A stretch of 59,496 bases of DNA from an uncultured Pelagibacteraceae bacterium. Lineage in GTDB: Bacteria; Pseudomonadota; Alphaproteobacteria; Pelagibacterales; Pelagibacteraceae. The notes beneath the pieces were generated by a model. It was given only the letters and a program-made list of their open reading frames with translations, did no database searches and was not told the origin of the DNA. The translations under genes and the position numbers were made by a program. The DNA is taken from the NCBI GenBank assembly GCA_905616445.1, contig CAJQSV010000016.1, positions 1 through 59,496 of the forward strand. The letters are read 5' to 3'. Shown piece after piece: positions 1 through 59,496 of this stretch (position 1 is the first letter of the stretch; every line of letters starts with the position of its first letter).

Positions 1-415
1 AATGAATCCAGACGAGTCAGTTAAAGCATTAGCAACAACAGAGGTTGACATAAGTCAAGTTGAGCCTGGAAAAACAATCACAGTTTTATGGAGGGGAAAG
101 CCTATTTTTATTAAAAGGAGAACTCCTGAGGAAATTCAAGAAGCAAAGTCAGTCGCGCTAAAAGATTTACCTGACCCGCAAAAAGATGAAGAAAGAGTTA
201 AAGAAGGAAAAAATGAATGGTTAGTTATGGTTGGAGTTTGTACACATTTAGGGTGTGTTCCTTTAAAAGACAAAGGAGATTTTAATGGTTGGTTTTGTCC
301 GTGTCACGGTTCTCACTACGATATTTCAGGAAGAGTTAGAAAAGGACCTGCGCCAAAAAATATGGAAATACCAAAGTATGAATTTGTAGACAACAATACA
401 ATTAAGATTGGATAG
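1..415 (+). CDS. petA: Rieske iron-sulfur protein of cytochrome bc1 (5' partial)
   Basis: This is the iron-sulfur subunit of the cytochrome bc1 complex, which passes electrons from ubiquinol to cytochrome c1 in the inner membrane. Both [2Fe-2S] ligand boxes are present: CTHLGC at residues 80-85 of the visible part and CPCHGSHYD from residue 99. The N-terminal twin-arginine signal anchor normal for the family is missing. The first visible Met belongs to a stretch (MNPD...) that is internal in other alphaproteobacterial Rieske proteins, so I read the gene as cut by the left window edge and not as a short form. It lies 6 bases before petB, as in the usual petABC operon. Confidence 0.95.
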
Positions 416-421
416 TAAAAA

Positions 422-1690
422 ATGAGTGAACGTGAATACGTACCAAAGTCAAAAGCTGGAAAGTGGTTTAACGATAGACTTCCGCTCCTATCTTTAGGTG
501 CGCACTTATCAGATTATCCGACTCCAAAAAATTTAAATTATTGGTGGACATTTGGTGGAATATTAACTTTTTGTTTAATTACACAAATAGTTACAGGCAT
601 AGTTCTAGCAATGCATTATGTTGCGCACGCAGATCTTGCGTTTGAAAGTGTTGAAAAAATAATGAGAGATGTAAACTATGGATGGCTTATTAGATACATA
701 CATAGCAATGGTGCATCAATGTTTTTCCTTGCTGTGTATATACATATTTTTAGATCTTTATTCTTTGGTTCATTCAAGTCTCCAAGAGAATTAATTTGGA
801 TTATTGGAATGTTAATTTATATTTTAATGATGGCCGCAGCTTTTATGGGTTACGTATTACCGTGGGGGCAGATGAGTTTCTGGGGAGCAACAGTCATTAC
901 TAATTTATTTAGTGCCATCCCTTTAGTTGGAGAAAGTGTAGTTACATGGCTGTGGGGTGGTTACTCTGTTGACAATCCAACACTTACTCGTTTTTTTAGT
1001 CTTCATTATTTAATTCCATTTTTAATATTAGGCTTAGTAGTTTTGCATATATGGGCTTTACACATACCTGGAAATAATAATCCTATTGGGATAGACATTA
1101 AAAAACCGTCAAAAGACACAGTGCCTTTTCACCCTTATATCACAGTGAAAGATATCTTTGCTTTGTTGATGTTTATGATTATTTTTGCTGGTTTTGTATT
1201 TTTTTCACCAAACGTTTTAGGTCACGCGGATAATTACATCCCAGCTAATCCACTTGTTACACCAGCGCATATTGTTCCTGAGTGGTACTTGCTACCTTTC
1301 TACGCTATTTTAAGGTCTGTGCCGGATAAATTAGGTGGTGTTATATTAATGTTTGGAGCTTTATTTGTTCTAATAATTTTACCCTGGCTCGACACTAGCA
1401 AAGTTAGATCAGCAGCATTTAGACCTATGTATAGGCAGTTTTTTTGGATTTTCGTAGTTGACGTACTTGCTCTTGGTTATCTAGGAGCGATGCCTGCCGA
1501 GGGTGTTTATTTGTTTTTAGCAAGGGTGGCGACTACCTACTACTTCCTACATTTTATTGTTGTTTTACCAGCCCTAGGTTTTTTTGAGAAAACTGATCCG
1601 CTACCAGTAAGTATTTCAGAACCTGTTCTAACCGGTGGTTTTAACGCTGTGCCAACTAGGTCAGATAAAATAATAAATGAAAAAAAATAG
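422..1690 (+). CDS. petB: Cytochrome b subunit of bc1 complex
   Basis: This is the membrane subunit that carries the two b hemes and the quinol oxidation and reduction sites. The four heme histidines are seen at H94 and H108 (helix B) and H195 and H209 (helix D), with the conserved 14-residue spacing. The Qo-site PEWY motif is at residues 286-289. Its 422 residues make a full-length alphaproteobacterial cytochrome b. It follows petA closely and overlaps petC by 14 bases, so translation is probably coupled. Confidence 0.97.
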
Positions 1691-2459
1691 CTTTATAAAA
1701 TTATTAGTAACTATTTTAATAACAACCTTTTTTTTTGGAAAAGCATACTCTTCAAGTAAAAATTTGTTGAAAATTGACTGGAGTTTTGCTGGCCTCACTG
1801 GAAAATTTGAAAGAGATTCCCTACAAAGAGGCTATCAAGTTTACAAAGAAGTATGTTCCTCATGCCACTCAATGAAATATTTAAGTTACCGAAACTTAGG
1901 TCAAAAAGGTGGACCTGAATTTACTTTAGAAGAAGTTAAAGCCATTGCAGCTAGTTACGATGTTGAAGATGGCCCAAATAGTGAGGGTGAAATGTATGAA
2001 AGACCAGGAAGACCTTCCGACCATTTTGTAAACCCTTATCCAAATGATAACGCTGCCATTGCAGCTAATGGCGGAGCATATCCACCTGACATGTCAGTTT
2101 TAGCGAAAGCAAGGACAGGGGGTGCAAACTATATTTACTCAATATTAATGGGCTATGAAGAAAAACCAACTGGTTTTGTTTTAGACGAAGGTGTCTATTA
2201 CAACAAATACATGGATGGAAATAAAATAAAAATGATGAGTCCATTATCAGACAACTTAATAGAATACACAGATGGGACTAACGCTACACAAGCCCAAATG
2301 GCAAAAGATGTTACAACATTTCTTACTTGGGCTGCCGAACCACATTTAGAGGCAAGGCATAGAACGGGAACTAAAGTTATTATTTACTTAATTATACTAG
2401 CAACTCTTGTTTATTTTAGTATGAAGAAAATATGGTCAGGGGTTAACACGGAAAAATAA
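1677..2459 (+). CDS. petC: Cytochrome c1
   Basis: This is the heme c subunit of the bc1 complex, which hands electrons to soluble or membrane cytochrome c. An N-terminal signal segment (about residues 5-25) is followed by the heme site CSSCH at residues 60-64, and one C-terminal transmembrane anchor precedes the last basic residues. The ATG lies inside the end of petB (14-base overlap) within an A8 run. The 3' end overlaps the convergent ychF gene by 24 bases, which leaves no room for a separate terminator. Confidence 0.96.
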
Positions 2460-3509
2460 AACATCACCATCTTTAACAATATAATCTTTTCCTTCTATTC
2501 TTAATTTTCCATTTTCTTTACACTTCTCAGAACTACCATATTTAATAAAATCATCACAAGAAACAACCTCAGCTCTTATAAAGTTTTTTTCAAAATCAGT
2601 ATGTATTATAGCTGCCGCTTGTGGAGCTAAAGTATTTTTTTTAATTGTCCAAGCTCTACTTTCTTCAGGTCCCGATGTAAAATAAGTATCCAAATTTAAC
2701 AAATCATAACCTTCTCTAATTAATTTGATCAAGCCGGTTTTGCCCAAGCCAATTTCTTTCATGAAAATTTCTCTCTCTTCGTTATCTAAACCCATAATTT
2801 GATCTTCTATATCGGCACAAATCACCACTATTTTTTCATCTTGAAATTTATTTTTAACAACTTCAGTATATTCGTTCCCCTTCGCTAGGCTTTCTTCATC
2901 TACATTACACACTATAATTTTAGGCTTAAGGCTAAGTAATCCTAATTGACTTAAAATTTTTAATTCCTCCGCATCAAATGAACTAGAATTTTCTTCTGCT
3001 TTATTTAATAACGCTAACTTTTTTTCTAAAGTTTGAATTTCTTTTGAACTTAATAATTTTTTTTTCCCTTTCTCTAATTTTTTTTGAATTATATCAATAT
3101 CTGATAAGAGAATTTCTGTTTTTATAGTTTCTAAATCATCTAAAGGATTGATTTTAGAATTGACATGAGTAATTTCAGCAGAATCAAAGCATCTAACCAG
3201 ATGAATAATTGCATCTACTTCTCTAATGTGAGAAAGAAATTTATTACCTAAACCCTCACCTTTCGAGGCTCCTTTGACTAAACCAGCAATATCAACGAAA
3301 GTTATATTTGTAAAAATTTTTTTTTTAGAATTTGATAATTTGGCTAAATGATCAAGCCTTTCATCAGGAACATCAACAATTCCAATATTGGGATCTATTG
3401 TGCAAAAAGGAAAGTTTGCAGCTTCAGCATTTTTTGAGGCCGTTAAAGCATTAAATAAAGTAGATTTACCAACGTTAGGCAAACCTACAATTCCACACTT
3501 AAAGCCCAT
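2436..3509 (-). CDS. ychF: Redox-regulated ATPase/GTPase YchF (Obg family)
   Basis: This is a cytoplasmic P-loop protein of the OBG-HflX group that binds ribosomes and, unusually for the group, prefers ATP in characterised members. The Walker A box GLPNVGKST is at residues 9-17, followed by a coiled-coil insertion and a C-terminal TGS-type domain ending [13 protein letters not shown], typical of YchF. At 357 residues it is full length. It is the last gene of the minus-strand run lgt-midA-pgeF-prs-rplY-pth-ychF, and its ATG directly abuts the pth stop. That pairing with pth is common in bacteria. Confidence 0.95.
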   Translation of the reverse strand: MGFKCGIVGLPNVGKSTLFNALTASKNAEAANFPFCTIDPNIGIVDVPDERLDHLAKLSNSKKKIFTNITFVDIAGLVKGASKGEGLGNKFLSHIREVDAIIHLVRCFDSAEITHVNSKINPLDDLETIKTEILLSDIDIIQKKLEKGKKKLLSSKEIQTLEKKLALLNKAEENSSSFDAEELKILSQLGLLSLKPKIIVCNVDEESLAKGNEYTEVVKNKFQDEKIVVICADIEDQIMGLDNEEREIFMKEIGLGKTGLIKLIREGYDLLNLDTYFTSGPEESRAWTIKKNTLAPQAAAIIHTDFEKNFIRAEVVSCDDFIKYGSSEKCKENGKLRIEGKDYIVKDGDVLFFRVNP

Positions 3510-4085
3510 TTAGATTAGAGTTAGAAGATTAGAGTTAACTTTGCTAGAGAATAGATCAATTTTTCCCTCTAATAGAGTTGGTAGTAATTTAACTATGTTT
3601 TCAGCTATTTCTTTAATTTGATCTTCTTCATCTTCCTTAAAATCTTCTAGAACATGATTGTTTACCTTTTTTTTATTTTTGGGATGACCAATGCCAATTC
3701 TAACTCGAGAATAGTCTTTACCAATAAATTTATCAATTGAATCAATACCATGATGACCTGCGCTGCTTCCAGCAAATTTTGCTTTTATTTTTCCAAAATC
3801 AATATCTAAATCATCATGAAAAACAATCACATCTTTTGCGTCAATTTTAAAATAATCAACAAGTTCTTTGATGGCTGTGCCTGAATTGTTCATAAAAGTA
3901 AGAGGTTTGATCGCGTAAACTTTGTTTTCAGCAATTATACCTGTCGTAAGAAGACCTTTAAACTTAGGTTTTTGCTTAGATAGTTTAAAATGTAAATTAA
4001 CAGCATCAATAATTCTAAAGCCTATATTATGACGATTATTTAAGTCTTTAGGACCCGGATTTCCTAAACCAACGAGTAGTAACAT
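3510..4085 (-). CDS. pth: Peptidyl-tRNA hydrolase
   Basis: It releases peptides from peptidyl-tRNAs that have dropped off the ribosome. The N-terminus has the family pattern GLGNPG at residues 6-11, then NNRHNIGF with the catalytic His at residue 19. FMNNSG and FHDDLD follow at the expected places. Length is 191 residues, normal for bacterial Pth. It lies between rplY (6-base gap) and ychF (no gap), so it is co-transcribed with other translation functions. Confidence 0.95.
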   Translation of the reverse strand: MLLLVGLGNPGPKDLNNRHNIGFRIIDAVNLHFKLSKQKPKFKGLLTTGIIAENKVYAIKPLTFMNNSGTAIKELVDYFKIDAKDVIVFHDDLDIDFGKIKAKFAGSSAGHHGIDSIDKFIGKDYSRVRIGIGHPKNKKKVNNHVLEDFKEDEEDQIKEIAENIVKLLPTLLEGKIDLFSSKVNSNLLTLI

Positions 4086-4091
4086 ATTTAA

Positions 4092-4829
4092 TTATTTCTT
4101 TTCAGGCTGTTTTTTTTCTGTAGCTTTTGTTTTATCATCTTTTTTAGTTGCGTCACCTTCTTTCCCCACTGTAGGTGTTGCGCCTTCAGCTCCTTCAACT
4201 GCTGGAGCGTCTTCAGCTCCTTCAGCTCCTGTAACTGCTTCGCCTTCAGTTGGTTTTTCAGGTTCTTTCAAGACAGTAGGAGCAGCTACCGTTGCAATAA
4301 CGAAATCCCTACCAACAATTGTTGGTGTAACGTTTTCTGGAAGCTTAATAAAAGATATTTTTATACTAGTACCAATTTCTAGACCCTTCAAGTCAATGAT
4401 GATTTCTTCTGGAATATTATCTGCAGGACATTTAAGCTCAACTTTTCGTCTTACTATATTTAATACCCCACCAACTTTTAATCCCGGGCAATCATTGCTA
4501 TTAATGAACTTAACTGGAATCTCTAAAACAATTTTAGTGCCAGTAACAACTCTCATAAAATCGATATGAATAGGTTCGTCAGAAATTACATTGTAAGCGA
4601 CATCTCTTGGAATTACCTTTAATTTATCGCCTTCAACATCTAACTCAAGCACGGTAGATAAAAAAGATTCAGAATTTAAAATATTTTTGACAAGTTTTTT
4701 TTCGACTGAAATTTTAGCATTAGGGTCTTTGCCACCATATAAAATAGCTGGAATAAACCCACTCTCTCTTAGTTTGTTTAACTGTCCAGCAGTGGAGGTC
4801 TTTCTTTTTATCGCTTTTAAATTACTCAT
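4092..4829 (-). CDS. rplY: Ribosomal protein bL25, CTC-type long form
   Basis: This is the 5S rRNA-binding protein of the 50S subunit. Residues 1 to about 95 form the L25 domain (start MSNLKAIKRK, then GFIPAILYGG), followed by the TL5/CTC beta domain to about residue 185. The last 55 or so residues are low complexity, rich in Glu, Ala, Gly and Pro with repeated EGAEGA-like units, and end in a Lys-rich tail. Long tails of this kind are seen in many alphaproteobacterial L25 proteins. The rplY-pth order is widespread. Confidence 0.94.
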   Translation of the reverse strand: MSNLKAIKRKTSTAGQLNKLRESGFIPAILYGGKDPNAKISVEKKLVKNILNSESFLSTVLELDVEGDKLKVIPRDVAYNVISDEPIHIDFMRVVTGTKIVLEIPVKFINSNDCPGLKVGGVLNIVRRKVELKCPADNIPEEIIIDLKGLEIGTSIKISFIKLPENVTPTIVGRDFVIATVAAPTVLKEPEKPTEGEAVTGAEGAEDAPAVEGAEGATPTVGKEGDATKKDDKTKATEKKQPEKK

Positions 4830-4879
4830 GTTTTTATTTGGATGTGCTGTTTAACTTAAGTTTGTTAATAAAACAAGCG

Positions 4880-5812
4880 CTAATTAAACAAGTCAGATAC
4901 TGATGTAGAGTTTGAAATTCTACTAATTGCCTCAGCCATGAGGGGAGCAATAGAAATGACCTCAATTTTACTATTATTTTTTATCTTTAAAGAATTATCT
5001 ATCGTGTCTGTTATAATCAATTTTTTTATTTTGGACTTTTTAATTTTTTCAGCGGCTTCACCGCTTAAAACAGCATGTGTAATAAAAACATAAACATCGA
5101 TTGCGCCGGCTTTTTTTAAAGCATCTACAGCATTAATAATTGTTCCACCACTATCAATTATATCATCTACAATAATACAGTTCTTTCCTTTGACGTCTCC
5201 AATTATATTCATTACTTGAGACTTACCTGGCTCAGGTCTTCTTTTGTCTATAATCACTAAATCAGTTTTAATTTTAGTCGCTAGTCCTCTCGTTCTCTGA
5301 ACACCGCCAACATCTGGTGAAACACACACTAAGTTTTTAGTTTTAAATTTTTTCTTAATGTATCTAGCAAACATTGGAGTGGTAAATAAGTTATCTACAG
5401 GAATATCAAAGAAACCTTGTATTTGACCAGCGTGTAAATCAACTGTCACAATTCTACTTGCCCCTGCGTTCGTAATTAGATTTGAAACAACTTTTGCCGA
5501 TATAGAAGTTCTTGGTGCAACTTTTCTGTCTTGTCTTGCGTACCCAAAATAGGGAATTACAGCGGTAATATTTTTTGCTGAAGATCTTCTAAGAGCATCA
5601 ATGCACAAAAGCAACTCCATTAAGTTATCATTAGCAGGTGTAGACGTAGACTGAATAACAAAGACACTGTTTCCTCTTATGTTTTCATTTATTTCTATAT
5701 AAATCTCACCATCAGAAAATTTTTTAATATTAGTATTAATAAGCTTAAGTTTAAGTTTTTTTGAGATTTCTTTACTTAATCTGGGATTACTAGTTCCGGA
5801 TAAAATTTTCAT
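4880..5812 (-). CDS. prs: Ribose-phosphate pyrophosphokinase (PRPP synthetase)
   Basis: It makes PRPP from ribose 5-phosphate and ATP for nucleotide, histidine and tryptophan synthesis. I chose the ATG at 5812 (protein start MKILSG, 310 residues) because this matches the family. A longer frame from 5833 would add seven unlikely residues. The PRPP-binding loop (DDIIDSGGT) and the RQDRK catalytic flexible loop region are present. It is followed by rplY after 50 bases, an order common in proteobacteria. Confidence 0.95.
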   Translation of the reverse strand: MKILSGTSNPRLSKEISKKLKLKLINTNIKKFSDGEIYIEINENIRGNSVFVIQSTSTPANDNLMELLLCIDALRRSSAKNITAVIPYFGYARQDRKVAPRTSISAKVVSNLITNAGASRIVTVDLHAGQIQGFFDIPVDNLFTTPMFARYIKKKFKTKNLVCVSPDVGGVQRTRGLATKIKTDLVIIDKRRPEPGKSQVMNIIGDVKGKNCIIVDDIIDSGGTIINAVDALKKAGAIDVYVFITHAVLSGEAAEKIKKSKIKKLIITDTIDNSLKIKNNSKIEVISIAPLMAEAISRISNSTSVSDLFN

Positions 5813-5858
5813 GAAGATGAGTTCGTTATACAATCAATTGTCCATTTTTTCAAATAAA

Positions 5859-6623
5859 TTAAACATCTACTAAGCTTATAGTGGAAATACATCTGCCATA
5901 GTCTTTTTCTCCCAAATGCCTCGATCTCCTGAAGCTAAAAAAATTTTCTTTCTCTGAGTAAGTGTCAAAATCTATATTTTCCAAATGTTCTATGTCAAAT
6001 TCTTTAATCTTTAAATTAACATAACTTCGAAGATCAAATAAAAATTTACCTTTTTGACCTTGAGAGAAAAAAATTTCATTCTTCTTATTCTCTTTAATAA
6101 ATTCATTGTAAAACTCTTTATCTACCTCATAATTTTTGACACTTATGCAGGGGCCAACGGCAACATAAATCTTATTATTTCTTCCCATTTTAACTATTTC
6201 TTTAAGTGTGTTTTTTATAATTCCATTTACTGCACCTCTCCAGCCAGCATGAATACAAGCGATGACTTGGTTAACCTCTTCGTAGATTAATATAGGGACA
6301 CAATCTGCAGTCAGAACTGAAATTGCAATATTATTAATTTTTGTGATTAATGCATCGGAACTAATTCTTTGAATATTTCTATTATTTTCATTAATCGTCA
6401 CAACTTTATTACTATGTGTTTGATTCATAACAAATAAGTTATTTTTAGAAATACCTATTTTTTCCGAGACAATAGCTAAATTATCTAGAACATTATTTTC
6501 CTTATCATTGGAGCCAAGACCGCAATTAAGATTACTGTAAATGTCGCTTGAAACCCCTCCATTTCTTGAAAAAAAACAATGTTTAACGTTTTTAAATTCA
6601 CTAATTTTTTTTGAAAAATACAT
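5859..6623 (-). CDS. pgeF: Purine nucleoside phosphorylase / multicopper polyphenol oxidoreductase family (YfiH)
   Basis: This belongs to the YfiH/DUF152 family. Members cleave purine nucleosides, and E. coli PgeF has been linked to removal of mis-incorporated L-Ser from peptidoglycan precursors. The family zinc motifs are visible: LTADCVPIL near residue 99, HAGWRGAVNG near residue 120, and VGPCI. The ATG overlaps the midA stop by one base (TAATG). It follows lgt and midA, a pairing (lgt-midA-pgeF) frequent in alphaproteobacteria. Confidence 0.88.
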   Translation of the reverse strand: MYFSKKISEFKNVKHCFFSRNGGVSSDIYSNLNCGLGSNDKENNVLDNLAIVSEKIGISKNNLFVMNQTHSNKVVTINENNRNIQRISSDALITKINNIAISVLTADCVPILIYEEVNQVIACIHAGWRGAVNGIIKNTLKEIVKMGRNNKIYVAVGPCISVKNYEVDKEFYNEFIKENKKNEIFFSQGQKGKFLFDLRSYVNLKIKEFDIEHLENIDFDTYSEKENFFSFRRSRHLGEKDYGRCISTISLVDV

Positions 6624-7687
6624 TAAATAAATCCTAGTGAAAATTTTTTTTTAAATTTAAAAGCAGATATAACTTTAAATAATTCCCCCATTTGTTTTGG
6701 GTTCAATAGTCTCTGTAGTCTTAAATAAAGATCTGATTTTTCTTTAAAATTCATTTTTTTACTTACCATTTCAGCTCTATTAATAATTCCTATTTTTTTT
6801 AAAAAAAACTCTTGTGTTACAACGTTATTCACTTCAAGTTTTTTTTTTCTTAGATAATTATCTAATAAATTAAAATTCACCAAAGAAGTAATATCTGCAT
6901 TTCCTACGTGGTTAAATATCATATTACGTTTATGATTCTTTACAGACTGCAAAGTATTTTTACTTTGTTGTTTTAAAAAACCGTAATCAATTAAAAGTAA
7001 ACCACCATTTAATTTTTTAATAGTATTTACAATTAGATTTAATTCAGCCAATCCTTGTTTCGGAAATTCAATAAAGTGCTGCTCTTTTAAAAGATTATAT
7101 TTTTTTAATTCTATTATTGTTTTCGAGTCAGCTTTTTTAAAAATAGTAGTAATTTTTGAATTATTTTCTAATTTTAGGTATTTTTCATATAAAATATTAT
7201 TAATTTTTTTAAATTGTTTTATCGGGATAGCATCAAAAAACTCATTTCCTAAAAAAATAACAGGTCCTTTCTTAATTTTTTCAAATTTTTTTATCCAATT
7301 TATTTTGAAAGGATGAAGATTTTTTTTTTGTAAATTTTCTAAAACTTTGCTCTTTTCATATAAAAAAATGTTAGTAGAGTTAAAGAAGGCTGGAAATTTT
7401 TTAAATATCTTAACTAAAGTTGAACACATCTGCCCATTTCCAGGTCCAAGCTCAACAACATTAAATATTTTTGGTCTTTCTAAATGCTCCCAAAAAGCAA
7501 CAATCCATAAAGCAATCATTTCACTAAATAATGATGATATCTCTGGAGAAGTTATAAAATCTCCATTTTTTCCAAAAGGAATTTTTTTGGAGTAATATCC
7601 ATAATTCTTGTCATAAAGCGCATTAGAAATAAACTTATCAATAGAAATTTTTTTTGATATTGGGAAATATTTATTTAGTGAATTCAT
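6623..7687 (-). CDS. Class I SAM-dependent methyltransferase, MidA/NDUFAF7 family
   Basis: This is the bacterial relative of mitochondrial NDUFAF7/MidA, which methylates an arginine in a complex I subunit. The start has the family-typical segments NYGYYSKK and GDFITSPEISSLFSEM, then the SAM-binding glycine loop VVELGPGNGQM near residue 77. Length is 354 residues. Its start overlaps lgt by 17 bases and its end overlaps pgeF by one base. The complex I role is inferred from the mitochondrial relative. Confidence 0.86.
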   Translation of the reverse strand: MNSLNKYFPISKKISIDKFISNALYDKNYGYYSKKIPFGKNGDFITSPEISSLFSEMIALWIVAFWEHLERPKIFNVVELGPGNGQMCSTLVKIFKKFPAFFNSTNIFLYEKSKVLENLQKKNLHPFKINWIKKFEKIKKGPVIFLGNEFFDAIPIKQFKKINNILYEKYLKLENNSKITTIFKKADSKTIIELKKYNLLKEQHFIEFPKQGLAELNLIVNTIKKLNGGLLLIDYGFLKQQSKNTLQSVKNHKRNMIFNHVGNADITSLVNFNLLDNYLRKKKLEVNNVVTQEFFLKKIGIINRAEMVSKKMNFKEKSDLYLRLQRLLNPKQMGELFKVISAFKFKKKFSLGFI

Positions 7688-8468
7688 TATTTGTTGCTTT
7701 CTTTAAAATGAACAATCCTATTAAAATCATGAAAAAACTTAAAATAGAACCCATGCTAAACAAATTAAATATGTATCCAATCTGCATATCTGGCTCTCTA
7801 AATTGCTCTGCCACGATCCTAAAAAAACCGTAAAAAATCATGAACAGAGCAGAGACGATACCAGTGTTGGTATCTCTTTTGTAAAATACACTCATTAAAA
7901 TAATAAATAGTATAACACCCTCTAGTATAGCTTCATAAATTTGAGAAGGGTGTCTTGGTATTTTATCCACTTCAGGAAAAATTACTGACCAAAAAAAATC
8001 ACTTGGTTTTCCATATAGCTCACCGTTAATAAAATTAGCTATTCTACCAAAAAAAATACCTATAGGAGCCACACACGCAATAACATCTAAGAAAAAAAAT
8101 AAATTAATCTTAACTTTGTTTGCGAAAAGATATGTACCAAATATTACTCCTATTAAAGCTCCATGAAATGACATGCCGCCTTGCCAAATTTTGAAAGTTT
8201 CTAAGGGATTGTCAAAATAATAGGAAGAATTATAAAAGATTACATACCCGAGTCTACCACCTAACACTATTGAGATAATGATATAACTAATTAAATCATC
8301 AAATTTTTTTATATCAAATGTGATAGCTCTGTTTTCAGCCTTAAGAACAATTATTTTTTTAGCGATCCACCATCCGATTAAAATTCCAAAAATATAAGCA
8401 AGTGAATACCATCGAATCTCAAAAAAACCAAAGTTGATTAAAATAGGGTTTAGATCATGGATATACAT
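7671..8468 (-). CDS. lgt: Prolipoprotein diacylglyceryl transferase
   Basis: It transfers diacylglycerol from phosphatidylglycerol to the lipobox Cys of prolipoproteins in the inner membrane. Seven hydrophobic segments are visible. The essential residues are in place: GGMSFHG with H102, and the Lgt signature GRIANFINGELYG from residue 141 with R142. At 265 residues it is full length. It heads the minus-strand run down to ychF. A good sigma-70-like promoter lies only 5 to 10 bases upstream of the ATG. Confidence 0.96.
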   Translation of the reverse strand: MYIHDLNPILINFGFFEIRWYSLAYIFGILIGWWIAKKIIVLKAENRAITFDIKKFDDLISYIIISIVLGGRLGYVIFYNSSYYFDNPLETFKIWQGGMSFHGALIGVIFGTYLFANKVKINLFFFLDVIACVAPIGIFFGRIANFINGELYGKPSDFFWSVIFPEVDKIPRHPSQIYEAILEGVILFIILMSVFYKRDTNTGIVSALFMIFYGFFRIVAEQFREPDMQIGYIFNLFSMGSILSFFMILIGLFILKKATNNEFTK

Positions 8469-8479
8469 GATAAACTTAT

Positions 8480-8508
8480 ATCATAATTGATATTATTTTT
8501 CTTATCAA
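8480..8508 (-). promoter_or_regulatory. lgt promoter, nearly leaderless
   Basis: Read on the minus strand, TTGATA (8508-8503) and TATGAT (8485-8480) are separated by 17 bases. Each matches consensus at 5 of 6 positions. Transcription would start near 8473, about five bases before the lgt ATG. A perfect 6-4-6 palindrome, ATATCA-TAAT-TGATAT (8478-8493), overlaps the -10 and could be an operator. No start-site data were available. Confidence 0.5.
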
Positions 8509-8520
8509 TTAAGACTAATC

Positions 8521-8763
8521 ATGAATAATTCAGAAAAAATTTTAAAAATTATATCTAACTTTATAGAAACAGGAATACTCACATCGCAAGATGCAAAAAA
8601 AGAATTGATTAACAATTTAAAATTTAAACGCGATGACTTAATTGATAAACTTGAATTAGTTTCAAGGGAAGAATTTAATATTTTAAAAAAAATAATTGAA
8701 AAACAACAAAAACAAATAGATCAATTAAAAAAAAAAAAAACTACAAAGGCAAAGAAATCTTAA
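8521..8763 (+). CDS. ubiK: UbiK / BMFP-domain accessory factor
   Basis: This small 80-residue coiled-coil protein is of the UbiK (YqiC, BMFP) family, which assists ubiquinone biosynthesis and binds lipids. The family core is clear: LVSREEFNILKKIIEKQ around residues 47-63, the BMFP alpha-helical segment, followed by a Lys-rich tail. The tail is encoded by an A14 run (8727-8740). It is divergent from lgt, and its last 23 bases overlap the end of the histidine kinase gene on the other strand. Confidence 0.85.
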   Translation: MNNSEKILKIISNFIETGILTSQDAKKELINNLKFKRDDLIDKLELVSREEFNILKKIIEKQQKQIDQLKKKKTTKAKKS

Positions 8764-8778
8764 CTTGTAAACCTTTGT
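8727..8778 (-). terminator. Likely intrinsic terminator of the petP-petR-kinase operon
   Basis: On the minus strand, ACAAAGG (8778-8772) pairs perfectly with CCTTTGT (8749-8743). Two bases later comes a run of 14 T (8740-8727). The stem lies in the last codons of the kinase gene and the U tract is the reverse complement of the lysine codons of ubiK. The loop is long (22 bases), which lowers confidence, but stem, spacing and U tract fit a rho-independent terminator. Confidence 0.55.
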
Positions 8779-10063
8779 GTTTACTACTCGCGCTTAATTC
8801 AATGTTTCCACCATGTGATCTCACGATATCTTCTGCTATCGACATTCCTAGCCCAACGCCAGCATTATTTAAATTTCTGCTTTCATCCAATCTGTAAAAA
8901 GGTTTAAAAACATTTTTGTATTGATTTAGTGGAATGCCCGGCCCATCATCATCTATAAAAACATTTAATTTATTTGTTGATTTTGACATGCTTACATAAA
9001 CATTTTCAGCGTAATTTAAACCATTCTCAATAATATTATTAAAACAACGTTTTAATGAATTTTTTCTTCCAACCAAAACTATCTGAACAGGTAAATCTAA
9101 GTGAAAATTTTTACTATTTTTCTCACTAGCAATTTCAGTAAAAATTTTATTGATATTGGTAGCAACAGAATCTTCCTGTATTTGTGACTCCGCAAATTGC
9201 AAGTATGAATTAAGCATACTTTCCATTTCATCAATATCTTTTGACATTTTAATAGAAAGATCTTTTTGATTTAACATCGCTAATTGAAGTTTTAATCTTG
9301 TTAGAGGTGTTCTTAGATCATGGCTAATTCCTGAAAGCATTTGAGATCTTTGTTTTAAATGTCTATCAATTCTCTTTGCCATTCTATCAAATTCATATGC
9401 GGCTTTTCTTATTTCTGAAGCACCAGAAGGTCTTATGCCACTAACGTAATCTCCTTTTCCAAATTTTTCAGCTGCTTCTGCGAGGTTAATAATTGGTCTA
9501 GTTTGATTCTTTAAAAAAATTATAGCTATCGAAATCAATAATAACGATGGAAATGTAATCCAAAAAACAAATAATCTTACAGACGATGGTGCGATCCTTT
9601 CTCTGGGAAATAAAATTTGAATAATTTTATCATTAGATTTTACTTGGACCTCAACAACATCTTCATGCTTAATAGTATCAAACCAATAATTAGAATTTCC
9701 AAAAACACTCTTTAATTCACGACGTAAAGATCTATCCATTGGGCTATATTTTCTTTCCTTAACAGTAATAGGTAATTTTTCATCTTTAATATTAATCACA
9801 TAATCAAAGTTGTATTTAAATTGTTCCGTAAGATAATTTATTTGAACTAAATCTTTTCCGGTATAAATATCTGATAAAGTTTTTAGTTCTCCAACCAAAG
9901 ATCTCGTTAAGCCTTTATTCGCTTTAATCCAAATACTATCAAAAAAAGCTATAGTTATTATAATTTGTAAAATAATTGTTGGTGCTGCAACTATTATTAA
10001 AGACCGATAAAATAACCCAGTCGGTAAAATTTTTTTAAAAATATTACTCAACCCAAAGGACAT
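8741..10063 (-). CDS. Sensor histidine kinase, EnvZ-like
   Basis: This is an inner-membrane two-component sensor of 440 residues. It has a first transmembrane helix at about 20-42, a periplasmic domain to about 160, a second helix at about 163-184, a HAMP domain, and the phosphoacceptor box SGISHDLRTPLTRL with His248. ATP-binding N (NIIENGLNYA), G1 (DDDGPGIP) and G2 (GVGLGMS) boxes complete it. It overlaps the upstream response regulator petR by 20 bases, so the two form a cognate pair. The signal is unknown. The periplasmic domain is of EnvZ size but I see no known sensor motif in it. Confidence 0.9.
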   Translation of the reverse strand: MSFGLSNIFKKILPTGLFYRSLIIVAAPTIILQIIITIAFFDSIWIKANKGLTRSLVGELKTLSDIYTGKDLVQINYLTEQFKYNFDYVINIKDEKLPITVKERKYSPMDRSLRRELKSVFGNSNYWFDTIKHEDVVEVQVKSNDKIIQILFPRERIAPSSVRLFVFWITFPSLLLISIAIIFLKNQTRPIINLAEAAEKFGKGDYVSGIRPSGASEIRKAAYEFDRMAKRIDRHLKQRSQMLSGISHDLRTPLTRLKLQLAMLNQKDLSIKMSKDIDEMESMLNSYLQFAESQIQEDSVATNINKIFTEIASEKNSKNFHLDLPVQIVLVGRKNSLKRCFNNIIENGLNYAENVYVSMSKSTNKLNVFIDDDGPGIPLNQYKNVFKPFYRLDESRNLNNAGVGLGMSIAEDIVRSHGGNIELSASSKHKGLQVKISLPL

Positions 10064-10721
10064 AGCCAGAACCTCTTATAGTTTGTAAGTATTTAGGATT
10101 TTTAGGACTTAATTCAATTTTTTGTCTCAATCTTGTAATCATAACATCAATAGATCTTTCTTGACTAATATTTGAAATTTCTCCTATTTGGACTCTGGTA
10201 TAGGTTTTTCCTGGATTAGCTAACATTTCAACTAAAACTTTTTTTTCTGCATTATTAATTTTATTAATTTTATTTTTTAATTGAATTAACATTTTGTTCA
10301 AGTCAATTTTTGCTTTTCCAATTTTATTAATTTTATTGAGGTCAATTTTTTTACTCTTTTTTAAAATATTGTTAATTCTAAGCAACAACTCTTTTGGTTC
10401 AAAAGGTTTGCCTAAATAGTCATCCGCACCTAATTCTAGTCCTTGAATTCTATTTTTTACCTCACCTTTTGCAGTCAAGAGCATGATCGGTACATTGGAA
10501 TTTTTTTTTATTTCTTCAGTTAGTTCAAAACCGTTTTGTCCTGGCATCATTACGTCTAAAACTATTAAATCAAATTTAAAATGGCCAAGTTTAATTTTTG
10601 CTTCTTCAGCGCTATTTCCAGATGAAACAACAAATCCATTATCATTAAGGTATTCCTTTACCAGCTCTCTGATTCTGTCATCATCATCAACTACTAAGAT
10701 ATGATATTTAATTTTTCCCAT
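10044..10721 (-). CDS. petR: OmpR-family response regulator, PetR-like
   Basis: The receiver domain has the acidic pocket DDD at residues 12-14, phosphoacceptor Asp56 (LIVLDVMMPG) and the conserved Lys in YLGKPFEP. The C-terminal winged helix ends in IRGSGYVLWVE, typical of OmpR/PhoB proteins. A MarR-type gene with PetP features lies directly upstream with a 14-base overlap. In Rhodobacter capsulatus, petP and petR sit near the bc1 genes and are needed for growth and bc1 expression. In this window petABC is about 8 kb away. The PetR name rests on this context and could be replaced by a generic OmpR call. Confidence 0.8.
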   Translation of the reverse strand: MGKIKYHILVVDDDDRIRELVKEYLNDNGFVVSSGNSAEEAKIKLGHFKFDLIVLDVMMPGQNGFELTEEIKKNSNVPIMLLTAKGEVKNRIQGLELGADDYLGKPFEPKELLLRINNILKKSKKIDLNKINKIGKAKIDLNKMLIQLKNKINKINNAEKKVLVEMLANPGKTYTRVQIGEISNISQERSIDVMITRLRQKIELSPKNPKYLQTIRGSGYVLWVE

Positions 10722-11151
10722 TTATAATTTTATTTAAAACTTCTTTAAATTTCACTACCGAGTCAGGTTCTGAATTTTTCAAAGCATCAAATATTCTCTT
10801 TTTTTGACTTTCATATATTTTATTAAAAAAGACTTGACCATCTTTGTCTAAAAATAAATTTTTTTTTCTTGTATCTTCTTCATCTTTAATTTGTTTTATC
10901 ATTTTTGACTCTATCAAATCCCTCAAGACTCTATTTAAACTTTGCTTAGTTACTTTAAGTAAAAACATTAGCTCCCCAAGACTTGTGCCAGGATTTCTTT
11001 CTATTAAATTTAAAGCTCTCAAGTGAGCCGGTCCAAATGAATTCTCATTAAGTAATTTTTTAGGATCTGAAAAAGTTTCCCTATATGCATAGAAAAGCAA
11101 TTGAATAAAATCTTTAATTTGTTCATCTTTAAGGTAAAGCAATTCTTTCAT
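10708..11151 (-). CDS. petP: MarR-family transcriptional regulator, PetP-like
   Basis: This is a 147-residue winged-helix regulator. The segment AHLRALNLIERNPGTS...LLKVTKQSLNRVL (about residues 42-75) matches the PetP subgroup of MarR proteins closely in wording and spacing as I know it from other alphaproteobacteria. It starts a three-gene operon petP-petR-kinase. It is divergent from ilvE across a 77-base gap that contains inverted repeats, which are candidate operators. The ligand is unknown. Confidence 0.82.
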   Translation of the reverse strand: MKELLYLKDEQIKDFIQLLFYAYRETFSDPKKLLNENSFGPAHLRALNLIERNPGTSLGELMFLLKVTKQSLNRVLRDLIESKMIKQIKDEEDTRKKNLFLDKDGQVFFNKIYESQKKRIFDALKNSEPDSVVKFKEVLNKIINGKN

Positions 11152-11166
11152 AATCGGTAAGTTATA

Positions 11167-11194
11167 TTGACTTATTGTAATAAGAAAATATACT
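11167..11194 (+). promoter_or_regulatory. ilvE promoter
   Basis: TTGACT (11167-11172) and TATACT (11189-11194) are separated by 16 bases and each match sigma-70 consensus at 5 of 6 positions. Transcription would start near 11201, giving a leader of about 28 bases to the ATG at 11229. A TTATT-GT-AATAA palindrome sits in the spacer (11172-11183), and a second inverted repeat covers the predicted start site. Confidence 0.5.
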
Positions 11195-11210
11195 TTTTTG
11201 TAACAAAAAA
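11194..11210. promoter_or_regulatory. Inverted repeat, candidate MarR-type operator
   Basis: TTTTTTG (11194-11200), TAA, CAAAAAA (11204-11210) is a perfect 7-3-7 inverted repeat. It lies between the ilvE -10 and its start codon and upstream of petP on the other strand. The position suits autoregulation by PetP, but the arms are mostly homopolymeric and chance cannot be excluded in such A/T-rich DNA. Confidence 0.3.
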
Positions 11211-11228
11211 ATCGTTATATTGTTTTTT

Positions 11229-12119
11229 ATGGAAATTATCCCTTATGACAAAAGATCAGGAAAAATCTGGCTTAATGGTAAAAATATTGATTGGTCAGAT
11301 GCCAAAATTCATATTTTAAGTCACGGACTCCATTATGCCAGCTCTGTTTTTGAAGGTGTAAGAGTTTATAATGGAGAAGTTTTTAAACTGAAAGAACACA
11401 CAGATAGACTCTTTTATTCTGCAAAAAGAATGGGCATGGACGTCCCTTACAACATAGATGAAATTAACAAAGCAACAAGAGACATAGTCGATATTCAAAA
11501 AACTCAAAACGGTTACATTAGACCAATAATTTGGCGCGGTAGTGAGATGATGGCGATTTCAGCTCAAAAGAATAAAATTAATGTTGCTATCGCCACATGG
11601 GAGTGGGGATCCTATTTTGATCCTAAGCTTAAAATCGAGGGAATAAAATTAAACATTTCGTCTTGGAGAAAACCATCTCCAGATTCTATTCCTTGGGACA
11701 CAAAAGCATCCGGTCTTTACATGATTAATACACTTTCAAAACATGAAGCAGAGGCCAAAGGTTATGTAGACTCTTTGATGTTAGATCATCAAGGAAATGT
11801 AGCGGAAGCAACAGGTGCAAATGTATTTTTTAAAAATGGTACTGGCGAATTACACACTCCAATACCAGATTCTTTTTTAGACGGAATTACTAGAAGATGT
11901 GTAATTGATATTGCACAATCTAAAGGCATTAAAGTGATAGAAAGAAAAATTAAATTAGATGATATGTCTAGTTTTGTAGGCTGTTTTTTAACCGGTACAG
12001 CTGCGGAAGTCACACCTGTTGCATGCATTGACAAATATAATTTTAAAGTGTGTGCAATGATTACAGATCTTGCTGATAGTTACCAAGGACTTGTCAGAAA
12101 AAAGAAAAACGCTGCTTAG
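11229..12119 (+). CDS. ilvE: Branched-chain amino acid aminotransferase (class IV PLP)
   Basis: It interconverts Leu, Ile and Val with their 2-keto acids using glutamate. The PLP class IV fold is seen in HGLHYASSVFEGVRVY near residue 35, the Lys region (TKASGLYMINTL), and EATGANVFF, with FLTGTAAEVTPV near the C-terminus. I chose ATG 11229 (MEIIPYDKRSG), 296 residues, over a TTG nine bases upstream, because the family begins here and the promoter spacing suits it. The last codon overlaps the stop of convergent pgsA by 4 bases. Confidence 0.93.
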   Translation: MEIIPYDKRSGKIWLNGKNIDWSDAKIHILSHGLHYASSVFEGVRVYNGEVFKLKEHTDRLFYSAKRMGMDVPYNIDEINKATRDIVDIQKTQNGYIRPIIWRGSEMMAISAQKNKINVAIATWEWGSYFDPKLKIEGIKLNISSWRKPSPDSIPWDTKASGLYMINTLSKHEAEAKGYVDSLMLDHQGNVAEATGANVFFKNGTGELHTPIPDSFLDGITRRCVIDIAQSKGIKVIERKIKLDDMSSFVGCFLTGTAAEVTPVACIDKYNFKVCAMITDLADSYQGLVRKKKNAA

Positions 12120-12700
12120 TTTTTATTGTCTTCACTAATTGCGTGGTCTATTCCTTTTATTAAATACCCATAACCAGTATATAGAGTTAAAAAAGCAGAA
12201 ACCCAAAGGAGTATTAGCCCTATAGTTTGAGCATTGTAATCTTCAAAATTAATTAATTTATTTCCAACTTCACCTGTCAATAAAAGCGATATTGAAAACA
12301 TTTGTAAAAAAGTTTTGAATTTAGCAAGGTTGGTCACAGGCATAGTCACTTTAATTTTTGCCAAAAACTCTCTTAAGCTAGAAATAAGTATTTCACGAGT
12401 TAAAATTATAATCGCTGCTATGACTTCATAATTTTTAATAGTTTCGTTCATAACAAGTAGAACTAAAGCTGAACAAACTAGTATTTTATCTGCTATTGGG
12501 TCTAACAATTCTCCTAGTTTCGATTCTGCTTTTAAAATTCTAGCGAGTAGCCCATCTAAAAAGTCAGTAAAACTTGCACCTACAAACAAAAAAAAAGGAA
12601 TTAAATCTCCATACATTCCAGGTAAAAAAAAAGTAATTACAAATATTGGAACAACAATAATTCGACCTATTGTTAAGATATTTGGTATTTTTAAATGCAT
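12116..12700 (-). CDS. pgsA: CDP-diacylglycerol-glycerol-3-phosphate 3-phosphatidyltransferase
   Basis: It makes phosphatidylglycerophosphate in the inner membrane. The CDP-alcohol phosphotransferase motif DG-x2-AR-x8-G-x3-D-x3-D is complete (DGLLAR ... GELLDPIAD). Several hydrophobic segments follow. I chose ATG 12700 (MHLKIPNILTIGR, 194 residues). A start at 12742 would add 14 residues and overlap uvrC. It lies 7 bases after the uvrC stop, and uvrC-pgsA is a widespread pair in proteobacteria. Confidence 0.94.
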   Translation of the reverse strand: MHLKIPNILTIGRIIVVPIFVITFFLPGMYGDLIPFFLFVGASFTDFLDGLLARILKAESKLGELLDPIADKILVCSALVLLVMNETIKNYEVIAAIIILTREILISSLREFLAKIKVTMPVTNLAKFKTFLQMFSISLLLTGEVGNKLINFEDYNAQTIGLILLWVSAFLTLYTGYGYLIKGIDHAISEDNKN

Positions 12701-12707
12701 AAAATTT

Positions 12708-14546
12708 TTATTCGTGAAAATAATTATATATTTTTTGAGCAATATTGTCTTCTATACCCTCAACAGACTTTAGGTCATCAAGACTCGCAGATTCTACCGA
12801 TCTAGCCGAACCGAAATGATTTAATAAAGACCTTTTTCTTTGTTTACCTATCCCATTAATTTGATCTAAGAGTGACTTACTAAAATTATTTTTTCTTTTT
12901 GCTCTATGCGAACTAATAGCAAATCTATGAGCCTCATCTCTTAATCTTTGAATAAAAAACAATAAAGGATCATTTTTTGCAAGCTCAAACTCTCTATGTT
13001 GATAATACATTTTTTCCTCACCGGCTTTTCTATTTTTCCCTTTAGCAATAGCTATTATTGGTAAATCATGAAGTCCTAGTTCATTTAATACCTCTCGACT
13101 AACTGAGTACTGGCCTTTTCCGCCATCGACCATTATTAAATCTGGTAAAGACAAAGAACCAGATTTTTCCTTCACAACTTTAGAAAATCTTCTAAACAAA
13201 ACTTCTTTTAACATGCCATAGTCATCACCTTTTACAGAATCATTTTTTATATTAAATTTTCGATATCGTTTTTTTACAAAACCTTCATTACCGAAGCATA
13301 TTAAAGCACCAACGCAATCTGTTCCTTGAATATGACTATTGTCATAAACTTCCAGGAGACTAACATTGGTATTAAGCGAAAATTTTTTAATTAGCTCTTC
13401 GATTAAGTTATCATTACTCTGAGTCTCATAAATTTTTTGTGTTAAAGCTAGTTTGGCATTTTTTTCAGCTAGGGCAGATAAGCTTTTTTCCTCTTTAGAT
13501 TTTGCTTCCCGTAAAATTATTTCTTTTCCTTCTTTTTTTTGAAATGCTTTTTCTAAAAGATTATTTTCTGAAATATTATTATTAGTTATTATTAAAGACG
13601 GAATAGATTTATTTTCATAAAATTGAGATAAGAAAGAAGATAAAATATTTTCTAACTTTTCATCAGGGTCATGTTTTGGAAAAAAAGCTTGATTACCCCA
13701 ATTTTGTTTGGATCTAAAAAAAAAAACTTGGATGCAAGTTTTTCCTGAGTCTTTAAAGATACTTACTACATCAGCTTCATTTAAATTTGTTTGATTAATT
13801 TTTTGAGATGATTGAATCTGAGAAAGAGCTTTAATTTTATCTCGTGCAGTCGCAGCTTTTTCATAATCAAGTTCCTTACTAGCTTCTTCCATTTCTTTAG
13901 AAAATGTTTCTTGAATCTTTCTTGATTTTCCGGATATAAAATCAACCGAGTCTTCCACACTTTTTTTGTAATCTTTCTCATTTATGTGACCAACGCAAGG
14001 TGCTGAACATCTTTTTATTTGATAAAGAATGCATGGTCTTTCCCTATTCTTAAAAACACTATCGTCGCAGACTCTAAGCATAAAAACTTTTTGTAAAATT
14101 TTTATAGTCCAGTTAGCTGAACCAGCGGATGCAAAGGGTCCAAAATAGTGACCTACTTTAGATTTCTTTCCTCTTAGTTTTGTAATTTGTGGCCATTTCT
14201 CTTTGTGATTTATAAAAATGTATGGGAACGACTTATCGTCTCTAAGTAAAATATTAAAACGTGGTTTATGCTTTTTGATTAAGTTTGCCTCAAGAAGTAA
14301 AGCTTCACTCTCGTTTGTTGTTGTTGTTATTTCTAAATATTTTGTTAGAGAAAGCATCCTTTCAGTTCTAATCGGTAAATTTTTATCAGAAGTATAACTT
14401 TTAAGTCTATTTGGAATATTTTTAGCCTTACCTATATAAAGTATTTCTTTTTTAGCTCCAAGCATTCTATAAACACCTGGGTTATTAGGAATTAATTTAA
14501 CTTTTTCTTTAATAATATCTTTTCCAGACTCGAGGTTATTAATCAT
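12708..14546 (-). CDS. uvrC: Excinuclease ABC subunit C
   Basis: This is the dual-incision nuclease of nucleotide excision repair. The GIY-YIG domain is at the N-terminus (GVYRML...[14 protein letters not shown], about residues 24-48), followed by the UVR UvrB-binding segment near residue 205, the RNase H-like 5' endonuclease domain ([16 protein letters not shown]) and C-terminal helix-hairpin-helix repeats. At 612 residues it is full length. Its ATG overlaps the folB stop (ATGA) directly behind an A13 run, so there is no Shine-Dalgarno sequence and start depends on coupling. Confidence 0.96.
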
Positions 14547-14953
14547 TTTTTTTTTTTTGTAATTTCAACACCCACAGAAGAGGTATTTTCAATAATTTCT
14601 GGTTTTTCAATTCTCAATTTGATCTTTGTTATATTTTTAGCTAGAAACAATTTATCAAAAATATCTTCAGCTAAGGTTTCAAGCAAGTTATAATGTCTTT
14701 TGTGTGTTATTGATTTTACTTTACTAATAATATTTTCGTAATTAACAATACTTTCCAAATCATTTTCAGCTGCTTTTAAAAAAGGATTAATATCTATTTC
14801 AATATTAAATTTAATTTGTTGTTCTTTTTTTTTTTCAAAATCATGAATTCCAATCGAAGTATCAAAAACTAGATCTGTAATTATTACTTTTCTTTTATAA
14901 GAATACTCTTCTTTTTTTTGAAATTTTATAATTTTTATATTCTTTTTTTTCAT
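14543..14953 (-). CDS. folB: Dihydroneopterin aldolase
   Basis: This is the folate pathway enzyme that cleaves dihydroneopterin to 6-hydroxymethyl-dihydropterin. The family start is [23 protein letters not shown] (near residue 23), then the NYE segment (VNYENI) and [10 protein letters not shown]. Length is 136 residues, with a short N-terminal Lys-rich extension. It overlaps the SDR gene by 4 bases upstream and uvrC by 4 bases downstream. The pairing with a pteridine-reductase-like SDR supports a pterin role for both. Confidence 0.88.
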
Positions 14954-15705
14954 TCTTTTACATTTATTATATCAGGTGTAAGCCAAGCAATGCTTTGACC
15001 GCTATCCACAGGTATAATTTGACCTGTAATGTTGTCATTATTTATCAAAAACTTTACAGTTTTTGAAATATTTTCAGTTTTAACTTTCTTTTTTAAGAGA
15101 GTAGCTTGCCACTGTTTTTTGAAATGTTTTTCTGATTGTCTTTTGTTTTTAAGTGTAGGTCCAGGAGCTATTCCATTTACCCTCACATTTGGTGCAAACC
15201 TCATGGCACTTACCTTCGTCAAAGTTCCAAGCCCAGTCTTACTTAGTGTATAGGAAAAAAAATGAGGAGTAAGTTTAAATATTCTTTGATCAATTATATT
15301 TATGATATTACCTCTATTGTTTTTAATATATCTAAAAAAATCTCTAGAAAGAACAGAGGGTGATTTTAGATTAATATTTATATGTTTATCAAATTCATTC
15401 TCATTAAATTTTTCTATATTGTCGTTCTCAAAGAGAGATGCGTTGTTTATTAAACAATCTATTCCTTTCATGACCGTATATGCGTAAGGGATAATTTTTT
15501 TTACCTCTGTGGTTTTATTAAGATCTGCTTTTATTAAGAATATTTCTGAACCAAGATTTTCCAAATCTATTTTTAGTTTTTTAACCTCTAATGAAGATTT
15601 GTTATAGTGCAATAAAATTTTCACATCAAAATTAGCTAGAGACTTTGCTATAGACGCGCCAATTCTTGTAGCTGCACCGGTTATGATTATTTTTTTGGCT
15701 TCCAT
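14950..15705 (-). CDS. folM: SDR oxidoreductase, pteridine reductase / FolM type
   Basis: This is a 251-residue short-chain dehydrogenase. The cofactor loop is TGAATRIG at residues 9-16. That is the TGx3RxG form that marks PTR1/FolM pteridine reductases, not the usual TGx3GxG. The catalytic residues are Asp139, Tyr152 and Lys156, with Asp in place of the usual Ser and the same 13-residue Asp-Tyr gap as PTR1. It lies next to folB. By family knowledge it should reduce dihydromonapterin or dihydrofolate with NADPH. Which of the two it uses here is not shown. Confidence 0.8.
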
Positions 15706-17858
15706 TTTTTTGCTGCTTTATTTACTTTTACCCCTGGCATACCCATTGTAGACCTACCCTTAGGGTGTATTTTATTTTTTAAGTTATACTGACTAATTTT
15801 AGGATTCAAATTAATTTCTAGCTCACTAGCTTCTAGTTTTCTTATTTCATCCCTCATTCGTGCAGCTTCTTCAAAATCCAAGTTAGCTGCAGCTTCCTTC
15901 ATTTGTTTGTTAAGAGACTTTAAGTGTTTTTTTAAATTTCCACCAATATTTGATCCCCCACTTAATTGTAGATGATCTTTTTCATAAATAGATGATAGAA
16001 TATCTCCAATATCTTTTCTAATTGACGTTGCTGTAATATTATTTTTTTTATTGTAAGCAACCTGTATTGCTCTCCTTCTATCGGTTTCACTAATTGCCTT
16101 TTCAATACTTTTAGTTTTTTTATCAGCATATAAAATAACTCTTCCGTCAATATTTCTTGCCGCTCTTCCAATTGTTTGTACTAAAGATGTTTCTGATCTT
16201 AAGAATCCCTCTTTATCCGCATCTAAGATTGCAACTAACGCGCACTCAGGAATATCAAGCCCCTCTCTAAGTAAATTAATACCAACTAAAATATCAAATA
16301 CTCCCAAACGTAAGTCTCTTATGATTTCTATCCTTTCAAGAGTGTCGATATCAGAGTGCATATATCTAACTTTCAGACCATTCTCATGAAGATATTCTGT
16401 TAGATCTTCTGCCATTTTTTTTGTTAGAGTTGTTGCTAACACTCTAAATCCATTACTTATGACTTTTGCAGCTTCATGCATTAAATCATCCACTTGTGTT
16501 TTAGCTGGTTTAATTTCAACAGGAGGATCAATTAAGCCTGTAGGTCTAATAATCTGACTAATAGATTCATTATTAGTTTGTTTTAATTCCCATGGACCAG
16601 GCGTTGCTGAAACAAACACAGTTTGTGTTCTCATCGCATCCCACTCATCAAATTTTAATGGTCTATTATCCATACAAGATGGCAATCTAAATCCATACTC
16701 AGATAAAGTGCTTTTTCTTGTACGATCACCTTTGTACATGCCGTTTAATTGAGGAACAGTAACATGACTTTCATCAACAAATAATATTGCATTATCTGGA
16801 AAATATTCAAATAGAGTAGGAGGTGGTTCACCAGGTTTTCTGCCAGATAAATATCTAGAATAATTTTCTATTCCATTGCACGTACCGGTCGCTTCAATCA
16901 TTTCTAGATCAAATTTGGTTCTTTCTCGCAATCTTTGTGCTTCAAGTAATTTATTATTTTTTTCATGCACTTCTAAGGTTTGTTTAAGTTCTATTTTGAT
17001 TTCTTTAATTGCTTGATCCATAGTAGGTTTCGGTGTGATATAATGACTATTTGCATAAAGTTTAATTAATAAAAAATCATTAAACGTATCTCCAGTTAAA
17101 GGATCAAACTCCTCAATCTTATTCAACTTGTTTAAATCAAAACTTAATCTCCATGCTCTATCCTCTAAATGGGAAGGAAATATTTCTAGATTTTCACCCC
17201 TTACCCTAAAAGTTCCTCTAACAAAATTCTGATCATTTCTTTTGTATTGTAGAGTGACAAACATTCTAATTAAGTCTTCTCGATTATACTCATTGTTTTT
17301 TTTGAGAGTAAGAGTCATCTTGCTGTATGCCTCGGGAGATCCCAAGCCATAGATACACGAGACACTCGCCACGATAATTACATCATCTCTTTCTAACAAA
17401 GACCTAGTAGCTGAGTGACGCATCCTATCTATTTGTTCGTTGATCGAAGCTTCTTTTTCTATATAGGTATCAGATCTCGGAACATATGCCTCAGGAGTGT
17501 AATAGTCATAATAAGACACAAAATATTCAACAGCATTTTCAGGAAAAAAGTTTTTAAATTCACCGTAAAGTTGGGCGGCTAAAGTTTTATTGGGCGCAAG
17601 TATTAAAGCAGGCCTATTTGTTGCTTCTATAATTTTTGCCATTGTAAAAGTTTTACCTGAGCCTGTAACACCTAAAAGTACTTGTTCACGTTTTTCTTTC
17701 TTTAGGTTCTCAAGTAGTTTTTTTATAGCCTGAGGTTGATCACCATCGGGCTGAAAATTACTTTTAATTTTAAATTTAATTCCACCCTCAAGTTTTTTAT
17801 GAACTTGACTGTTAGCAATCTCTAAATCGCCTATTTTTTCCTGATAAGTATTTTGCAT
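15687..17858 (-). CDS. uvrB: Excinuclease ABC subunit B
   Basis: This is the damage-verifying helicase-like subunit of nucleotide excision repair. Walker A GVTGSGKT is at residues 63-70, followed by the beta-hairpin that probes DNA ([12 protein letters not shown]), helicase motifs ([19 protein letters not shown]) and the C-terminal UVR motif that binds UvrC ([13 protein letters not shown]). Its 723 residues include a short basic C-terminal extension (ending KKWKPKK). It heads a tight operon with the SDR gene (19-base overlap), folB, uvrC and pgsA. Confidence 0.97.
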
Positions 17859-17893
17859 TTTGTGTTAATAATAATTTAAAAAAAACATTATAG

Positions 17894-19099
<1,206 letters not shown>

Positions 19100-19100
19100 A

Positions 19101-20048
19101 TTATTTTTGGTTTAAAATTCTGTTAGCTGGATCTGTTTTTCCGATCCAAGATTTAGGAATTGAACTAACACCTTTTAAAGCTGCAAAATAAGCTCCAATA
19201 AAATTTACTCTAGAACAGTTACAGCCACCAGCCTTAATTGTTTTTAAAATTGCACTTTTGTAACTTGATGAATTAATAATTGAATGAATTGAACTGTTAA
19301 AAGTTCCAGGATAACTACACGCCATTCCTAATTTCTTAACTATTTGAGAATGAGTTTTAGTTTTCAATCTTTTTACTTTGTTAATATCTTCAATAATATT
19401 TTTAAAATAAGAATTTTTTTTGAATTTTTGAATAAATTCACTTATCGGGTCTTTAGCACCTTTTAGAGCTAAATCTATCAAATGAAACTTGGCTAAAGCA
19501 TACTTTAAACTGATTTTTGAAACTGTAACTATTGATATAATTTTTTCTAAACTTTCAAAACTATACCCATATAAAAAATAGGGAAGGGCTGCACAATAAC
19601 CATCAGATTCATTTACTTTACTGCCACCCGTTAATTTTTTATTCTTTTTAATATTCTGAATAGTTTCAACAATGTTTTGATGTATCCAAGGCCCTTTAAT
19701 TATACCTCGCCAATCTTTAATTTTTCTATACTTAGCTCTAAGCGTAAAGTTTTTCCAATATGTGCTACCAGATCCAAAGTTTTTAATTATATTTTTTTTA
19801 AATCTTGTCTCTATATTTTTATGTCCTTCAACTAATGTTTGAAACATAACTTGACCAATATCATTATAACCTGAAACTTTTCCAGTTTTTATATCGTAAA
19901 AAGGACTTTTATTCTTTTTTAAAAAAGTAAAATCTTTTTTACCTTTAATAAAGGTTAACAATTTTTTTTGATCATAAACCCAATGTAAAGGTCTTGCTGC
20001 TGCATCAGCAACAGTGGCTCCTAATAAAACATGAAGATTATTTTTCAT
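19101..20048 (-). CDS. ADP-ribosylglycohydrolase-family protein (crystallin J1-like)
   Basis: The start GATVADAAARPLHWVYD is that of the ADP-ribosylglycohydrolase superfamily, in the subgroup related to J1-crystallin and selenoprotein J. In classic DraG/ARH enzymes the C-terminal metal site reads GGDTDT. Here the matching segment is GGCNCSR, with Cys276 and Cys278 where Asp is expected. Other parts of the all-helical fold are visible. So the fold is well supported, while hydrolase activity on ADP-ribose is doubtful. At 315 residues it is full length. It lies 5 bases from trxB and may be co-transcribed with it. Confidence 0.75.
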   Translation of the reverse strand: MKNNLHVLLGATVADAAARPLHWVYDQKKLLTFIKGKKDFTFLKKNKSPFYDIKTGKVSGYNDIGQVMFQTLVEGHKNIETRFKKNIIKNFGSGSTYWKNFTLRAKYRKIKDWRGIIKGPWIHQNIVETIQNIKKNKKLTGGSKVNESDGYCAALPYFLYGYSFESLEKIISIVTVSKISLKYALAKFHLIDLALKGAKDPISEFIQKFKKNSYFKNIIEDINKVKRLKTKTHSQIVKKLGMACSYPGTFNSSIHSIINSSSYKSAILKTIKAGGCNCSRVNFIGAYFAALKGVSSIPKSWIGKTDPANRILNQK

Positions 20049-20053
20049 TATTG

Positions 20054-20998
20054 TTATTGAGATAAATGTTTCTCTGCTTCAAGTGCAGACATACATCCCA
20101 TGCCAGCAGCGGTCACAGCTTGTCTAAATATCTTGTCTTTAACATCTCCAGCTGCAAATACACCTGGTATATTTGTTTCTGTAGAATCTGGTTTTGTAAT
20201 TAAGTATCCTTCTTTGTCCATGTTTAGTTGATCTTTAAACAAAGCTGTAGCTGGGTCATGCCCAATTGCAATAAACAAACCATCTACTTTAAGCTCAGTG
20301 ACGTCATTAGTTTTTAAATTTTTAATTTTAATTGCATTAACACCTTTTGGCTCAGATGTTCCTAAAACTTCTTCAACTGCACTATCCCAAATAATCTCTA
20401 TTTTTTTATTCGCTTTAAGTTTCTCTTGTAGTAATTTTTCAGCTCTTAATTCGTTTCTTCTGTGAATGAGCTTAACTTTTGATGCAAATTTAGTTAAAAA
20501 TATAGCCTCTTCAACCGCAGCATTACCACCCCCTACTACGGCAACAACCTGTTCTTTGAAAAAGAAACCATCACAAGTAGCACAAGCTGAAACGCCAAAG
20601 CCTCTAAATTCTTGTTCGCTCTTTAAGTTTAACCATCTAGCTTGAGCACCTGTTGAAATTATAAAACTATCTGCTGTATAAATTTGACCACTGTCACCTG
20701 TAGCTTCGAAAGGTTTTTTTGATAAATCCACTTTACTAATATGATCTTGTATCATTTCAGTTCCAACTGCTTCTGCTTGACCTTTCATTTCATCCATTAA
20801 CCAAGGACCTTGAATGACTTTTGAATAACCTGGATAGTTTTCAACATCAGTAGTTGTTGTAAGCTGGCCTCCTGGTTGAGACCCATAAACCAAAATAGGC
20901 TTTAGCATAGCTCTAGCAGCATAAATAGCAGCAGTATAGCCTGCAGGGCCAGATCCAAGAATTAACACTTTTGTATGTTTAGGTGATTTATTATTCAT
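20054..20998 (-). CDS. trxB: Thioredoxin-disulfide reductase
   Basis: This NADPH-dependent flavoenzyme keeps thioredoxin reduced. The FAD loop GSGPAGYTAAIYAARA is near the N-terminus, the redox pair is in ACATCDG, followed by the NADPH loop VVGGGNAAVEEA and the C-terminal FAD box GVFAAGDV. I chose ATG 20998 (MNNKSPKH, 314 residues). A further frame upstream adds eight residues that do not fit the family. It is divergent from the ELM1-like gene with 24 bases between starts. Confidence 0.95.
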   Translation of the reverse strand: MNNKSPKHTKVLILGSGPAGYTAAIYAARAMLKPILVYGSQPGGQLTTTTDVENYPGYSKVIQGPWLMDEMKGQAEAVGTEMIQDHISKVDLSKKPFEATGDSGQIYTADSFIISTGAQARWLNLKSEQEFRGFGVSACATCDGFFFKEQVVAVVGGGNAAVEEAIFLTKFASKVKLIHRRNELRAEKLLQEKLKANKKIEIIWDSAVEEVLGTSEPKGVNAIKIKNLKTNDVTELKVDGLFIAIGHDPATALFKDQLNMDKEGYLITKPDSTETNIPGVFAAGDVKDKIFRQAVTAAGMGCMSALEAEKHLSQ

Positions 20999-21022
20999 TC
21001 TATTAAAGATATATAATAACAA

Positions 21023-21976
21023 ATGTCGAAATTAAAAGCACTACTTTTAACGCAGGGAATGCACGGTATGATAAGTCAGGTTGAAGGTTTAGCTAAAGCT
21101 CTTAACTTGGATTACAGACATCAAACTATAAAATTAAAAAAATTTTGGAACTACATACCACCAAAATTTACTCCAGTTTCTGAAAATATATTAAGCGAAC
21201 AATTTACTTGTGATGCCGATGTAATAATCTCTTGTGGAAGAAAAAGTGTTGTACCATCAATTGCTCTCAAGAAGAAATTTGGCAAAAATATCCTAAACGT
21301 CCATATTCAAGACCCCAAAGTAAGACTGAGTAATTTTGATTTTATTGTTGCTCCAGAACATGATGGTTTAAAAGGGAAAAACGTTTTAACTAGCAAAGGC
21401 GCAATTCACTATTTAACAAACGATGAATTAGATGTTAATAAGAATTATTTAAAGTCTAGAATAAATAGTCAAAAGAAAATAGTAACTTTAATAATAGGCG
21501 GACCAACTAAACATTATGACTATAATGAAAAAGTTGTAGAAAGTATCTTTTTAAAAATCAAGCAAAACTTTTTAGATAATAATTACCAATTAATTGTTGT
21601 GCCCTCAATAAGGACCCCACAAAGTATAATTGATAAAGCTAAAAACTACTTTAATGAAAATCAAATTGTAATACCCAATGTTGATAAAAAAGCTTACCTT
21701 TGTTCATTAAAAAATGCAGATCATATTATTGTTACCTGCGATTCTACTTCAATGATCTCAGAGGCTGCAGTTACAGGAAAACCTATTTATGTAGCCCAAA
21801 TGCCTGCAATTAAAAACAACGAAAGATTTAAGAGTTTTTTCAATTTATTTGTCTCCCTCAATATAATAAAAGAATTAGGTAATGAAGTTAAAAATTGGAC
21901 TTATCCTAAATTAAATGAAACCAAAAAAATTGCAGATCAAATAAGAGAAAAAATTAAACTACATGACTTTTCTTAA
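21023..21976 (+). CDS. ELM1/DUF1022-family protein
   Basis: The protein resembles the mitochondrial fission ELM1 family of plants and alphaproteobacteria. It has a glycosyltransferase-B-like layout: an N-terminal segment KALLLTQGMHGMISQVEGLAKAL, a central VTLIIGGPTKHYDYNE, and a late acidic-loop segment VTCDSTSMISEAAVTGKPIYV that looks like a sugar-nucleotide site (residues about 233-255). Length is 317 residues. The bacterial function is unknown; I infer an envelope or glycan-related role from fold resemblance only. It overlaps the next gene by 14 bases. Confidence 0.75.
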   Translation: MSKLKALLLTQGMHGMISQVEGLAKALNLDYRHQTIKLKKFWNYIPPKFTPVSENILSEQFTCDADVIISCGRKSVVPSIALKKKFGKNILNVHIQDPKVRLSNFDFIVAPEHDGLKGKNVLTSKGAIHYLTNDELDVNKNYLKSRINSQKKIVTLIIGGPTKHYDYNEKVVESIFLKIKQNFLDNNYQLIVVPSIRTPQSIIDKAKNYFNENQIVIPNVDKKAYLCSLKNADHIIVTCDSTSMISEAAVTGKPIYVAQMPAIKNNERFKSFFNLFVSLNIIKELGNEVKNWTYPKLNETKKIADQIREKIKLHDFS

Positions 21977-22628
21977 TTCAATTTTAAATAATTCTAAAGA
22001 GCATAACGACCCATTCAAACACTGGGAATTAAAAGAACCTTTATCAAAAGAAGCTATTAATGAAATTATAGAAGCTGATATACCAGATCATAATGAACTC
22101 AAATTAAAGTACGACGGCACAAGAGCAATTGACGGTGGTGCACCTGAATTTAGAGAAGGTATTGCTGATGGCGGTAAAGCTATAAAATTTAGATGTTTTA
22201 TAACAAAAGAAAATACTCTAAAATTTCCAGCCTTAACTAAATTTATAAACGAATTACAATCCAAAAAAATACATTCAAAAATTTCCGAACTTATTAATAA
22301 AGATCTTTCTAATTCCTATGTAAGAGTGGAAGTTATTTGTGATCGAAAAGGATTCTGGCTTAAACCACACTGTGATATTAAAGAAAAATTAGTATCTTGC
22401 CTTTTATTTGTTAATAAATTTAATGAGTCTGAAAGTTTAGGTACTGATTTTTATAACGAAAAATTAAAAAAGGTTAAGACTGTTCCCTATAAGAATAACT
22501 ACGGATACTTTTTTTCTAGTGGGCCAAATACATGGCATGGTATGGAAAAAAAAGAAATAGCCAAAGAAAGACGTTGTTTGCAAGTAAATTACGTTTCATT
22601 CAAGACTGACTGGCAAGTTAAAAGCTGA
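21963..22628 (+). CDS. 2OG-Fe(II) oxygenase-like protein
   Basis: The 221-residue protein shows the iron triad pattern HxD...H: His136 and Asp138 in LKPHCDIKEK, and His192 in NTWHGMEKKEI. An Arg about 11 residues later (R203 or R204) is placed to bind 2-oxoglutarate. This is the double-stranded beta-helix layout of prolyl-hydroxylase-like dioxygenases. The substrate is unknown. Because translation is coupled to the ELM1-like gene (14-base overlap), the two may act on the same process. Confidence 0.65.
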   Translation: MTFLNSILNNSKEHNDPFKHWELKEPLSKEAINEIIEADIPDHNELKLKYDGTRAIDGGAPEFREGIADGGKAIKFRCFITKENTLKFPALTKFINELQSKKIHSKISELINKDLSNSYVRVEVICDRKGFWLKPHCDIKEKLVSCLLFVNKFNESESLGTDFYNEKLKKVKTVPYKNNYGYFFSSGPNTWHGMEKKEIAKERRCLQVNYVSFKTDWQVKS

Positions 22629-22655
22629 TATAGTCTAAGTTGATAAAGGAGAAAT

Positions 22656-22850
22656 ATGGCAACTTATGAATGTAGTAAATGTGGAATGTCAGTTAATGCG
22701 ACTTGTGGAAAGTGTAATGCACCATTAGTAAATGGCAATCTTAAATTAGAAGACGGAAGTTCTGTTCAAATATCTGAATGCCCGAATAAACATGGAAAAA
22801 TAAAATCTCCACTATGTTGTGGTCAGGACATGACCTGTTCTGTTAGTTAA
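22656..22850 (+). CDS. Small zinc-ribbon protein
   Basis: This is a 64-residue protein with Cys pairs CSKC (residues 6-9), CGKC (17-20) and later C41, then CC near residues 54-55 and a final Cys. The first two pairs form a likely zinc ribbon. The start has the best Shine-Dalgarno sequence in this part of the window (AAAGGAG, 7 bases before ATG), so it is probably well translated. Its function is not known. It overlaps the stop of convergent carB by 4 bases. Confidence 0.72.
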
Positions 22851-25800
22851 ATATCTTGAAGAGAAGTTACAGTAATTTTTTTCGTTTTTAAAGATTTTAT
22901 ACCTTCTAAACACACATAGGCAGTAGACATGTTGGTGCAGTAAGGAACTTTATTAACTAAAGTTGCTCTTCTAAGAGCCATTGCATCATTTAGTTTTTGC
23001 TCACTATTTCCTCCACCAGTATTGATTACTAAAGCAATTTTCTTAGAATTTAAAACATCTACGATATGAGGTGAGCCTCCACTAACTTTATTTATTTTTT
23101 TACACTTCATGCCATGTTTAATAATATAGTCTGCTGTTCCACCCGTGCCACATAGAGTAAAGTTCAATTTTAATAACTGTCTTGCTAAATCTACTCCTTC
23201 TTCTTTATGACTATTTTTTAGAGATATGAAAGCAAGACCTTTTATTGGCAGAGAATTGTAAGCGCCAATTTGACTTTTTGCAAATGCCATACCAAAGTCT
23301 TTGTCAAAACCCATGACCTCACCAGTTGATTTCATTTCTGGACCTAACAACACGTCACTTTTTGGAAATTTATTAAATGGAAATACAGCTTCTTTGACAG
23401 CAAACATGTTTTTATTCTTACTTCTTAAGTTAAAATTAGATAGCTTTTCTCCTGCCATTACTCTAGATGCAATTTTGGCAAGAGGAATTCCTTTGGCTTT
23501 TGATACAAAGGGAACTGTTCTACTAGCTCTAGGGTTTACTTCGATAACATAAATTTCATCATTTTTAATTGCAAATTGAACATTCATAAAACCTTTAACG
23601 TTCAAAGCTAAAGCTAATTTCTTAGTTTGTATTTCAATTTCATTTATTAAATTTTTCTTAATACTTATTGGCGGTAGACAACAAGCAGAGTCGCCCGAGT
23701 GAATACCTGCTTCCTCAATGTGCTGCATTATTCCGGCAACAAATACTTGTTTGCCATCTGATATAGCATCCACATCAATTTCCATTGCGTTATCAATAAA
23801 CTTATCAATTAATATTGGATTTTTTTCAGCTGCTTTAAACGCTTCTTCTACAAAGTTTTTTAGCTGACTTTTTTCGTAGACTATTTCCATTGCTCTTCCA
23901 CCTAAAACATATGAAGGCCTAACCATTAAAGGCAAACCTATTTTACCTGCAATTTGCAGAGCCTGTTTAAATGTTTTTGCTATACCGCTCTTTGCTTGTT
24001 TTAACTTTAATCTATCAAGTAATTTTCTAAATCTATCTCTATCCTCGGCTAAATCGATAGAGGTATATTGAGTTCCTAAAATTGGAAGCTTGTTGTCATT
24101 TAAAAACTTTGCAAGTCTAATAGGCGTTTGTCCTCCAAATTGTGCAATAACTCCTACAAGGTTTCCTTTTTCTTTTTCTTTTTTGATAATATTATAAACA
24201 TACTCTTCTTTCAGTGGCTCAAAATATAATCTATCACTTGTGTCGTAGTCAGTTGACACAGTTTCTGGATTGCAATTAATCATTATAGTTTCGAAACCAA
24301 CATCTTTAAGGGCGTAACTGGCCTGACAACAACAGTAATCAAATTCAATCCCTTGCCCAATTCTATTAGGGCCACCACCTAAAATTATAATTTTTTTCTT
24401 TGACGAAGGATTAGCTTCACATTCAGATTTAACCGAATAGTTTCTTTGATACGTAGAATACATGTAAGGAGTAAAAGATTTAAATTCTGCCGCACATGTG
24501 TCCACTTTTTTGTAAACAGGAAGTACTTTTAATACAGTTCTTTTTTTCCGAATAATTTCTTCCGATGTTTTAGTGATTTCAGCTAATTTTTTATCCGAAA
24601 AACCTATTGATTTAATTCTGTTTAATTCATTGTAATCTACAGGTAGACCTTTTTTCTTAATTTTATTTTCAGCTTCAACAATCTCTTTTATTTGTTTTAA
24701 GAACCAACTGTCTATTTTAGATAAGTTTTGTATTTTCTTAATATCAATTTTTTTTCTAAATGCTTCAGCGACTAATAAAATTTTATTAGGTATATTCTTC
24801 TTTAATTCTTTTTCTATATCTTTTTTATTCAGAGGAAAAATTCTATCCAAGCCAGAAAAGCCAATCTCAAGAGATACAAGTGCTTTTTGAAGAGATTCTT
24901 TAAAGTTTCTACCGATTGCCATAGCTTCGCCAACAGATTTCATTGAAGTACCTAAAATCGCATCTGATGTAGAAAATTTTTCAAAGGTAAATCTTGGAAT
25001 TTTTGTAACCACGTAATCTATACTTGGCTCGAAGGAAGCTGGAGTTGTTTTCGTAATTTCATTCTTTAATTCATCTAATGTATAGCCAACCGCAAGTTTT
25101 GCAGCCACCTTCGCAATTGGAAAACCAGTTGCTTTAGATGCAAGAGCTGAAGATCTTGAAACTCTTGGATTCATCTCAATAATAACCATTCTTCCATCTT
25201 TTGGATTAATTGCAAATTGAACATTTGAGCCACCTGTTTCAACCCCAATTTTTCTAAGGCAAGCTATCGATGCATTTCTCATTATTTGATACTCTTTATC
25301 TGTTAGAGTTAGTGCGGGAGCAACAGTAACAGAATCACCCGTATGAATTCCCATCGGGTCAATATTTTCAATCGAACAAATAATGATACAGTTATCTTTT
25401 CTGTCTCTAACTACTTCCATTTCAAATTCTTTCCAACCCTCAAGACATTCCTCGATTAATATTTGGTCTACAGGAGACTCGTGCAAACCATCTTTAACTA
25501 TTTTAAAGTATTCTTTTTTATTTTTGGCAATACCACCACCTAAACCTCCCAAAGTGAACGCAGGTCTAATTATTGCTGGCAAACCAATTTGTATAAGTGC
25601 TTTAGCGGCATCTCTAATATGATTTACAACCTTTGATTTCGGCAGGTCTAAACCTATATCAATCATATTCTTTCTAAATTTTTTTCTATCCTCCGCATTC
25701 GATATAGCTTTAGAATTTGCACCAATTAGTTCAATTTTATACTTTTTTAAAACTCCTTTTTTTTCTGCTTCCATTGCTAAATTTAAAGCAGTTTGACCAC

Positions 25801-26071
25801 CCATCGTTGGTAGAATTGCATCTGGTTTTTCTTTCTGAATAATTTTTTCTAAAACTTCTAAAGTAATAGGTTCAATATAAGTTTTATCAGCAACACCAGG
25901 ATCGGTCATAATAGTTGCAGGATTAGAGTTTATTAGAACAATTTTATAACCCTCATCTTTTAAGGCCTTGCAGGCTTGTGTGCCTGAGTAATCAAACTCA
26001 CATGCTTGACCGATTATTATAGGTCCTGCACCGATTACTAATATGGTTTTAAGATCTTTTCTTTTGGGCAT
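22847..26071 (-). CDS. carB: Carbamoyl-phosphate synthase large chain
   Basis: It makes carbamoyl phosphate for pyrimidine and arginine synthesis. Its 1074 residues contain two ATP-grasp halves (each with [11 protein letters not shown]- or [11 protein letters not shown]-type starts and [16 protein letters not shown] segments) and a C-terminal MGS-like regulatory domain. The start [17 protein letters not shown] is family-typical and overlaps the end of carA by 23 bases. The 3' end overlaps the small zinc-ribbon gene on the other strand. Confidence 0.97.
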
Positions 26072-27257
26072 TTTTTTTCATATTGTTAATAAACTCTTGA
26101 AACAAGTAAACACTATCTTGTGGCCCAGGATTAGATTCTGGATGATATTGCACAGAGAAAACAGGTTTATTTTTTAATCTTATTCCCTCAATACAATTAT
26201 CAAACAAGGAAGTGTGGGTTATTTCAATATTTTTTGGTAAACTTTGTCTAACAATTTCAAAACCGTGATTCTGACTTGTGATTTCTACATTACCTTTGTT
26301 TAAATTTTTAACAGGGTGGTTGGCTCCTCTATGACCTAATTTCATTTTTTTGGTTTTAGCCCCGAGTGTTAATGCAAGAATTTGATGGCCTAGGCAAATT
26401 CCAAAAATAGGTAGATTTTTTTTTATTAATTCTCTAATTATATTAATTGCGTATTTTCCAGTTGCCACAGGATCACCAGGACCATTTGATAAAAAAATTC
26501 CATTCGGCTTTAATTTTAGTATTTCTTGAGAACTTGCTTTGCAGGAGACTACAGTGACTTTGCAATTAAAATCAGAAAAATGTCTTAAGATATTTTTTTT
26601 AATACCATAATCTATAGCAACAACATGTAAAAAATTTTTTTTATTTTTTACATAGCCGGTTTCTTTTTTCCAAGTTTTGTAACCTGACCAAATATATTCT
26701 TTTCTTGTAGAAACTTTTTTAGCTAAATCTAAATTTTTTAATCCACTCCATTTAGTAGTCGTATTAACTAACGTGGTAATATTAAAATTTTTATTTTTGG
26801 AAAAAGCTATTGTGCCTTTTGGTGCTCCTTTATCTCTGATAAAATTAGTAAGTGTTCTAGTATCAAGCCCTGTAATACCCACTATTTTATTTTTTTTAAG
26901 CCACGAGTCTAAATGAGCTAAAGAGCGATAATTCGAAGGATCCGTTATTTCAGAATTAAATATTACTCCTTTAGTCCAAATTTTTTCAGATTCATGGTCT
27001 TCTTTATTTACTCCAACATTTCCAATGTGAGGAAAAGTAAAATTAATTATTTGTTCAGCATAAGATGGATCAGAAATAATTTCTTGATAGCCTGTAATTG
27101 CAGTATTAAAACAAACTTCTCCAGTGCTAGTTCCTTCATAGCCAAGTCCAAACCCTCTAAAAAAAGTTCCATTTTCAAGGACTAAAATAGCGGTAGAGTT
27201 GATCGGTTTAAGATTTTTGTTTGAGTTTATTATTTGTCTATTAAGTTTCAAATACAA
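26049..27257 (-). CDS. carA: Carbamoyl-phosphate synthase small chain (TTG start)
   Basis: This is the glutaminase subunit that feeds ammonia to CarB. The N-terminal domain has [24 protein letters not shown], and the class I amidotransferase triad is seen in FGICLGHQ (nucleophile Cys) and VQYHPES (His, Glu). No ATG lies before the conserved region. The frame can begin only at TTG 27257 or TTG 27251, which gives about 20 extra residues before the usual start point. The promoter predicted at 27272-27300 leaves a very short leader, in agreement with TTG 27257. Confidence 0.94.
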
Positions 27258-27271
27258 CTCATGAGTTAAAG

Positions 27272-27300
27272 TAAATACTTATAAACATGGTTTTGCGCAA
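27272..27300 (-). promoter_or_regulatory. carA promoter (shares a palindromic -35 with yqeY)
   Basis: On the minus strand TTGCGC (27300-27295) is followed after 17 bases by TATTTA (27277-27272). The start would be near 27265, about 8 bases before the TTG start of carA. The -35 is half of the palindrome TTGCGCAA (27293-27300), whose other half serves the divergent yqeY promoter. The -10 match is modest (4 of 6). Confidence 0.38.
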
Positions 27301-27321
27301 GATATGAAATAGAAATATAAT
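27293..27321 (+). promoter_or_regulatory. yqeY-dnaG-rpoD promoter
   Basis: TTGCGC (27293-27298), a 17-base spacer and a perfect TATAAT (27316-27321) form a strong candidate promoter. The start would be near 27328, which gives a leader of about 60 bases before the yqeY ATG at 27390. This would be the main promoter for the primase and sigma factor genes. Confidence 0.55.
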
Positions 27322-27334
27322 CGTCAAGAAAGAT

Positions 27335-27355
27335 ATTTTTCTTTTGAAGAAAAAT
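27335..27355 (+). other. Hairpin at the 5' end of the yqeY-dnaG-rpoD mRNA
   Basis: ATTTTTCTT (27335-27343), loop TTG, AAGAAAAAT (27347-27355) is a perfect 9-bp stem, but with only one G-C pair. It begins about seven bases after the predicted transcription start. It could protect the 5' end. It is not followed by a U tract, so it is not a terminator. Confidence 0.35.
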
Positions 27356-27389
27356 TGTGATTAAAGTAAAAAAGAAAAAAATTTAAAAC

Positions 27390-27845
27390 ATGTCCCTTCA
27401 AACCGAAATAGAAGAAAAACTAAATCAATCGCTTAAAAATAAAGACAAAAATCTTTATCCAACGCTAAGACTTGTTGTTTCAGCAATAAAAGATGTGTTA
27501 ATTGCAAATAGGACCAAAGAAAATAAAGTCTTAACTGACCAAGATCTCATGGGTCTTTTAAAGAAAATGGTGAAACAAAGAAACGAGTCGTGTGAGGTCT
27601 ATAAACAAGCAGGTCGAACTGAGCTTTTAGAATCTGAGACAAGAGAAATAGAAATAATAAACTCTTTTTTACCTAAACAACTAAGTGAAGATGAAACAAA
27701 AAAACTATGTGAAGATGCTATTAAAAAAACAGGTGCTAGTTCTATAAAAGATATGGGTAAAGTAATGAACGAACTAAAAAAAACACATGCGGACGTATTA
27801 GACTTTTCTAAAGTAGGATCAATAATCAAAACAGTATTAAAATAA
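27390..27845 (+). CDS. yqeY: GatB/YqeY domain protein
   Basis: This is a 151-residue protein of the YqeY family, related to the tail domain of the GatB amidotransferase subunit and to tRNA-binding helical domains. The patterns LYPTLRLVVSAIKD, LMGLLKKMVKQRNES and EIEIINSFLPKQLSEDE are family-typical. Its function is not settled, though it is often found beside rpsU, dnaG and rpoD in the macromolecular synthesis operon, as here. Gap to dnaG is 5 bases. Confidence 0.88.
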   Translation: MSLQTEIEEKLNQSLKNKDKNLYPTLRLVVSAIKDVLIANRTKENKVLTDQDLMGLLKKMVKQRNESCEVYKQAGRTELLESETREIEIINSFLPKQLSEDETKKLCEDAIKKTGASSIKDMGKVMNELKKTHADVLDFSKVGSIIKTVLK

Positions 27846-27850
27846 TTATA

Positions 27851-29629
27851 ATGAAATACCCGAAAGAATATCTTGCTGAAATTAAGTTAAGATTAAAAGT
27901 CTCACAAGTCGTAGGTAAAACTGTTCAATTAAAAAAAAGAGGTAAAGAGTTTGTTGGTTTGTCTCCATTTAAAAATGAAAAAAGTCCATCATTTACGGTA
28001 AGTGATGAAAAAGAATTTTATCATTGTTTCAGCACAGGAGAACATGGAAACATTTTTGATTTTTTAATGAAAACAAAATCATTAAGTTTTGGTGAGGCAG
28101 TAAAAACACTTGCGGTAGAAGCCGGCATGACACCTTATAAATTTACTAAGATGGACACCGATAAAGAAAAAAGATTTAATTGTTACAGAAATATTTTTAA
28201 GGAATATTCATATTATTTCCATGAGCAAATTTTTAAAACAGAAAACAACCAAGCTTTAAAATATTTAGGAAAAAGAGGAATAAATCAAAATATAATTAAA
28301 GAATATAATTTAGGTTATGTACCTTGGCAAAATAATTTCTACGAGAGAATAAAAAAAAAATTTAGTGAAGAAGAAATTGCATTAACAGGCCTCTATTATA
28401 AAAATGATAAAACTAATAAATTTGTTGATCGATTTAACTCACGAATAATTTTCCCCATTAATAATTTAGTTGGAGAGACTATTGCTTTTGGTGGAAGAAT
28501 AATTAAAGAAAGCTACCTAGCTAAATATATAAATTCACCAGAAACAGAATTTTATAAAAAAGGAAGAATAGTTTTTAATCTAGACAAAGCTAAAGGTTTA
28601 AGAGCAGAAACAGATGAAGTAGTTATTGTAGAAGGTTACATGGATGTTGTTAGTTTGTATTCAGCAGGTATAAAAAATGTTATTTCAAATTCAGGAACAG
28701 CGCTAACAGAAATGCAGATAGAATTAGTGTGGAAATTTTTTTCTAACCCAATTATCTGTTTAGACGGAGATGAAAGCGGACAGAGCGCTGCTCTACGCAT
28801 AGCAGAGAAGCTTTTAATATTAATTAATGAAAATAATAAAATTTATTTTTCGATACTACCAAAAGGAGAAGATCCAGATGATTTTATAAAAAAAAATGGA
28901 AAAGAAAAATTTGTTGATTTTCTAAAATTAAAGAAAATAATACAGTCTTACATTTGGGATTCTTATTTGTCCGAAGTAAATACAAATAATCCATTTGAAA
29001 TATCAAAATTTGAAAAAAAAATAAAAAAAGCATGCTATGGAATTCAAGACGAAGTATTAAAAAAATATATTTTAGAAGGATTTCTTGAAAAATTAAAAAA
29101 TTTAACACCTATGCAAAATTATAAAAAACAGTTTACTCCATACGGTAAGAGAGATCTTAAAATTCTCAGCGAAACAAAGCAACTCCACAAAGAAAAAAAT
29201 CATTTTTCTAAAGAGGAAATCAAAGAAAGATCAATATTGTATATACTTCTAAATTATTTAGGATCTGTAAAAAATAAATCAGAAAATCTTTTAGAAATTA
29301 ATTTTACCAATGAACAAAACGAAAATTTAAAAAATGAGATAATCAGTTTTGCTAAAGTTAACGATTTTTTAGATAAAACTAAATCTGTGATTGGAGACAA
29401 ATATAAAGCCTTAATTAATGATATTGAGAAAGATATTAATTTAAAAAATATACTTTCCAAAAAAAATGATGCAGAACGAGAAGAAACGTTAAATGATTTA
29501 ATATTAGATTTAAAAGAAATGAATCACTTAAAACAAATTGAATTTTTAGAGAACAAAGTGGCAAAAAATTTAGATGAAAGTTCTTATTCAGAACTTATTA
29601 AGCTCAAAAGTCAGTTAAACAGGCAATAA
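27851..29629 (+). CDS. dnaG: DNA primase, with a degenerate zinc site
   Basis: It makes RNA primers for the replication fork. The N-terminal CHC2 domain is present in sequence (SPFKNEKSPSFTV ... FYHCFSTGEHGN) but the usual zinc ligands Cys-x2-His and Cys-x2-Cys read Ser38, Lys41, Cys59 and Thr62, so only one ligand remains. The TOPRIM core is intact: VVIVEGYMDVVSLY and LDGDESG. Length is 592 residues. The C-terminal DnaB-binding domain is diverged. It sits between yqeY and rpoD in one transcript. Confidence 0.95.
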   Translation: MKYPKEYLAEIKLRLKVSQVVGKTVQLKKRGKEFVGLSPFKNEKSPSFTVSDEKEFYHCFSTGEHGNIFDFLMKTKSLSFGEAVKTLAVEAGMTPYKFTKMDTDKEKRFNCYRNIFKEYSYYFHEQIFKTENNQALKYLGKRGINQNIIKEYNLGYVPWQNNFYERIKKKFSEEEIALTGLYYKNDKTNKFVDRFNSRIIFPINNLVGETIAFGGRIIKESYLAKYINSPETEFYKKGRIVFNLDKAKGLRAETDEVVIVEGYMDVVSLYSAGIKNVISNSGTALTEMQIELVWKFFSNPIICLDGDESGQSAALRIAEKLLILINENNKIYFSILPKGEDPDDFIKKNGKEKFVDFLKLKKIIQSYIWDSYLSEVNTNNPFEISKFEKKIKKACYGIQDEVLKKYILEGFLEKLKNLTPMQNYKKQFTPYGKRDLKILSETKQLHKEKNHFSKEEIKERSILYILLNYLGSVKNKSENLLEINFTNEQNENLKNEIISFAKVNDFLDKTKSVIGDKYKALINDIEKDINLKNILSKKNDAEREETLNDLILDLKEMNHLKQIEFLENKVAKNLDESSYSELIKLKSQLNRQ

Positions 29630-29695
29630 AAAAAGATAGATTTTAAAGCCATACATACTATATATAACTGCGCAATAATTTAATATTTAGCCTAA

Positions 29696-31552
29696 ATGGT
29701 AGAAAAATTAATTACAAAATCATTTGAAAGACTCCTTGATAAAGGAAAAGTTCGTGGGTTTATAACTTACGAAGAACTAGGAAAATCTTTAGGTAAAAGA
29801 GGAAGTTCTGATGGAAATGTTGAAAAAGCATTTATGTTTATTGCGGATCACAGTGTAACACTGGTAGAAAAAAAATCTCAATATCAAACAAATAAGAAAA
29901 AAGAAGTTACCTCCGCCAACGAAGAAAAAAAATCAGACAAAAGCGATGATCCAATTAGAATGTATCTTCGTGAAATGGGAGGTGTAGAATTGCTTTCTCG
30001 TGAAGGAGAAATTGCAATAGCTAAAAGAATTGAAGCTGGAAAAGATGTCATGATCAACGCACTAACACAAAGCCCTTTAGTTGCTAAAAAAATACATGAA
30101 TGGAAAGAAAAAATTGAGAGCAATGAACTTTTAGTAAGAGATATTATAGATATAGATTCAACATACGAAGATCTTGAAGCCGCGGATGAAAAAATTGCAA
30201 AAATAAAAGCAGAAGCTAAAATAAAAAAAAATAAAGAAGACGGAAAAAAAGACGAGGCACCTACTGTGGTCGAGGAGGAAGATGAGTTTAACGTTTCTCT
30301 TGCCAAAATGGAAGAGGAAATAAAACCAAAAATTATAAAAATTATAGATAATCTAACTAAAGATTATACAAAACTACAAAAGTATCAAAGAGAAAAACTA
30401 GATTGTATTTTATCTTCTAAAGAACTTTCAATTTCAAAAAATAAAAATTTTAAAAAAATTCAATCTACTTTAGTTGATAATTTTAAAAATCTTCAACTGT
30501 CGCCTAACGTAGTTGAAGAAGTAGTACAAGCTCACTACAAAGAAAATAAAAAAATTATATCACTCGAAGGTGTTCTTTTGAGATTAGCTTTAGATAATAA
30601 AATTAGTCGCGAAGAGTTTTTAAAATATTATATTGGCAATGAAATAAATCCAAAATTTGAATCTTTTTTAATCGAAAACCCTATTTGGAAAGCTTTTTTT
30701 AAAAAGTTCAAAAATGATTTTAATCAAATAAGAGAAAGGCTAGTAGAATTTAGTGAAAAAATTGGTTTATCTGTTGGCGAATTTAAAAAACTAGTCAGCA
30801 GAATACAAAAAGGAGAAAGAGAATCCAGAATAGCCAAAAAAGAAATGGTAGAAGCAAATTTAAGATTAGTGATTTCCATAGCTAAAAAATATACTAATCG
30901 TGGTTTACAATTTTTAGATTTAATACAAGAGGGCAATATTGGCTTGATGAAAGCCGTAGATAAATTTGAATATAGAAGAGGGTATAAATTTTCTACTTAT
31001 GCTACATGGTGGATTAGACAAGCGATCACAAGGTCTATTGCCGATCAGGCTAGAACGATCAGAATTCCAGTTCATATGATTGAAACTATAAATAAAATTG
31101 TAAGGACTCAAAGACAAATTATGAGCGAATTTGGCAGAGAACCTACTCCTGAAGAGTTAGCAAAAAAACTTGCCATGCCTCTAGAAAAAGTTAGAAAAGT
31201 TTTAAAAATTGCTAAAGAACCTGTATCTCTTGAAACTCCAGTTGGTGATGAGGAAGATAGTAGTCTAGGAGATTTTATCGAGGACAAAAATGCTCTTCAA
31301 CCTTTGGACACAGCTATTCAATCTAATTTAAGCGAGTCAACAACTAAAATACTTGCCTCTTTGACACCTAGAGAAGAAAGAGTTTTAAGAATGCGTTTTG
31401 GTATTGGAATGAACACAGATCATACATTAGAAGAAGTGGGTTTACAGTTTTCAGTAACGAGAGAAAGAATAAGGCAAATAGAAGCTAAAGCTTTGAGAAA
31501 ACTCAAACACCCAAGCAGATCAAAACAATTAAAAAGTTTCTTAGAAAAGTAA
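29696..31552 (+). CDS. rpoD: Primary sigma factor (sigma-70)
   Basis: This is the housekeeping sigma factor. Region 1.1 is at residues 1-60, region 1.2 at [21 protein letters not shown] (from about 85), then a charged nonconserved insert with Lys/Glu-rich stretches (about 160-215). Region 2 has the complete core ([41 protein letters not shown] and the [13 protein letters not shown] -10 recognition helix). Region 4 ends with the -35 reading helix [17 protein letters not shown]. Length is 618 residues. It follows dnaG after 66 bases, which include A/T-rich sequence that could hold a second promoter. Confidence 0.97.
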
Positions 31553-31555
31553 ATT

Positions 31556-33157
31556 TTGACAAGCGTTGAAGAGAATAAAAAACTTTATAAAAAAAAAAAT
31601 TTTTATTTTTATATTTTTTTTTTAATTCTAATTTCTTTTTTTTTTAATCAATACTATGCCCATATTGGAGTATTACCAGTTGATACCTTTTCCACTTTTA
31701 ATGGAGGATATGACGTTCTAAATGGACGTTTACCTTTTAGAGATTATTGGACAGTAAAAGCTCCCTTACTAGATTTAATACAAGCATTTTTTTTTAAGAT
31801 TTTTGGAGTTTCCTGGTTTAGTTATGCTGCCCACGCTTCAGTATTTAATTCATTATTTGCTTTATCAACTTTTTTTACACTTAGAAAATTTAATTTAGAG
31901 CTTAAATATTGTTTTATATACTCTTTACTAGCATCGCTTTTAATGTATCCAACTTATGGGATTCCTTTTAGCGATCATCATGCATCTATTTTATGCATGA
32001 TATCAATATATTGTTTATGTTTGGCTATAAAAACAAATAAAGGTTTTTATTGGTTTTTTTTACCAATATTTCTTTTTCTTGCATTCTTTTCGAAACAAGC
32101 ACCGACGGGCTATATTGGAATCTTAATTTTAGTAATATCGCTTATATACTGCACGTTAAATTTTAGAATAAAAAAAATAATGAATGGTATTTTTGGAAGT
32201 TTGTTTATAATTTCTATTTTCGCACTAGTAATTTTTTTTTATAACATTCCAATTAAATCATTAATATTACAACATTTTCTTTTCCCTTTATCTTTAGGAG
32301 AAACGAGACTTGATTGGCTGTTTCCATTAGAGTTTAAAAGATTTGTTTGGAGACACAAATTAATTTATTTATCTTTATCTATACCAATGCTTATTCTTAT
32401 AAAAAATTCTTATAAAAATTATAAATATGTTTTTTCTGGAGAAAGCCTAATAATTATAGTACTTATATTTACCGGCATTATTTTTATTTCCCATCAACTT
32501 TTAACAATAAATGGATTATTTATATTTTTTTTAATACCTGTTTTCTCAGGATTTTCACATACATTTTCACAATATTATTTTAAAAAAAAAAATGCTATAA
32601 TTTTTCTTTTAGTTTTAAGTTTTATTTCAACAGTTTATTATCACCAAAAATATATTTCAAAAAGAGATACCTTACTTTTAAGAAACGTGGATCTGTCTAA
32701 ATCTATAGACGCTTCAATTTTAGACAAAAAACTTAAAAATTTAAAATGGATAACTTTTCATTATCCAGAAAACCCAAAAAAAGAAATTCAAAATTTATTA
32801 GATTCCATTGAAATAATTAAAAATGACAAAAGAAATAAAATGATAGTTACAGACTACCAATTTATATCTGTAATTTTATCTATTAATGATAATTCAGCAG
32901 CAAGAATTTGGTGGCTTCATCATTTATATCCCACGCCACAAGAAAAATATTTTGAAGAATGGAAAGATTTTTTTTTAAAAAGTATTAAAAAAAATAACAT
33001 TGAAGTTATCTATACAGTACACCCTTTAATGGGAGAAAAAGACGTTCTAGAAAATATGGTTAGTAAAAAATGCTCTTCTAAAAGTAAAATAAATAATATT
33101 CTTGATCTACAAGTTTTAAAAAATTGTGAAGAAATAAAAAAATATCCTAATTTATAG
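31556..33157 (+). CDS. Multi-pass membrane protein, GT-C / GT39-like glycosyltransferase (TTG start)
   Basis: This 533-residue protein has about ten hydrophobic segments and a soluble C-terminal part of about 180 residues. Near the N-terminus it shows VDTFSTFNGGYDVLNGRLPFRDYW, the pattern of polyprenol-linked GT-C glycosyltransferases with an acidic residue in the first outer loop. It starts with TTG three bases after the rpoD stop; no ATG precedes the conserved part. A+T is higher than in its neighbours. Sugar and acceptor are unknown. It may modify lipopolysaccharide or another surface glycan. Confidence 0.68.
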   Translation: MTSVEENKKLYKKKNFYFYIFFLILISFFFNQYYAHIGVLPVDTFSTFNGGYDVLNGRLPFRDYWTVKAPLLDLIQAFFFKIFGVSWFSYAAHASVFNSLFALSTFFTLRKFNLELKYCFIYSLLASLLMYPTYGIPFSDHHASILCMISIYCLCLAIKTNKGFYWFFLPIFLFLAFFSKQAPTGYIGILILVISLIYCTLNFRIKKIMNGIFGSLFIISIFALVIFFYNIPIKSLILQHFLFPLSLGETRLDWLFPLEFKRFVWRHKLIYLSLSIPMLILIKNSYKNYKYVFSGESLIIIVLIFTGIIFISHQLLTINGLFIFFLIPVFSGFSHTFSQYYFKKKNAIIFLLVLSFISTVYYHQKYISKRDTLLLRNVDLSKSIDASILDKKLKNLKWITFHYPENPKKEIQNLLDSIEIIKNDKRNKMIVTDYQFISVILSINDNSAARIWWLHHLYPTPQEKYFEEWKDFFLKSIKKNNIEVIYTVHPLMGEKDVLENMVSKKCSSKSKINNILDLQVLKNCEEIKKYPNL

Positions 33158-33250
33158 CTATACCGCATATAAACAACTATTCAATTTAAGTTAAAATAAT
33201 AATTTTATTGTAAAGCATAATACTTTTGAGCTAATTAGTAATAATAATCT

Positions 33251-34060
33251 ATGTTTAAAATACTAAATAAAATAAAATTTTCGCAAAAAGAAAATAGGAT
33301 GAAAAGTATTGCCAATACAGAATCCGCTATCGAAATATTTAACACAAGAAAATCTAAAAATTTACAATTTCTTCTTAAACAGAGATTTAATTGGATGAAT
33401 AAATTTATTAATGATGACGATGTTGGTATCGAAGTAGGTTCAGGTGCGGGATTTGCTAAATTCTATATCAAAAATAAAAACTTGAAATTAACAGATTTAA
33501 GCTTTGATAATCATTTAGATTTTGGAGGTATAGATGCCCAATCAACTAATTTTGAGGATAATAGTTTTAATTACGTAATTGCATCAAATATGATTCATCA
33601 TATTCCTTACCCTATAAAATTTTTTAGAGAAATGAATAGAATTTTAAAAAAAAACGGAAAATTAATAATTTTTGACGCCCACTGTTCTGTTTTATTGCAA
33701 ATAACAACAATATTAATGAAGCATGAAGGATTTGATTTTACTTTAGATGTTTGGGATGGAAAAGTTGCAAAAAGTGATGAAAAAAATCCTTGGGATGGCA
33801 ACATTGCTGTTTCGAATTTAATATTTGATGATAAAATTAATTTTAATAATAAATTAGGTAAATTATTTTCGATAGAATACGAAAAACTAACAGAATGTTT
33901 TATTTTTTTAAATTCGGGTGGAGTCACATCAAAAACTTTTTATATTCCACTTCCTAATTTTTTGTTAAAGCTTGTAAATGCTTTAGACAACTTACTAGTT
34001 AAAATTTTTCCAAATATTTTTGGAATGGGCAAAAGAATAGTATTAAGAAAAATAAATTAA
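33251..34060 (+). CDS. Class I SAM-dependent methyltransferase
   Basis: This is a 269-residue protein with motif I GIEVGSGAGF (near residue 60), a post-motif ANSF-like segment FEDNSFNYVIASNMIHHIPYP, and a beta-4 region LKKNGKLIIFDAH. These fit the Methyltransf_11 family. The substrate is not known. It lies 93 bases after the GT-C gene on the same strand, between the rpoD operon and a tRNA, and may belong with that gene in a surface-glycan or lipid modification. Confidence 0.72.
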   Translation: MFKILNKIKFSQKENRMKSIANTESAIEIFNTRKSKNLQFLLKQRFNWMNKFINDDDVGIEVGSGAGFAKFYIKNKNLKLTDLSFDNHLDFGGIDAQSTNFEDNSFNYVIASNMIHHIPYPIKFFREMNRILKKNGKLIIFDAHCSVLLQITTILMKHEGFDFTLDVWDGKVAKSDEKNPWDGNIAVSNLIFDDKINFNNKLGKLFSIEYEKLTECFIFLNSGGVTSKTFYIPLPNFLLKLVNALDNLLVKIFPNIFGMGKRIVLRKIN

Positions 34061-34100
34061 TAATGAACTTAAAAAATGCTAACAAAGATAAACATCCTTC

Positions 34101-34129
34101 TTGCCTACCAAATATAATTGTTATAAATC
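34101..34129 (+). promoter_or_regulatory. Candidate promoter of the CAU tRNA
   Basis: TTGCCT (34101-34106) and TAAATC (34124-34129) are 17 bases apart, with start predicted near 34136, 12 bases before the tRNA. The -10 match is weak. An overlapping TATAAA at 34122-34127 is a better -10 but leaves a 15-base spacer. Confidence 0.33.
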
Positions 34130-34147
34130 TACTTAAGCAAAAAAAAA

Positions 34148-34224
34148 GGGCCTGTAGCTCAGTTGGTTAGAGCAGTACACTCATAATGTATTGGTCGTAG
34201 GTTCGAGTCCTACCGGGCCCACCA
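34148..34224 (+). tRNA. tRNA with CAU anticodon (elongator Met or Ile2)
   Basis: The 77-base cloverleaf is complete with encoded CCA at 34222-34224. The acceptor stem GGGCCTG pairs with CGGGCCC (one G-U pair). The D arm is GCTC...GAGC, and the anticodon stem GTACA/TGTAT encloses the loop CTCATAA with CAT anticodon. The T arm is GTAGG-TTCGAGT-CCTAC. A G1-C72 pair and no run of three G-C pairs in the anticodon stem rule out the initiator. Elongator Met and lysidine-type Ile tRNA cannot be told apart with certainty by eye. Confidence 0.95.
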
Positions 34225-34227
34225 AAA

Positions 34228-34827
34228 TTAATTTTTAATGTACTCTTCTAATTTTGAGAACAAGATATTGATATCGTTATTATTTGAATTTAGGATCGAG
34301 GAAAATTCTTCTTTTTGAGTTCTAGCTATACTTAATCCCTCAACTCTTAAATCCCTAATTAGAGGTTTCATAGGATTCTTTGTATAAATTCTCCACTCTA
34401 CTATTAGCTCAGGTTGTGATGAGCTCTTTACTATTCTCGAGGTAACAATTGTAGTAGTTTCGGTTTTTTGTTCTGCACTTAAAACTTCAAATTTCTGTTC
34501 GGAATAATCAGTCAATCTAGATGTTAAACTTTTTAAGAAATATTTTTTAAATAATTCTTTATATTTTTTTAGCGTATCTTGATCTAAAGTTTTCCTTATT
34601 GTTCCCAACGTGTACTTAGAAATTGCATCGATATCTACATTTTCCAGAGCAATGGATTCTATTTTTTTTGCTTTATCAGCTCTTGAAATACTTTTATCAC
34701 CTAATGTTTTAGTAGCATCGGTAACAAGTTCAGCGATGAAAATTTTAGGATCGGAATTATAAGAAAAACTATTTGTGCTAAAGAAAAAAATTCCTATTAA
34801 CACTAATGAATTAATTAGTTTTCTCAT
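34228..34827 (-). CDS. mlaC: Phospholipid-binding protein MlaC (Ttg2D family)
   Basis: This periplasmic carrier shuttles phospholipid between outer-membrane MlaA and the inner-membrane Mla transporter. The N-terminus is a Sec signal peptide (hydrophobic residues 4-20, cleavage after about SFS). The body has the MlaC patterns NVDIDAISKYTLG and YKELFKKYFLKSLTSRL. Length is 199 residues. It is 12 bases downstream of mlaA. Genes for the transporter core (mlaD, mlaE, mlaF) are not in the window. The stop lies three bases from the 3' end of the convergent tRNA. Confidence 0.85.
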   Translation of the reverse strand: MRKLINSLVLIGIFFFSTNSFSYNSDPKIFIAELVTDATKTLGDKSISRADKAKKIESIALENVDIDAISKYTLGTIRKTLDQDTLKKYKELFKKYFLKSLTSRLTDYSEQKFEVLSAEQKTETTTIVTSRIVKSSSQPELIVEWRIYTKNPMKPLIRDLRVEGLSIARTQKEEFSSILNSNNNDINILFSKLEEYIKN

Positions 34828-34839
34828 TTTTTATAATAA

Positions 34840-35589
34840 TTATTTGTTGAATTCAGACCAATCATCGTCGTCTTCAGATGAAAAAGTGTTATTAATTTTC
34901 TTTGCTTTATTTTGTAGGTATAAACTTTTCATAGCTGCGTACATATCTATAGAATTTTTTTCTAAACTATCTAAATTAGTCATGTTGTCTGCTCTAAAGT
35001 CTACAGCAGTAGCACCTCTAACTGAATAATAATCCACATCACTTCCTGAGATGCTTAATAATTCTTTCTCTCTTAATGTTACACGTGCAAAAGGGTCAAC
35101 TAAAGTGTCGGCAATAAGTCCCACAGAGTCTCTAAGCGTTGTTGGTCCTAAAATTGGCAGAACATAGTAACATCCCGCACCAAATCCGTACGCTCCTAAT
35201 GTTTGACCAACGTCTTCTTGTTGATTTTTTAAACCCATTTTAGCCGCGGGGTTAGCAAACCCAAGCACTCCAACGGTAGAATTTATTAAAAAGCTGGCAC
35301 TCGATTCTCCTGCTAGTCTCCAATTACCTTGCAAGACATGATTAGGAACAGTTAACAGTGTTGCAATGTTAGATGTAAAATTTCCTGTACCTTTTTTTAT
35401 TGGTTCCGGTAGTTTATTATAACTAGAGGCAATGGGTCTTAAAATAACTTTGTCAAAACCTTTGTTGAATTTAAAAAATCCTCTACTAACTTTTTCAAAA
35501 CACTCTTTTTCTGATTCTGCACTTAAATTTGAACCAAGCAAAAGAAGGCAAGTAGTAATTAATATTATTGATTTTTTAAAAGTCATCAT
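34840..35589 (-). CDS. mlaA: MlaA (VacJ) family protein without a lipobox
   Basis: MlaA removes phospholipid from the outer leaflet of the outer membrane and passes it to MlaC. The family core is clear: FNKGFDKVILRPIASSYNKLP, FLINSTVGVLGFANPA, QTLGAYGFGAGCYYVLPILGPTTLRDSVG. The signal segment (residues 5-25) ends LSAES with a signal peptidase I type site; the only Cys near it (residue 14, in LITTC) has Thr at -1 and lies inside the hydrophobic core. The usual lipid anchor therefore seems to be absent. Length is 249 residues, with an acidic tail. Confidence 0.88.
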   Translation of the reverse strand: MMTFKKSIILITTCLLLLGSNLSAESEKECFEKVSRGFFKFNKGFDKVILRPIASSYNKLPEPIKKGTGNFTSNIATLLTVPNHVLQGNWRLAGESSASFLINSTVGVLGFANPAAKMGLKNQQEDVGQTLGAYGFGAGCYYVLPILGPTTLRDSVGLIADTLVDPFARVTLREKELLSISGSDVDYYSVRGATAVDFRADNMTNLDSLEKNSIDMYAAMKSLYLQNKAKKINNTFSSEDDDDWSEFNK

Positions 35590-35674
35590 GGTCTATATAT
35601 ACAAATTATTTTATTTTTCCATTCTAAAAGATCATATTATTTATTATTTTTATGATATATGGGCTAAATACCCT

Positions 35675-36388
35675 ATGAAGATTACAAGTATTAAATCTCC
35701 AAATCACTCAATTAAGGAGCGTAACAAAAAAAGGATTAAATTTATAGTCCTGCACTACACGGGAATGCAATCTGAGCGTGTAGCTATCGAAAGATTAACA
35801 AATAAAAAAAGTCAAGTAAGTAGCCATTATTTGATTAATAGAGAAGGTAAAGTTACAAAAATGCTAGATGAAAAAAAAATTGCTTGGCATGCGGGAAGGT
35901 CAAAATGGAAGAATTTTATCAATCTCAACAATCAATCCATAGGTATTGAAGTTGTAAATAAAGGTCATCAATTTGGTTATGAAAATTTTTCTAAAAAACA
36001 AATTTCAAATTTAGTGTCACTTTGCAAAATTTTAATTAAAAAATATAAAATAAAAAAAATAAACATACTTGGACACTCAGATATTGCCCCTTTGAGAAAA
36101 ACAGATCCAGGCGAAAAATTTCCGTGGGAATACTTGGCAAAGAAAAAAATTGGTTATTGGCACAATATTAGTAAGTTAAAAAATTATAATTTTAATAAAA
36201 TTAATTTTCGTAGATTATTTTTTATGAATCTGCATAAAATTGGCTATCGATATTTTATTATAAAAAAAGCATCTAAAAATGATTTAAAAGTAGCAAAAGC
36301 TTTTCAAAGAAGATTTAGACAGAGTAAAGTGAATGGATTAATAGATCAAGAATGCCTACAAATTAGCCATTATTTAGCTAATTCTTAA
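35675..36388 (+). CDS. N-acetylmuramoyl-L-alanine amidase (AmiD/AmpD type) with C-terminal peptidoglycan-binding domain
   Basis: This amidase_2 family enzyme cleaves the bond between muramic acid and L-Ala. The zinc ligands appear in FIVLHYTGM and in the late HSDIAPLRKTDPGEKFPW segment, and the central IGIEVVNKG is typical. A short C-terminal helical region (from about residue 185) looks like a peptidoglycan-binding domain. I chose ATG 35675 (MKITSIKSPNHS, 237 residues). The open frame continues upstream across the mlaA start, but that extra part has no family match. No signal peptide is clear, so a cytoplasmic recycling role (AmpD-like) is possible. Confidence 0.83.
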   Translation: MKITSIKSPNHSIKERNKKRIKFIVLHYTGMQSERVAIERLTNKKSQVSSHYLINREGKVTKMLDEKKIAWHAGRSKWKNFINLNNQSIGIEVVNKGHQFGYENFSKKQISNLVSLCKILIKKYKIKKINILGHSDIAPLRKTDPGEKFPWEYLAKKKIGYWHNISKLKNYNFNKINFRRLFFMNLHKIGYRYFIIKKASKNDLKVAKAFQRRFRQSKVNGLIDQECLQISHYLANS

Positions 36389-36397
36389 AAAATTAGC

Positions 36398-36427
36398 TTG
36401 ATTTTAGCCATGCAAACATAATAAAAT
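36398..36427 (+). promoter_or_regulatory. rnpB promoter
   Basis: TTGATT (36398-36403), 18-base spacer, TAAAAT (36422-36427). The start predicted seven bases later falls at 36434, which is the first base of the P1 stem of RNase P RNA. The agreement of promoter and RNA end supports both calls. Confidence 0.5.
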
Positions 36428-36433
36428 CTCATC

Positions 36434-36797
36434 GCTAGATAGTTGGCTTGTCGCTATCAACTTTTGTTGGTAGAGGAAAGTCCGGGCTCCATAAAGACAC
36501 AGTGCCAGTTAATGGCTGGCGAGGGTGACCTTAGGGACAGTGCCACAGAAAATAAACCGCCTTATCAAGGCAAGGGTGAAAAGGTGTGGTAAGAGCACAC
36601 CGGTTTTTTGGTAACAAAAAACGCATGGTAAACCCCACTGGGAGCAAGGCTAAATAGAGATGACATTGTGCTGATTTATCAGTGCTAAAAACCGTCTTTA
36701 GTTCGTTGTCTGGGTTAGCCGCTTGAGTCTAAGCGTGAGTTTAGACCTAGAGAAATGACTGCTTTAATGACAGAACCCGGCTTATAGACTATCTAGC
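36434..36797 (+). ncRNA. rnpB: RNase P RNA, bacterial type A
   Basis: This is the catalytic RNA that trims tRNA 5' leaders. The ends pair as P1 (GCTAGATAGT at 36434-36443 with ACTATCTAGC at 36788-36797). The universal P4 strand GAGGAAAGTCCGGGCTCC begins at 36473, and its partner with CAGAACCCGGCTTA begins at 36771. The conserved core GGTGAAAAGGTGTGGTAAGAG lies near 36575-36595. At about 364 bases it has normal length. It explains most of the 575-base gap between the amidase and mraZ. The rest (36798-36963) holds the mraZ promoter. Confidence 0.95.
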
Positions 36798-36870
36798 AAT
36801 CTGAACTATTTTCTTTAAAATCACATAATTAAACCTTCATTTTATAGCTTTTATCTAAAAAAGTAATGTA

Positions 36871-36899
36871 TTGACTAGTTTTAATAAAACCCATAACAT
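36871..36899 (+). promoter_or_regulatory. mraZ promoter of the division/cell wall cluster
   Basis: TTGACT (36871-36876) and TAACAT (36894-36899) are exactly 17 bases apart. The -35 matches consensus at 5 of 6 positions and the -10 at 4 of 6. The start would be near 36906, which gives a 58-base leader before the mraZ ATG. The three MraZ-type boxes overlap the -10 and the start site. Confidence 0.55.
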
Positions 36900-36913
36900 C
36901 CCATAAAAACCCA
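36889..36913 (-). promoter_or_regulatory. MraZ operator: three TGGGN boxes with 5-base spacers
   Basis: ACCCA (36889-36893), TCCCA (36899-36903) and ACCCA (36909-36913) repeat with an exact 10-base period. On the minus strand they read TGGGT, TGGGA, TGGGT. In E. coli MraZ binds TGGGN repeats separated by five bases upstream of its own gene, so number, sequence and spacing all agree. They cover positions from about -17 to +8 of the predicted mraZ promoter, which suits a repressor. Confidence 0.7.
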
Positions 36914-36963
36914 AATTAGTCGTTAAATGAAATATTTAAAAGAAAAAGGTGTTTTGAAAAATT

Positions 36964-37428
36964 ATGTTTTTATCAAGTTACGAAAACAAACTAGACAAAA
37001 AAGGAAGAGTTTCTGTGCCTGCTAGCTTTAGATCTCATCTAGGCTCTTTAGGTTATAATGGATTTATAGCTTATCCATCATTTAACCATGAGGCTTTAGA
37101 GGCTTGTTCGCAAGATAGAATAGAAAAACTTTCAAACACGATAGATTCACTAAATCCATTTGAAGAAAAAAGAGATTTTTTTGCAACTTCAGTTTTATCT
37201 GAAAGTGTAAGTTTACAATTTGATAGCGAGGGTAGAGTTTTGATTTCGGAAAAATTATTAAGCCACGCAAAAATAAAAAATAATATTTTATTTATTGGAT
37301 TGGGAAAAACTTTCCAAATATGGGAACCAAAATCTTTTGAAAAGTTCAAAGTAGCAGCAAGAAAAAAAGCGTATCAAAATAGATCTAATTTAAAATGGGA
37401 CAACAATCTAACAGGGGAGAAAAAATGA
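36964..37428 (+). CDS. mraZ: Transcriptional regulator MraZ
   Basis: This AbrB-like ring-forming regulator opens the division and cell wall cluster and in E. coli represses its own promoter. Two DxxxR DNA-binding motifs are seen, DKKGR (residues 11-15) and DSEGR (about 86-90). Length is 154 residues. The stop overlaps the ftsZ ATG (ATGA at 37425-37428). The operator boxes upstream support autoregulation. Confidence 0.95.
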
Positions 37429-38936
37429 CTATAAGAATAGGTGGCGGAGAACTTAAGGAATTAAAACCAAGAATTTTAGTTTTAGGTGTTGGAGGTGCGG
37501 GAGGCAACGCAGTAAATGCCATGATCGAAGGAGGTATGCAAGGAGTAGAATTTGTTGCGGTAAACACCGATGCTCAAGATTTAAAAATGAGCAAAGCCGA
37601 TGCAAGAATTCAAATTGGAACAAATCTTACAAAAGGTTTAGGAGCCGGTGCGAAACATGACATCGGACAAGCTGCTGCCGATGAATCTTTAAATGAAATA
37701 ATTAATTTTTTACAAGGCGCTAATATGGTTTTCATTACTGCTGGTATGGGTGGCGGAACTGGAACTGGAGCTTCAAGCGTAATTGCTAGAGCGGCAAGAG
37801 AGCTTAATATTTTAACTGTCGGTGTAATTACTCTTCCTTTTTCTTATGAAGGACCTAAAAGAATGCGTAGAGCAATTGAAGGAATGAATGAACTAAAAAA
37901 ACATTTAGACACTTCTATAGTTGTTCCAAATCAAAATCTTTTTAAGGTTGCAAGTGAAACAACGACATTTGAAGATTCATTTCATTTATCTAACGATGTT
38001 TTAAATCATGGCGTTCAAAGCATTACCGACCTTATGGTGAAACCAGGAATTATAAATTTAGATTTTGCTGACGTTGAAACTGTTATGAGTTCAATGGGCA
38101 AAGCTATGATGGGAACTGGAGAAGCAGAAGGAGAAAACAGAGCTTTAACCGCAACTGATTTGGCTTTAAACAATCCTTTGATAGATGATTATTCTCTTAA
38201 AGGTGCCAAAGGTTTGCTAGTAAATATAACTGGAGGAAAAGACATAACACTTTTTGAGGTAGACCAGGCCGTAAATAAAATAAGAGCTGAAGTTGATCCA
38301 GAAGCCGAGCTTATATTTGGAGCTATTAAAGATGAGTCTCTTAACGGAAAAATGAGAGTGTCTATAGTTGCCACAGCTTTAGACGGTCAAGTTGCTAGTA
38401 CGAATGGAGTGGTAAATATGGTTAGTCGTATCCAAAATAGAAATAGCGGTTATTCAGAAGGATTATTCTCTACAAGAGGGAATGTAATTCCTAATAATTC
38501 TTATAATACCTCAATTGGCGCCACCGCTTTAAAACTAGATGAACAACATGAAGTAAACTCCGAACAACAGCATTCCTTAATTGTTGAACAGAAAACTACA
38601 GTTGAGCAGGAAATTGCAGTTGAAAACGGAACAACATCATTGAATCTAAACGAAACAAACGAAGAAGTTTTTTCTGAAAACATCGATCCGATTGCGGCGG
38701 AGGAGAGTTTATTTGAATTTGATTCTATAGAACAGATCTCTTCAACAAATGATACTGCGTTAGCTTTAGAAGAAGAATATACGCCAAAGCTTTTTTCCGA
38801 AATAACCGCTGAAAGCTTAGAGAGTAATTCTTTAGAAACCGAAGAACACAAACTTTTTGATCAAGAAAACAATCAAGAAAACAATCAAGAAGATGATTTT
38901 GAAATTCCCGCATTCTTGAGAAGACAAAAGTTTTAA
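37425..38936 (+). CDS. ftsZ: Cell division protein FtsZ
   Basis: This tubulin-like GTPase forms the division ring. The glycine-rich loop [10 protein letters not shown] is at 21-30 and the tubulin signature GMGGGTGTG at about 107-115. A long Glu/Ser-rich linker (about 330-490, with a repeated [10 protein letters not shown] stretch) leads to the C-terminal peptide [11 protein letters not shown] that binds FtsA and other partners. I chose ATG 37425 (503 residues), which overlaps the mraZ stop and has the Shine-Dalgarno AGGGGAGA. The position directly behind mraZ is unusual: in most alphaproteobacteria ftsZ follows ftsA. Confidence 0.97.
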
Positions 38937-38954
38937 TGAAAAGAAAAAAAAAAT

Positions 38955-39974
38955 ATGAATATTTCTACCCCATTACTGGAAAAAAAACATTTTCCAGTAA
39001 TGTTAGATGAAGTTATTCAAATATGCAATTCATCTAAAAAAAATCAATTGGTTGTAGATTGTACATTTGGTGGTGGTGGCTACTCAAAAGAATTATTAAA
39101 ATTTCCAAATATAAAAGTAGTAGCTCTTGATAGAGACAAATCTGCAATTGAACGAGCAAAAGCGTTAAAAGTAAAACAGCCAAAGCAATTTACATTTTAT
39201 AACGAAAAATTTAGTAATTTAGACAAAATTATGAATACAGAAACTAAAGCAGATATAATTATTTTCGATTTAGGCCTGTCTACTCTTCAACTTCAAGATT
39301 ACAGCAGAGGTTTTTCTTTTAAAGCTAATGATAAGATTGATATGCAAATGGGACTTTCAGATATATCCGCAGAAGAAGTAATAAATACATTAGATGAGAA
39401 AAATCTTGGTTTAGTAATTAAAATTCTTGGAGAAGAGCAGGAAGCTAATAGAATTGTAAAAAATATAATTAAAGCAAGACAAGTTAAAAAAATTGATACA
39501 GTTACCGAATTAGTAAAAATTATAGAATCAAGTAAAAAAAAAAATTATAATAAAAGAATTAATGTTTGTACTAAAACTTTTCAGGCTCTAAGAATATTTG
39601 TAAACAAAGAAACTTCAGAATTAATAGAAGGCTTAATTAAAGCAACTCAGTTTATTAAACCGGGAGGAAAAATAATTATTATAAGTTTTCACTCAATCGA
39701 GGATAAAATTGTTAAATATTATTTTACTAATCATTCTTCAAACAAATCTAACCCCTCAAGATATATGCCTAGTCTAAGCAATCAAAAAAATTCATTTTTT
39801 GAAAAATATAAAAATAATTTTTTAACACCAAGTCCAAGGGAATTAATTAAAAACCGAGCTTCTAGGTCTGCCAAACTAAGATATGCAACTCGAACAGAAC
39901 AAGAATTTAATTACCCAAAAGAATTTAAGGAAAAATTTAGAAGGTACACAGATGTCGAAAATGTTAATGTTTAA
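38955..39974 (+). CDS. rsmH: 16S rRNA (cytosine(1402)-N(4))-methyltransferase
   Basis: It methylates C1402 of 16S rRNA. The SAM-binding motif VVDCTFGGGGYSKELL is near residue 35, and FDLGLSTLQLQDYSRGFSF and the late IISFHSIEDKIVK segments are typical of RsmH/MraW. Length is 339 residues. The 3' end overlaps the ftsL-like gene by 23 bases. An A11 run lies within the gene near 39534-39544. Confidence 0.95.
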   Translation: MNISTPLLEKKHFPVMLDEVIQICNSSKKNQLVVDCTFGGGGYSKELLKFPNIKVVALDRDKSAIERAKALKVKQPKQFTFYNEKFSNLDKIMNTETKADIIIFDLGLSTLQLQDYSRGFSFKANDKIDMQMGLSDISAEEVINTLDEKNLGLVIKILGEEQEANRIVKNIIKARQVKKIDTVTELVKIIESSKKKNYNKRINVCTKTFQALRIFVNKETSELIEGLIKATQFIKPGGKIIIISFHSIEDKIVKYYFTNHSSNKSNPSRYMPSLSNQKNSFFEKYKNNFLTPSPRELIKNRASRSAKLRYATRTEQEFNYPKEFKEKFRRYTDVENVNV

Positions 39975-40281
39975 TAGAAAAAAAATAATTATATGTTCAA
40001 TCTACATTTCATTTTTTATTGCTATACCTATTATAAAAAACAAAACAAGATTAATAGAAAAAAAAACTCATATTCACAAAAGCCAGATATCATTTTTAGA
40101 AAAAAATTTATTAGAAGCTAATTTGGAATTTCAGTATTTAACCTCTCCACAGATTTTAACTAAAAAGGTCAATGAAAATATAGATACTGAGTATAATAAT
40201 TTAACTAAGTCCCAAATCTATTTAACCTTCGAAGATTACGTTTCTAAAAAAATAAATAAAGCTTTAGTTTATGATAAGTAA
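39952..40281 (+). CDS. ftsL: FtsL-like division protein
   Basis: This small bitopic protein has 109 residues: a short basic N-terminus, one transmembrane helix (about 12-28), then a helical region with leucine spacing suited to a coiled coil. Sequence identity to known FtsL is not visible to me. The call rests on size, topology and position between rsmH and ftsI, which is where ftsL lies in other bacteria. I chose ATG 39952 since longer starts run into rsmH without any hydrophobic purpose. Confidence 0.7.
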   Translation: MSKMLMFNRKKIIICSIYISFFIAIPIIKNKTRLIEKKTHIHKSQISFLEKNLLEANLEFQYLTSPQILTKKVNENIDTEYNNLTKSQIYLTFEDYVSKKINKALVYDK

Positions 40282-42004
40282 AAACAGTAAAAATTTCATT
40301 CATCAAAATCAAAAATCTTTTTTCTTTGATGATTTTCTTGAAACCAGTAAAAAACAAAAAAAGACACATAAATCAGAAATTTCAGAAGATAGGCTTTATG
40401 TTTTATTTTCTGTTTTTTTTTCTTTAATACTTATTTTTTCAATTTCTATTTTTTCTATTTCAATTCAACGATCTAATTTTGAAGAATATAAAAAAGTTGA
40501 TCAAAATTCTTTATTTCTTAGAAGAAATATAGTGGATAGAAAAGGTCAATTAATTGCAACTAATATAAATTCTTACCATGCGGGTATAAAGCCAAATCTG
40601 ATTAAGAATAAAAAAAATTTTATTCTAAACATTAAATTAAATTTTCCTGAAATTTCCCTACCAAAATTAAAAAAAAATTTACTAAATAAAAAATATTTTT
40701 ATTTAAAGAAAAGATTAACCGAGGATGAAAGCAATAAATTACGAGCTTTTGGTGAAAAGGGAATTATTTTTGAACCCTATCAAGGCAGAGTGTACCCCCA
40801 CGGACAACTTTTTAGTCATGTACTTGGTCAGACAGACGATGATAATTATGGAATTTCTGGAATAGAAAAATTTTTGGACGAAGAGATACAAAATAATGAA
40901 AAAATAAATGATCCTTTGTTTTTAACACTAGATACAAATGTGCAGTTTTTAATAAAGACTGAATTAAAAAAAGCCATGCAAGATTTTAAAGCAAATAATG
41001 CAGGCGGGTTGTTAATGGATGTTAATAGTGGTGAGATATTATCATTAGTTTCTTTACCGGATTATAATTTGAACATACGAAATGACATTTCTGATCCCAA
41101 ATACATGAACCAAATTACAAAAGCAGTTTATGAACTTGGCTCTGTATTTAAAACTTTCACACTTGCATTGGCTATTGAAGAAAATATTTTGACACCAGAA
41201 ACAATGATTCACAACATTGCAAAAAAAATTCAATGTTCTATCTATCCAATAACCGACATTCATGAATTTCCTAAAAGCATGTCAGCAGAAGATATACTAA
41301 TAAGATCTTCTAATATTGGAACTTTAATGATTGCCAGAAAAATTGGCGAAGAAAAACTAAAAAAATTTATTGAAAATTTAGGACTTTTAAAATTTTCAGA
41401 CATTGAGTTAGAAGAAGTTGGAATGCCTTTCAAATTTAAATGGGAAAAATGTAAATTAGAAACAGTATCTTACGGTCATGGAATCGGCACCACAGCTTTG
41501 CAGGCTGCTGTTGCATACGCCTCCATAACTAATGGTGGCTATATAATTAAACCAACTTTAGAATTAAAAAAAAATTTTGATAAGAAAATTCGCAAATCTA
41601 TTATTTCTAATAGTACAAGCAATAAAATAAACAAAATTTTAAGAAAAGTAGTAGATGATAAAGAAGGCACGGCCAGTTATGCAAACATCGAAGGTTATTA
41701 CGTTGGTGGAAAAACAGGTACCGCTAAAGACTACAAAGATAAAAAAAAAAATATAAATACGTTCATTTCTATATTTCCATCTAACAAACCAAAATATGTA
41801 CTCCTAGTTATTTTAGACGACCCTAAAGGTGCGCCACATATTTCTTATAAGCACAAAGGTTTAGTAAGGAAAAATATTCAAAGAACTGAAGCTGGCTGGA
41901 ATTCTGTTTATGTGGCGGGCAAAATAATAGAGAAGATTGGACCTATTTTAGCCATAAACAACGACGAGGCTTACAATACTCATGTTGTTAAAAAAAATAA
42001 TTAA
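40271..42004 (+). CDS. ftsI: Peptidoglycan transpeptidase FtsI (PBP3)
   Basis: This is the septal class B penicillin-binding protein. One transmembrane helix (about 45-65) follows a charged cytoplasmic N-terminus, then the PBP dimer domain and the transpeptidase domain with SVFK (active Ser), SSN and KTGTA motifs in order. Length is 577 residues. It overlaps ftsL by 11 bases and the murEF frame by 23 bases. Confidence 0.95.
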   Translation: MISKNSKNFIHQNQKSFFFDDFLETSKKQKKTHKSEISEDRLYVLFSVFFSLILIFSISIFSISIQRSNFEEYKKVDQNSLFLRRNIVDRKGQLIATNINSYHAGIKPNLIKNKKNFILNIKLNFPEISLPKLKKNLLNKKYFYLKKRLTEDESNKLRAFGEKGIIFEPYQGRVYPHGQLFSHVLGQTDDDNYGISGIEKFLDEEIQNNEKINDPLFLTLDTNVQFLIKTELKKAMQDFKANNAGGLLMDVNSGEILSLVSLPDYNLNIRNDISDPKYMNQITKAVYELGSVFKTFTLALAIEENILTPETMIHNIAKKIQCSIYPITDIHEFPKSMSAEDILIRSSNIGTLMIARKIGEEKLKKFIENLGLLKFSDIELEEVGMPFKFKWEKCKLETVSYGHGIGTTALQAAVAYASITNGGYIIKPTLELKKNFDKKIRKSIISNSTSNKINKILRKVVDDKEGTASYANIEGYYVGGKTGTAKDYKDKKKNINTFISIFPSNKPKYVLLVILDDPKGAPHISYKHKGLVRKNIQRTEAGWNSVYVAGKIIEKIGPILAINNDEAYNTHVVKKNN

Positions 42005-44843
42005 AAATTTTCCAATAAAAATTTCAAATATTAATATTGAAGGACTGTCTTTAGATAGCAGGAAAATAAAAAAAAATTATTTATTTTTTGCTGTTCGAGG
42101 CACAGAATCAAATGGAGAAAACTATATTTTGGACGCAATCAATAAAGGCGCAAAAGCAATCGTCTGCAGCCTAAGTTGTAAAATAAAAAACAATAAAGTT
42201 CCAATTATTAAAGTTAAAAGTATCTCTGAAGTTCTTGCTTACGCTTGTAAAACATTTTATCATGAAAAACCTAGTAATATTATTGCTGTAACAGGAACTA
42301 ATGGAAAGAGTTCAGTTGCCGAATTTTATCATCAAATCCTCACTTTGCAAAAAATTCCAGCTGCCTCTATTGGAACTTTAGGAATTAAAATTAAAAATAA
42401 AATAAAAAAAACTAACCTAACAACGTTAGACACTATCTCTCTTCATCAAGAGTTATCAAAAATTAAGAAACTTGGAATTAACAACGTAATACTAGAAGCT
42501 TCGAGCCACGGTTTGTTGCAAGGCAGACTTAATGGAATAGATTTTAAAACTGCAATTTTCACCAATTTTTCGCAAGACCATTTGGATTACCACAAAAACT
42601 TGAAAAATTACTTAGGAGCTAAATTAATCTTATTTTCTAAATTATTAAAAGAAAATCGTAATATTGTAACTGATAATAAGATTAAAGAATTTCCAAAGTT
42701 AAGGTTAATAGCAAAAAATAGAAAATTAAATTTATTTACCATAGGTAAAGAAAATTCTACTATTAAAATAAATTTACTTATAAGCAAAAATAATTTTCAA
42801 CAATTATCTTTTAATTATAATAATAAAAAATTTACAATAAAAGTTCCGTTAATTGGTTTTTTTCAAATCAAAAATTTATTGATGGCTATTCTTGCGGCTA
42901 AAATTTCAGGCTTAAATATGAATACAATTCTAAAAAATATTAAAAAAATAAAAGAAGTTAATGGTCGACTTCAATTAATTAGAACATTACCAAATAAGGC
43001 AAAAATTTTTATTGATTATGCTCATACGCCGGATGCTCTTGAAACATCTCTTAAGACAATAAAAAAACACTATAATATTAATCCAGACGTTGTATTCGGT
43101 TGCGGAGGTGAAAGGGATAAGAAAAAGAGAGCCATCATGGCAAAAGTTTGTGAAAAACACGCGAAAAAAATTTATATAACGGACGATAACCCAAGAAATG
43201 AAAATCCTAAATTAATTAGACAAATGATTATTTCTGGGTTCAAAAAAATGAAAGACGTTCAAAACATACCTTTGAGGCAAAAAGCAATTATACAAGCTGT
43301 AATTAACTCTAAACCAAATGGAATTATTCTTGTAGCGGGAAAAGGGCATGAAACTACTCAAATATATAAAAACAAAACATTAGACTCTTCAGATAAAACA
43401 ATAATCAAAAAAATTAATATTAAGCACCTTAAATATAGCAAAAATAACTACAACCAAATTTTAAATGCTGAGATTATGTACAAATTAATAAAAAAAAAAA
43501 ACATAAAGTTTGAAGGCGTTTTAATTAATTCCAAAAAGATCAAAAAAGAAAATCTCTTCATTGCAATAAAAGGAAAAAAGCATGACGGGCATACTTTCGT
43601 AAAAGAAGCATTAAAAAACAAAGCAAATTTTTGTGTTGTTAGAAAAAATATAAAAAATATAAAAAATATAAATCAAAATAAATTGATTAAATGTAGCAAT
43701 ACAATTAATTTTTTAAATCAATTAGCTGCAAAAAAAAGAGAATTCTCAAAAGCAAAAATAATTGCCGTAACCGGTAGCTCAGGCAAGACCACATTTAAAA
43801 CTTTACTTGGTAATTTATTAGCTAATTACGGAAAAACTTATTTTTCAAAGAAATCTTACAACAACCATTTTGGAGTACCTTTAAGTTTGTGTAATTTAGA
43901 GAATGATCATGAATATGGAGTTTTTGAAATTGGTATGAACAAATCTGGCGAAATCCGAAAACTTTCTAATTTAGTTAAACCCGACATAGTAGTAATCACT
44001 AACATTGGAGAAGCCCATATAGAAAATTTTCATAATTTAAACGGTATTGCAAAAGCAAAAGCAGAAATTATTGAAAATATAAATAGAGATGGTTTCTTAA
44101 TTCTCAATAAAGATGACAGGTATTTTAAGTTTCTTTCAAAAATTGCAAAAAAAAGAAAAATTAAAATTTTATCTTTTGGAATGTCAAAAAAATCTGACGC
44201 TACACTTGTTGCAAAAAAACCTTTTAAAAATCATTTCTTGCTTCATTTTAAAGTTTTAAATAAAAACGTGTTTTTTAAAGTTAAAAACATTAACTCTTCA
44301 ACTATACTTAATATATTATCTAGTTTATTAGTTTTTTCTATTTTAAATCTAGATTTATCAAAGATAGAAAATTTAATCTATCTTTTTCAATCAGTTGAAG
44401 GCAGAGGAAAAGCACACATTGTATCAAGGTATAAAAAAAAATTTCATTTTATCGATGAAAGTTATAATGCAAATCCCTCTTCGGTAAAAAATGCAATCTA
44501 CAATTTTTCCAATATAAAAAAAAATAATTCAAAAAAATATTTATTGCTTGGAGACATGCTAGAATTAGGAAAAAAATCAGACACTTATCATAAAAATTTA
44601 TCACATTTTATCAATGAAAGTGATATTGATCAGTTGTTCATATATGGGAAAAATGCATTTAAAACTTATCAAAAAACTTATAAAGCTAAACAAGGAAACA
44701 TTTTACAAAACATAAATGATTTCGATGAAGTTTTTTCTGGCTTAATAAAAAAAAATGATTATTTGATGATTAAAGGTTCAAATGCTACAGGGTTAAATAA
44801 TTTATCTAAAATAATTATTGCTGGAGACAAACATGCTTTATAG
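41982..44843 (+). CDS. murE/murF: MurE-MurF fusion: two Mur ligases in one protein
   Basis: One 953-residue frame holds two full Mur ligases. The first (about 1-480) is MurE: LSLDSRKI at 23-30, ATP loop TGTNGKSS at 104-111, and the DNPR motif at 402-405 that marks meso-diaminopimelate addition. The second (about 495-953) is MurF: LINSKKIKKENLFIAIKG, then ATP loop TGSSGKTT at 597-604 and DESYNANPSS. The link (480-495) is short. The product would add meso-DAP and then D-Ala-D-Ala to UDP-MurNAc-dipeptide. No stop or start signal splits the two halves. Similar fusions are known in some other proteobacteria such as Bordetella. Confidence 0.93.
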   Translation: MLLKKIIKNFPIKISNINIEGLSLDSRKIKKNYLFFAVRGTESNGENYILDAINKGAKAIVCSLSCKIKNNKVPIIKVKSISEVLAYACKTFYHEKPSNIIAVTGTNGKSSVAEFYHQILTLQKIPAASIGTLGIKIKNKIKKTNLTTLDTISLHQELSKIKKLGINNVILEASSHGLLQGRLNGIDFKTAIFTNFSQDHLDYHKNLKNYLGAKLILFSKLLKENRNIVTDNKIKEFPKLRLIAKNRKLNLFTIGKENSTIKINLLISKNNFQQLSFNYNNKKFTIKVPLIGFFQIKNLLMAILAAKISGLNMNTILKNIKKIKEVNGRLQLIRTLPNKAKIFIDYAHTPDALETSLKTIKKHYNINPDVVFGCGGERDKKKRAIMAKVCEKHAKKIYITDDNPRNENPKLIRQMIISGFKKMKDVQNIPLRQKAIIQAVINSKPNGIILVAGKGHETTQIYKNKTLDSSDKTIIKKINIKHLKYSKNNYNQILNAEIMYKLIKKKNIKFEGVLINSKKIKKENLFIAIKGKKHDGHTFVKEALKNKANFCVVRKNIKNIKNINQNKLIKCSNTINFLNQLAAKKREFSKAKIIAVTGSSGKTTFKTLLGNLLANYGKTYFSKKSYNNHFGVPLSLCNLENDHEYGVFEIGMNKSGEIRKLSNLVKPDIVVITNIGEAHIENFHNLNGIAKAKAEIIENINRDGFLILNKDDRYFKFLSKIAKKRKIKILSFGMSKKSDATLVAKKPFKNHFLLHFKVLNKNVFFKVKNINSSTILNILSSLLVFSILNLDLSKIENLIYLFQSVEGRGKAHIVSRYKKKFHFIDESYNANPSSVKNAIYNFSNIKKNNSKKYLLLGDMLELGKKSDTYHKNLSHFINESDIDQLFIYGKNAFKTYQKTYKAKQGNILQNINDFDEVFSGLIKKNDYLMIKGSNATGLNNLSKIIIAGDKHAL

Positions 44844-45918
44844 TTTTTTTACATCGCTAATAGAAAATTATTCTTTTTTAAATGTTTTTAAATATATAAC
44901 AGTTAGAATAGCCCTATCCGTTGTTACTTCTTTTATAATTGTTTTTTTAATTGGAGAACCCTTAATAAAGATATTTAAACGTAAACAAATATCAGGACCT
45001 ATCCGTCAGGATGGGCCTATCGATCATATTATTAAAAAATCAGGCACACCGACTATGGGAGGTTTAATTATTATACTTGGTATATTTTTAGGAACTATTT
45101 TGTGGGCAGATTTAAAAAATATATACATTTTAACAGTAATTTTTGTTTCTTTAAGTTTAGGACTACTAGGATTTATCGATGATTTATTAAAAATTAAACT
45201 TAAAAACTCAAGAGGATTAAACTCAAAATTAAAATTTTTAGGACAAATTTTTATTACATTATTAGCTATTTTTATTTTATCTAGGTATTCTGATCATCAA
45301 TATTTAAATAATTTATACTTTCCTTTTTTTAAAAATATTGTTTTACCAATGGGTATATTTTTTATACCTTTTACACTTTTAGTAATCGTTGGTTCATCTA
45401 ACGCAGTTAATCTAACCGATGGATTAGACGGCTTAGCAACTGTACCCGTCATGCTAGTGGCTTTATCCTTTACCTTAATAAGTTATATTGTTGGTAATGC
45501 AATATTTGCTGAGTATTTAAAAATTCCTTATATAGCCAATGCAGGAGAACTAAGTATTTTCTGCGGAGCTATCTTTGGATCTTGTTTGGGCTTTCTTTGG
45601 TATAACGCACCGCCGGCTAAGATATTTATGGGAGATACGGGGTCTCTATCTTTGGGGGGATCATTAGCTGCGGTTGCAATTATAGTTAAGCATGAAATTG
45701 TTCTTGCAATTATAGGAGGTCTTTTTGTTCTTGAAACACTATCTGTTATTATACAAGTTGTGTCATTTAAATTAACTGGTAAGCGAGTTTTTAGAATGGC
45801 TCCAATACATCATCATTTTGAAAAAAAAGGTTGGCCAGAATCTACGGTGGTAATAAGATTTTGGATTATAGCAATTATTTTAGCATTAGTTGGTTTAGCT
45901 ACATTAAAATTAAGATAA
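44833..45918 (+). CDS. mraY: Phospho-N-acetylmuramoyl-pentapeptide transferase
   Basis: This inner-membrane enzyme loads phospho-MurNAc-pentapeptide on undecaprenyl phosphate to make lipid I. Ten or so hydrophobic segments, FIDDLLKI, NLTDGLDGLA and HHHFEKKGWPE are the family landmarks. I chose ATG 44833 (MLYSFFTSLIENY, 361 residues), overlapping murEF by 11 bases. Confidence 0.96.
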   Translation: MLYSFFTSLIENYSFLNVFKYITVRIALSVVTSFIIVFLIGEPLIKIFKRKQISGPIRQDGPIDHIIKKSGTPTMGGLIIILGIFLGTILWADLKNIYILTVIFVSLSLGLLGFIDDLLKIKLKNSRGLNSKLKFLGQIFITLLAIFILSRYSDHQYLNNLYFPFFKNIVLPMGIFFIPFTLLVIVGSSNAVNLTDGLDGLATVPVMLVALSFTLISYIVGNAIFAEYLKIPYIANAGELSIFCGAIFGSCLGFLWYNAPPAKIFMGDTGSLSLGGSLAAVAIIVKHEIVLAIIGGLFVLETLSVIIQVVSFKLTGKRVFRMAPIHHHFEKKGWPESTVVIRFWIIAIILALVGLATLKLR

Positions 45919-45921
45919 TTA

Positions 45922-47196
45922 ATGGAAATAAGCAAACCCATAAAAGAAAATACATACGCTATTTATGGACTTGGTTTGTCAGGAAAATCTGTACACAAAT
46001 TTTTAAAAAAAAGAAAAGTAAAAACAATTTATACGTGGGATGATAAAAATAATTCCCAAAATAAAAAGAAATTAAATTTTTTCCATAACGCACTTAATAG
46101 AGTTGATTATATTGTTGTAAGCCCAGGAATTAATATCAAAGCAACAAGATTTAAGACAATTTTATATAAAAATAGAAAAAAAATAATTACTGATTTAGAT
46201 TTATTTTATATGCAAAACCTTTCGGTAAAATCAATCGTTGTTACAGGAACCAATGGAAAGTCAACAACTTGTCAGTTAATGCAGCACGTCTTAAGATCAA
46301 ACAAAATAGATGCTCAACTTGGTGGAAATATTGGAAAACCTGTTCTAGATTTAAAGATAAAAAAAAAATCTATAGTAATTATTGAAGCTTCCTCATTCCA
46401 ATTATTTTACACAAAGTTTATAAAACCTACATTTGCAGTAATTTTAAATATTTCTAAAGATCACTTAGATTGGCACGGTACTATTCAAAATTATAAAAAT
46501 TCTAAATTTAATATATTTTCAAAACAAGACAATCAAGATTATGCCTTATTAAACAATCAAGAACTTATTAAACTATTTAGAAAAAAAAAATTTTTAAGCA
46601 AATTAAAAAAAATACAGGGTAATACTTTAGAAAAATATATAAAAAATAAATATTTACTTTCTAAACCTAATCTAGAAAATGTATCTTTTGTGTACGAGTT
46701 ATCAAATATTTTTAAAATAAAAAAAAAAATTATTTTAAAAGCATTTAATACATTTAAAGGTCTTCCACACAGAAATGAAATTTTTTATCACAAACGTGGA
46801 GCAACATTTGTTAACGACTCCAAAGCTACTAGCTTTGAGGCCGCTCAACATGCTTTAAAAAATAATAAAAATATTTTTTGGATTGTAGGCGGTCTTCCTA
46901 AATTAGGTGACAAATTTAATCTTAAGAGTGTAAGAAAAAATATTATAAAATCATATATTATCGGCAAACACATAAATTACTTTAAGAAACAAATAGAAAA
47001 ATCTATAAAATACAAAATATCCTTTAATTTAAAAGAAGCGTTGGAAGATATTTTTCAAGATTTGCAATTGTACAAGAAAATAAAAGCTACTGTTCTTCTA
47101 AGTCCAGCCAGTGCTTCTTATGATCAGTTTAATAATTTTGTTGAAAGAGGAAATCAATTTAAAAAATTAACATTAAAATATGCTAAAAAATTTTAA
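45922..47196 (+). CDS. murD: UDP-N-acetylmuramoylalanine-D-glutamate ligase
   Basis: It adds D-Glu to UDP-MurNAc-L-Ala. The N-terminal IYGLGLSGKSVHKFL loop, VSPGI, ATP loop VTGTNGKSTT (near residue 110), ISKDHLDWHG and the late VNDSKATSFEAA and LLSPASASYDQF segments are all in order. Length is 424 residues. It overlaps ftsW by 17 bases. Confidence 0.95.
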   Translation: MEISKPIKENTYAIYGLGLSGKSVHKFLKKRKVKTIYTWDDKNNSQNKKKLNFFHNALNRVDYIVVSPGINIKATRFKTILYKNRKKIITDLDLFYMQNLSVKSIVVTGTNGKSTTCQLMQHVLRSNKIDAQLGGNIGKPVLDLKIKKKSIVIIEASSFQLFYTKFIKPTFAVILNISKDHLDWHGTIQNYKNSKFNIFSKQDNQDYALLNNQELIKLFRKKKFLSKLKKIQGNTLEKYIKNKYLLSKPNLENVSFVYELSNIFKIKKKIILKAFNTFKGLPHRNEIFYHKRGATFVNDSKATSFEAAQHALKNNKNIFWIVGGLPKLGDKFNLKSVRKNIIKSYIIGKHINYFKKQIEKSIKYKISFNLKEALEDIFQDLQLYKKIKATVLLSPASASYDQFNNFVERGNQFKKLTLKYAKKF

Positions 47197-48307
47197 TATT
47201 CATTACAAAAATTATTGGAAAGAAATAGATAAAACTATATTTTTAAGTTTTTTATTGCTATTTATTTTAGGAGTTTTTTTTTCTTTTGCTTCCACTTCTT
47301 CATTGGCTGGTGAAAAGTTAAATAAAGACTATTATTTTTTTTTCTCTAAACATTTAATATTTTCTATTTCTTCTATTTTTCTAATGCTTACAATTTCTTG
47401 TCTTGAACTAAATTTTTTAAAAAAAATATTAATTCCTATTTTTTTAGTATTATTAATTACATTATTTCTAGTATTGTTTTTTGGAGTGGAGGTAAAAGGC
47501 TCAAAGAGATGGTTAAATTTATTTTTTTTTAGATTTCAGCCTATAGAGTTTTTAAAACCTTTTTTTATTGTAATAATTGCAAAAATTTTATCTAAAGAAA
47601 ATTTTATTACTACAAATATTTCTTATTTTTTTAGTTTTTTATGCTTAATTATACCCTGTGCGATACTTTTAAATCAACCAGACGTAGGCCAAACTATTCT
47701 ATTAGTTTTATCTTGGGCTGCCATAGTTTTTGTTTCAGGAATAAAATTAATTTTTATATTTAGTTTTTTTAGCGTAGTTTGTCTTTCTATTGTATGTTTG
47801 TTATTTATTTTTCCAGATAAATTTGCTTATGTTCTTCAAAGAATAGAAGTTTTCTTTGACCCATCAAAAGGTGACCGTGGTCAATCTGATAAAGCGTTAG
47901 AAGCAATCAAAGAAGGTGGCCTAACAGGCCAGGGCATGGGCGAAGGTATTCTAAAATATAGAGTTCCAGAGGCGCACACAGATTACATTATATCTGTTAT
48001 TGCCGAGGAATTTGGTTCAATCATCTCAATATTCTTAATTTGTATTTTCTTATATATAGCATTTAGAGTTATTAAATTTGCACTACAAAATGGTGATAAA
48101 TTTATAAAAATTTCTCTTTGTGGACTTTCTAGTCTTTTAATTTTTCAAACTTTTATTCATATCGGGGTAAATACAAGGTTGCTACCTACAACAGGCATGA
48201 CATTGCCCTTTTTAAGTTACGGAGGATCGTCAATGTTTGGTAGTGCTATGCTTGCTGGTATGATTATAAATTTAACAAAAAATAAGATTAATAATGAAAA
48301 TTTTTAA
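47180..48307 (+). CDS. ftsW: Septal peptidoglycan polymerase FtsW (SEDS family)
   Basis: This SEDS-family glycosyltransferase works with FtsI at the septum. About ten transmembrane helices are seen, with GSKRWLN, the large outer loop containing GLTGQGMGEG and AHTDYIISVIAEEFG, and a final LPFLSYGGSSM. Length is 375 residues. It overlaps murG by 14 bases. Confidence 0.95.
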   Translation: MLKNFNIHYKNYWKEIDKTIFLSFLLLFILGVFFSFASTSSLAGEKLNKDYYFFFSKHLIFSISSIFLMLTISCLELNFLKKILIPIFLVLLITLFLVLFFGVEVKGSKRWLNLFFFRFQPIEFLKPFFIVIIAKILSKENFITTNISYFFSFLCLIIPCAILLNQPDVGQTILLVLSWAAIVFVSGIKLIFIFSFFSVVCLSIVCLLFIFPDKFAYVLQRIEVFFDPSKGDRGQSDKALEAIKEGGLTGQGMGEGILKYRVPEAHTDYIISVIAEEFGSIISIFLICIFLYIAFRVIKFALQNGDKFIKISLCGLSSLLIFQTFIHIGVNTRLLPTTGMTLPFLSYGGSSMFGSAMLAGMIINLTKNKINNENF

Positions 48308-49388
48308 AAATAATAAAATATTAATTGCAACTGGGGGCACAGGGGGACATGTATTTCCAGCCTACAGTTTAGCAAAAAATTTAATTAAAAATAACTATGA
48401 AGTAAAGATTGTAACAGATCAAAGAGGCTTTAAATTTTTAGGAAAATACAAAGATGTAAAACTTATTATAAATAATTCTACAACAATATTTAAAAAAAAA
48501 ATTATTAATATTATTTTCTCAATTTTTATTATTTGTTTTTCATATTTTAAATCTTTGTTTATTTTATATAGAGCTCAGCCTTCATTAGTTTTTGGTATGG
48601 GTGGGCATGCTTCATTTCCTTTTTGTTTAGCAGCAAAAACACTAAATATACCATTTATCATTTATGAAAATAATCTTTTATTAGGTAAAAGTAATCGAAT
48701 TTTAATGCCCTTAGCTTCTAAAATCTTTCTTGCATACAAAGATGTTGAAGGTATTAAAGAAAAATTTAAAACCAAAGTAGTTATTACAGGAAATATAATA
48801 AGAGAAGAAATATTAAATTTTAATAAAAAAAAATATTTATCAGAAGAATTAAATATTTTAGTTTTAGGAGGAAGCCAAGCAGCAAAATCATTTGGTGAAT
48901 TTTTACCTAAAATATTTAAACAATGTATTGAAGAAAATATAAAAATAAAAGTATTTCAACAATGTATTGAGTCACAAAAAAATAAACTTGAAGAAGAGTA
49001 TAAAAATTTAGATATTAGTTTTGAATTGTTTAATTTTACAAATAATATTTTAGAATATTTTTCTAAATCTCAATTAACCATAACAAGATCAGGGTCTTCA
49101 GTAACTGCAGAACTTATTAATTGCAAAATACCTTTTATTTCGATTCCTTATCCTTATTCAGCAGACGGGCATCAAGATAAAAATGCGACTTATTTCGAAA
49201 AAAAAGGGTACAGTTTTTCGATTAAAGAAAATGAAGTTAATGAAAAGCTATTCCCTTTGATTAAATCAATTTATAAAGATAAAGAAATATTAAATAAAAT
49301 AATAGAAAAACAAAAAAATCACTCTGACATAGAGGTGTTTTTTAAAATTAATAATGAAGTAAAAAATTTAATTTATGAAAAAAATTAA
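48294..49388 (+). CDS. murG: UDP-GlcNAc:lipid I N-acetylglucosaminyltransferase
   Basis: This GT28 enzyme makes lipid II at the inner face of the membrane. The N-terminal IATGGTGGHVFPAYSLA loop, FGMGGHASFP, the NNLLLGKSNRIL segment and the C-terminal TRSGSSVTAELINCKIPFISIPYP donor-binding region are clear. Length is 364 residues. It overlaps both ftsW and murC by exactly 14 bases. Confidence 0.95.
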   Translation: MKIFKNNKILIATGGTGGHVFPAYSLAKNLIKNNYEVKIVTDQRGFKFLGKYKDVKLIINNSTTIFKKKIINIIFSIFIICFSYFKSLFILYRAQPSLVFGMGGHASFPFCLAAKTLNIPFIIYENNLLLGKSNRILMPLASKIFLAYKDVEGIKEKFKTKVVITGNIIREEILNFNKKKYLSEELNILVLGGSQAAKSFGEFLPKIFKQCIEENIKIKVFQQCIESQKNKLEEEYKNLDISFELFNFTNNILEYFSKSQLTITRSGSSVTAELINCKIPFISIPYPYSADGHQDKNATYFEKKGYSFSIKENEVNEKLFPLIKSIYKDKEILNKIIEKQKNHSDIEVFFKINNEVKNLIYEKN

Positions 49389-50772
49389 ACTAGGAAAACA
49401 AGACGTTATTCATTTTATAGGCATTGGGGGCATAGGTATGAGCGGGTTAGCCCAAATTATGAAAACAATGGGCTTTAAAGTTCAAGGTAGCGATGTCAAT
49501 AAAAATAAAAATACAGACAACTGTAAAAAGTTAGGTATTAAAATTTTAATTGGCCATAACAAAAAAAATGTTAACAAAGTAACTATTGTCGTGAAGTCTT
49601 CAGCTATCAAACCGAATAATCTTGAATTAGTTGAGTTCAAAAAAAAAAATATGCCAATTTATGATCGAATTGAAATGCTTGCGAATATTATTGATCTTAA
49701 AAAAAATATTATTATTACAGGATCTCATGGCAAGACAACCACAACTTCTCTCGTTGCGAAAATAATTTCAACAGCAAAATTAGACCCTACTATTATTAAC
49801 GGAGGTGTAATCAATTCATTAAAAAATAATGCAAAATTAGGTCAAGGAGAGTGGGCCATTGTGGAAGCCGATGAGTCAGACGGAAGTTTTTTAAAAGTGC
49901 CAATAAATTATTCAATTGTGACTAATGTTGATAAAGAACATTTAGATTATTATAAAAATTTTAATAGATTAATAGAAGCGTTTAAGGCATTTATCGAAAA
50001 AACACCTCCAATAGGTAAATCTTTTTTGTGTCTAGATGATTTAAATTTAAAACAAATAATAAAAAAATTAAAAACCAAAAACTATTACACCTATGGTTTT
50101 CACAAAGATGCAAATTATCAAATCTGCAACGTAAAATATGAAATTGATCATACAAAATTTGATTTAAAAGTTAAAAATGTTGGTTTTAAAAAATTATATA
50201 TTAAAAATATTTTATTAAATTTGATTGGTAAGTATAATGTTCTTAACGCTGTCGCTGCAATAGGGCTGTGTTTAAATTTAGGTTTAAATGCAAATATAAT
50301 TAAAAAAGCCTTAAAAAATTTTTCAGGGGTCCAAAGAAGGTTAACAAAAGTATTTAAAAAAAATAAAATAGAATTTTATGATGACTACGCCCATCATCCT
50401 ACGGAAATAAAGTCTGTATTAGAAGGCGTGAAAAAAGTTTCATCAAAAAGAAAAATTATTGCTGTATTTCAACCTCATAGATACTCTAGAATCAAAAGTT
50501 TAAAATCAGAATTTGCATCGTGTTTTAAAAGTTCAAACCAAGTAATACTCTGTCCAGTGTACGCCGCAGGTGAAGCAGTCGATCGGAAATATAACAATAA
50601 AAGATTTGCTAAATTAATATCAAAATTTTCTAAAACTCAAGTAATTTTAATAGAGAATGAAAATGATTTAAGCAAATATTTTAAAAAAAATTTAATTATG
50701 GATGAGGTTGTTATAGGCATGGGGGCGGGCTCAATATCTAAGTGGATGCACAACCTAAAAAATATTTTATGA
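49375..50772 (+). CDS. murC: UDP-N-acetylmuramate-L-alanine ligase
   Basis: It starts the stem peptide by adding L-Ala. FIGIGGIGMSGLAQIM at the N-terminus, ATP loop ITGSHGKTTTTSL (near residue 115), VEADESDGSF and DDYAHHPTEI are all typical. Length is 465 residues. The stop overlaps the murB ATG by 4 bases. Confidence 0.96.
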   Translation: MKKIKLGKQDVIHFIGIGGIGMSGLAQIMKTMGFKVQGSDVNKNKNTDNCKKLGIKILIGHNKKNVNKVTIVVKSSAIKPNNLELVEFKKKNMPIYDRIEMLANIIDLKKNIIITGSHGKTTTTSLVAKIISTAKLDPTIINGGVINSLKNNAKLGQGEWAIVEADESDGSFLKVPINYSIVTNVDKEHLDYYKNFNRLIEAFKAFIEKTPPIGKSFLCLDDLNLKQIIKKLKTKNYYTYGFHKDANYQICNVKYEIDHTKFDLKVKNVGFKKLYIKNILLNLIGKYNVLNAVAAIGLCLNLGLNANIIKKALKNFSGVQRRLTKVFKKNKIEFYDDYAHHPTEIKSVLEGVKKVSSKRKIIAVFQPHRYSRIKSLKSEFASCFKSSNQVILCPVYAAGEAVDRKYNNKRFAKLISKFSKTQVILIENENDLSKYFKKNLIMDEVVIGMGAGSISKWMHNLKNIL

Positions 50773-51671
50773 AACTAATATCGAAAGAAATAGAATTTAA
50801 GTACGGAAAAAAAATTTTATTTAATGAAAAATTATCTAACTATAGCTGGTTTAATCTCGGAGGACCTTCTGACGTTCTTTTTAAACCAAGCAATGTAGAA
50901 GACATAATTTTTTTTTTTAAAAATGTAAAACCAAAAAAAATTATTATTTTAGGAGCTGGATCAAATACTTTAATAAGAGACGGTGGTGTCAAAGGAGTTA
51001 CAATAAAGCTAGGTTCTCAATTTTCTTATTTAAATTTACCATCCTCTAACATTATAGAAACAGGAGCGGCAACTTTAGACAAAAAAATAGCTGATTTTGC
51101 ATTGGAAAATTCATTAACTGGACTAGAGTTTTTGGCATGTATTCCTGGCTCAATTGGAGGGGCTATAAGAATGAATAGTGGATGCTATGGTGAGAATATT
51201 TCACAAATTCTTTATTCTATTAATGTTATTGATATTTTCGGAAACAAAAAAGAAATTCCGGCCTCTGATATTAAGTTTCATTACAGAGATAGTAATTTAA
51301 ATCAAAATCTAATAATTACCAGTGTAAAATTACAAGGTAAAGTTTTTCCAAAAGAGCTAATTCAAAAAAAACAACAGGACTTAATTGAGAAAAAAAAAAA
51401 TTCTCAACCTAGTCAAATAAAAACTTGTGGAAGTACTTTTAAGAATACAGAAAATAAAAAAGCATGGGAATTAATTAAGGAATCAAATTGTGAAAATTAT
51501 CAAATAGGCAGCGCTAAAATATCAAAGAAACACTGTAATTTTTTTGTTAATGAAGGTAAAGCAACCGCGAAAGAATTAGAAGATTTAATTAATAAAGTTA
51601 AAGAAACAGTATATCAAAAAACTAACATCAACTTAGAATTAGAAATTAGAATAATTGGCCACAATATTTAA
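50769..51671 (+). CDS. murB: UDP-N-acetylenolpyruvoylglucosamine reductase
   Basis: This flavoenzyme completes UDP-MurNAc. FAD-binding GAGSNTLIRDGGVKG and IPGSIGGAIRMNSGCYG are present. The late motif reads KTCGSTFKNT where GGSTFKNP is usual, a mild variation. The size (300 residues) and lack of an inserted Tyr loop point to the type II MurB form. I chose ATG 50769 (MKLISKEIEFKYG), which overlaps the murC stop. Confidence 0.94.
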   Translation: MKLISKEIEFKYGKKILFNEKLSNYSWFNLGGPSDVLFKPSNVEDIIFFFKNVKPKKIIILGAGSNTLIRDGGVKGVTIKLGSQFSYLNLPSSNIIETGAATLDKKIADFALENSLTGLEFLACIPGSIGGAIRMNSGCYGENISQILYSINVIDIFGNKKEIPASDIKFHYRDSNLNQNLIITSVKLQGKVFPKELIQKKQQDLIEKKKNSQPSQIKTCGSTFKNTENKKAWELIKESNCENYQIGSAKISKKHCNFFVNEGKATAKELEDLINKVKETVYQKTNINLELEIRIIGHNI

Positions 51672-51675
51672 AAAA

Positions 51676-52611
51676 ATGAAACAGAAAACAGTTTTAGTTG
51701 TACAAGGCGGAACCTCAAGTGAAAGAGAGGTAAGTTTAAATTCAAGTAAAGCATGCACCAAAGCATTAAAAAAATTAAAATATAAAGTTATAACGTTTGA
51801 CCCTGCCAAAAAGCATTTAAGTAAAATTAAACAATATAAAAAGAAAGTTAATCTCATCTTCAATTCTTTACACGGTAGTGACGGAGAAGACGGGACAGTC
51901 CAAAGTTATTTTGAGTATTTTAAAATACCTTATACGCACTCGGGTATAATTTCTTCAATGAATGCAATGGATAAAATTATTTCAAAGAAAATTTTTAAAA
52001 AAAGCAATCTTTTAACCCCAAATTATATTGCTTTAAATTCAGTTAATTATTTAAAATATTTAAAAGAAAAATTTTCAAGAAATTTTAATTTTAATTATCC
52101 AGTGGTGGTCAAGCCCTCTAACGAAGGGTCTAGTATTGGTGTGGAAATCTGTAAAAATTTTAATCAATTAAAAATATCTGTAGTTAAACTATTAAAAAAT
52201 TACAAAACTTTAATCGTAGAGAATTATATTGCAGGCCAAGAAATTCAAGTTGCAGTTATTAATGGTAAAGCCCTAGGAGCAATTGAACTAAAACCCAAAA
52301 GAAAATTTTACGATTATAAAGCCAAATATTCTAAGTCCGCTCTCACAAAACACATTATGCCAGCTAATATAAATAAAAATAATTATAATGCTGTTTTAAA
52401 ACTAGCTGAAAAAGCACATAAAGCTATGAACTGCAAAGGTGTAACTCGATCTGACTTTAAATTAATTAATAATAAGTTTTATTTATTAGAAATAAACACT
52501 CAGCCAGGAATGACAAATCTATCCTTAGTACCTGAAATAGCAAAATATGTAGGAATGACGTTTAAAGAACTTGTAAAAAAAATTGTTGATGACGCAAGTG
52601 TTAATAAATGA
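51676..52611 (+). CDS. ddl: D-alanine-D-alanine ligase
   Basis: This ATP-grasp enzyme makes the D-Ala-D-Ala dipeptide used by the MurF half of the fusion. VVQGGTSSEREVSLNS, NSLHGSDGEDGTVQ, VVKPSNEGSSIGVEI and LEINTQPGMTNLSLVP give the standard order. I chose ATG 51676 (311 residues), 4 bases after murB. A start 21 bases upstream would overlap murB and adds an unlikely segment. Confidence 0.95.
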   Translation: MKQKTVLVVQGGTSSEREVSLNSSKACTKALKKLKYKVITFDPAKKHLSKIKQYKKKVNLIFNSLHGSDGEDGTVQSYFEYFKIPYTHSGIISSMNAMDKIISKKIFKKSNLLTPNYIALNSVNYLKYLKEKFSRNFNFNYPVVVKPSNEGSSIGVEICKNFNQLKISVVKLLKNYKTLIVENYIAGQEIQVAVINGKALGAIELKPKRKFYDYKAKYSKSALTKHIMPANINKNNYNAVLKLAEKAHKAMNCKGVTRSDFKLINNKFYLLEINTQPGMTNLSLVPEIAKYVGMTFKELVKKIVDDASVNK

Positions 52612-53276
52612 AAAAACCTTTAAAAATATATTTTCTTATATTTATTTTTTTTATTTTTTCCACTTACAATATCAAGCATGATGAAAAAAGTATTAGTATT
52701 TTTTTTCCTATAAAAGAAATTTTAATAGATAATAACGTAGGTGCTAATTTTTTGGAATTAAAAAATGATTTTAGTTTTTTAATGAACACAAATTTGTTTT
52801 TTTTGAACAAAGAAAAAATTTTAAAAATTGTAAATAAACATGACTTTATATCAAATATTCAATTAAAGAAAAAATACCCAAACACTTTAAACGTTTCTAT
52901 AGTTGAAAAAACACCAGTCGCAACACAGATAATAAATAAAAAAAAATTTTATATAACAAAAGACAATGAAAAAATAAATTTTATTGATCTTAAAATATAT
53001 GAAGATTTACCTTCAATTTTTGGTAAGTACAAAAATTTTAATATTTTTTATAGTGATTTAGAAAAAAATAACTTTAAAATAAATAGAATTAAAGCTTTTT
53101 ACTATTTTGATGTTGGTAGATGGGATATTGTTCTTAAAAATGAAAAAGTTATTAAACTTCCAGAAAAAAATTATTTAGATCTTTTATTAAAAATTAATTT
53201 AATGTTAGATGACAATAATTTTTCTCAGTACAAGGTTTTTGATTTTAGGATAAAAGATCAATTAATTTTACAGTAA
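52608..53276 (+). CDS. ftsQ: Cell division protein FtsQ
   Basis: This 222-residue bitopic membrane protein has one transmembrane helix (about 6-22), then a POTRA-like domain (about residues 35-95, with the INL-type stretch ISNIQLKKKYPNTLNVSIVEKTPVA) and a beta domain. The POTRA segment supports FtsQ/DivIB. It is shorter than most alphaproteobacterial FtsQ proteins, mainly in the cytoplasmic N-terminus. It sits between ddl and ftsA, the usual place. Confidence 0.85.
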   Translation: MKKPLKIYFLIFIFFIFSTYNIKHDEKSISIFFPIKEILIDNNVGANFLELKNDFSFLMNTNLFFLNKEKILKIVNKHDFISNIQLKKKYPNTLNVSIVEKTPVATQIINKKKFYITKDNEKINFIDLKIYEDLPSIFGKYKNFNIFYSDLEKNNFKINRIKAFYYFDVGRWDIVLKNEKVIKLPEKNYLDLLLKINLMLDDNNFSQYKVFDFRIKDQLILQ

Positions 53277-53277
53277 C

Positions 53278-54477
53278 ATGCAATTAAACGAACCTTATTT
53301 GATCATAGACATAGATGGTGAAAAAGTAATATTTTTTGTTGTATTATTTAACGAAAAAAAAAATTTTAAGGTATTAAAAAAAATTATTTTAGAAACAACA
53401 GGAATTCAAAATGGTCGTGTAATCAATATTGAAACTTTTAGTCAATTACTTAAACAGACTATTAATTCTATTGAAGACGATATAAATTTTTTCTTTTCCA
53501 ATGTAGCTATAGTGATTAATCCAAATAAAATTAATTGCTTAAATGTTAGCGGTTATAAAAAATTAAATGGATCACAAATAACAAATGATGACATAGGTTA
53601 TATTTTAAACGATATAAAAAAAATTATCTTAGAAAGCGAAAACAATGATTATTTAGTTCATCTTTTTAACTCAAATTTTTCACTAGATAGCGACAACTTA
53701 GAAAATTTACCTATCGGTTTATTTGGCGAGTTTTACAACCAAAACATGACCTTTTTTTTAGTAAATAAAAATATTATTAAAAATATAAAATCAGTTTTTA
53801 ATAATTGCGGATTAAATATAGAAAAAATAATTTTAAAAACTTTTGCTGAAGGAATTAATCTTTTATCAAATAATCAATCAGATAAAAATTTTACAATCAT
53901 CAGATTGCAAAAAAATAGAATTAGCGTTTCTTTATTTAAAAATAAATCATATGTTTTTACTGAAAGTTTTAACTTTGGCTTTAATTTAATTATTAGAGAT
54001 ATATCTAAATTATGTTCCCTTAAAATCGAAGAAGTGGAGAATTTAATGAAAAAAATCGAATTAAAAAATGTTATCAAAAACAACAATGAGACTTATTTAG
54101 AAAATTCTTTTTTTTATGTTTCACCTTATAGAAAAATAAAATATCAATTAATTTTAGATATAATTACAGCACGCATAGAAGAGTTGTTTGAGATTTGTTA
54201 CAAAAAAAATACAAACATCAAGAACCTAAAAAACAGCGATACAATCTATATTTACGTAGATTCATCTGAATATTATAAAAATATTCAATATGTTCTAGAA
54301 AACGGCAAATATACCTCTTTAGAATGCATCTTTAATAGTAACATTGAACAGAATTTCCTAGGAGGAGTTAATGGAGCCTGTGAACTCATTGGTAAAGGCT
54401 GGGAAAAAGAAGCAATTCCAATATCCCATAAAAAAAAATCAATAATTTCTGATTTTTTTTCAAGGTTGTTTAGCTAA
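53278..54477 (+). CDS. ftsA: FtsA, strongly diverged, with lost nucleotide-binding motifs
   Basis: The 399 residues fit FtsA in length, position (after ftsQ) and layout: an N-terminal actin-like strand (LIIDIDGEKV at 8-17), the 1C domain with GRVINIETFSQLLKQTINSIED and LENLPIGLFGEF, and a C-terminal linker with an amphipathic helix (KKKSIISDFFSRLFS, 385-399) for membrane binding. The second phosphate loop, normally DIGGGT, reads RLQKNR at 209-214, and the adenosine loop (usually TGGA) reads YVDSSE near 326-331. So ATP binding in the usual way is unlikely. Confidence 0.8.
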   Translation: MQLNEPYLIIDIDGEKVIFFVVLFNEKKNFKVLKKIILETTGIQNGRVINIETFSQLLKQTINSIEDDINFFFSNVAIVINPNKINCLNVSGYKKLNGSQITNDDIGYILNDIKKIILESENNDYLVHLFNSNFSLDSDNLENLPIGLFGEFYNQNMTFFLVNKNIIKNIKSVFNNCGLNIEKIILKTFAEGINLLSNNQSDKNFTIIRLQKNRISVSLFKNKSYVFTESFNFGFNLIIRDISKLCSLKIEEVENLMKKIELKNVIKNNNETYLENSFFYVSPYRKIKYQLILDIITARIEELFEICYKKNTNIKNLKNSDTIYIYVDSSEYYKNIQYVLENGKYTSLECIFNSNIEQNFLGGVNGACELIGKGWEKEAIPISHKKKSIISDFFSRLFS

Positions 54478-54509
54478 TTTTTAGTATTTTTTGGAAACAT
54501 TAGTTGTTT

Positions 54510-54537
54510 TAGACATACCATCATTGTTTCGTATAAG
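54510..54537 (+). promoter_or_regulatory. lpxC promoter, apparently leaderless
   Basis: TAGACA (54510-54515), 16-base spacer, TATAAG (54532-54537). Each matches consensus at 5 of 6 positions. The start would be at about 54543-54544, which is the first base of the lpxC ATG. It lies in the only gap (66 bases) between ftsA and lpxC, where ftsZ is found in other alphaproteobacteria. Confidence 0.42.
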
Positions 54538-54543
54538 TGTCAC

Positions 54544-55470
54544 ATGTTGGATTTATTTCAAAAAACAATTTCAAAACAAACAGAATTCAAAGGAATAGGA
54601 TTACACAATGGGCTAGAAAGTGTAATTAAAATAATTCCAGCTGATGAAAATTTTGGAATAGTTTTTAAAAGAACTGATCTTGAGCTAAACAATATTGTAA
54701 AAGCGAATTTTGAAAACGTTTCTTCAGCCAAGCTTTGCACAACAATTCAAAATAGTTTTAATATCAGTATATCAACGGTCGAGCACTTGCTGGCAGCACT
54801 TTATATAACAGGCATTGATAACGCATTGATAGAAATAAATGCTTCTGAAGTTCCAATTATGGATGGTTCTTCTAAAGAATTTGTTGAAACTATTTTAAAA
54901 ATTGGAGTTAAAAAACAAAATTCAAAAAGAAAATATTTAAAAATCTTAAAAAAATTTGAATTTAAAGAAAATGAAAAATTTATTTCTATAGAACCAAATG
55001 AGAATAGTTTAAATGTTGATTTTCAATTAGTCTACTCTAACAATGTGATTGGTAAACAAAAAAATAAAATTAATTTTTCTGATAAAGATTTATCTAATGT
55101 TTACACATCAAGAACATTCTGTTTATATGAAGATATTGAACAAATACGTAAAATTGGTTTAGCTAAAGGAGGATCTTTAGATAATGCAATAGTCATAAAA
55201 GACAATGAAATTTTAAATTCTACAGGACTCAGAAATAACAAAGAATTTGTTAATCATAAAATTTTAGACTTAGCTGGCGATTTTTTATTATCAGGTTCCA
55301 GAATTTTAGGTAGTGTAACTTGTATTCAAGGAGGTCACAGCTTAAGCAATTTATTTCTAAGGACTTTATTAAAAGATAAATCAAATTATTCTATAATTGA
55401 AATAGAGGAATCTAAAACTATAGAATCATATTTTAAAACACCAACAAACAAGCTAGCGGTTAATGCTTAA
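54544..55470 (+). CDS. lpxC: UDP-3-O-acyl-N-acetylglucosamine deacetylase
   Basis: This zinc enzyme makes the first committed step of lipid A synthesis, so the cell has a lipid A outer membrane. The zinc ligands are seen in STVEHLLAALY, and in HKILDLAGDFLLSG (His and Asp); the catalytic His is in GGHSLSN. FKGIGLHNG near the start is typical. Length is 308 residues. Start ATG 54544 fits family start and the promoter. Confidence 0.96.
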   Translation: MLDLFQKTISKQTEFKGIGLHNGLESVIKIIPADENFGIVFKRTDLELNNIVKANFENVSSAKLCTTIQNSFNISISTVEHLLAALYITGIDNALIEINASEVPIMDGSSKEFVETILKIGVKKQNSKRKYLKILKKFEFKENEKFISIEPNENSLNVDFQLVYSNNVIGKQKNKINFSDKDLSNVYTSRTFCLYEDIEQIRKIGLAKGGSLDNAIVIKDNEILNSTGLRNNKEFVNHKILDLAGDFLLSGSRILGSVTCIQGGHSLSNLFLRTLLKDKSNYSIIEIEESKTIESYFKTPTNKLAVNA

Positions 55471-55512
55471 GATTTTTTAGAAATTTACCTAGTTAATTTA
55501 ATTTAATTTGAT

Positions 55513-56352
55513 ATGAGTAACGTGATGTATCAAAAATTAATCTATTTATTTTTAATAATTTTTTTATTTATCTCATGCTCTAAAAAAGAGCCAGAATTAA
55601 ATACCCCACCTGATAAAGAAAAATCTTTTGAAACCTACAAAGAGGCCGTAGAATTAATGGAAGAAGGAAATTATTTTTTTGCTTCAAAAAAATTTTCTGA
55701 AGCAGAGGAAATTTTGCCACAAATTGAGTTTTCTGCAAAAGCTTCATTAATGTCCAGTTATTGTCTTTATATAATAAATTTTTATCCAGAAGCCGTTGCT
55801 AAATTAGAGCGCTATATAAAACAATATCCTGCAGATAAAAACGTAGCATATGCTCATTATCTAATTGCAATTGTTTTATATGAACAAATTTTAGATGAAA
55901 AAAAAGACATTCAACCACTGTTAAAAAGCAAAAAAAAAATACAATTTTTTTTACAAAATTTTCCGAACACAGAATATGCACTAGATTTGAAATTCAAATT
56001 AGACTTAATAAACAATCAACTCGCTGCTAAAGAGATGTATATAGCAAAATATTATATAACTACACAAAAGTGGATACCGGCTATTAACAGATTAAAAATT
56101 ATTGTTAATGATTATGCCGAAACAGTTTTTATTGAAGAGGCGTTGCATCGATTGGTAGAAATTTATTTCAGAGTTGGCTTAATTGAAGAAGCAAAAGCAG
56201 TAGCAGCAATTTTAGGTTATAATTATAATTCAAGTGAATGGTACGCACAAACTTACAAAATTTTAAATAAATCCTATAAATTACCAAAAAAAAATGAAAT
56301 AAAAAAAAATGACGGACTAATAAAAAAAACAATTAAAAAAATACTAAATTAA
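55513..56352 (+). CDS. bamD: Outer membrane assembly lipoprotein BamD
   Basis: This TPR lipoprotein belongs to the BAM complex that inserts outer-membrane beta-barrels. A signal peptide ends LFISC, with Cys at residue 22 as the lipidated residue. Five TPR-like repeats follow, with YKEAVELMEEGNYFFASKKFSEAEE as the first. Length is 279 residues. A second possible start (ATG 55525) gives four residues less. It is followed by ligA after 3 bases; in many alphaproteobacteria recN lies between the two. Confidence 0.9.
   Translation: MSNVMYQKLIYLFLIIFLFISCSKKEPELNTPPDKEKSFETYKEAVELMEEGNYFFASKKFSEAEEILPQIEFSAKASLMSSYCLYIINFYPEAVAKLERYIKQYPADKNVAYAHYLIAIVLYEQILDEKKDIQPLLKSKKKIQFFLQNFPNTEYALDLKFKLDLINNQLAAKEMYIAKYYITTQKWIPAINRLKIIVNDYAETVFIEEALHRLVEIYFRVGLIEEAKAVAAILGYNYNSSEWYAQTYKILNKSYKLPKKNEIKKNDGLIKKTIKKILN

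Positions 56353-59496
<3,144 letters not shown>

Follow-up and report, generated by a model that had tools for sequence, protein, structure and literature searches.

The 59,496-nucleotide stretch of DNA analysed here (the window), which its best named relatives place in SAR11 (Pelagibacteraceae, Alphaproteobacteria), carries three phased boxes over the promoter of mraZ. We propose that these very probably form an autoregulatory MraZ operator that heads the division and cell-wall cluster of this bacterium, where mutual exclusion of MraZ and RNA polymerase would limit the output of mraZ, FtsZ and the cluster. The boxes, their phasing, their uniqueness, their conservation, their register with the promoter and the order of the genes can all be read directly from the DNA (Table 1). 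The operator is of a known kind, of which this is a variant, and what sets it apart is its inverted strand and its interleaving with the core promoter.

Table 1. Features of the mraZ promoter region in the window (coordinates are those of the window).
Feature	Position	Strand	Basis
rnpB (RNase P RNA), adjoining upstream gene	36435..36800	+	Rfam RF00010, 306.9 bits
-35 element TTGACT	36871..36876	+	consensus scan; TTGAC begins 18 or 19 nt upstream of box 1 (30/30 same-genus loci)
MraZ-type box 1 (promoter-proximal; coding-strand CCCA, minus-strand TGGG)	36890..36893	-	exact pattern; position kept in relatives
-10 element TAACAT, occupying the gap between boxes 1 and 2	36894..36899	+	consensus scan; conservation in SAR11 promoters
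MraZ-type box 2	36900..36903	-	exact pattern; kept in relatives
MraZ-type box 3	36910..36913	-	exact pattern; kept in relatives
Leader reading frame, out of frame, overlapping the mraZ start	36927..37025	+	same frame open in 108/110 SAR11 loci
mraZ (154 aa)	36964..37428	+	PF02381, 69.3 bits (cut-off 23); NF001477, 173.4 bits (cut-off 162)
ftsZ, whose start codon overlaps the stop of mraZ (ATGA; ATG at 37425)	37425..38936	+	TIGR00065, over cut-off; overlap in the window locus, L003

On the minus strand, positions 36913-36890 read TGGGTTTTTATGGGATGTTATGGG, with TGGG three times at a period of 10, and the coding strand accordingly reads CCCA-TAACAT-CCCA-TAAAAA-CCCA; the three minus-strand boxes exactly 10 bases apart that a sequence-only reading of this DNA had described are indeed present. 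The pattern TGGG-N6-TGGG-N6-TGGG matches once in the window and not at all in 100 dinucleotide shuffles, the two-box pattern matches twice against 0.28 expected, and a pattern scan of the host assembly (772,895 bases, about 64% complete) returned no second exact copy of the triplet, in keeping with the earlier judgement that a phased triple is unlikely to arise by chance. The single copy with one mismatch in that assembly (G000:C1:148740) falls within a predicted open reading frame and was dropped as a chance match. The triplet lies 51 nt upstream of the mraZ ATG, over the conserved promoter. Hence, of the characters by which an MraZ operator may be recognised, the window has at least three direct repeats of the TGGG/GTGG type with a 10-bp period, situated at the mraZ promoter and kept before mraZ in relatives. 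It does not have the coding-strand boxes downstream of the -10 element that are seen in E. coli and in the other classes sampled, and because its boxes lie on the opposite strand and are interleaved with the -10 element, we regard it as a variant rather than a standard MraZ operator.

The gene behind the promoter is mraZ, as the sequence-only reading had it, since its protein scores above the curated cut-offs of both PF02381, which matches in two stretches, and NF001477; the score with TIGR00242 is 71.1, under the cut-off of that model (98.35). A DxxxR motif in each half is a trait of the MraZ family, and it is found here as D11-R15 and D87-R91, both unchanged across 24 aligned proteins, while the DxKGR motif region is conserved between the E. 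coli and SAR11 proteins. MraZ chains in the PDB match the window protein by sequence (E about 5e-7), and a structure prediction in which the swapped-hairpin ring fold was sought gave a poor model with a mean pLDDT of 46.7.

Close relatives retain the boxes. MraZ genes were found in 55 of 61 genomes searched (the window's own included), and a search of the genus found exactly one exact triple in 35 of 41 genomes, with none for a reversed-pattern control in the 41. The triple precedes mraZ in every genus genome with an intact mraZ start (32 of 32 including that of the window, coordinates compared by hand), and the proposal to look for the boxes in relatives is thereby answered in the affirmative. 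Four of the six genus genomes that lack the triple have no detectable mraZ (G003, G004, G005, G009), in another mraZ is cut by the contig start (G030) and one was left unchecked (G064); three genomes that bear the triple (G061-G063) were outside the mraZ search and so are outside the 32. Triples are also present in 18 of 18 fetched loci from the second family of the order, with no pair in the opposite orientation. Among named SAR11 loci, taken as the best 80 of 530 confirmed and hence a non-random sample, 77 have the triple, all 80 have at least a pair, and none has the opposite orientation.

The TTGACT and TAACAT elements are spaced by 17 bp. A bare match to the promoter consensus is not significant (8 sites in the window versus 9.6 expected in shuffles), and support for the promoter therefore comes from conservation: across 76 distinct SAR11 promoters the -10 hexamer has T at its first position in 100%, A at its second in 99% and T at its sixth in 100%. 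The sequence-only reading had the boxes overlapping the -10 element and the start of a TTGACT promoter with 17-base spacing, and both the overlap and the spacing stand, although "overlap" is too weak a word, as TAACAT is precisely the 6-bp gap separating boxes 1 and 2.

Its further claim, that this is the arrangement bound by E. coli MraZ, is wrong. The E. coli K-12 sequence, which we read directly, has TGGG-N6-TGGG-N6-TGGG on the coding strand and after the -10 element. Thus the SAR11 locus resembles E. coli Pmra (mraZ1p) in having three TGGG boxes of period 10 at the mraZ promoter, but its boxes face the other way with respect to the gene and interlock with the -10 element. The genes behind also differ, with rsmH following mraZ in E. 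coli, where ftsZ is reported far downstream, near the far end of the operon (PMC3265435), and ftsZ standing second in SAR11. E. coli MraZ is reported to repress its own cluster (PMC7761207). The same source describes period-10 repeats (a 7-nt repeat and a 3-nt spacer) at the Burkholderia cenocepacia mraZ promoter, PmraBc, and a shift in vitro of the dcw-promoter fragment with these repeats by purified B. cenocepacia MraZ (PMC7761207). The likeness extends to the period and the position at mraZ, whereas the Burkholderia repeats are of GTG type and downstream of the -10 element (PMC7761207). Mollicute MraZ sites (AAAGTG[T/G]) are likewise described as direct repeats over the mraZ promoter of a cluster that includes ftsZ (PMC8475190), but with another core sequence, in wall-less hosts and before a cluster of four genes. 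Within the Alphaproteobacteria, the mraZ leader of Rhodobacter sphaeroides, the source of UpsM, is similar in having a short open frame behind an mraZ promoter (PMC5089854) and unlike in being 268 nt long with a terminator-derived sRNA; under the terms searched, no mention of MraZ boxes was found in the accessible text on this leader. Our search of the accessible literature, which is weak evidence of novelty, found no description of inverted boxes or of a promoter lattice for Alphaproteobacteria, and within the same accessible texts no report of binding, transcripts or mutants for the MraZ of SAR11 or of any alphaproteobacterium.

The inverted polarity is class-wide. From 289 genomes of the class, 243 of them with MraZ, 110 loci were read (30 among the matches listed and 80 chosen, mostly one per family), of which three were dropped (in L100 and L149 the start could not be located, and L120 had too little sequence upstream), leaving 107 usable loci from 92 families that were scanned up to 330 nt upstream. 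A phased CCCA pair is present in 98 of the 107 and a triple in 66, with equal-length coding controls at 0 throughout; in the opposite orientation 6 loci have a pair and 1 has a triple, 83 families have the CCCA pair, and the remaining 9 loci have no phased pair within the 330 nt. In the other classes of the phylum, sampled as the 30 best-scoring loci of which 29 were usable (L203 missed), GTGG pairs on the coding strand occur in 24 of 29 and CCAC pairs in 5 of 29. TGG triples there lie on the coding strand in 22 of 29 and on the other strand in none, versus 1 and 95, respectively, of the 107 loci of the class of the window. This class therefore departs from the rest of the phylum, as sampled, in both the strand and the core of the boxes (TGGG versus GTGG).

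Outside SAR11 the boxes keep a strict register with the promoter. Among the 95 such loci of the class that have two or more phased boxes, 46 carry an exact TTGAC in a box gap and 19 carry it one base earlier, versus at most 1 at each of eight other shifts, and exact TGNTAT lies in a box gap in 66 versus at most 1 at every other shift. Both elements together (spaced by 20 bp, with 4 or more matches of 5 in each) are in register in 51 loci and at no other shift in any. When 53 rows from 48 families are aligned, they read CCCA-TTGACN-CCCA-N6-CCCA-TGNTAT-CCCA, which we interpret as a -35 element, 17 bp and an extended -10 element TGN-TATCCC, whose last three bases would double as box bases. This interpretation agrees with a report that a conserved T at -7 is rare in Alphaproteobacteria (PMC8407463). 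Relative to the rest of the class, the SAR11 register is shifted by about 3 bp, such that the -10 element sits between boxes.

Downstream of the operator the order of genes in the window is mraZ, ftsZ, rsmH, an ftsL-like gene, ftsI and a murE-murF fusion, on to ftsA and lpxC; the names ftsL, mraY, murD, ftsW, murG, murC, murB, ddl and ftsQ were assigned by eye rather than by family search. The fusion is a single open reading frame of 953 aa (window 41982-44843) whose halves exceed the cut-offs of TIGR01085 and TIGR01143, and it scores 852.7 with the bifunctional MurE/MurF model, under the cut-off of 1023. The position of ftsZ between mraZ and rsmH is kept to the extent that ftsZ directly follows mraZ in all 110 SAR11 loci (30 same-genus loci including that of the window and 80 named) as well as in the extended loci of the second family (4 of 4) and of f10 (2 of 2). 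In 30 further loci of the class, the gene after mraZ is ftsZ in 3 (one of them SAR11), rsmH in 13, and has neither motif in 14. Upstream, RNase P RNA adjoins the operator, and in Pelagibacter ubique HTCC1062 it is listed in the same neighbourhood, between mraZ and ybjR (PMC2704228). A scan of the window found no terminator-like site between rnpB and mraZ, and therefore read-through from rnpB could bypass the operator.

Based on these data, we put forward the following mechanism, in which the binding of MraZ, the repression, the transcription start and a single long transcript are what we infer. A ring-shaped MraZ would dock on the three TGGG boxes, which recur every 10 bp and hence would present themselves on one face of the helix, and the ring would cover about -16 to +8. 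Since the -10 element occupies the first box gap and the presumed transcription start the second, the DNA contacted by MraZ would also be that contacted by sigma-bound RNA polymerase, and we propose that for this reason the two exclude each other. Rising MraZ would then shut off mraZ, FtsZ and the cluster behind, with FtsZ affected because ftsZ is the next gene. The sequence-only reading had likewise envisaged MraZ autorepression that governs ftsZ directly and perhaps all the mur genes; of this, the phased boxes over the mraZ promoter, a genuine MraZ and the adjacent, ATGA-overlapped ftsZ are in place, the E. coli-type arrangement is not, and repression would follow from the geometry. Counted against the operator as a whole are the strand and position of the boxes, unlike those of E. 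coli, the 9 of 107 class loci with no pair, possible read-through from rnpB, and an increase in FtsZ in Mycoplasma gallisepticum.

This last observation, that MraZ overexpression is associated with more FtsZ in M. gallisepticum (PMC8475190), bears on a different proposal, namely that MraZ, once bound here, activates transcription or alternates between activating and repressing it. We consider it improbable, though the least so of the alternatives, given that the boxes lie over the -10 element and the presumed start, a position suited to blocking polymerase, and that in Mycoplasma genitalium, where MraZ is reported to repress the cluster, deletion of mraZ reportedly raises the downstream genes (PMC8475190). 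Similarly, the phased CCCA boxes of Alphaproteobacteria might serve a regulator other than MraZ, for their strand and core (TGGG versus GTGG) are unlike those of the boxes studied experimentally, and the accessible literature gave us no binding report for an alphaproteobacterial MraZ. Yet they precede mraZ itself, occur once per genome in the genus and have the 10-bp period of known MraZ sites, and E. coli and SAR11 MraZ share the DxKGR motif region, all of which makes another regulator very unlikely.

Explanations that dispense with a protein fare worse. A G-quadruplex motif is reported in the promoter region of Staphylococcus aureus mraZ (PMC11796246), and the G tracts here could in the same manner form a quadruplex on the template strand and be no protein operator at all. 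However, an intramolecular quadruplex requires four GGG tracts, the window and most SAR11 have just three, and such a structure needs neither strict 10-bp phasing nor a register with the promoter; we give it very little credence. Chance repetition, which nothing but the low complexity of the region favours, is refuted by conservation, with the shuffles, the uniqueness in the assembly and the genus, class and named SAR11 counts all against it, and its probability is negligible.

Returning to the MraZ operator, we lean, if only slightly, towards a wider proposal. Throughout the class the operator would have been turned round with respect to the gene and merged with the core promoter to give a single 10-bp lattice, in which boxes and hexamers alternate and, outside SAR11, the end of TATCCC supplies box bases. 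In SAR11, a register slip of about 3 bp would have placed the -10 element between boxes and ftsZ would have moved directly under the promoter, making MraZ a direct regulator of FtsZ dosage, with translational control added by a conserved overlapping leader frame. A strict class-wide lattice of operator and promoter is a sharp prediction, and whether MraZ sets the supply of FtsZ becomes testable where ftsZ is the next gene. SAR11 bacteria are reported to be very abundant in the ocean (PMC3160333), and our search of the accessible literature found no paper on ftsZ regulation in them. Moreover, a published growth index takes ftsZ transcripts relative to RNase P (PMC13349992), and in SAR11 genomes like that of the host this index relies on two adjoining loci with an MraZ-type operator between them.

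The leader frame is itself conserved. A start codon before mraZ that reads into mraZ is found in one out-of-frame register in 108 of 110 SAR11 loci versus 5 in the other, and in 30 distinct same-genus leaders, selected solely by the position of start codon and ribosome site, 0 have a stop in the leader frame versus 29 and 27 in the others (shuffles: mean 23.3, never below 15). The frame may be that of a translated leader by which MraZ synthesis is limited or coupled. An ATG lies exactly 7 nt upstream of mraZ in 48 of the 110 loci, with four intervening bases that vary. We considered programmed frameshifting between the leader frame and mraZ and rejected it, as the sequence ahead of the ATG contains no constant slippery site. 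In the second family (L037-L054) the equivalent leader start appears, as judged by eye, to be in frame with mraZ.

Separately, a LexA-like element (GTTC-N7-GTAC or GAAC-N7-GAAC) begins 63-83 nt ahead of the first box in six relatives that were inspected; L281, L282, L283 and L204 are examples of loci that carry it. Through it, the SOS response could control the division cluster in some of SAR11. The window has no such element upstream of mraZ, and the link to LexA is kept out of the explanation given above for that reason. Across the 80 named SAR11 loci the element occurs upstream, before the -35 element, in 21 (two coding controls: 0 and 2 of 80), and its strict form in 3 (controls: 0). The extended form of the element in the same genus is present a single time in each of 26 genomes out of 41, which argues against a word shared by an SOS regulon. 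The host's own lexA (L320) has GAAC-N7-GAAC near its start.

Follow-up and report, generated by a model that had tools for sequence, protein, structure and literature searches.

An ftsA-like gene encoding a protein of 399 aa (hereafter, P0001) lies in the dcw cluster of an uncultured Pelagibacteraceae bacterium (SAR11, a group of very small marine bacteria), within the window, that is, the whole stretch of 59,496 nucleotides analysed here. The genes of the cluster were named by position and recognisable sequence, and their order in the window is mraZ-ftsZ-rsmH-ftsL-ftsI-murE/F-mraY-murD-ftsW-murG-murC-murB-ddl-ftsQ-ftsA-lpxC (Table 1). The start codon of ftsA is one base past the stop codon of ftsQ. 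Unlike in E. coli, no ftsZ is located between ftsA and lpxC; it directly follows mraZ (36964-38936), ~14 kb before ftsA, and the ftsZ-ftsA spacing is similar in the other Pelagibacteraceae examined. One 953-aa ORF of the cluster (41982-44843) reads as a MurE-MurF fusion.

Table 1 Features of the ftsA locus and of the related short genes; positions are those of the window, residues those of P0001.
Feature	Position	Strand	Basis or remark
ftsZ, adjoins mraZ; canonical tail peptide at the C-terminal end	37395..38936	+	
ftsQ	52608..53276	+	ORF, gene order; identified from its place and length
ftsA-like gene (P0001, 399 aa), nucleotide site lost	53278..54477	+	ORF, TIGR01174, solved relatives
Former phosphate-1 loop, DIDGEKV, residues 11-17	53308..53328	+	Canonical (D/E)IG(S/T)xK
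Subdomain 1C (SHS2), residues 81-161	53518..53760	+	Best conserved subdomain of the clade
K187, at the position of E. coli A188	53836..53838	+	Clade-specific Lys
Former phosphate-2 loop, RLQKNR, residues 209-214	53902..53919	+	
R299 to E302 (E. coli R300/E303), FtsZ-binding subdomain 2B	54172..54183	+	Kept
Former adenosine motif, YVDSSE, residues 326-331	54253..54270	+	Canonical TGG(A/G)
Linker G374-W375...P381, then putative C-terminal membrane segment KKKSIISDFFSRLFS (385-399)	54397..54474	+	
lpxC	54544..55470	+	ORF; lpxC also 3' of ftsA in relatives
Mini-FtsA loci of genus g122 (L154, L155, L157, L159, L160, L162-L170, L178-L182)	Between ftsQ and lpxC		

P0001 matched the FtsA profile TIGR01174 with E=8.8e-37 over profile positions 5-309 of 371, at 127 bits and thus below the cut-off of 175.85, and the SHS2_FTSA profile (PF02491) at residues 84-151 with E=9.4e-5 (23.1 bits, just under the cut-off of 25.4). 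The latter match, together with the alignment with canonical FtsA, indicated that the 1C subdomain is present. The fold matches were FtsA and PilM, and solved E. coli-type FtsA structures were matched at 1e-12; solved FtsA structures include those of T. maritima (1E4F/4A2B), S. aureus (3WQT), V. maritimus (7Q6F) and E. coli (7Q6D). The PilM profile PF11104 scored only 18.6 bits (cut-off 27), and the genomic context is the dcw cluster, not a pilus operon. No relatives of P0001 were found in a scan of viral contigs. By its solved relatives, its dcw place between ftsQ and lpxC and, at a score below the cut-off, its family, P0001 is an orthologous FtsA, as the initial annotation had proposed.

The nucleotide-site residues of P0001 differ from those of E. 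coli FtsA at nearly every position compared (E. coli numbering first). On the phosphate-1 side, E14 is replaced by D11, G16 by D13 and T17 by G14, with K19 kept as K16, and the remaining changes are A188 to K187, D210 to R209, G212 to Q211, T215 to R214, G336 to D328 and G337 to S329. The initial annotation had read a partly changed phosphate loop 1, a replaced second phosphate loop and an adenosine loop without its GG pair, and the letters and residue numbers it quoted for all three are exact. Its emphasis on the missing DIGGGT holds in part: the motif is absent from P0001, but GGGT itself is no requirement for ATP binding. Nucleotide-bound crystal structures exist for the FtsA of both T. maritima and S. 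aureus, which read NLGYNFTG and DIGEDVT at the phosphate-2 place, and GGGT is therefore a poor criterion. Both proteins retain the first phosphate-2 Gly, which P0001 lacks. The common core comprises the phosphate-1 acid and Gly, the phosphate-2 acid or Asn and Gly, and the adenosine Gly, and P0001 has the phosphate-1 acid only. Read in this way, the telling sign is the loss of all nucleotide-site glycines, not of GGGT alone.

A pocket rebuilt from shifted residues was also sought by inspecting the sequence, and no glycine-rich loop was found nearby; residues 193-342 contain a single Gly, G234. The AlphaFold models of the whole protein (3-sequence alignment, pLDDT 54, pTM 0.40) and of lobe II alone (pLDDT 47) were too weak to judge the pocket.

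To see how far these changes extend, we aligned 61 distinct FtsA sequences, 52 from the same genus (g1) and 9 from the sister genus g120. The comparison set comprised FtsAs from 30 alphaproteobacteria of other families, from other Pelagibacteraceae genera and from the second family of the order (f2). All 61 members of the g1 and g120 clade share the loss of the ATP site. Neither adenosine glycine (G336, G337) is present in any of them (0/61 each), phosphate-2 D210 is lost in 59 (retained in 2), phosphate-2 G212 in 51 (retained in 10) and phosphate-1 G16 in 59 (retained in 2), while the phosphate-1 acid is retained in 47 of the 52 g1 sequences. The three residues to either side of the lost glycines are glycine-free in 60/61 at the adenosine pair, 51/61 at phosphate 2 and 57/61 at phosphate 1.

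For P0001 alone, 2 of 12 pocket columns conserved in alphaproteobacteria are kept, against 22 of 88 others (p=0.73), and the claim that its pocket is more diverged than the remainder of the protein was dropped; the argument was therefore moved to the level of the clade, with equally diverged controls. In FtsA the pocket is as a rule far more conserved than the remainder, and the clade as a whole has lost this difference. The g120 sequences keep 1.67 of the 12 pocket columns and the full-length g122 sequences 7.11, although outside the pocket the two groups keep 28% and 27%, respectively; for the clade the pocket value is 1.5-1.7. Pairwise identity in the adenosine loop, the highest of the segments measured in other alphaproteobacteria (0.80), is 0.27 in the clade, whereas that of 1C is higher in the clade (0.54 against 0.44) and that of the FtsZ helix stays at 0.50. 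The opposite shifts of the adenosine loop and 1C show that the pocket is no longer under constraint and that 1C is under more of it. In the FtsZ tree, g1 and g120 form one Pelagibacteraceae clade (support 100/99), thus a single loss would be enough. Taken together, the alignment strongly supports a loss of the ATP-site residues throughout the clade rather than an oddity of one genome, and nucleotide binding has very probably been lost from these proteins.

No second canonical ftsA, the existence of which would bear on this reading, was found in the genome of origin or in near-complete relatives. A PF14450 search of the former, which is 64% complete, gave no match; the result comes mainly from the near-complete relatives, which have one ftsA each, their remaining matches being MreB-like. 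As for other anchors, searches of 18 near-complete relatives for ZipA and SepF gave no match, and ZapA was found in 17 of the same 18.

Several other parts of the protein are kept. The equivalents of R300 and E303, which have a role in FtsZ binding in E. coli FtsA, are present in 61/61 clade sequences and are invariant also in the other main groups. The FtsZ-binding location in FtsA is subdomain 2B (PMC9098913). E69, H129, D138, P146 and D242 are likewise found in all 61, and W375 (61/61), N311 (61/61) and K187 (58/61) are fixed specifically in the clade. Mean identity within the clade is 0.54 for 1C versus 0.24-0.46 for the remaining subdomains. All 61 aligned tails conserve the position and the hydrophobic and basic pattern of the C-terminal segment; its helical moment reaches a marginal p=0.045 over residues 388-399 and misses significance over 385-399, a weak statistic for a stretch of 12-15 residues. 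Just before the tail, the motif GWxxE(A/V)(I/V/L)P (residues 374-381, 54397-54420) is fixed in the clade and similar in g121. Between P0001 and its nearest relative (L068, 82% identical), dN/dS is 0.094 overall, 0.07 in the former phosphate-2 region and 0.05 in 1C, and the low values overall and at phosphate 2 indicate that P0001 is under purifying selection. The tail peptide of the FtsZ encoded in the window is canonical, as in the other Pelagibacteraceae FtsZs examined.

P0001 is thus probably a pseudo-ATPase FtsA that serves as a nucleotide-independent adaptor or tether. The protein retains the actin-like lobes, 1C, the 2B helix that would bind FtsZ and the putative membrane tail, with polar, nearly glycine-free sequence in place of the phosphate and adenosine loops. 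Its tail would insert into the membrane, the 2B helix would hold FtsZ tails and 1C would face the late divisome proteins, and no ATP-driven polymer cycling would occur. The initial annotation had read the gene as a scaffold-only FtsA in which the ATP site seems lost and FtsZ tethering is possibly kept, and the clade bears this out as far as sequences can: the site is lost in 61/61, and R300/E303, the FtsZ tail peptide and the putative membrane segment, for which the residues quoted (385-399) are exact and which recurs as the same kind of tail in 61/61, are all kept. From these features we infer that P0001 binds FtsZ, and it may tether FtsZ without ATP cycling. In E. coli FtsA, the substitutions E14R, S84L, A188V and D210A abolish complementation and impair localisation to the ring (PMC10213515); one would thus expect the clade changes to inactivate the E. 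coli protein, and compensation must have occurred in the clade.

The cleft is probably held shut by contacts within the protein, and a candidate for these involves the residue at the position of A188. In E. coli FtsA, E14, S84, A188 and D210 lie 2-8 Å from the Mg2+ (PMC10213515). The A188 position is a Lys in 58/61 clade FtsAs versus 0/99 other FtsAs, and it is paired with an acid at position 14 in 54 of the 61; the pair is broken in six, and one sequence (L204) carries the charges swapped, as Lys14/Asp188, the sole such case. The ammonium group of K187 could take the place of Mg2+ and form a salt bridge to the old phosphate-1 acid, D11, which would join both sides of the cleft without ATP and leave it closed by intramolecular contacts. 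Such a lock, proposed on the conservation of the pair and one charge swap, is a tentative idea that we consider rather less probable than not.

The genus g122, also a sister genus and probably Pelagibacter, shows a different change. Among 30 sampled genomes, 9 have a full-length gene (~368-388 aa) between ftsQ and lpxC and 19 have one of only 222-236 aa; of the other two genes, one runs off the end of its contig and one is split between frames. The latter (L153, G282:C1:191500-195500, a closed genome) is a mini-ftsA in two frames of 76 and 175 aa, from either a sequencing error or a pseudogene. The mini-FtsA (~233 residues) has 1A and 1C joined straight to the membrane tail, with 2A/2B removed as a block: in a profile-profile comparison (E=1.4e-36, 99.9%) short and long forms match in 1A and 1C, after which the alignment jumps to the tail. 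On the FtsZ tree the two forms are interleaved (at least three changes by parsimony, but only one forced by strongly supported branches), therefore the deletion of 2A/2B may have occurred more than once. The FtsZ tail of Pelagibacteraceae (L214-L232) is canonical even in members whose FtsA is without the FtsZ-binding subdomain, a counter-point to the adaptor reading of P0001. Since 2A/2B is deleted and the FtsZ tail is the same, g122 cells with a mini-FtsA may have another binder of the FtsZ tail in place of 2B.

Partial changes were also seen elsewhere. In family f2 (L048-L067, L131-L152), the phosphate-1 Gly (DIRADK) and the phosphate-2 Gly (DIQKNKT) are mostly lost and the adenosine TGxGA is kept, which is, judging by these motifs, a separate and partial loss of the site. 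Three FtsAs from other alphaproteobacterial families, L196 (G137, a 0.6 Mb genome), L194 (G181) and L198 (G214), have 3 of the 5 core site residues, and their nucleotide sites may also be failing. As read from residues and domains, several SAR11 lineages are losing the ATP-handling parts of FtsA, by different routes.

The main rival to a tethering adaptor is that P0001 no longer tethers FtsZ and acts in the divisome through 1C and the membrane tail, with contacts such as FtsN or FtsQ, while another protein anchors the Z-ring. This is kept alive by the unchanged FtsZ tail peptide in mini-FtsA cells, which implies another tail binder there, and it would fit both 1C as the most conserved part (with the low dN/dS given above) and the reduction of many g122 members to lobe I (1A and 1C) plus the tail. 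A protein free of FtsZ, however, would not need the R300/E303 pair that all 61 sequences have, nor the well-kept helix around it, and the relatives searched for ZipA and SepF yielded neither. We consider the loss of tethering unlikely, though worth keeping in view.

That P0001 still binds nucleotide through shifted or unusual residues is quite improbable. The phosphate-1 acid persists in most g1 sequences, along with the Lys in P0001, loops without GGGT bind ATP in the Thermotoga and S. aureus proteins, and the structure model of P0001 is weak; against these stand the glycine-free surroundings of all three former loops in most of the clade, G234 as the only Gly in the relevant stretch of P0001, and the Lys at the Mg2+ position. 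Decay of ftsA under relaxed selection toward loss might be suspected from the fast divergence, with 20% retention, outside the pocket, of the columns conserved in alphaproteobacteria, and from the loss of whole domains in g122, but it is hardly credible given a full-length frame intact in 61/61 distinct sequences, a dN/dS of 0.09, and the invariant and clade-specific residues listed above.

The tethering adaptor can be placed beside known proteins. With canonical FtsA, P0001 shares the ftsQ-lpxC operon place, the 1A-1C-1A-2A-2B-2A order, the FtsZ-binding R/E pair, a putative C-terminal membrane segment and the fold, and it differs in having lost the site glycines and the phosphate-2 acid altogether, in the clade Lys at the Mg2+ position and in a score below the curated TIGR01174 cut-off. 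The full-length FtsAs of g122 (e.g. G253), g6, g123 and g127 are similar in gene place, length and divergence but mostly keep the phosphate-1 (D/E)-x-G, the phosphate-2 (D/E)-x-G and the adenosine Gly, and are therefore probably still ATP-binding. PilM, among the best fold matches, resembles P0001 in its fold with a 1C subdomain and in having the cytoplasmic tail of a membrane protein as a partner; unlike P0001, which lies in dcw and scores as FtsA, it binds ATP/ADP and sits in pilus operons. The g122 mini-FtsA has the same gene place, a similar membrane tail and no possible FtsA-type ATP site, but its 2A/2B block is deleted whereas P0001 retains both subdomains with R299/E302. We found no report of site loss in SAR11 FtsA or of a mini-FtsA in the open-access literature; notice in a subscription journal or preprint is possible.

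What FtsA contributes to division by binding and turning over ATP is a matter of debate. It is conceivable, at somewhat under even odds, that the Pelagibacteraceae have dismantled the divisome ATPase in two ways, in the g1 and g120 clade by a Lys-acid bridge that replaces Mg-ATP and fixes one state and, in g122, by deletion of the ATP-binding half, apparently repeatedly. If true, some of Earth's most abundant cells would divide without an FtsA nucleotide cycle. E. coli mutants of the ATP site are non-functional, yet an entire clade appears to live without the site. The clade would thus be a natural separation of the adaptor function of FtsA from its nucleotide function, with the half-size g122 protein as a minimal version, and it suggests that a widespread FtsA can work as a plain scaffold.
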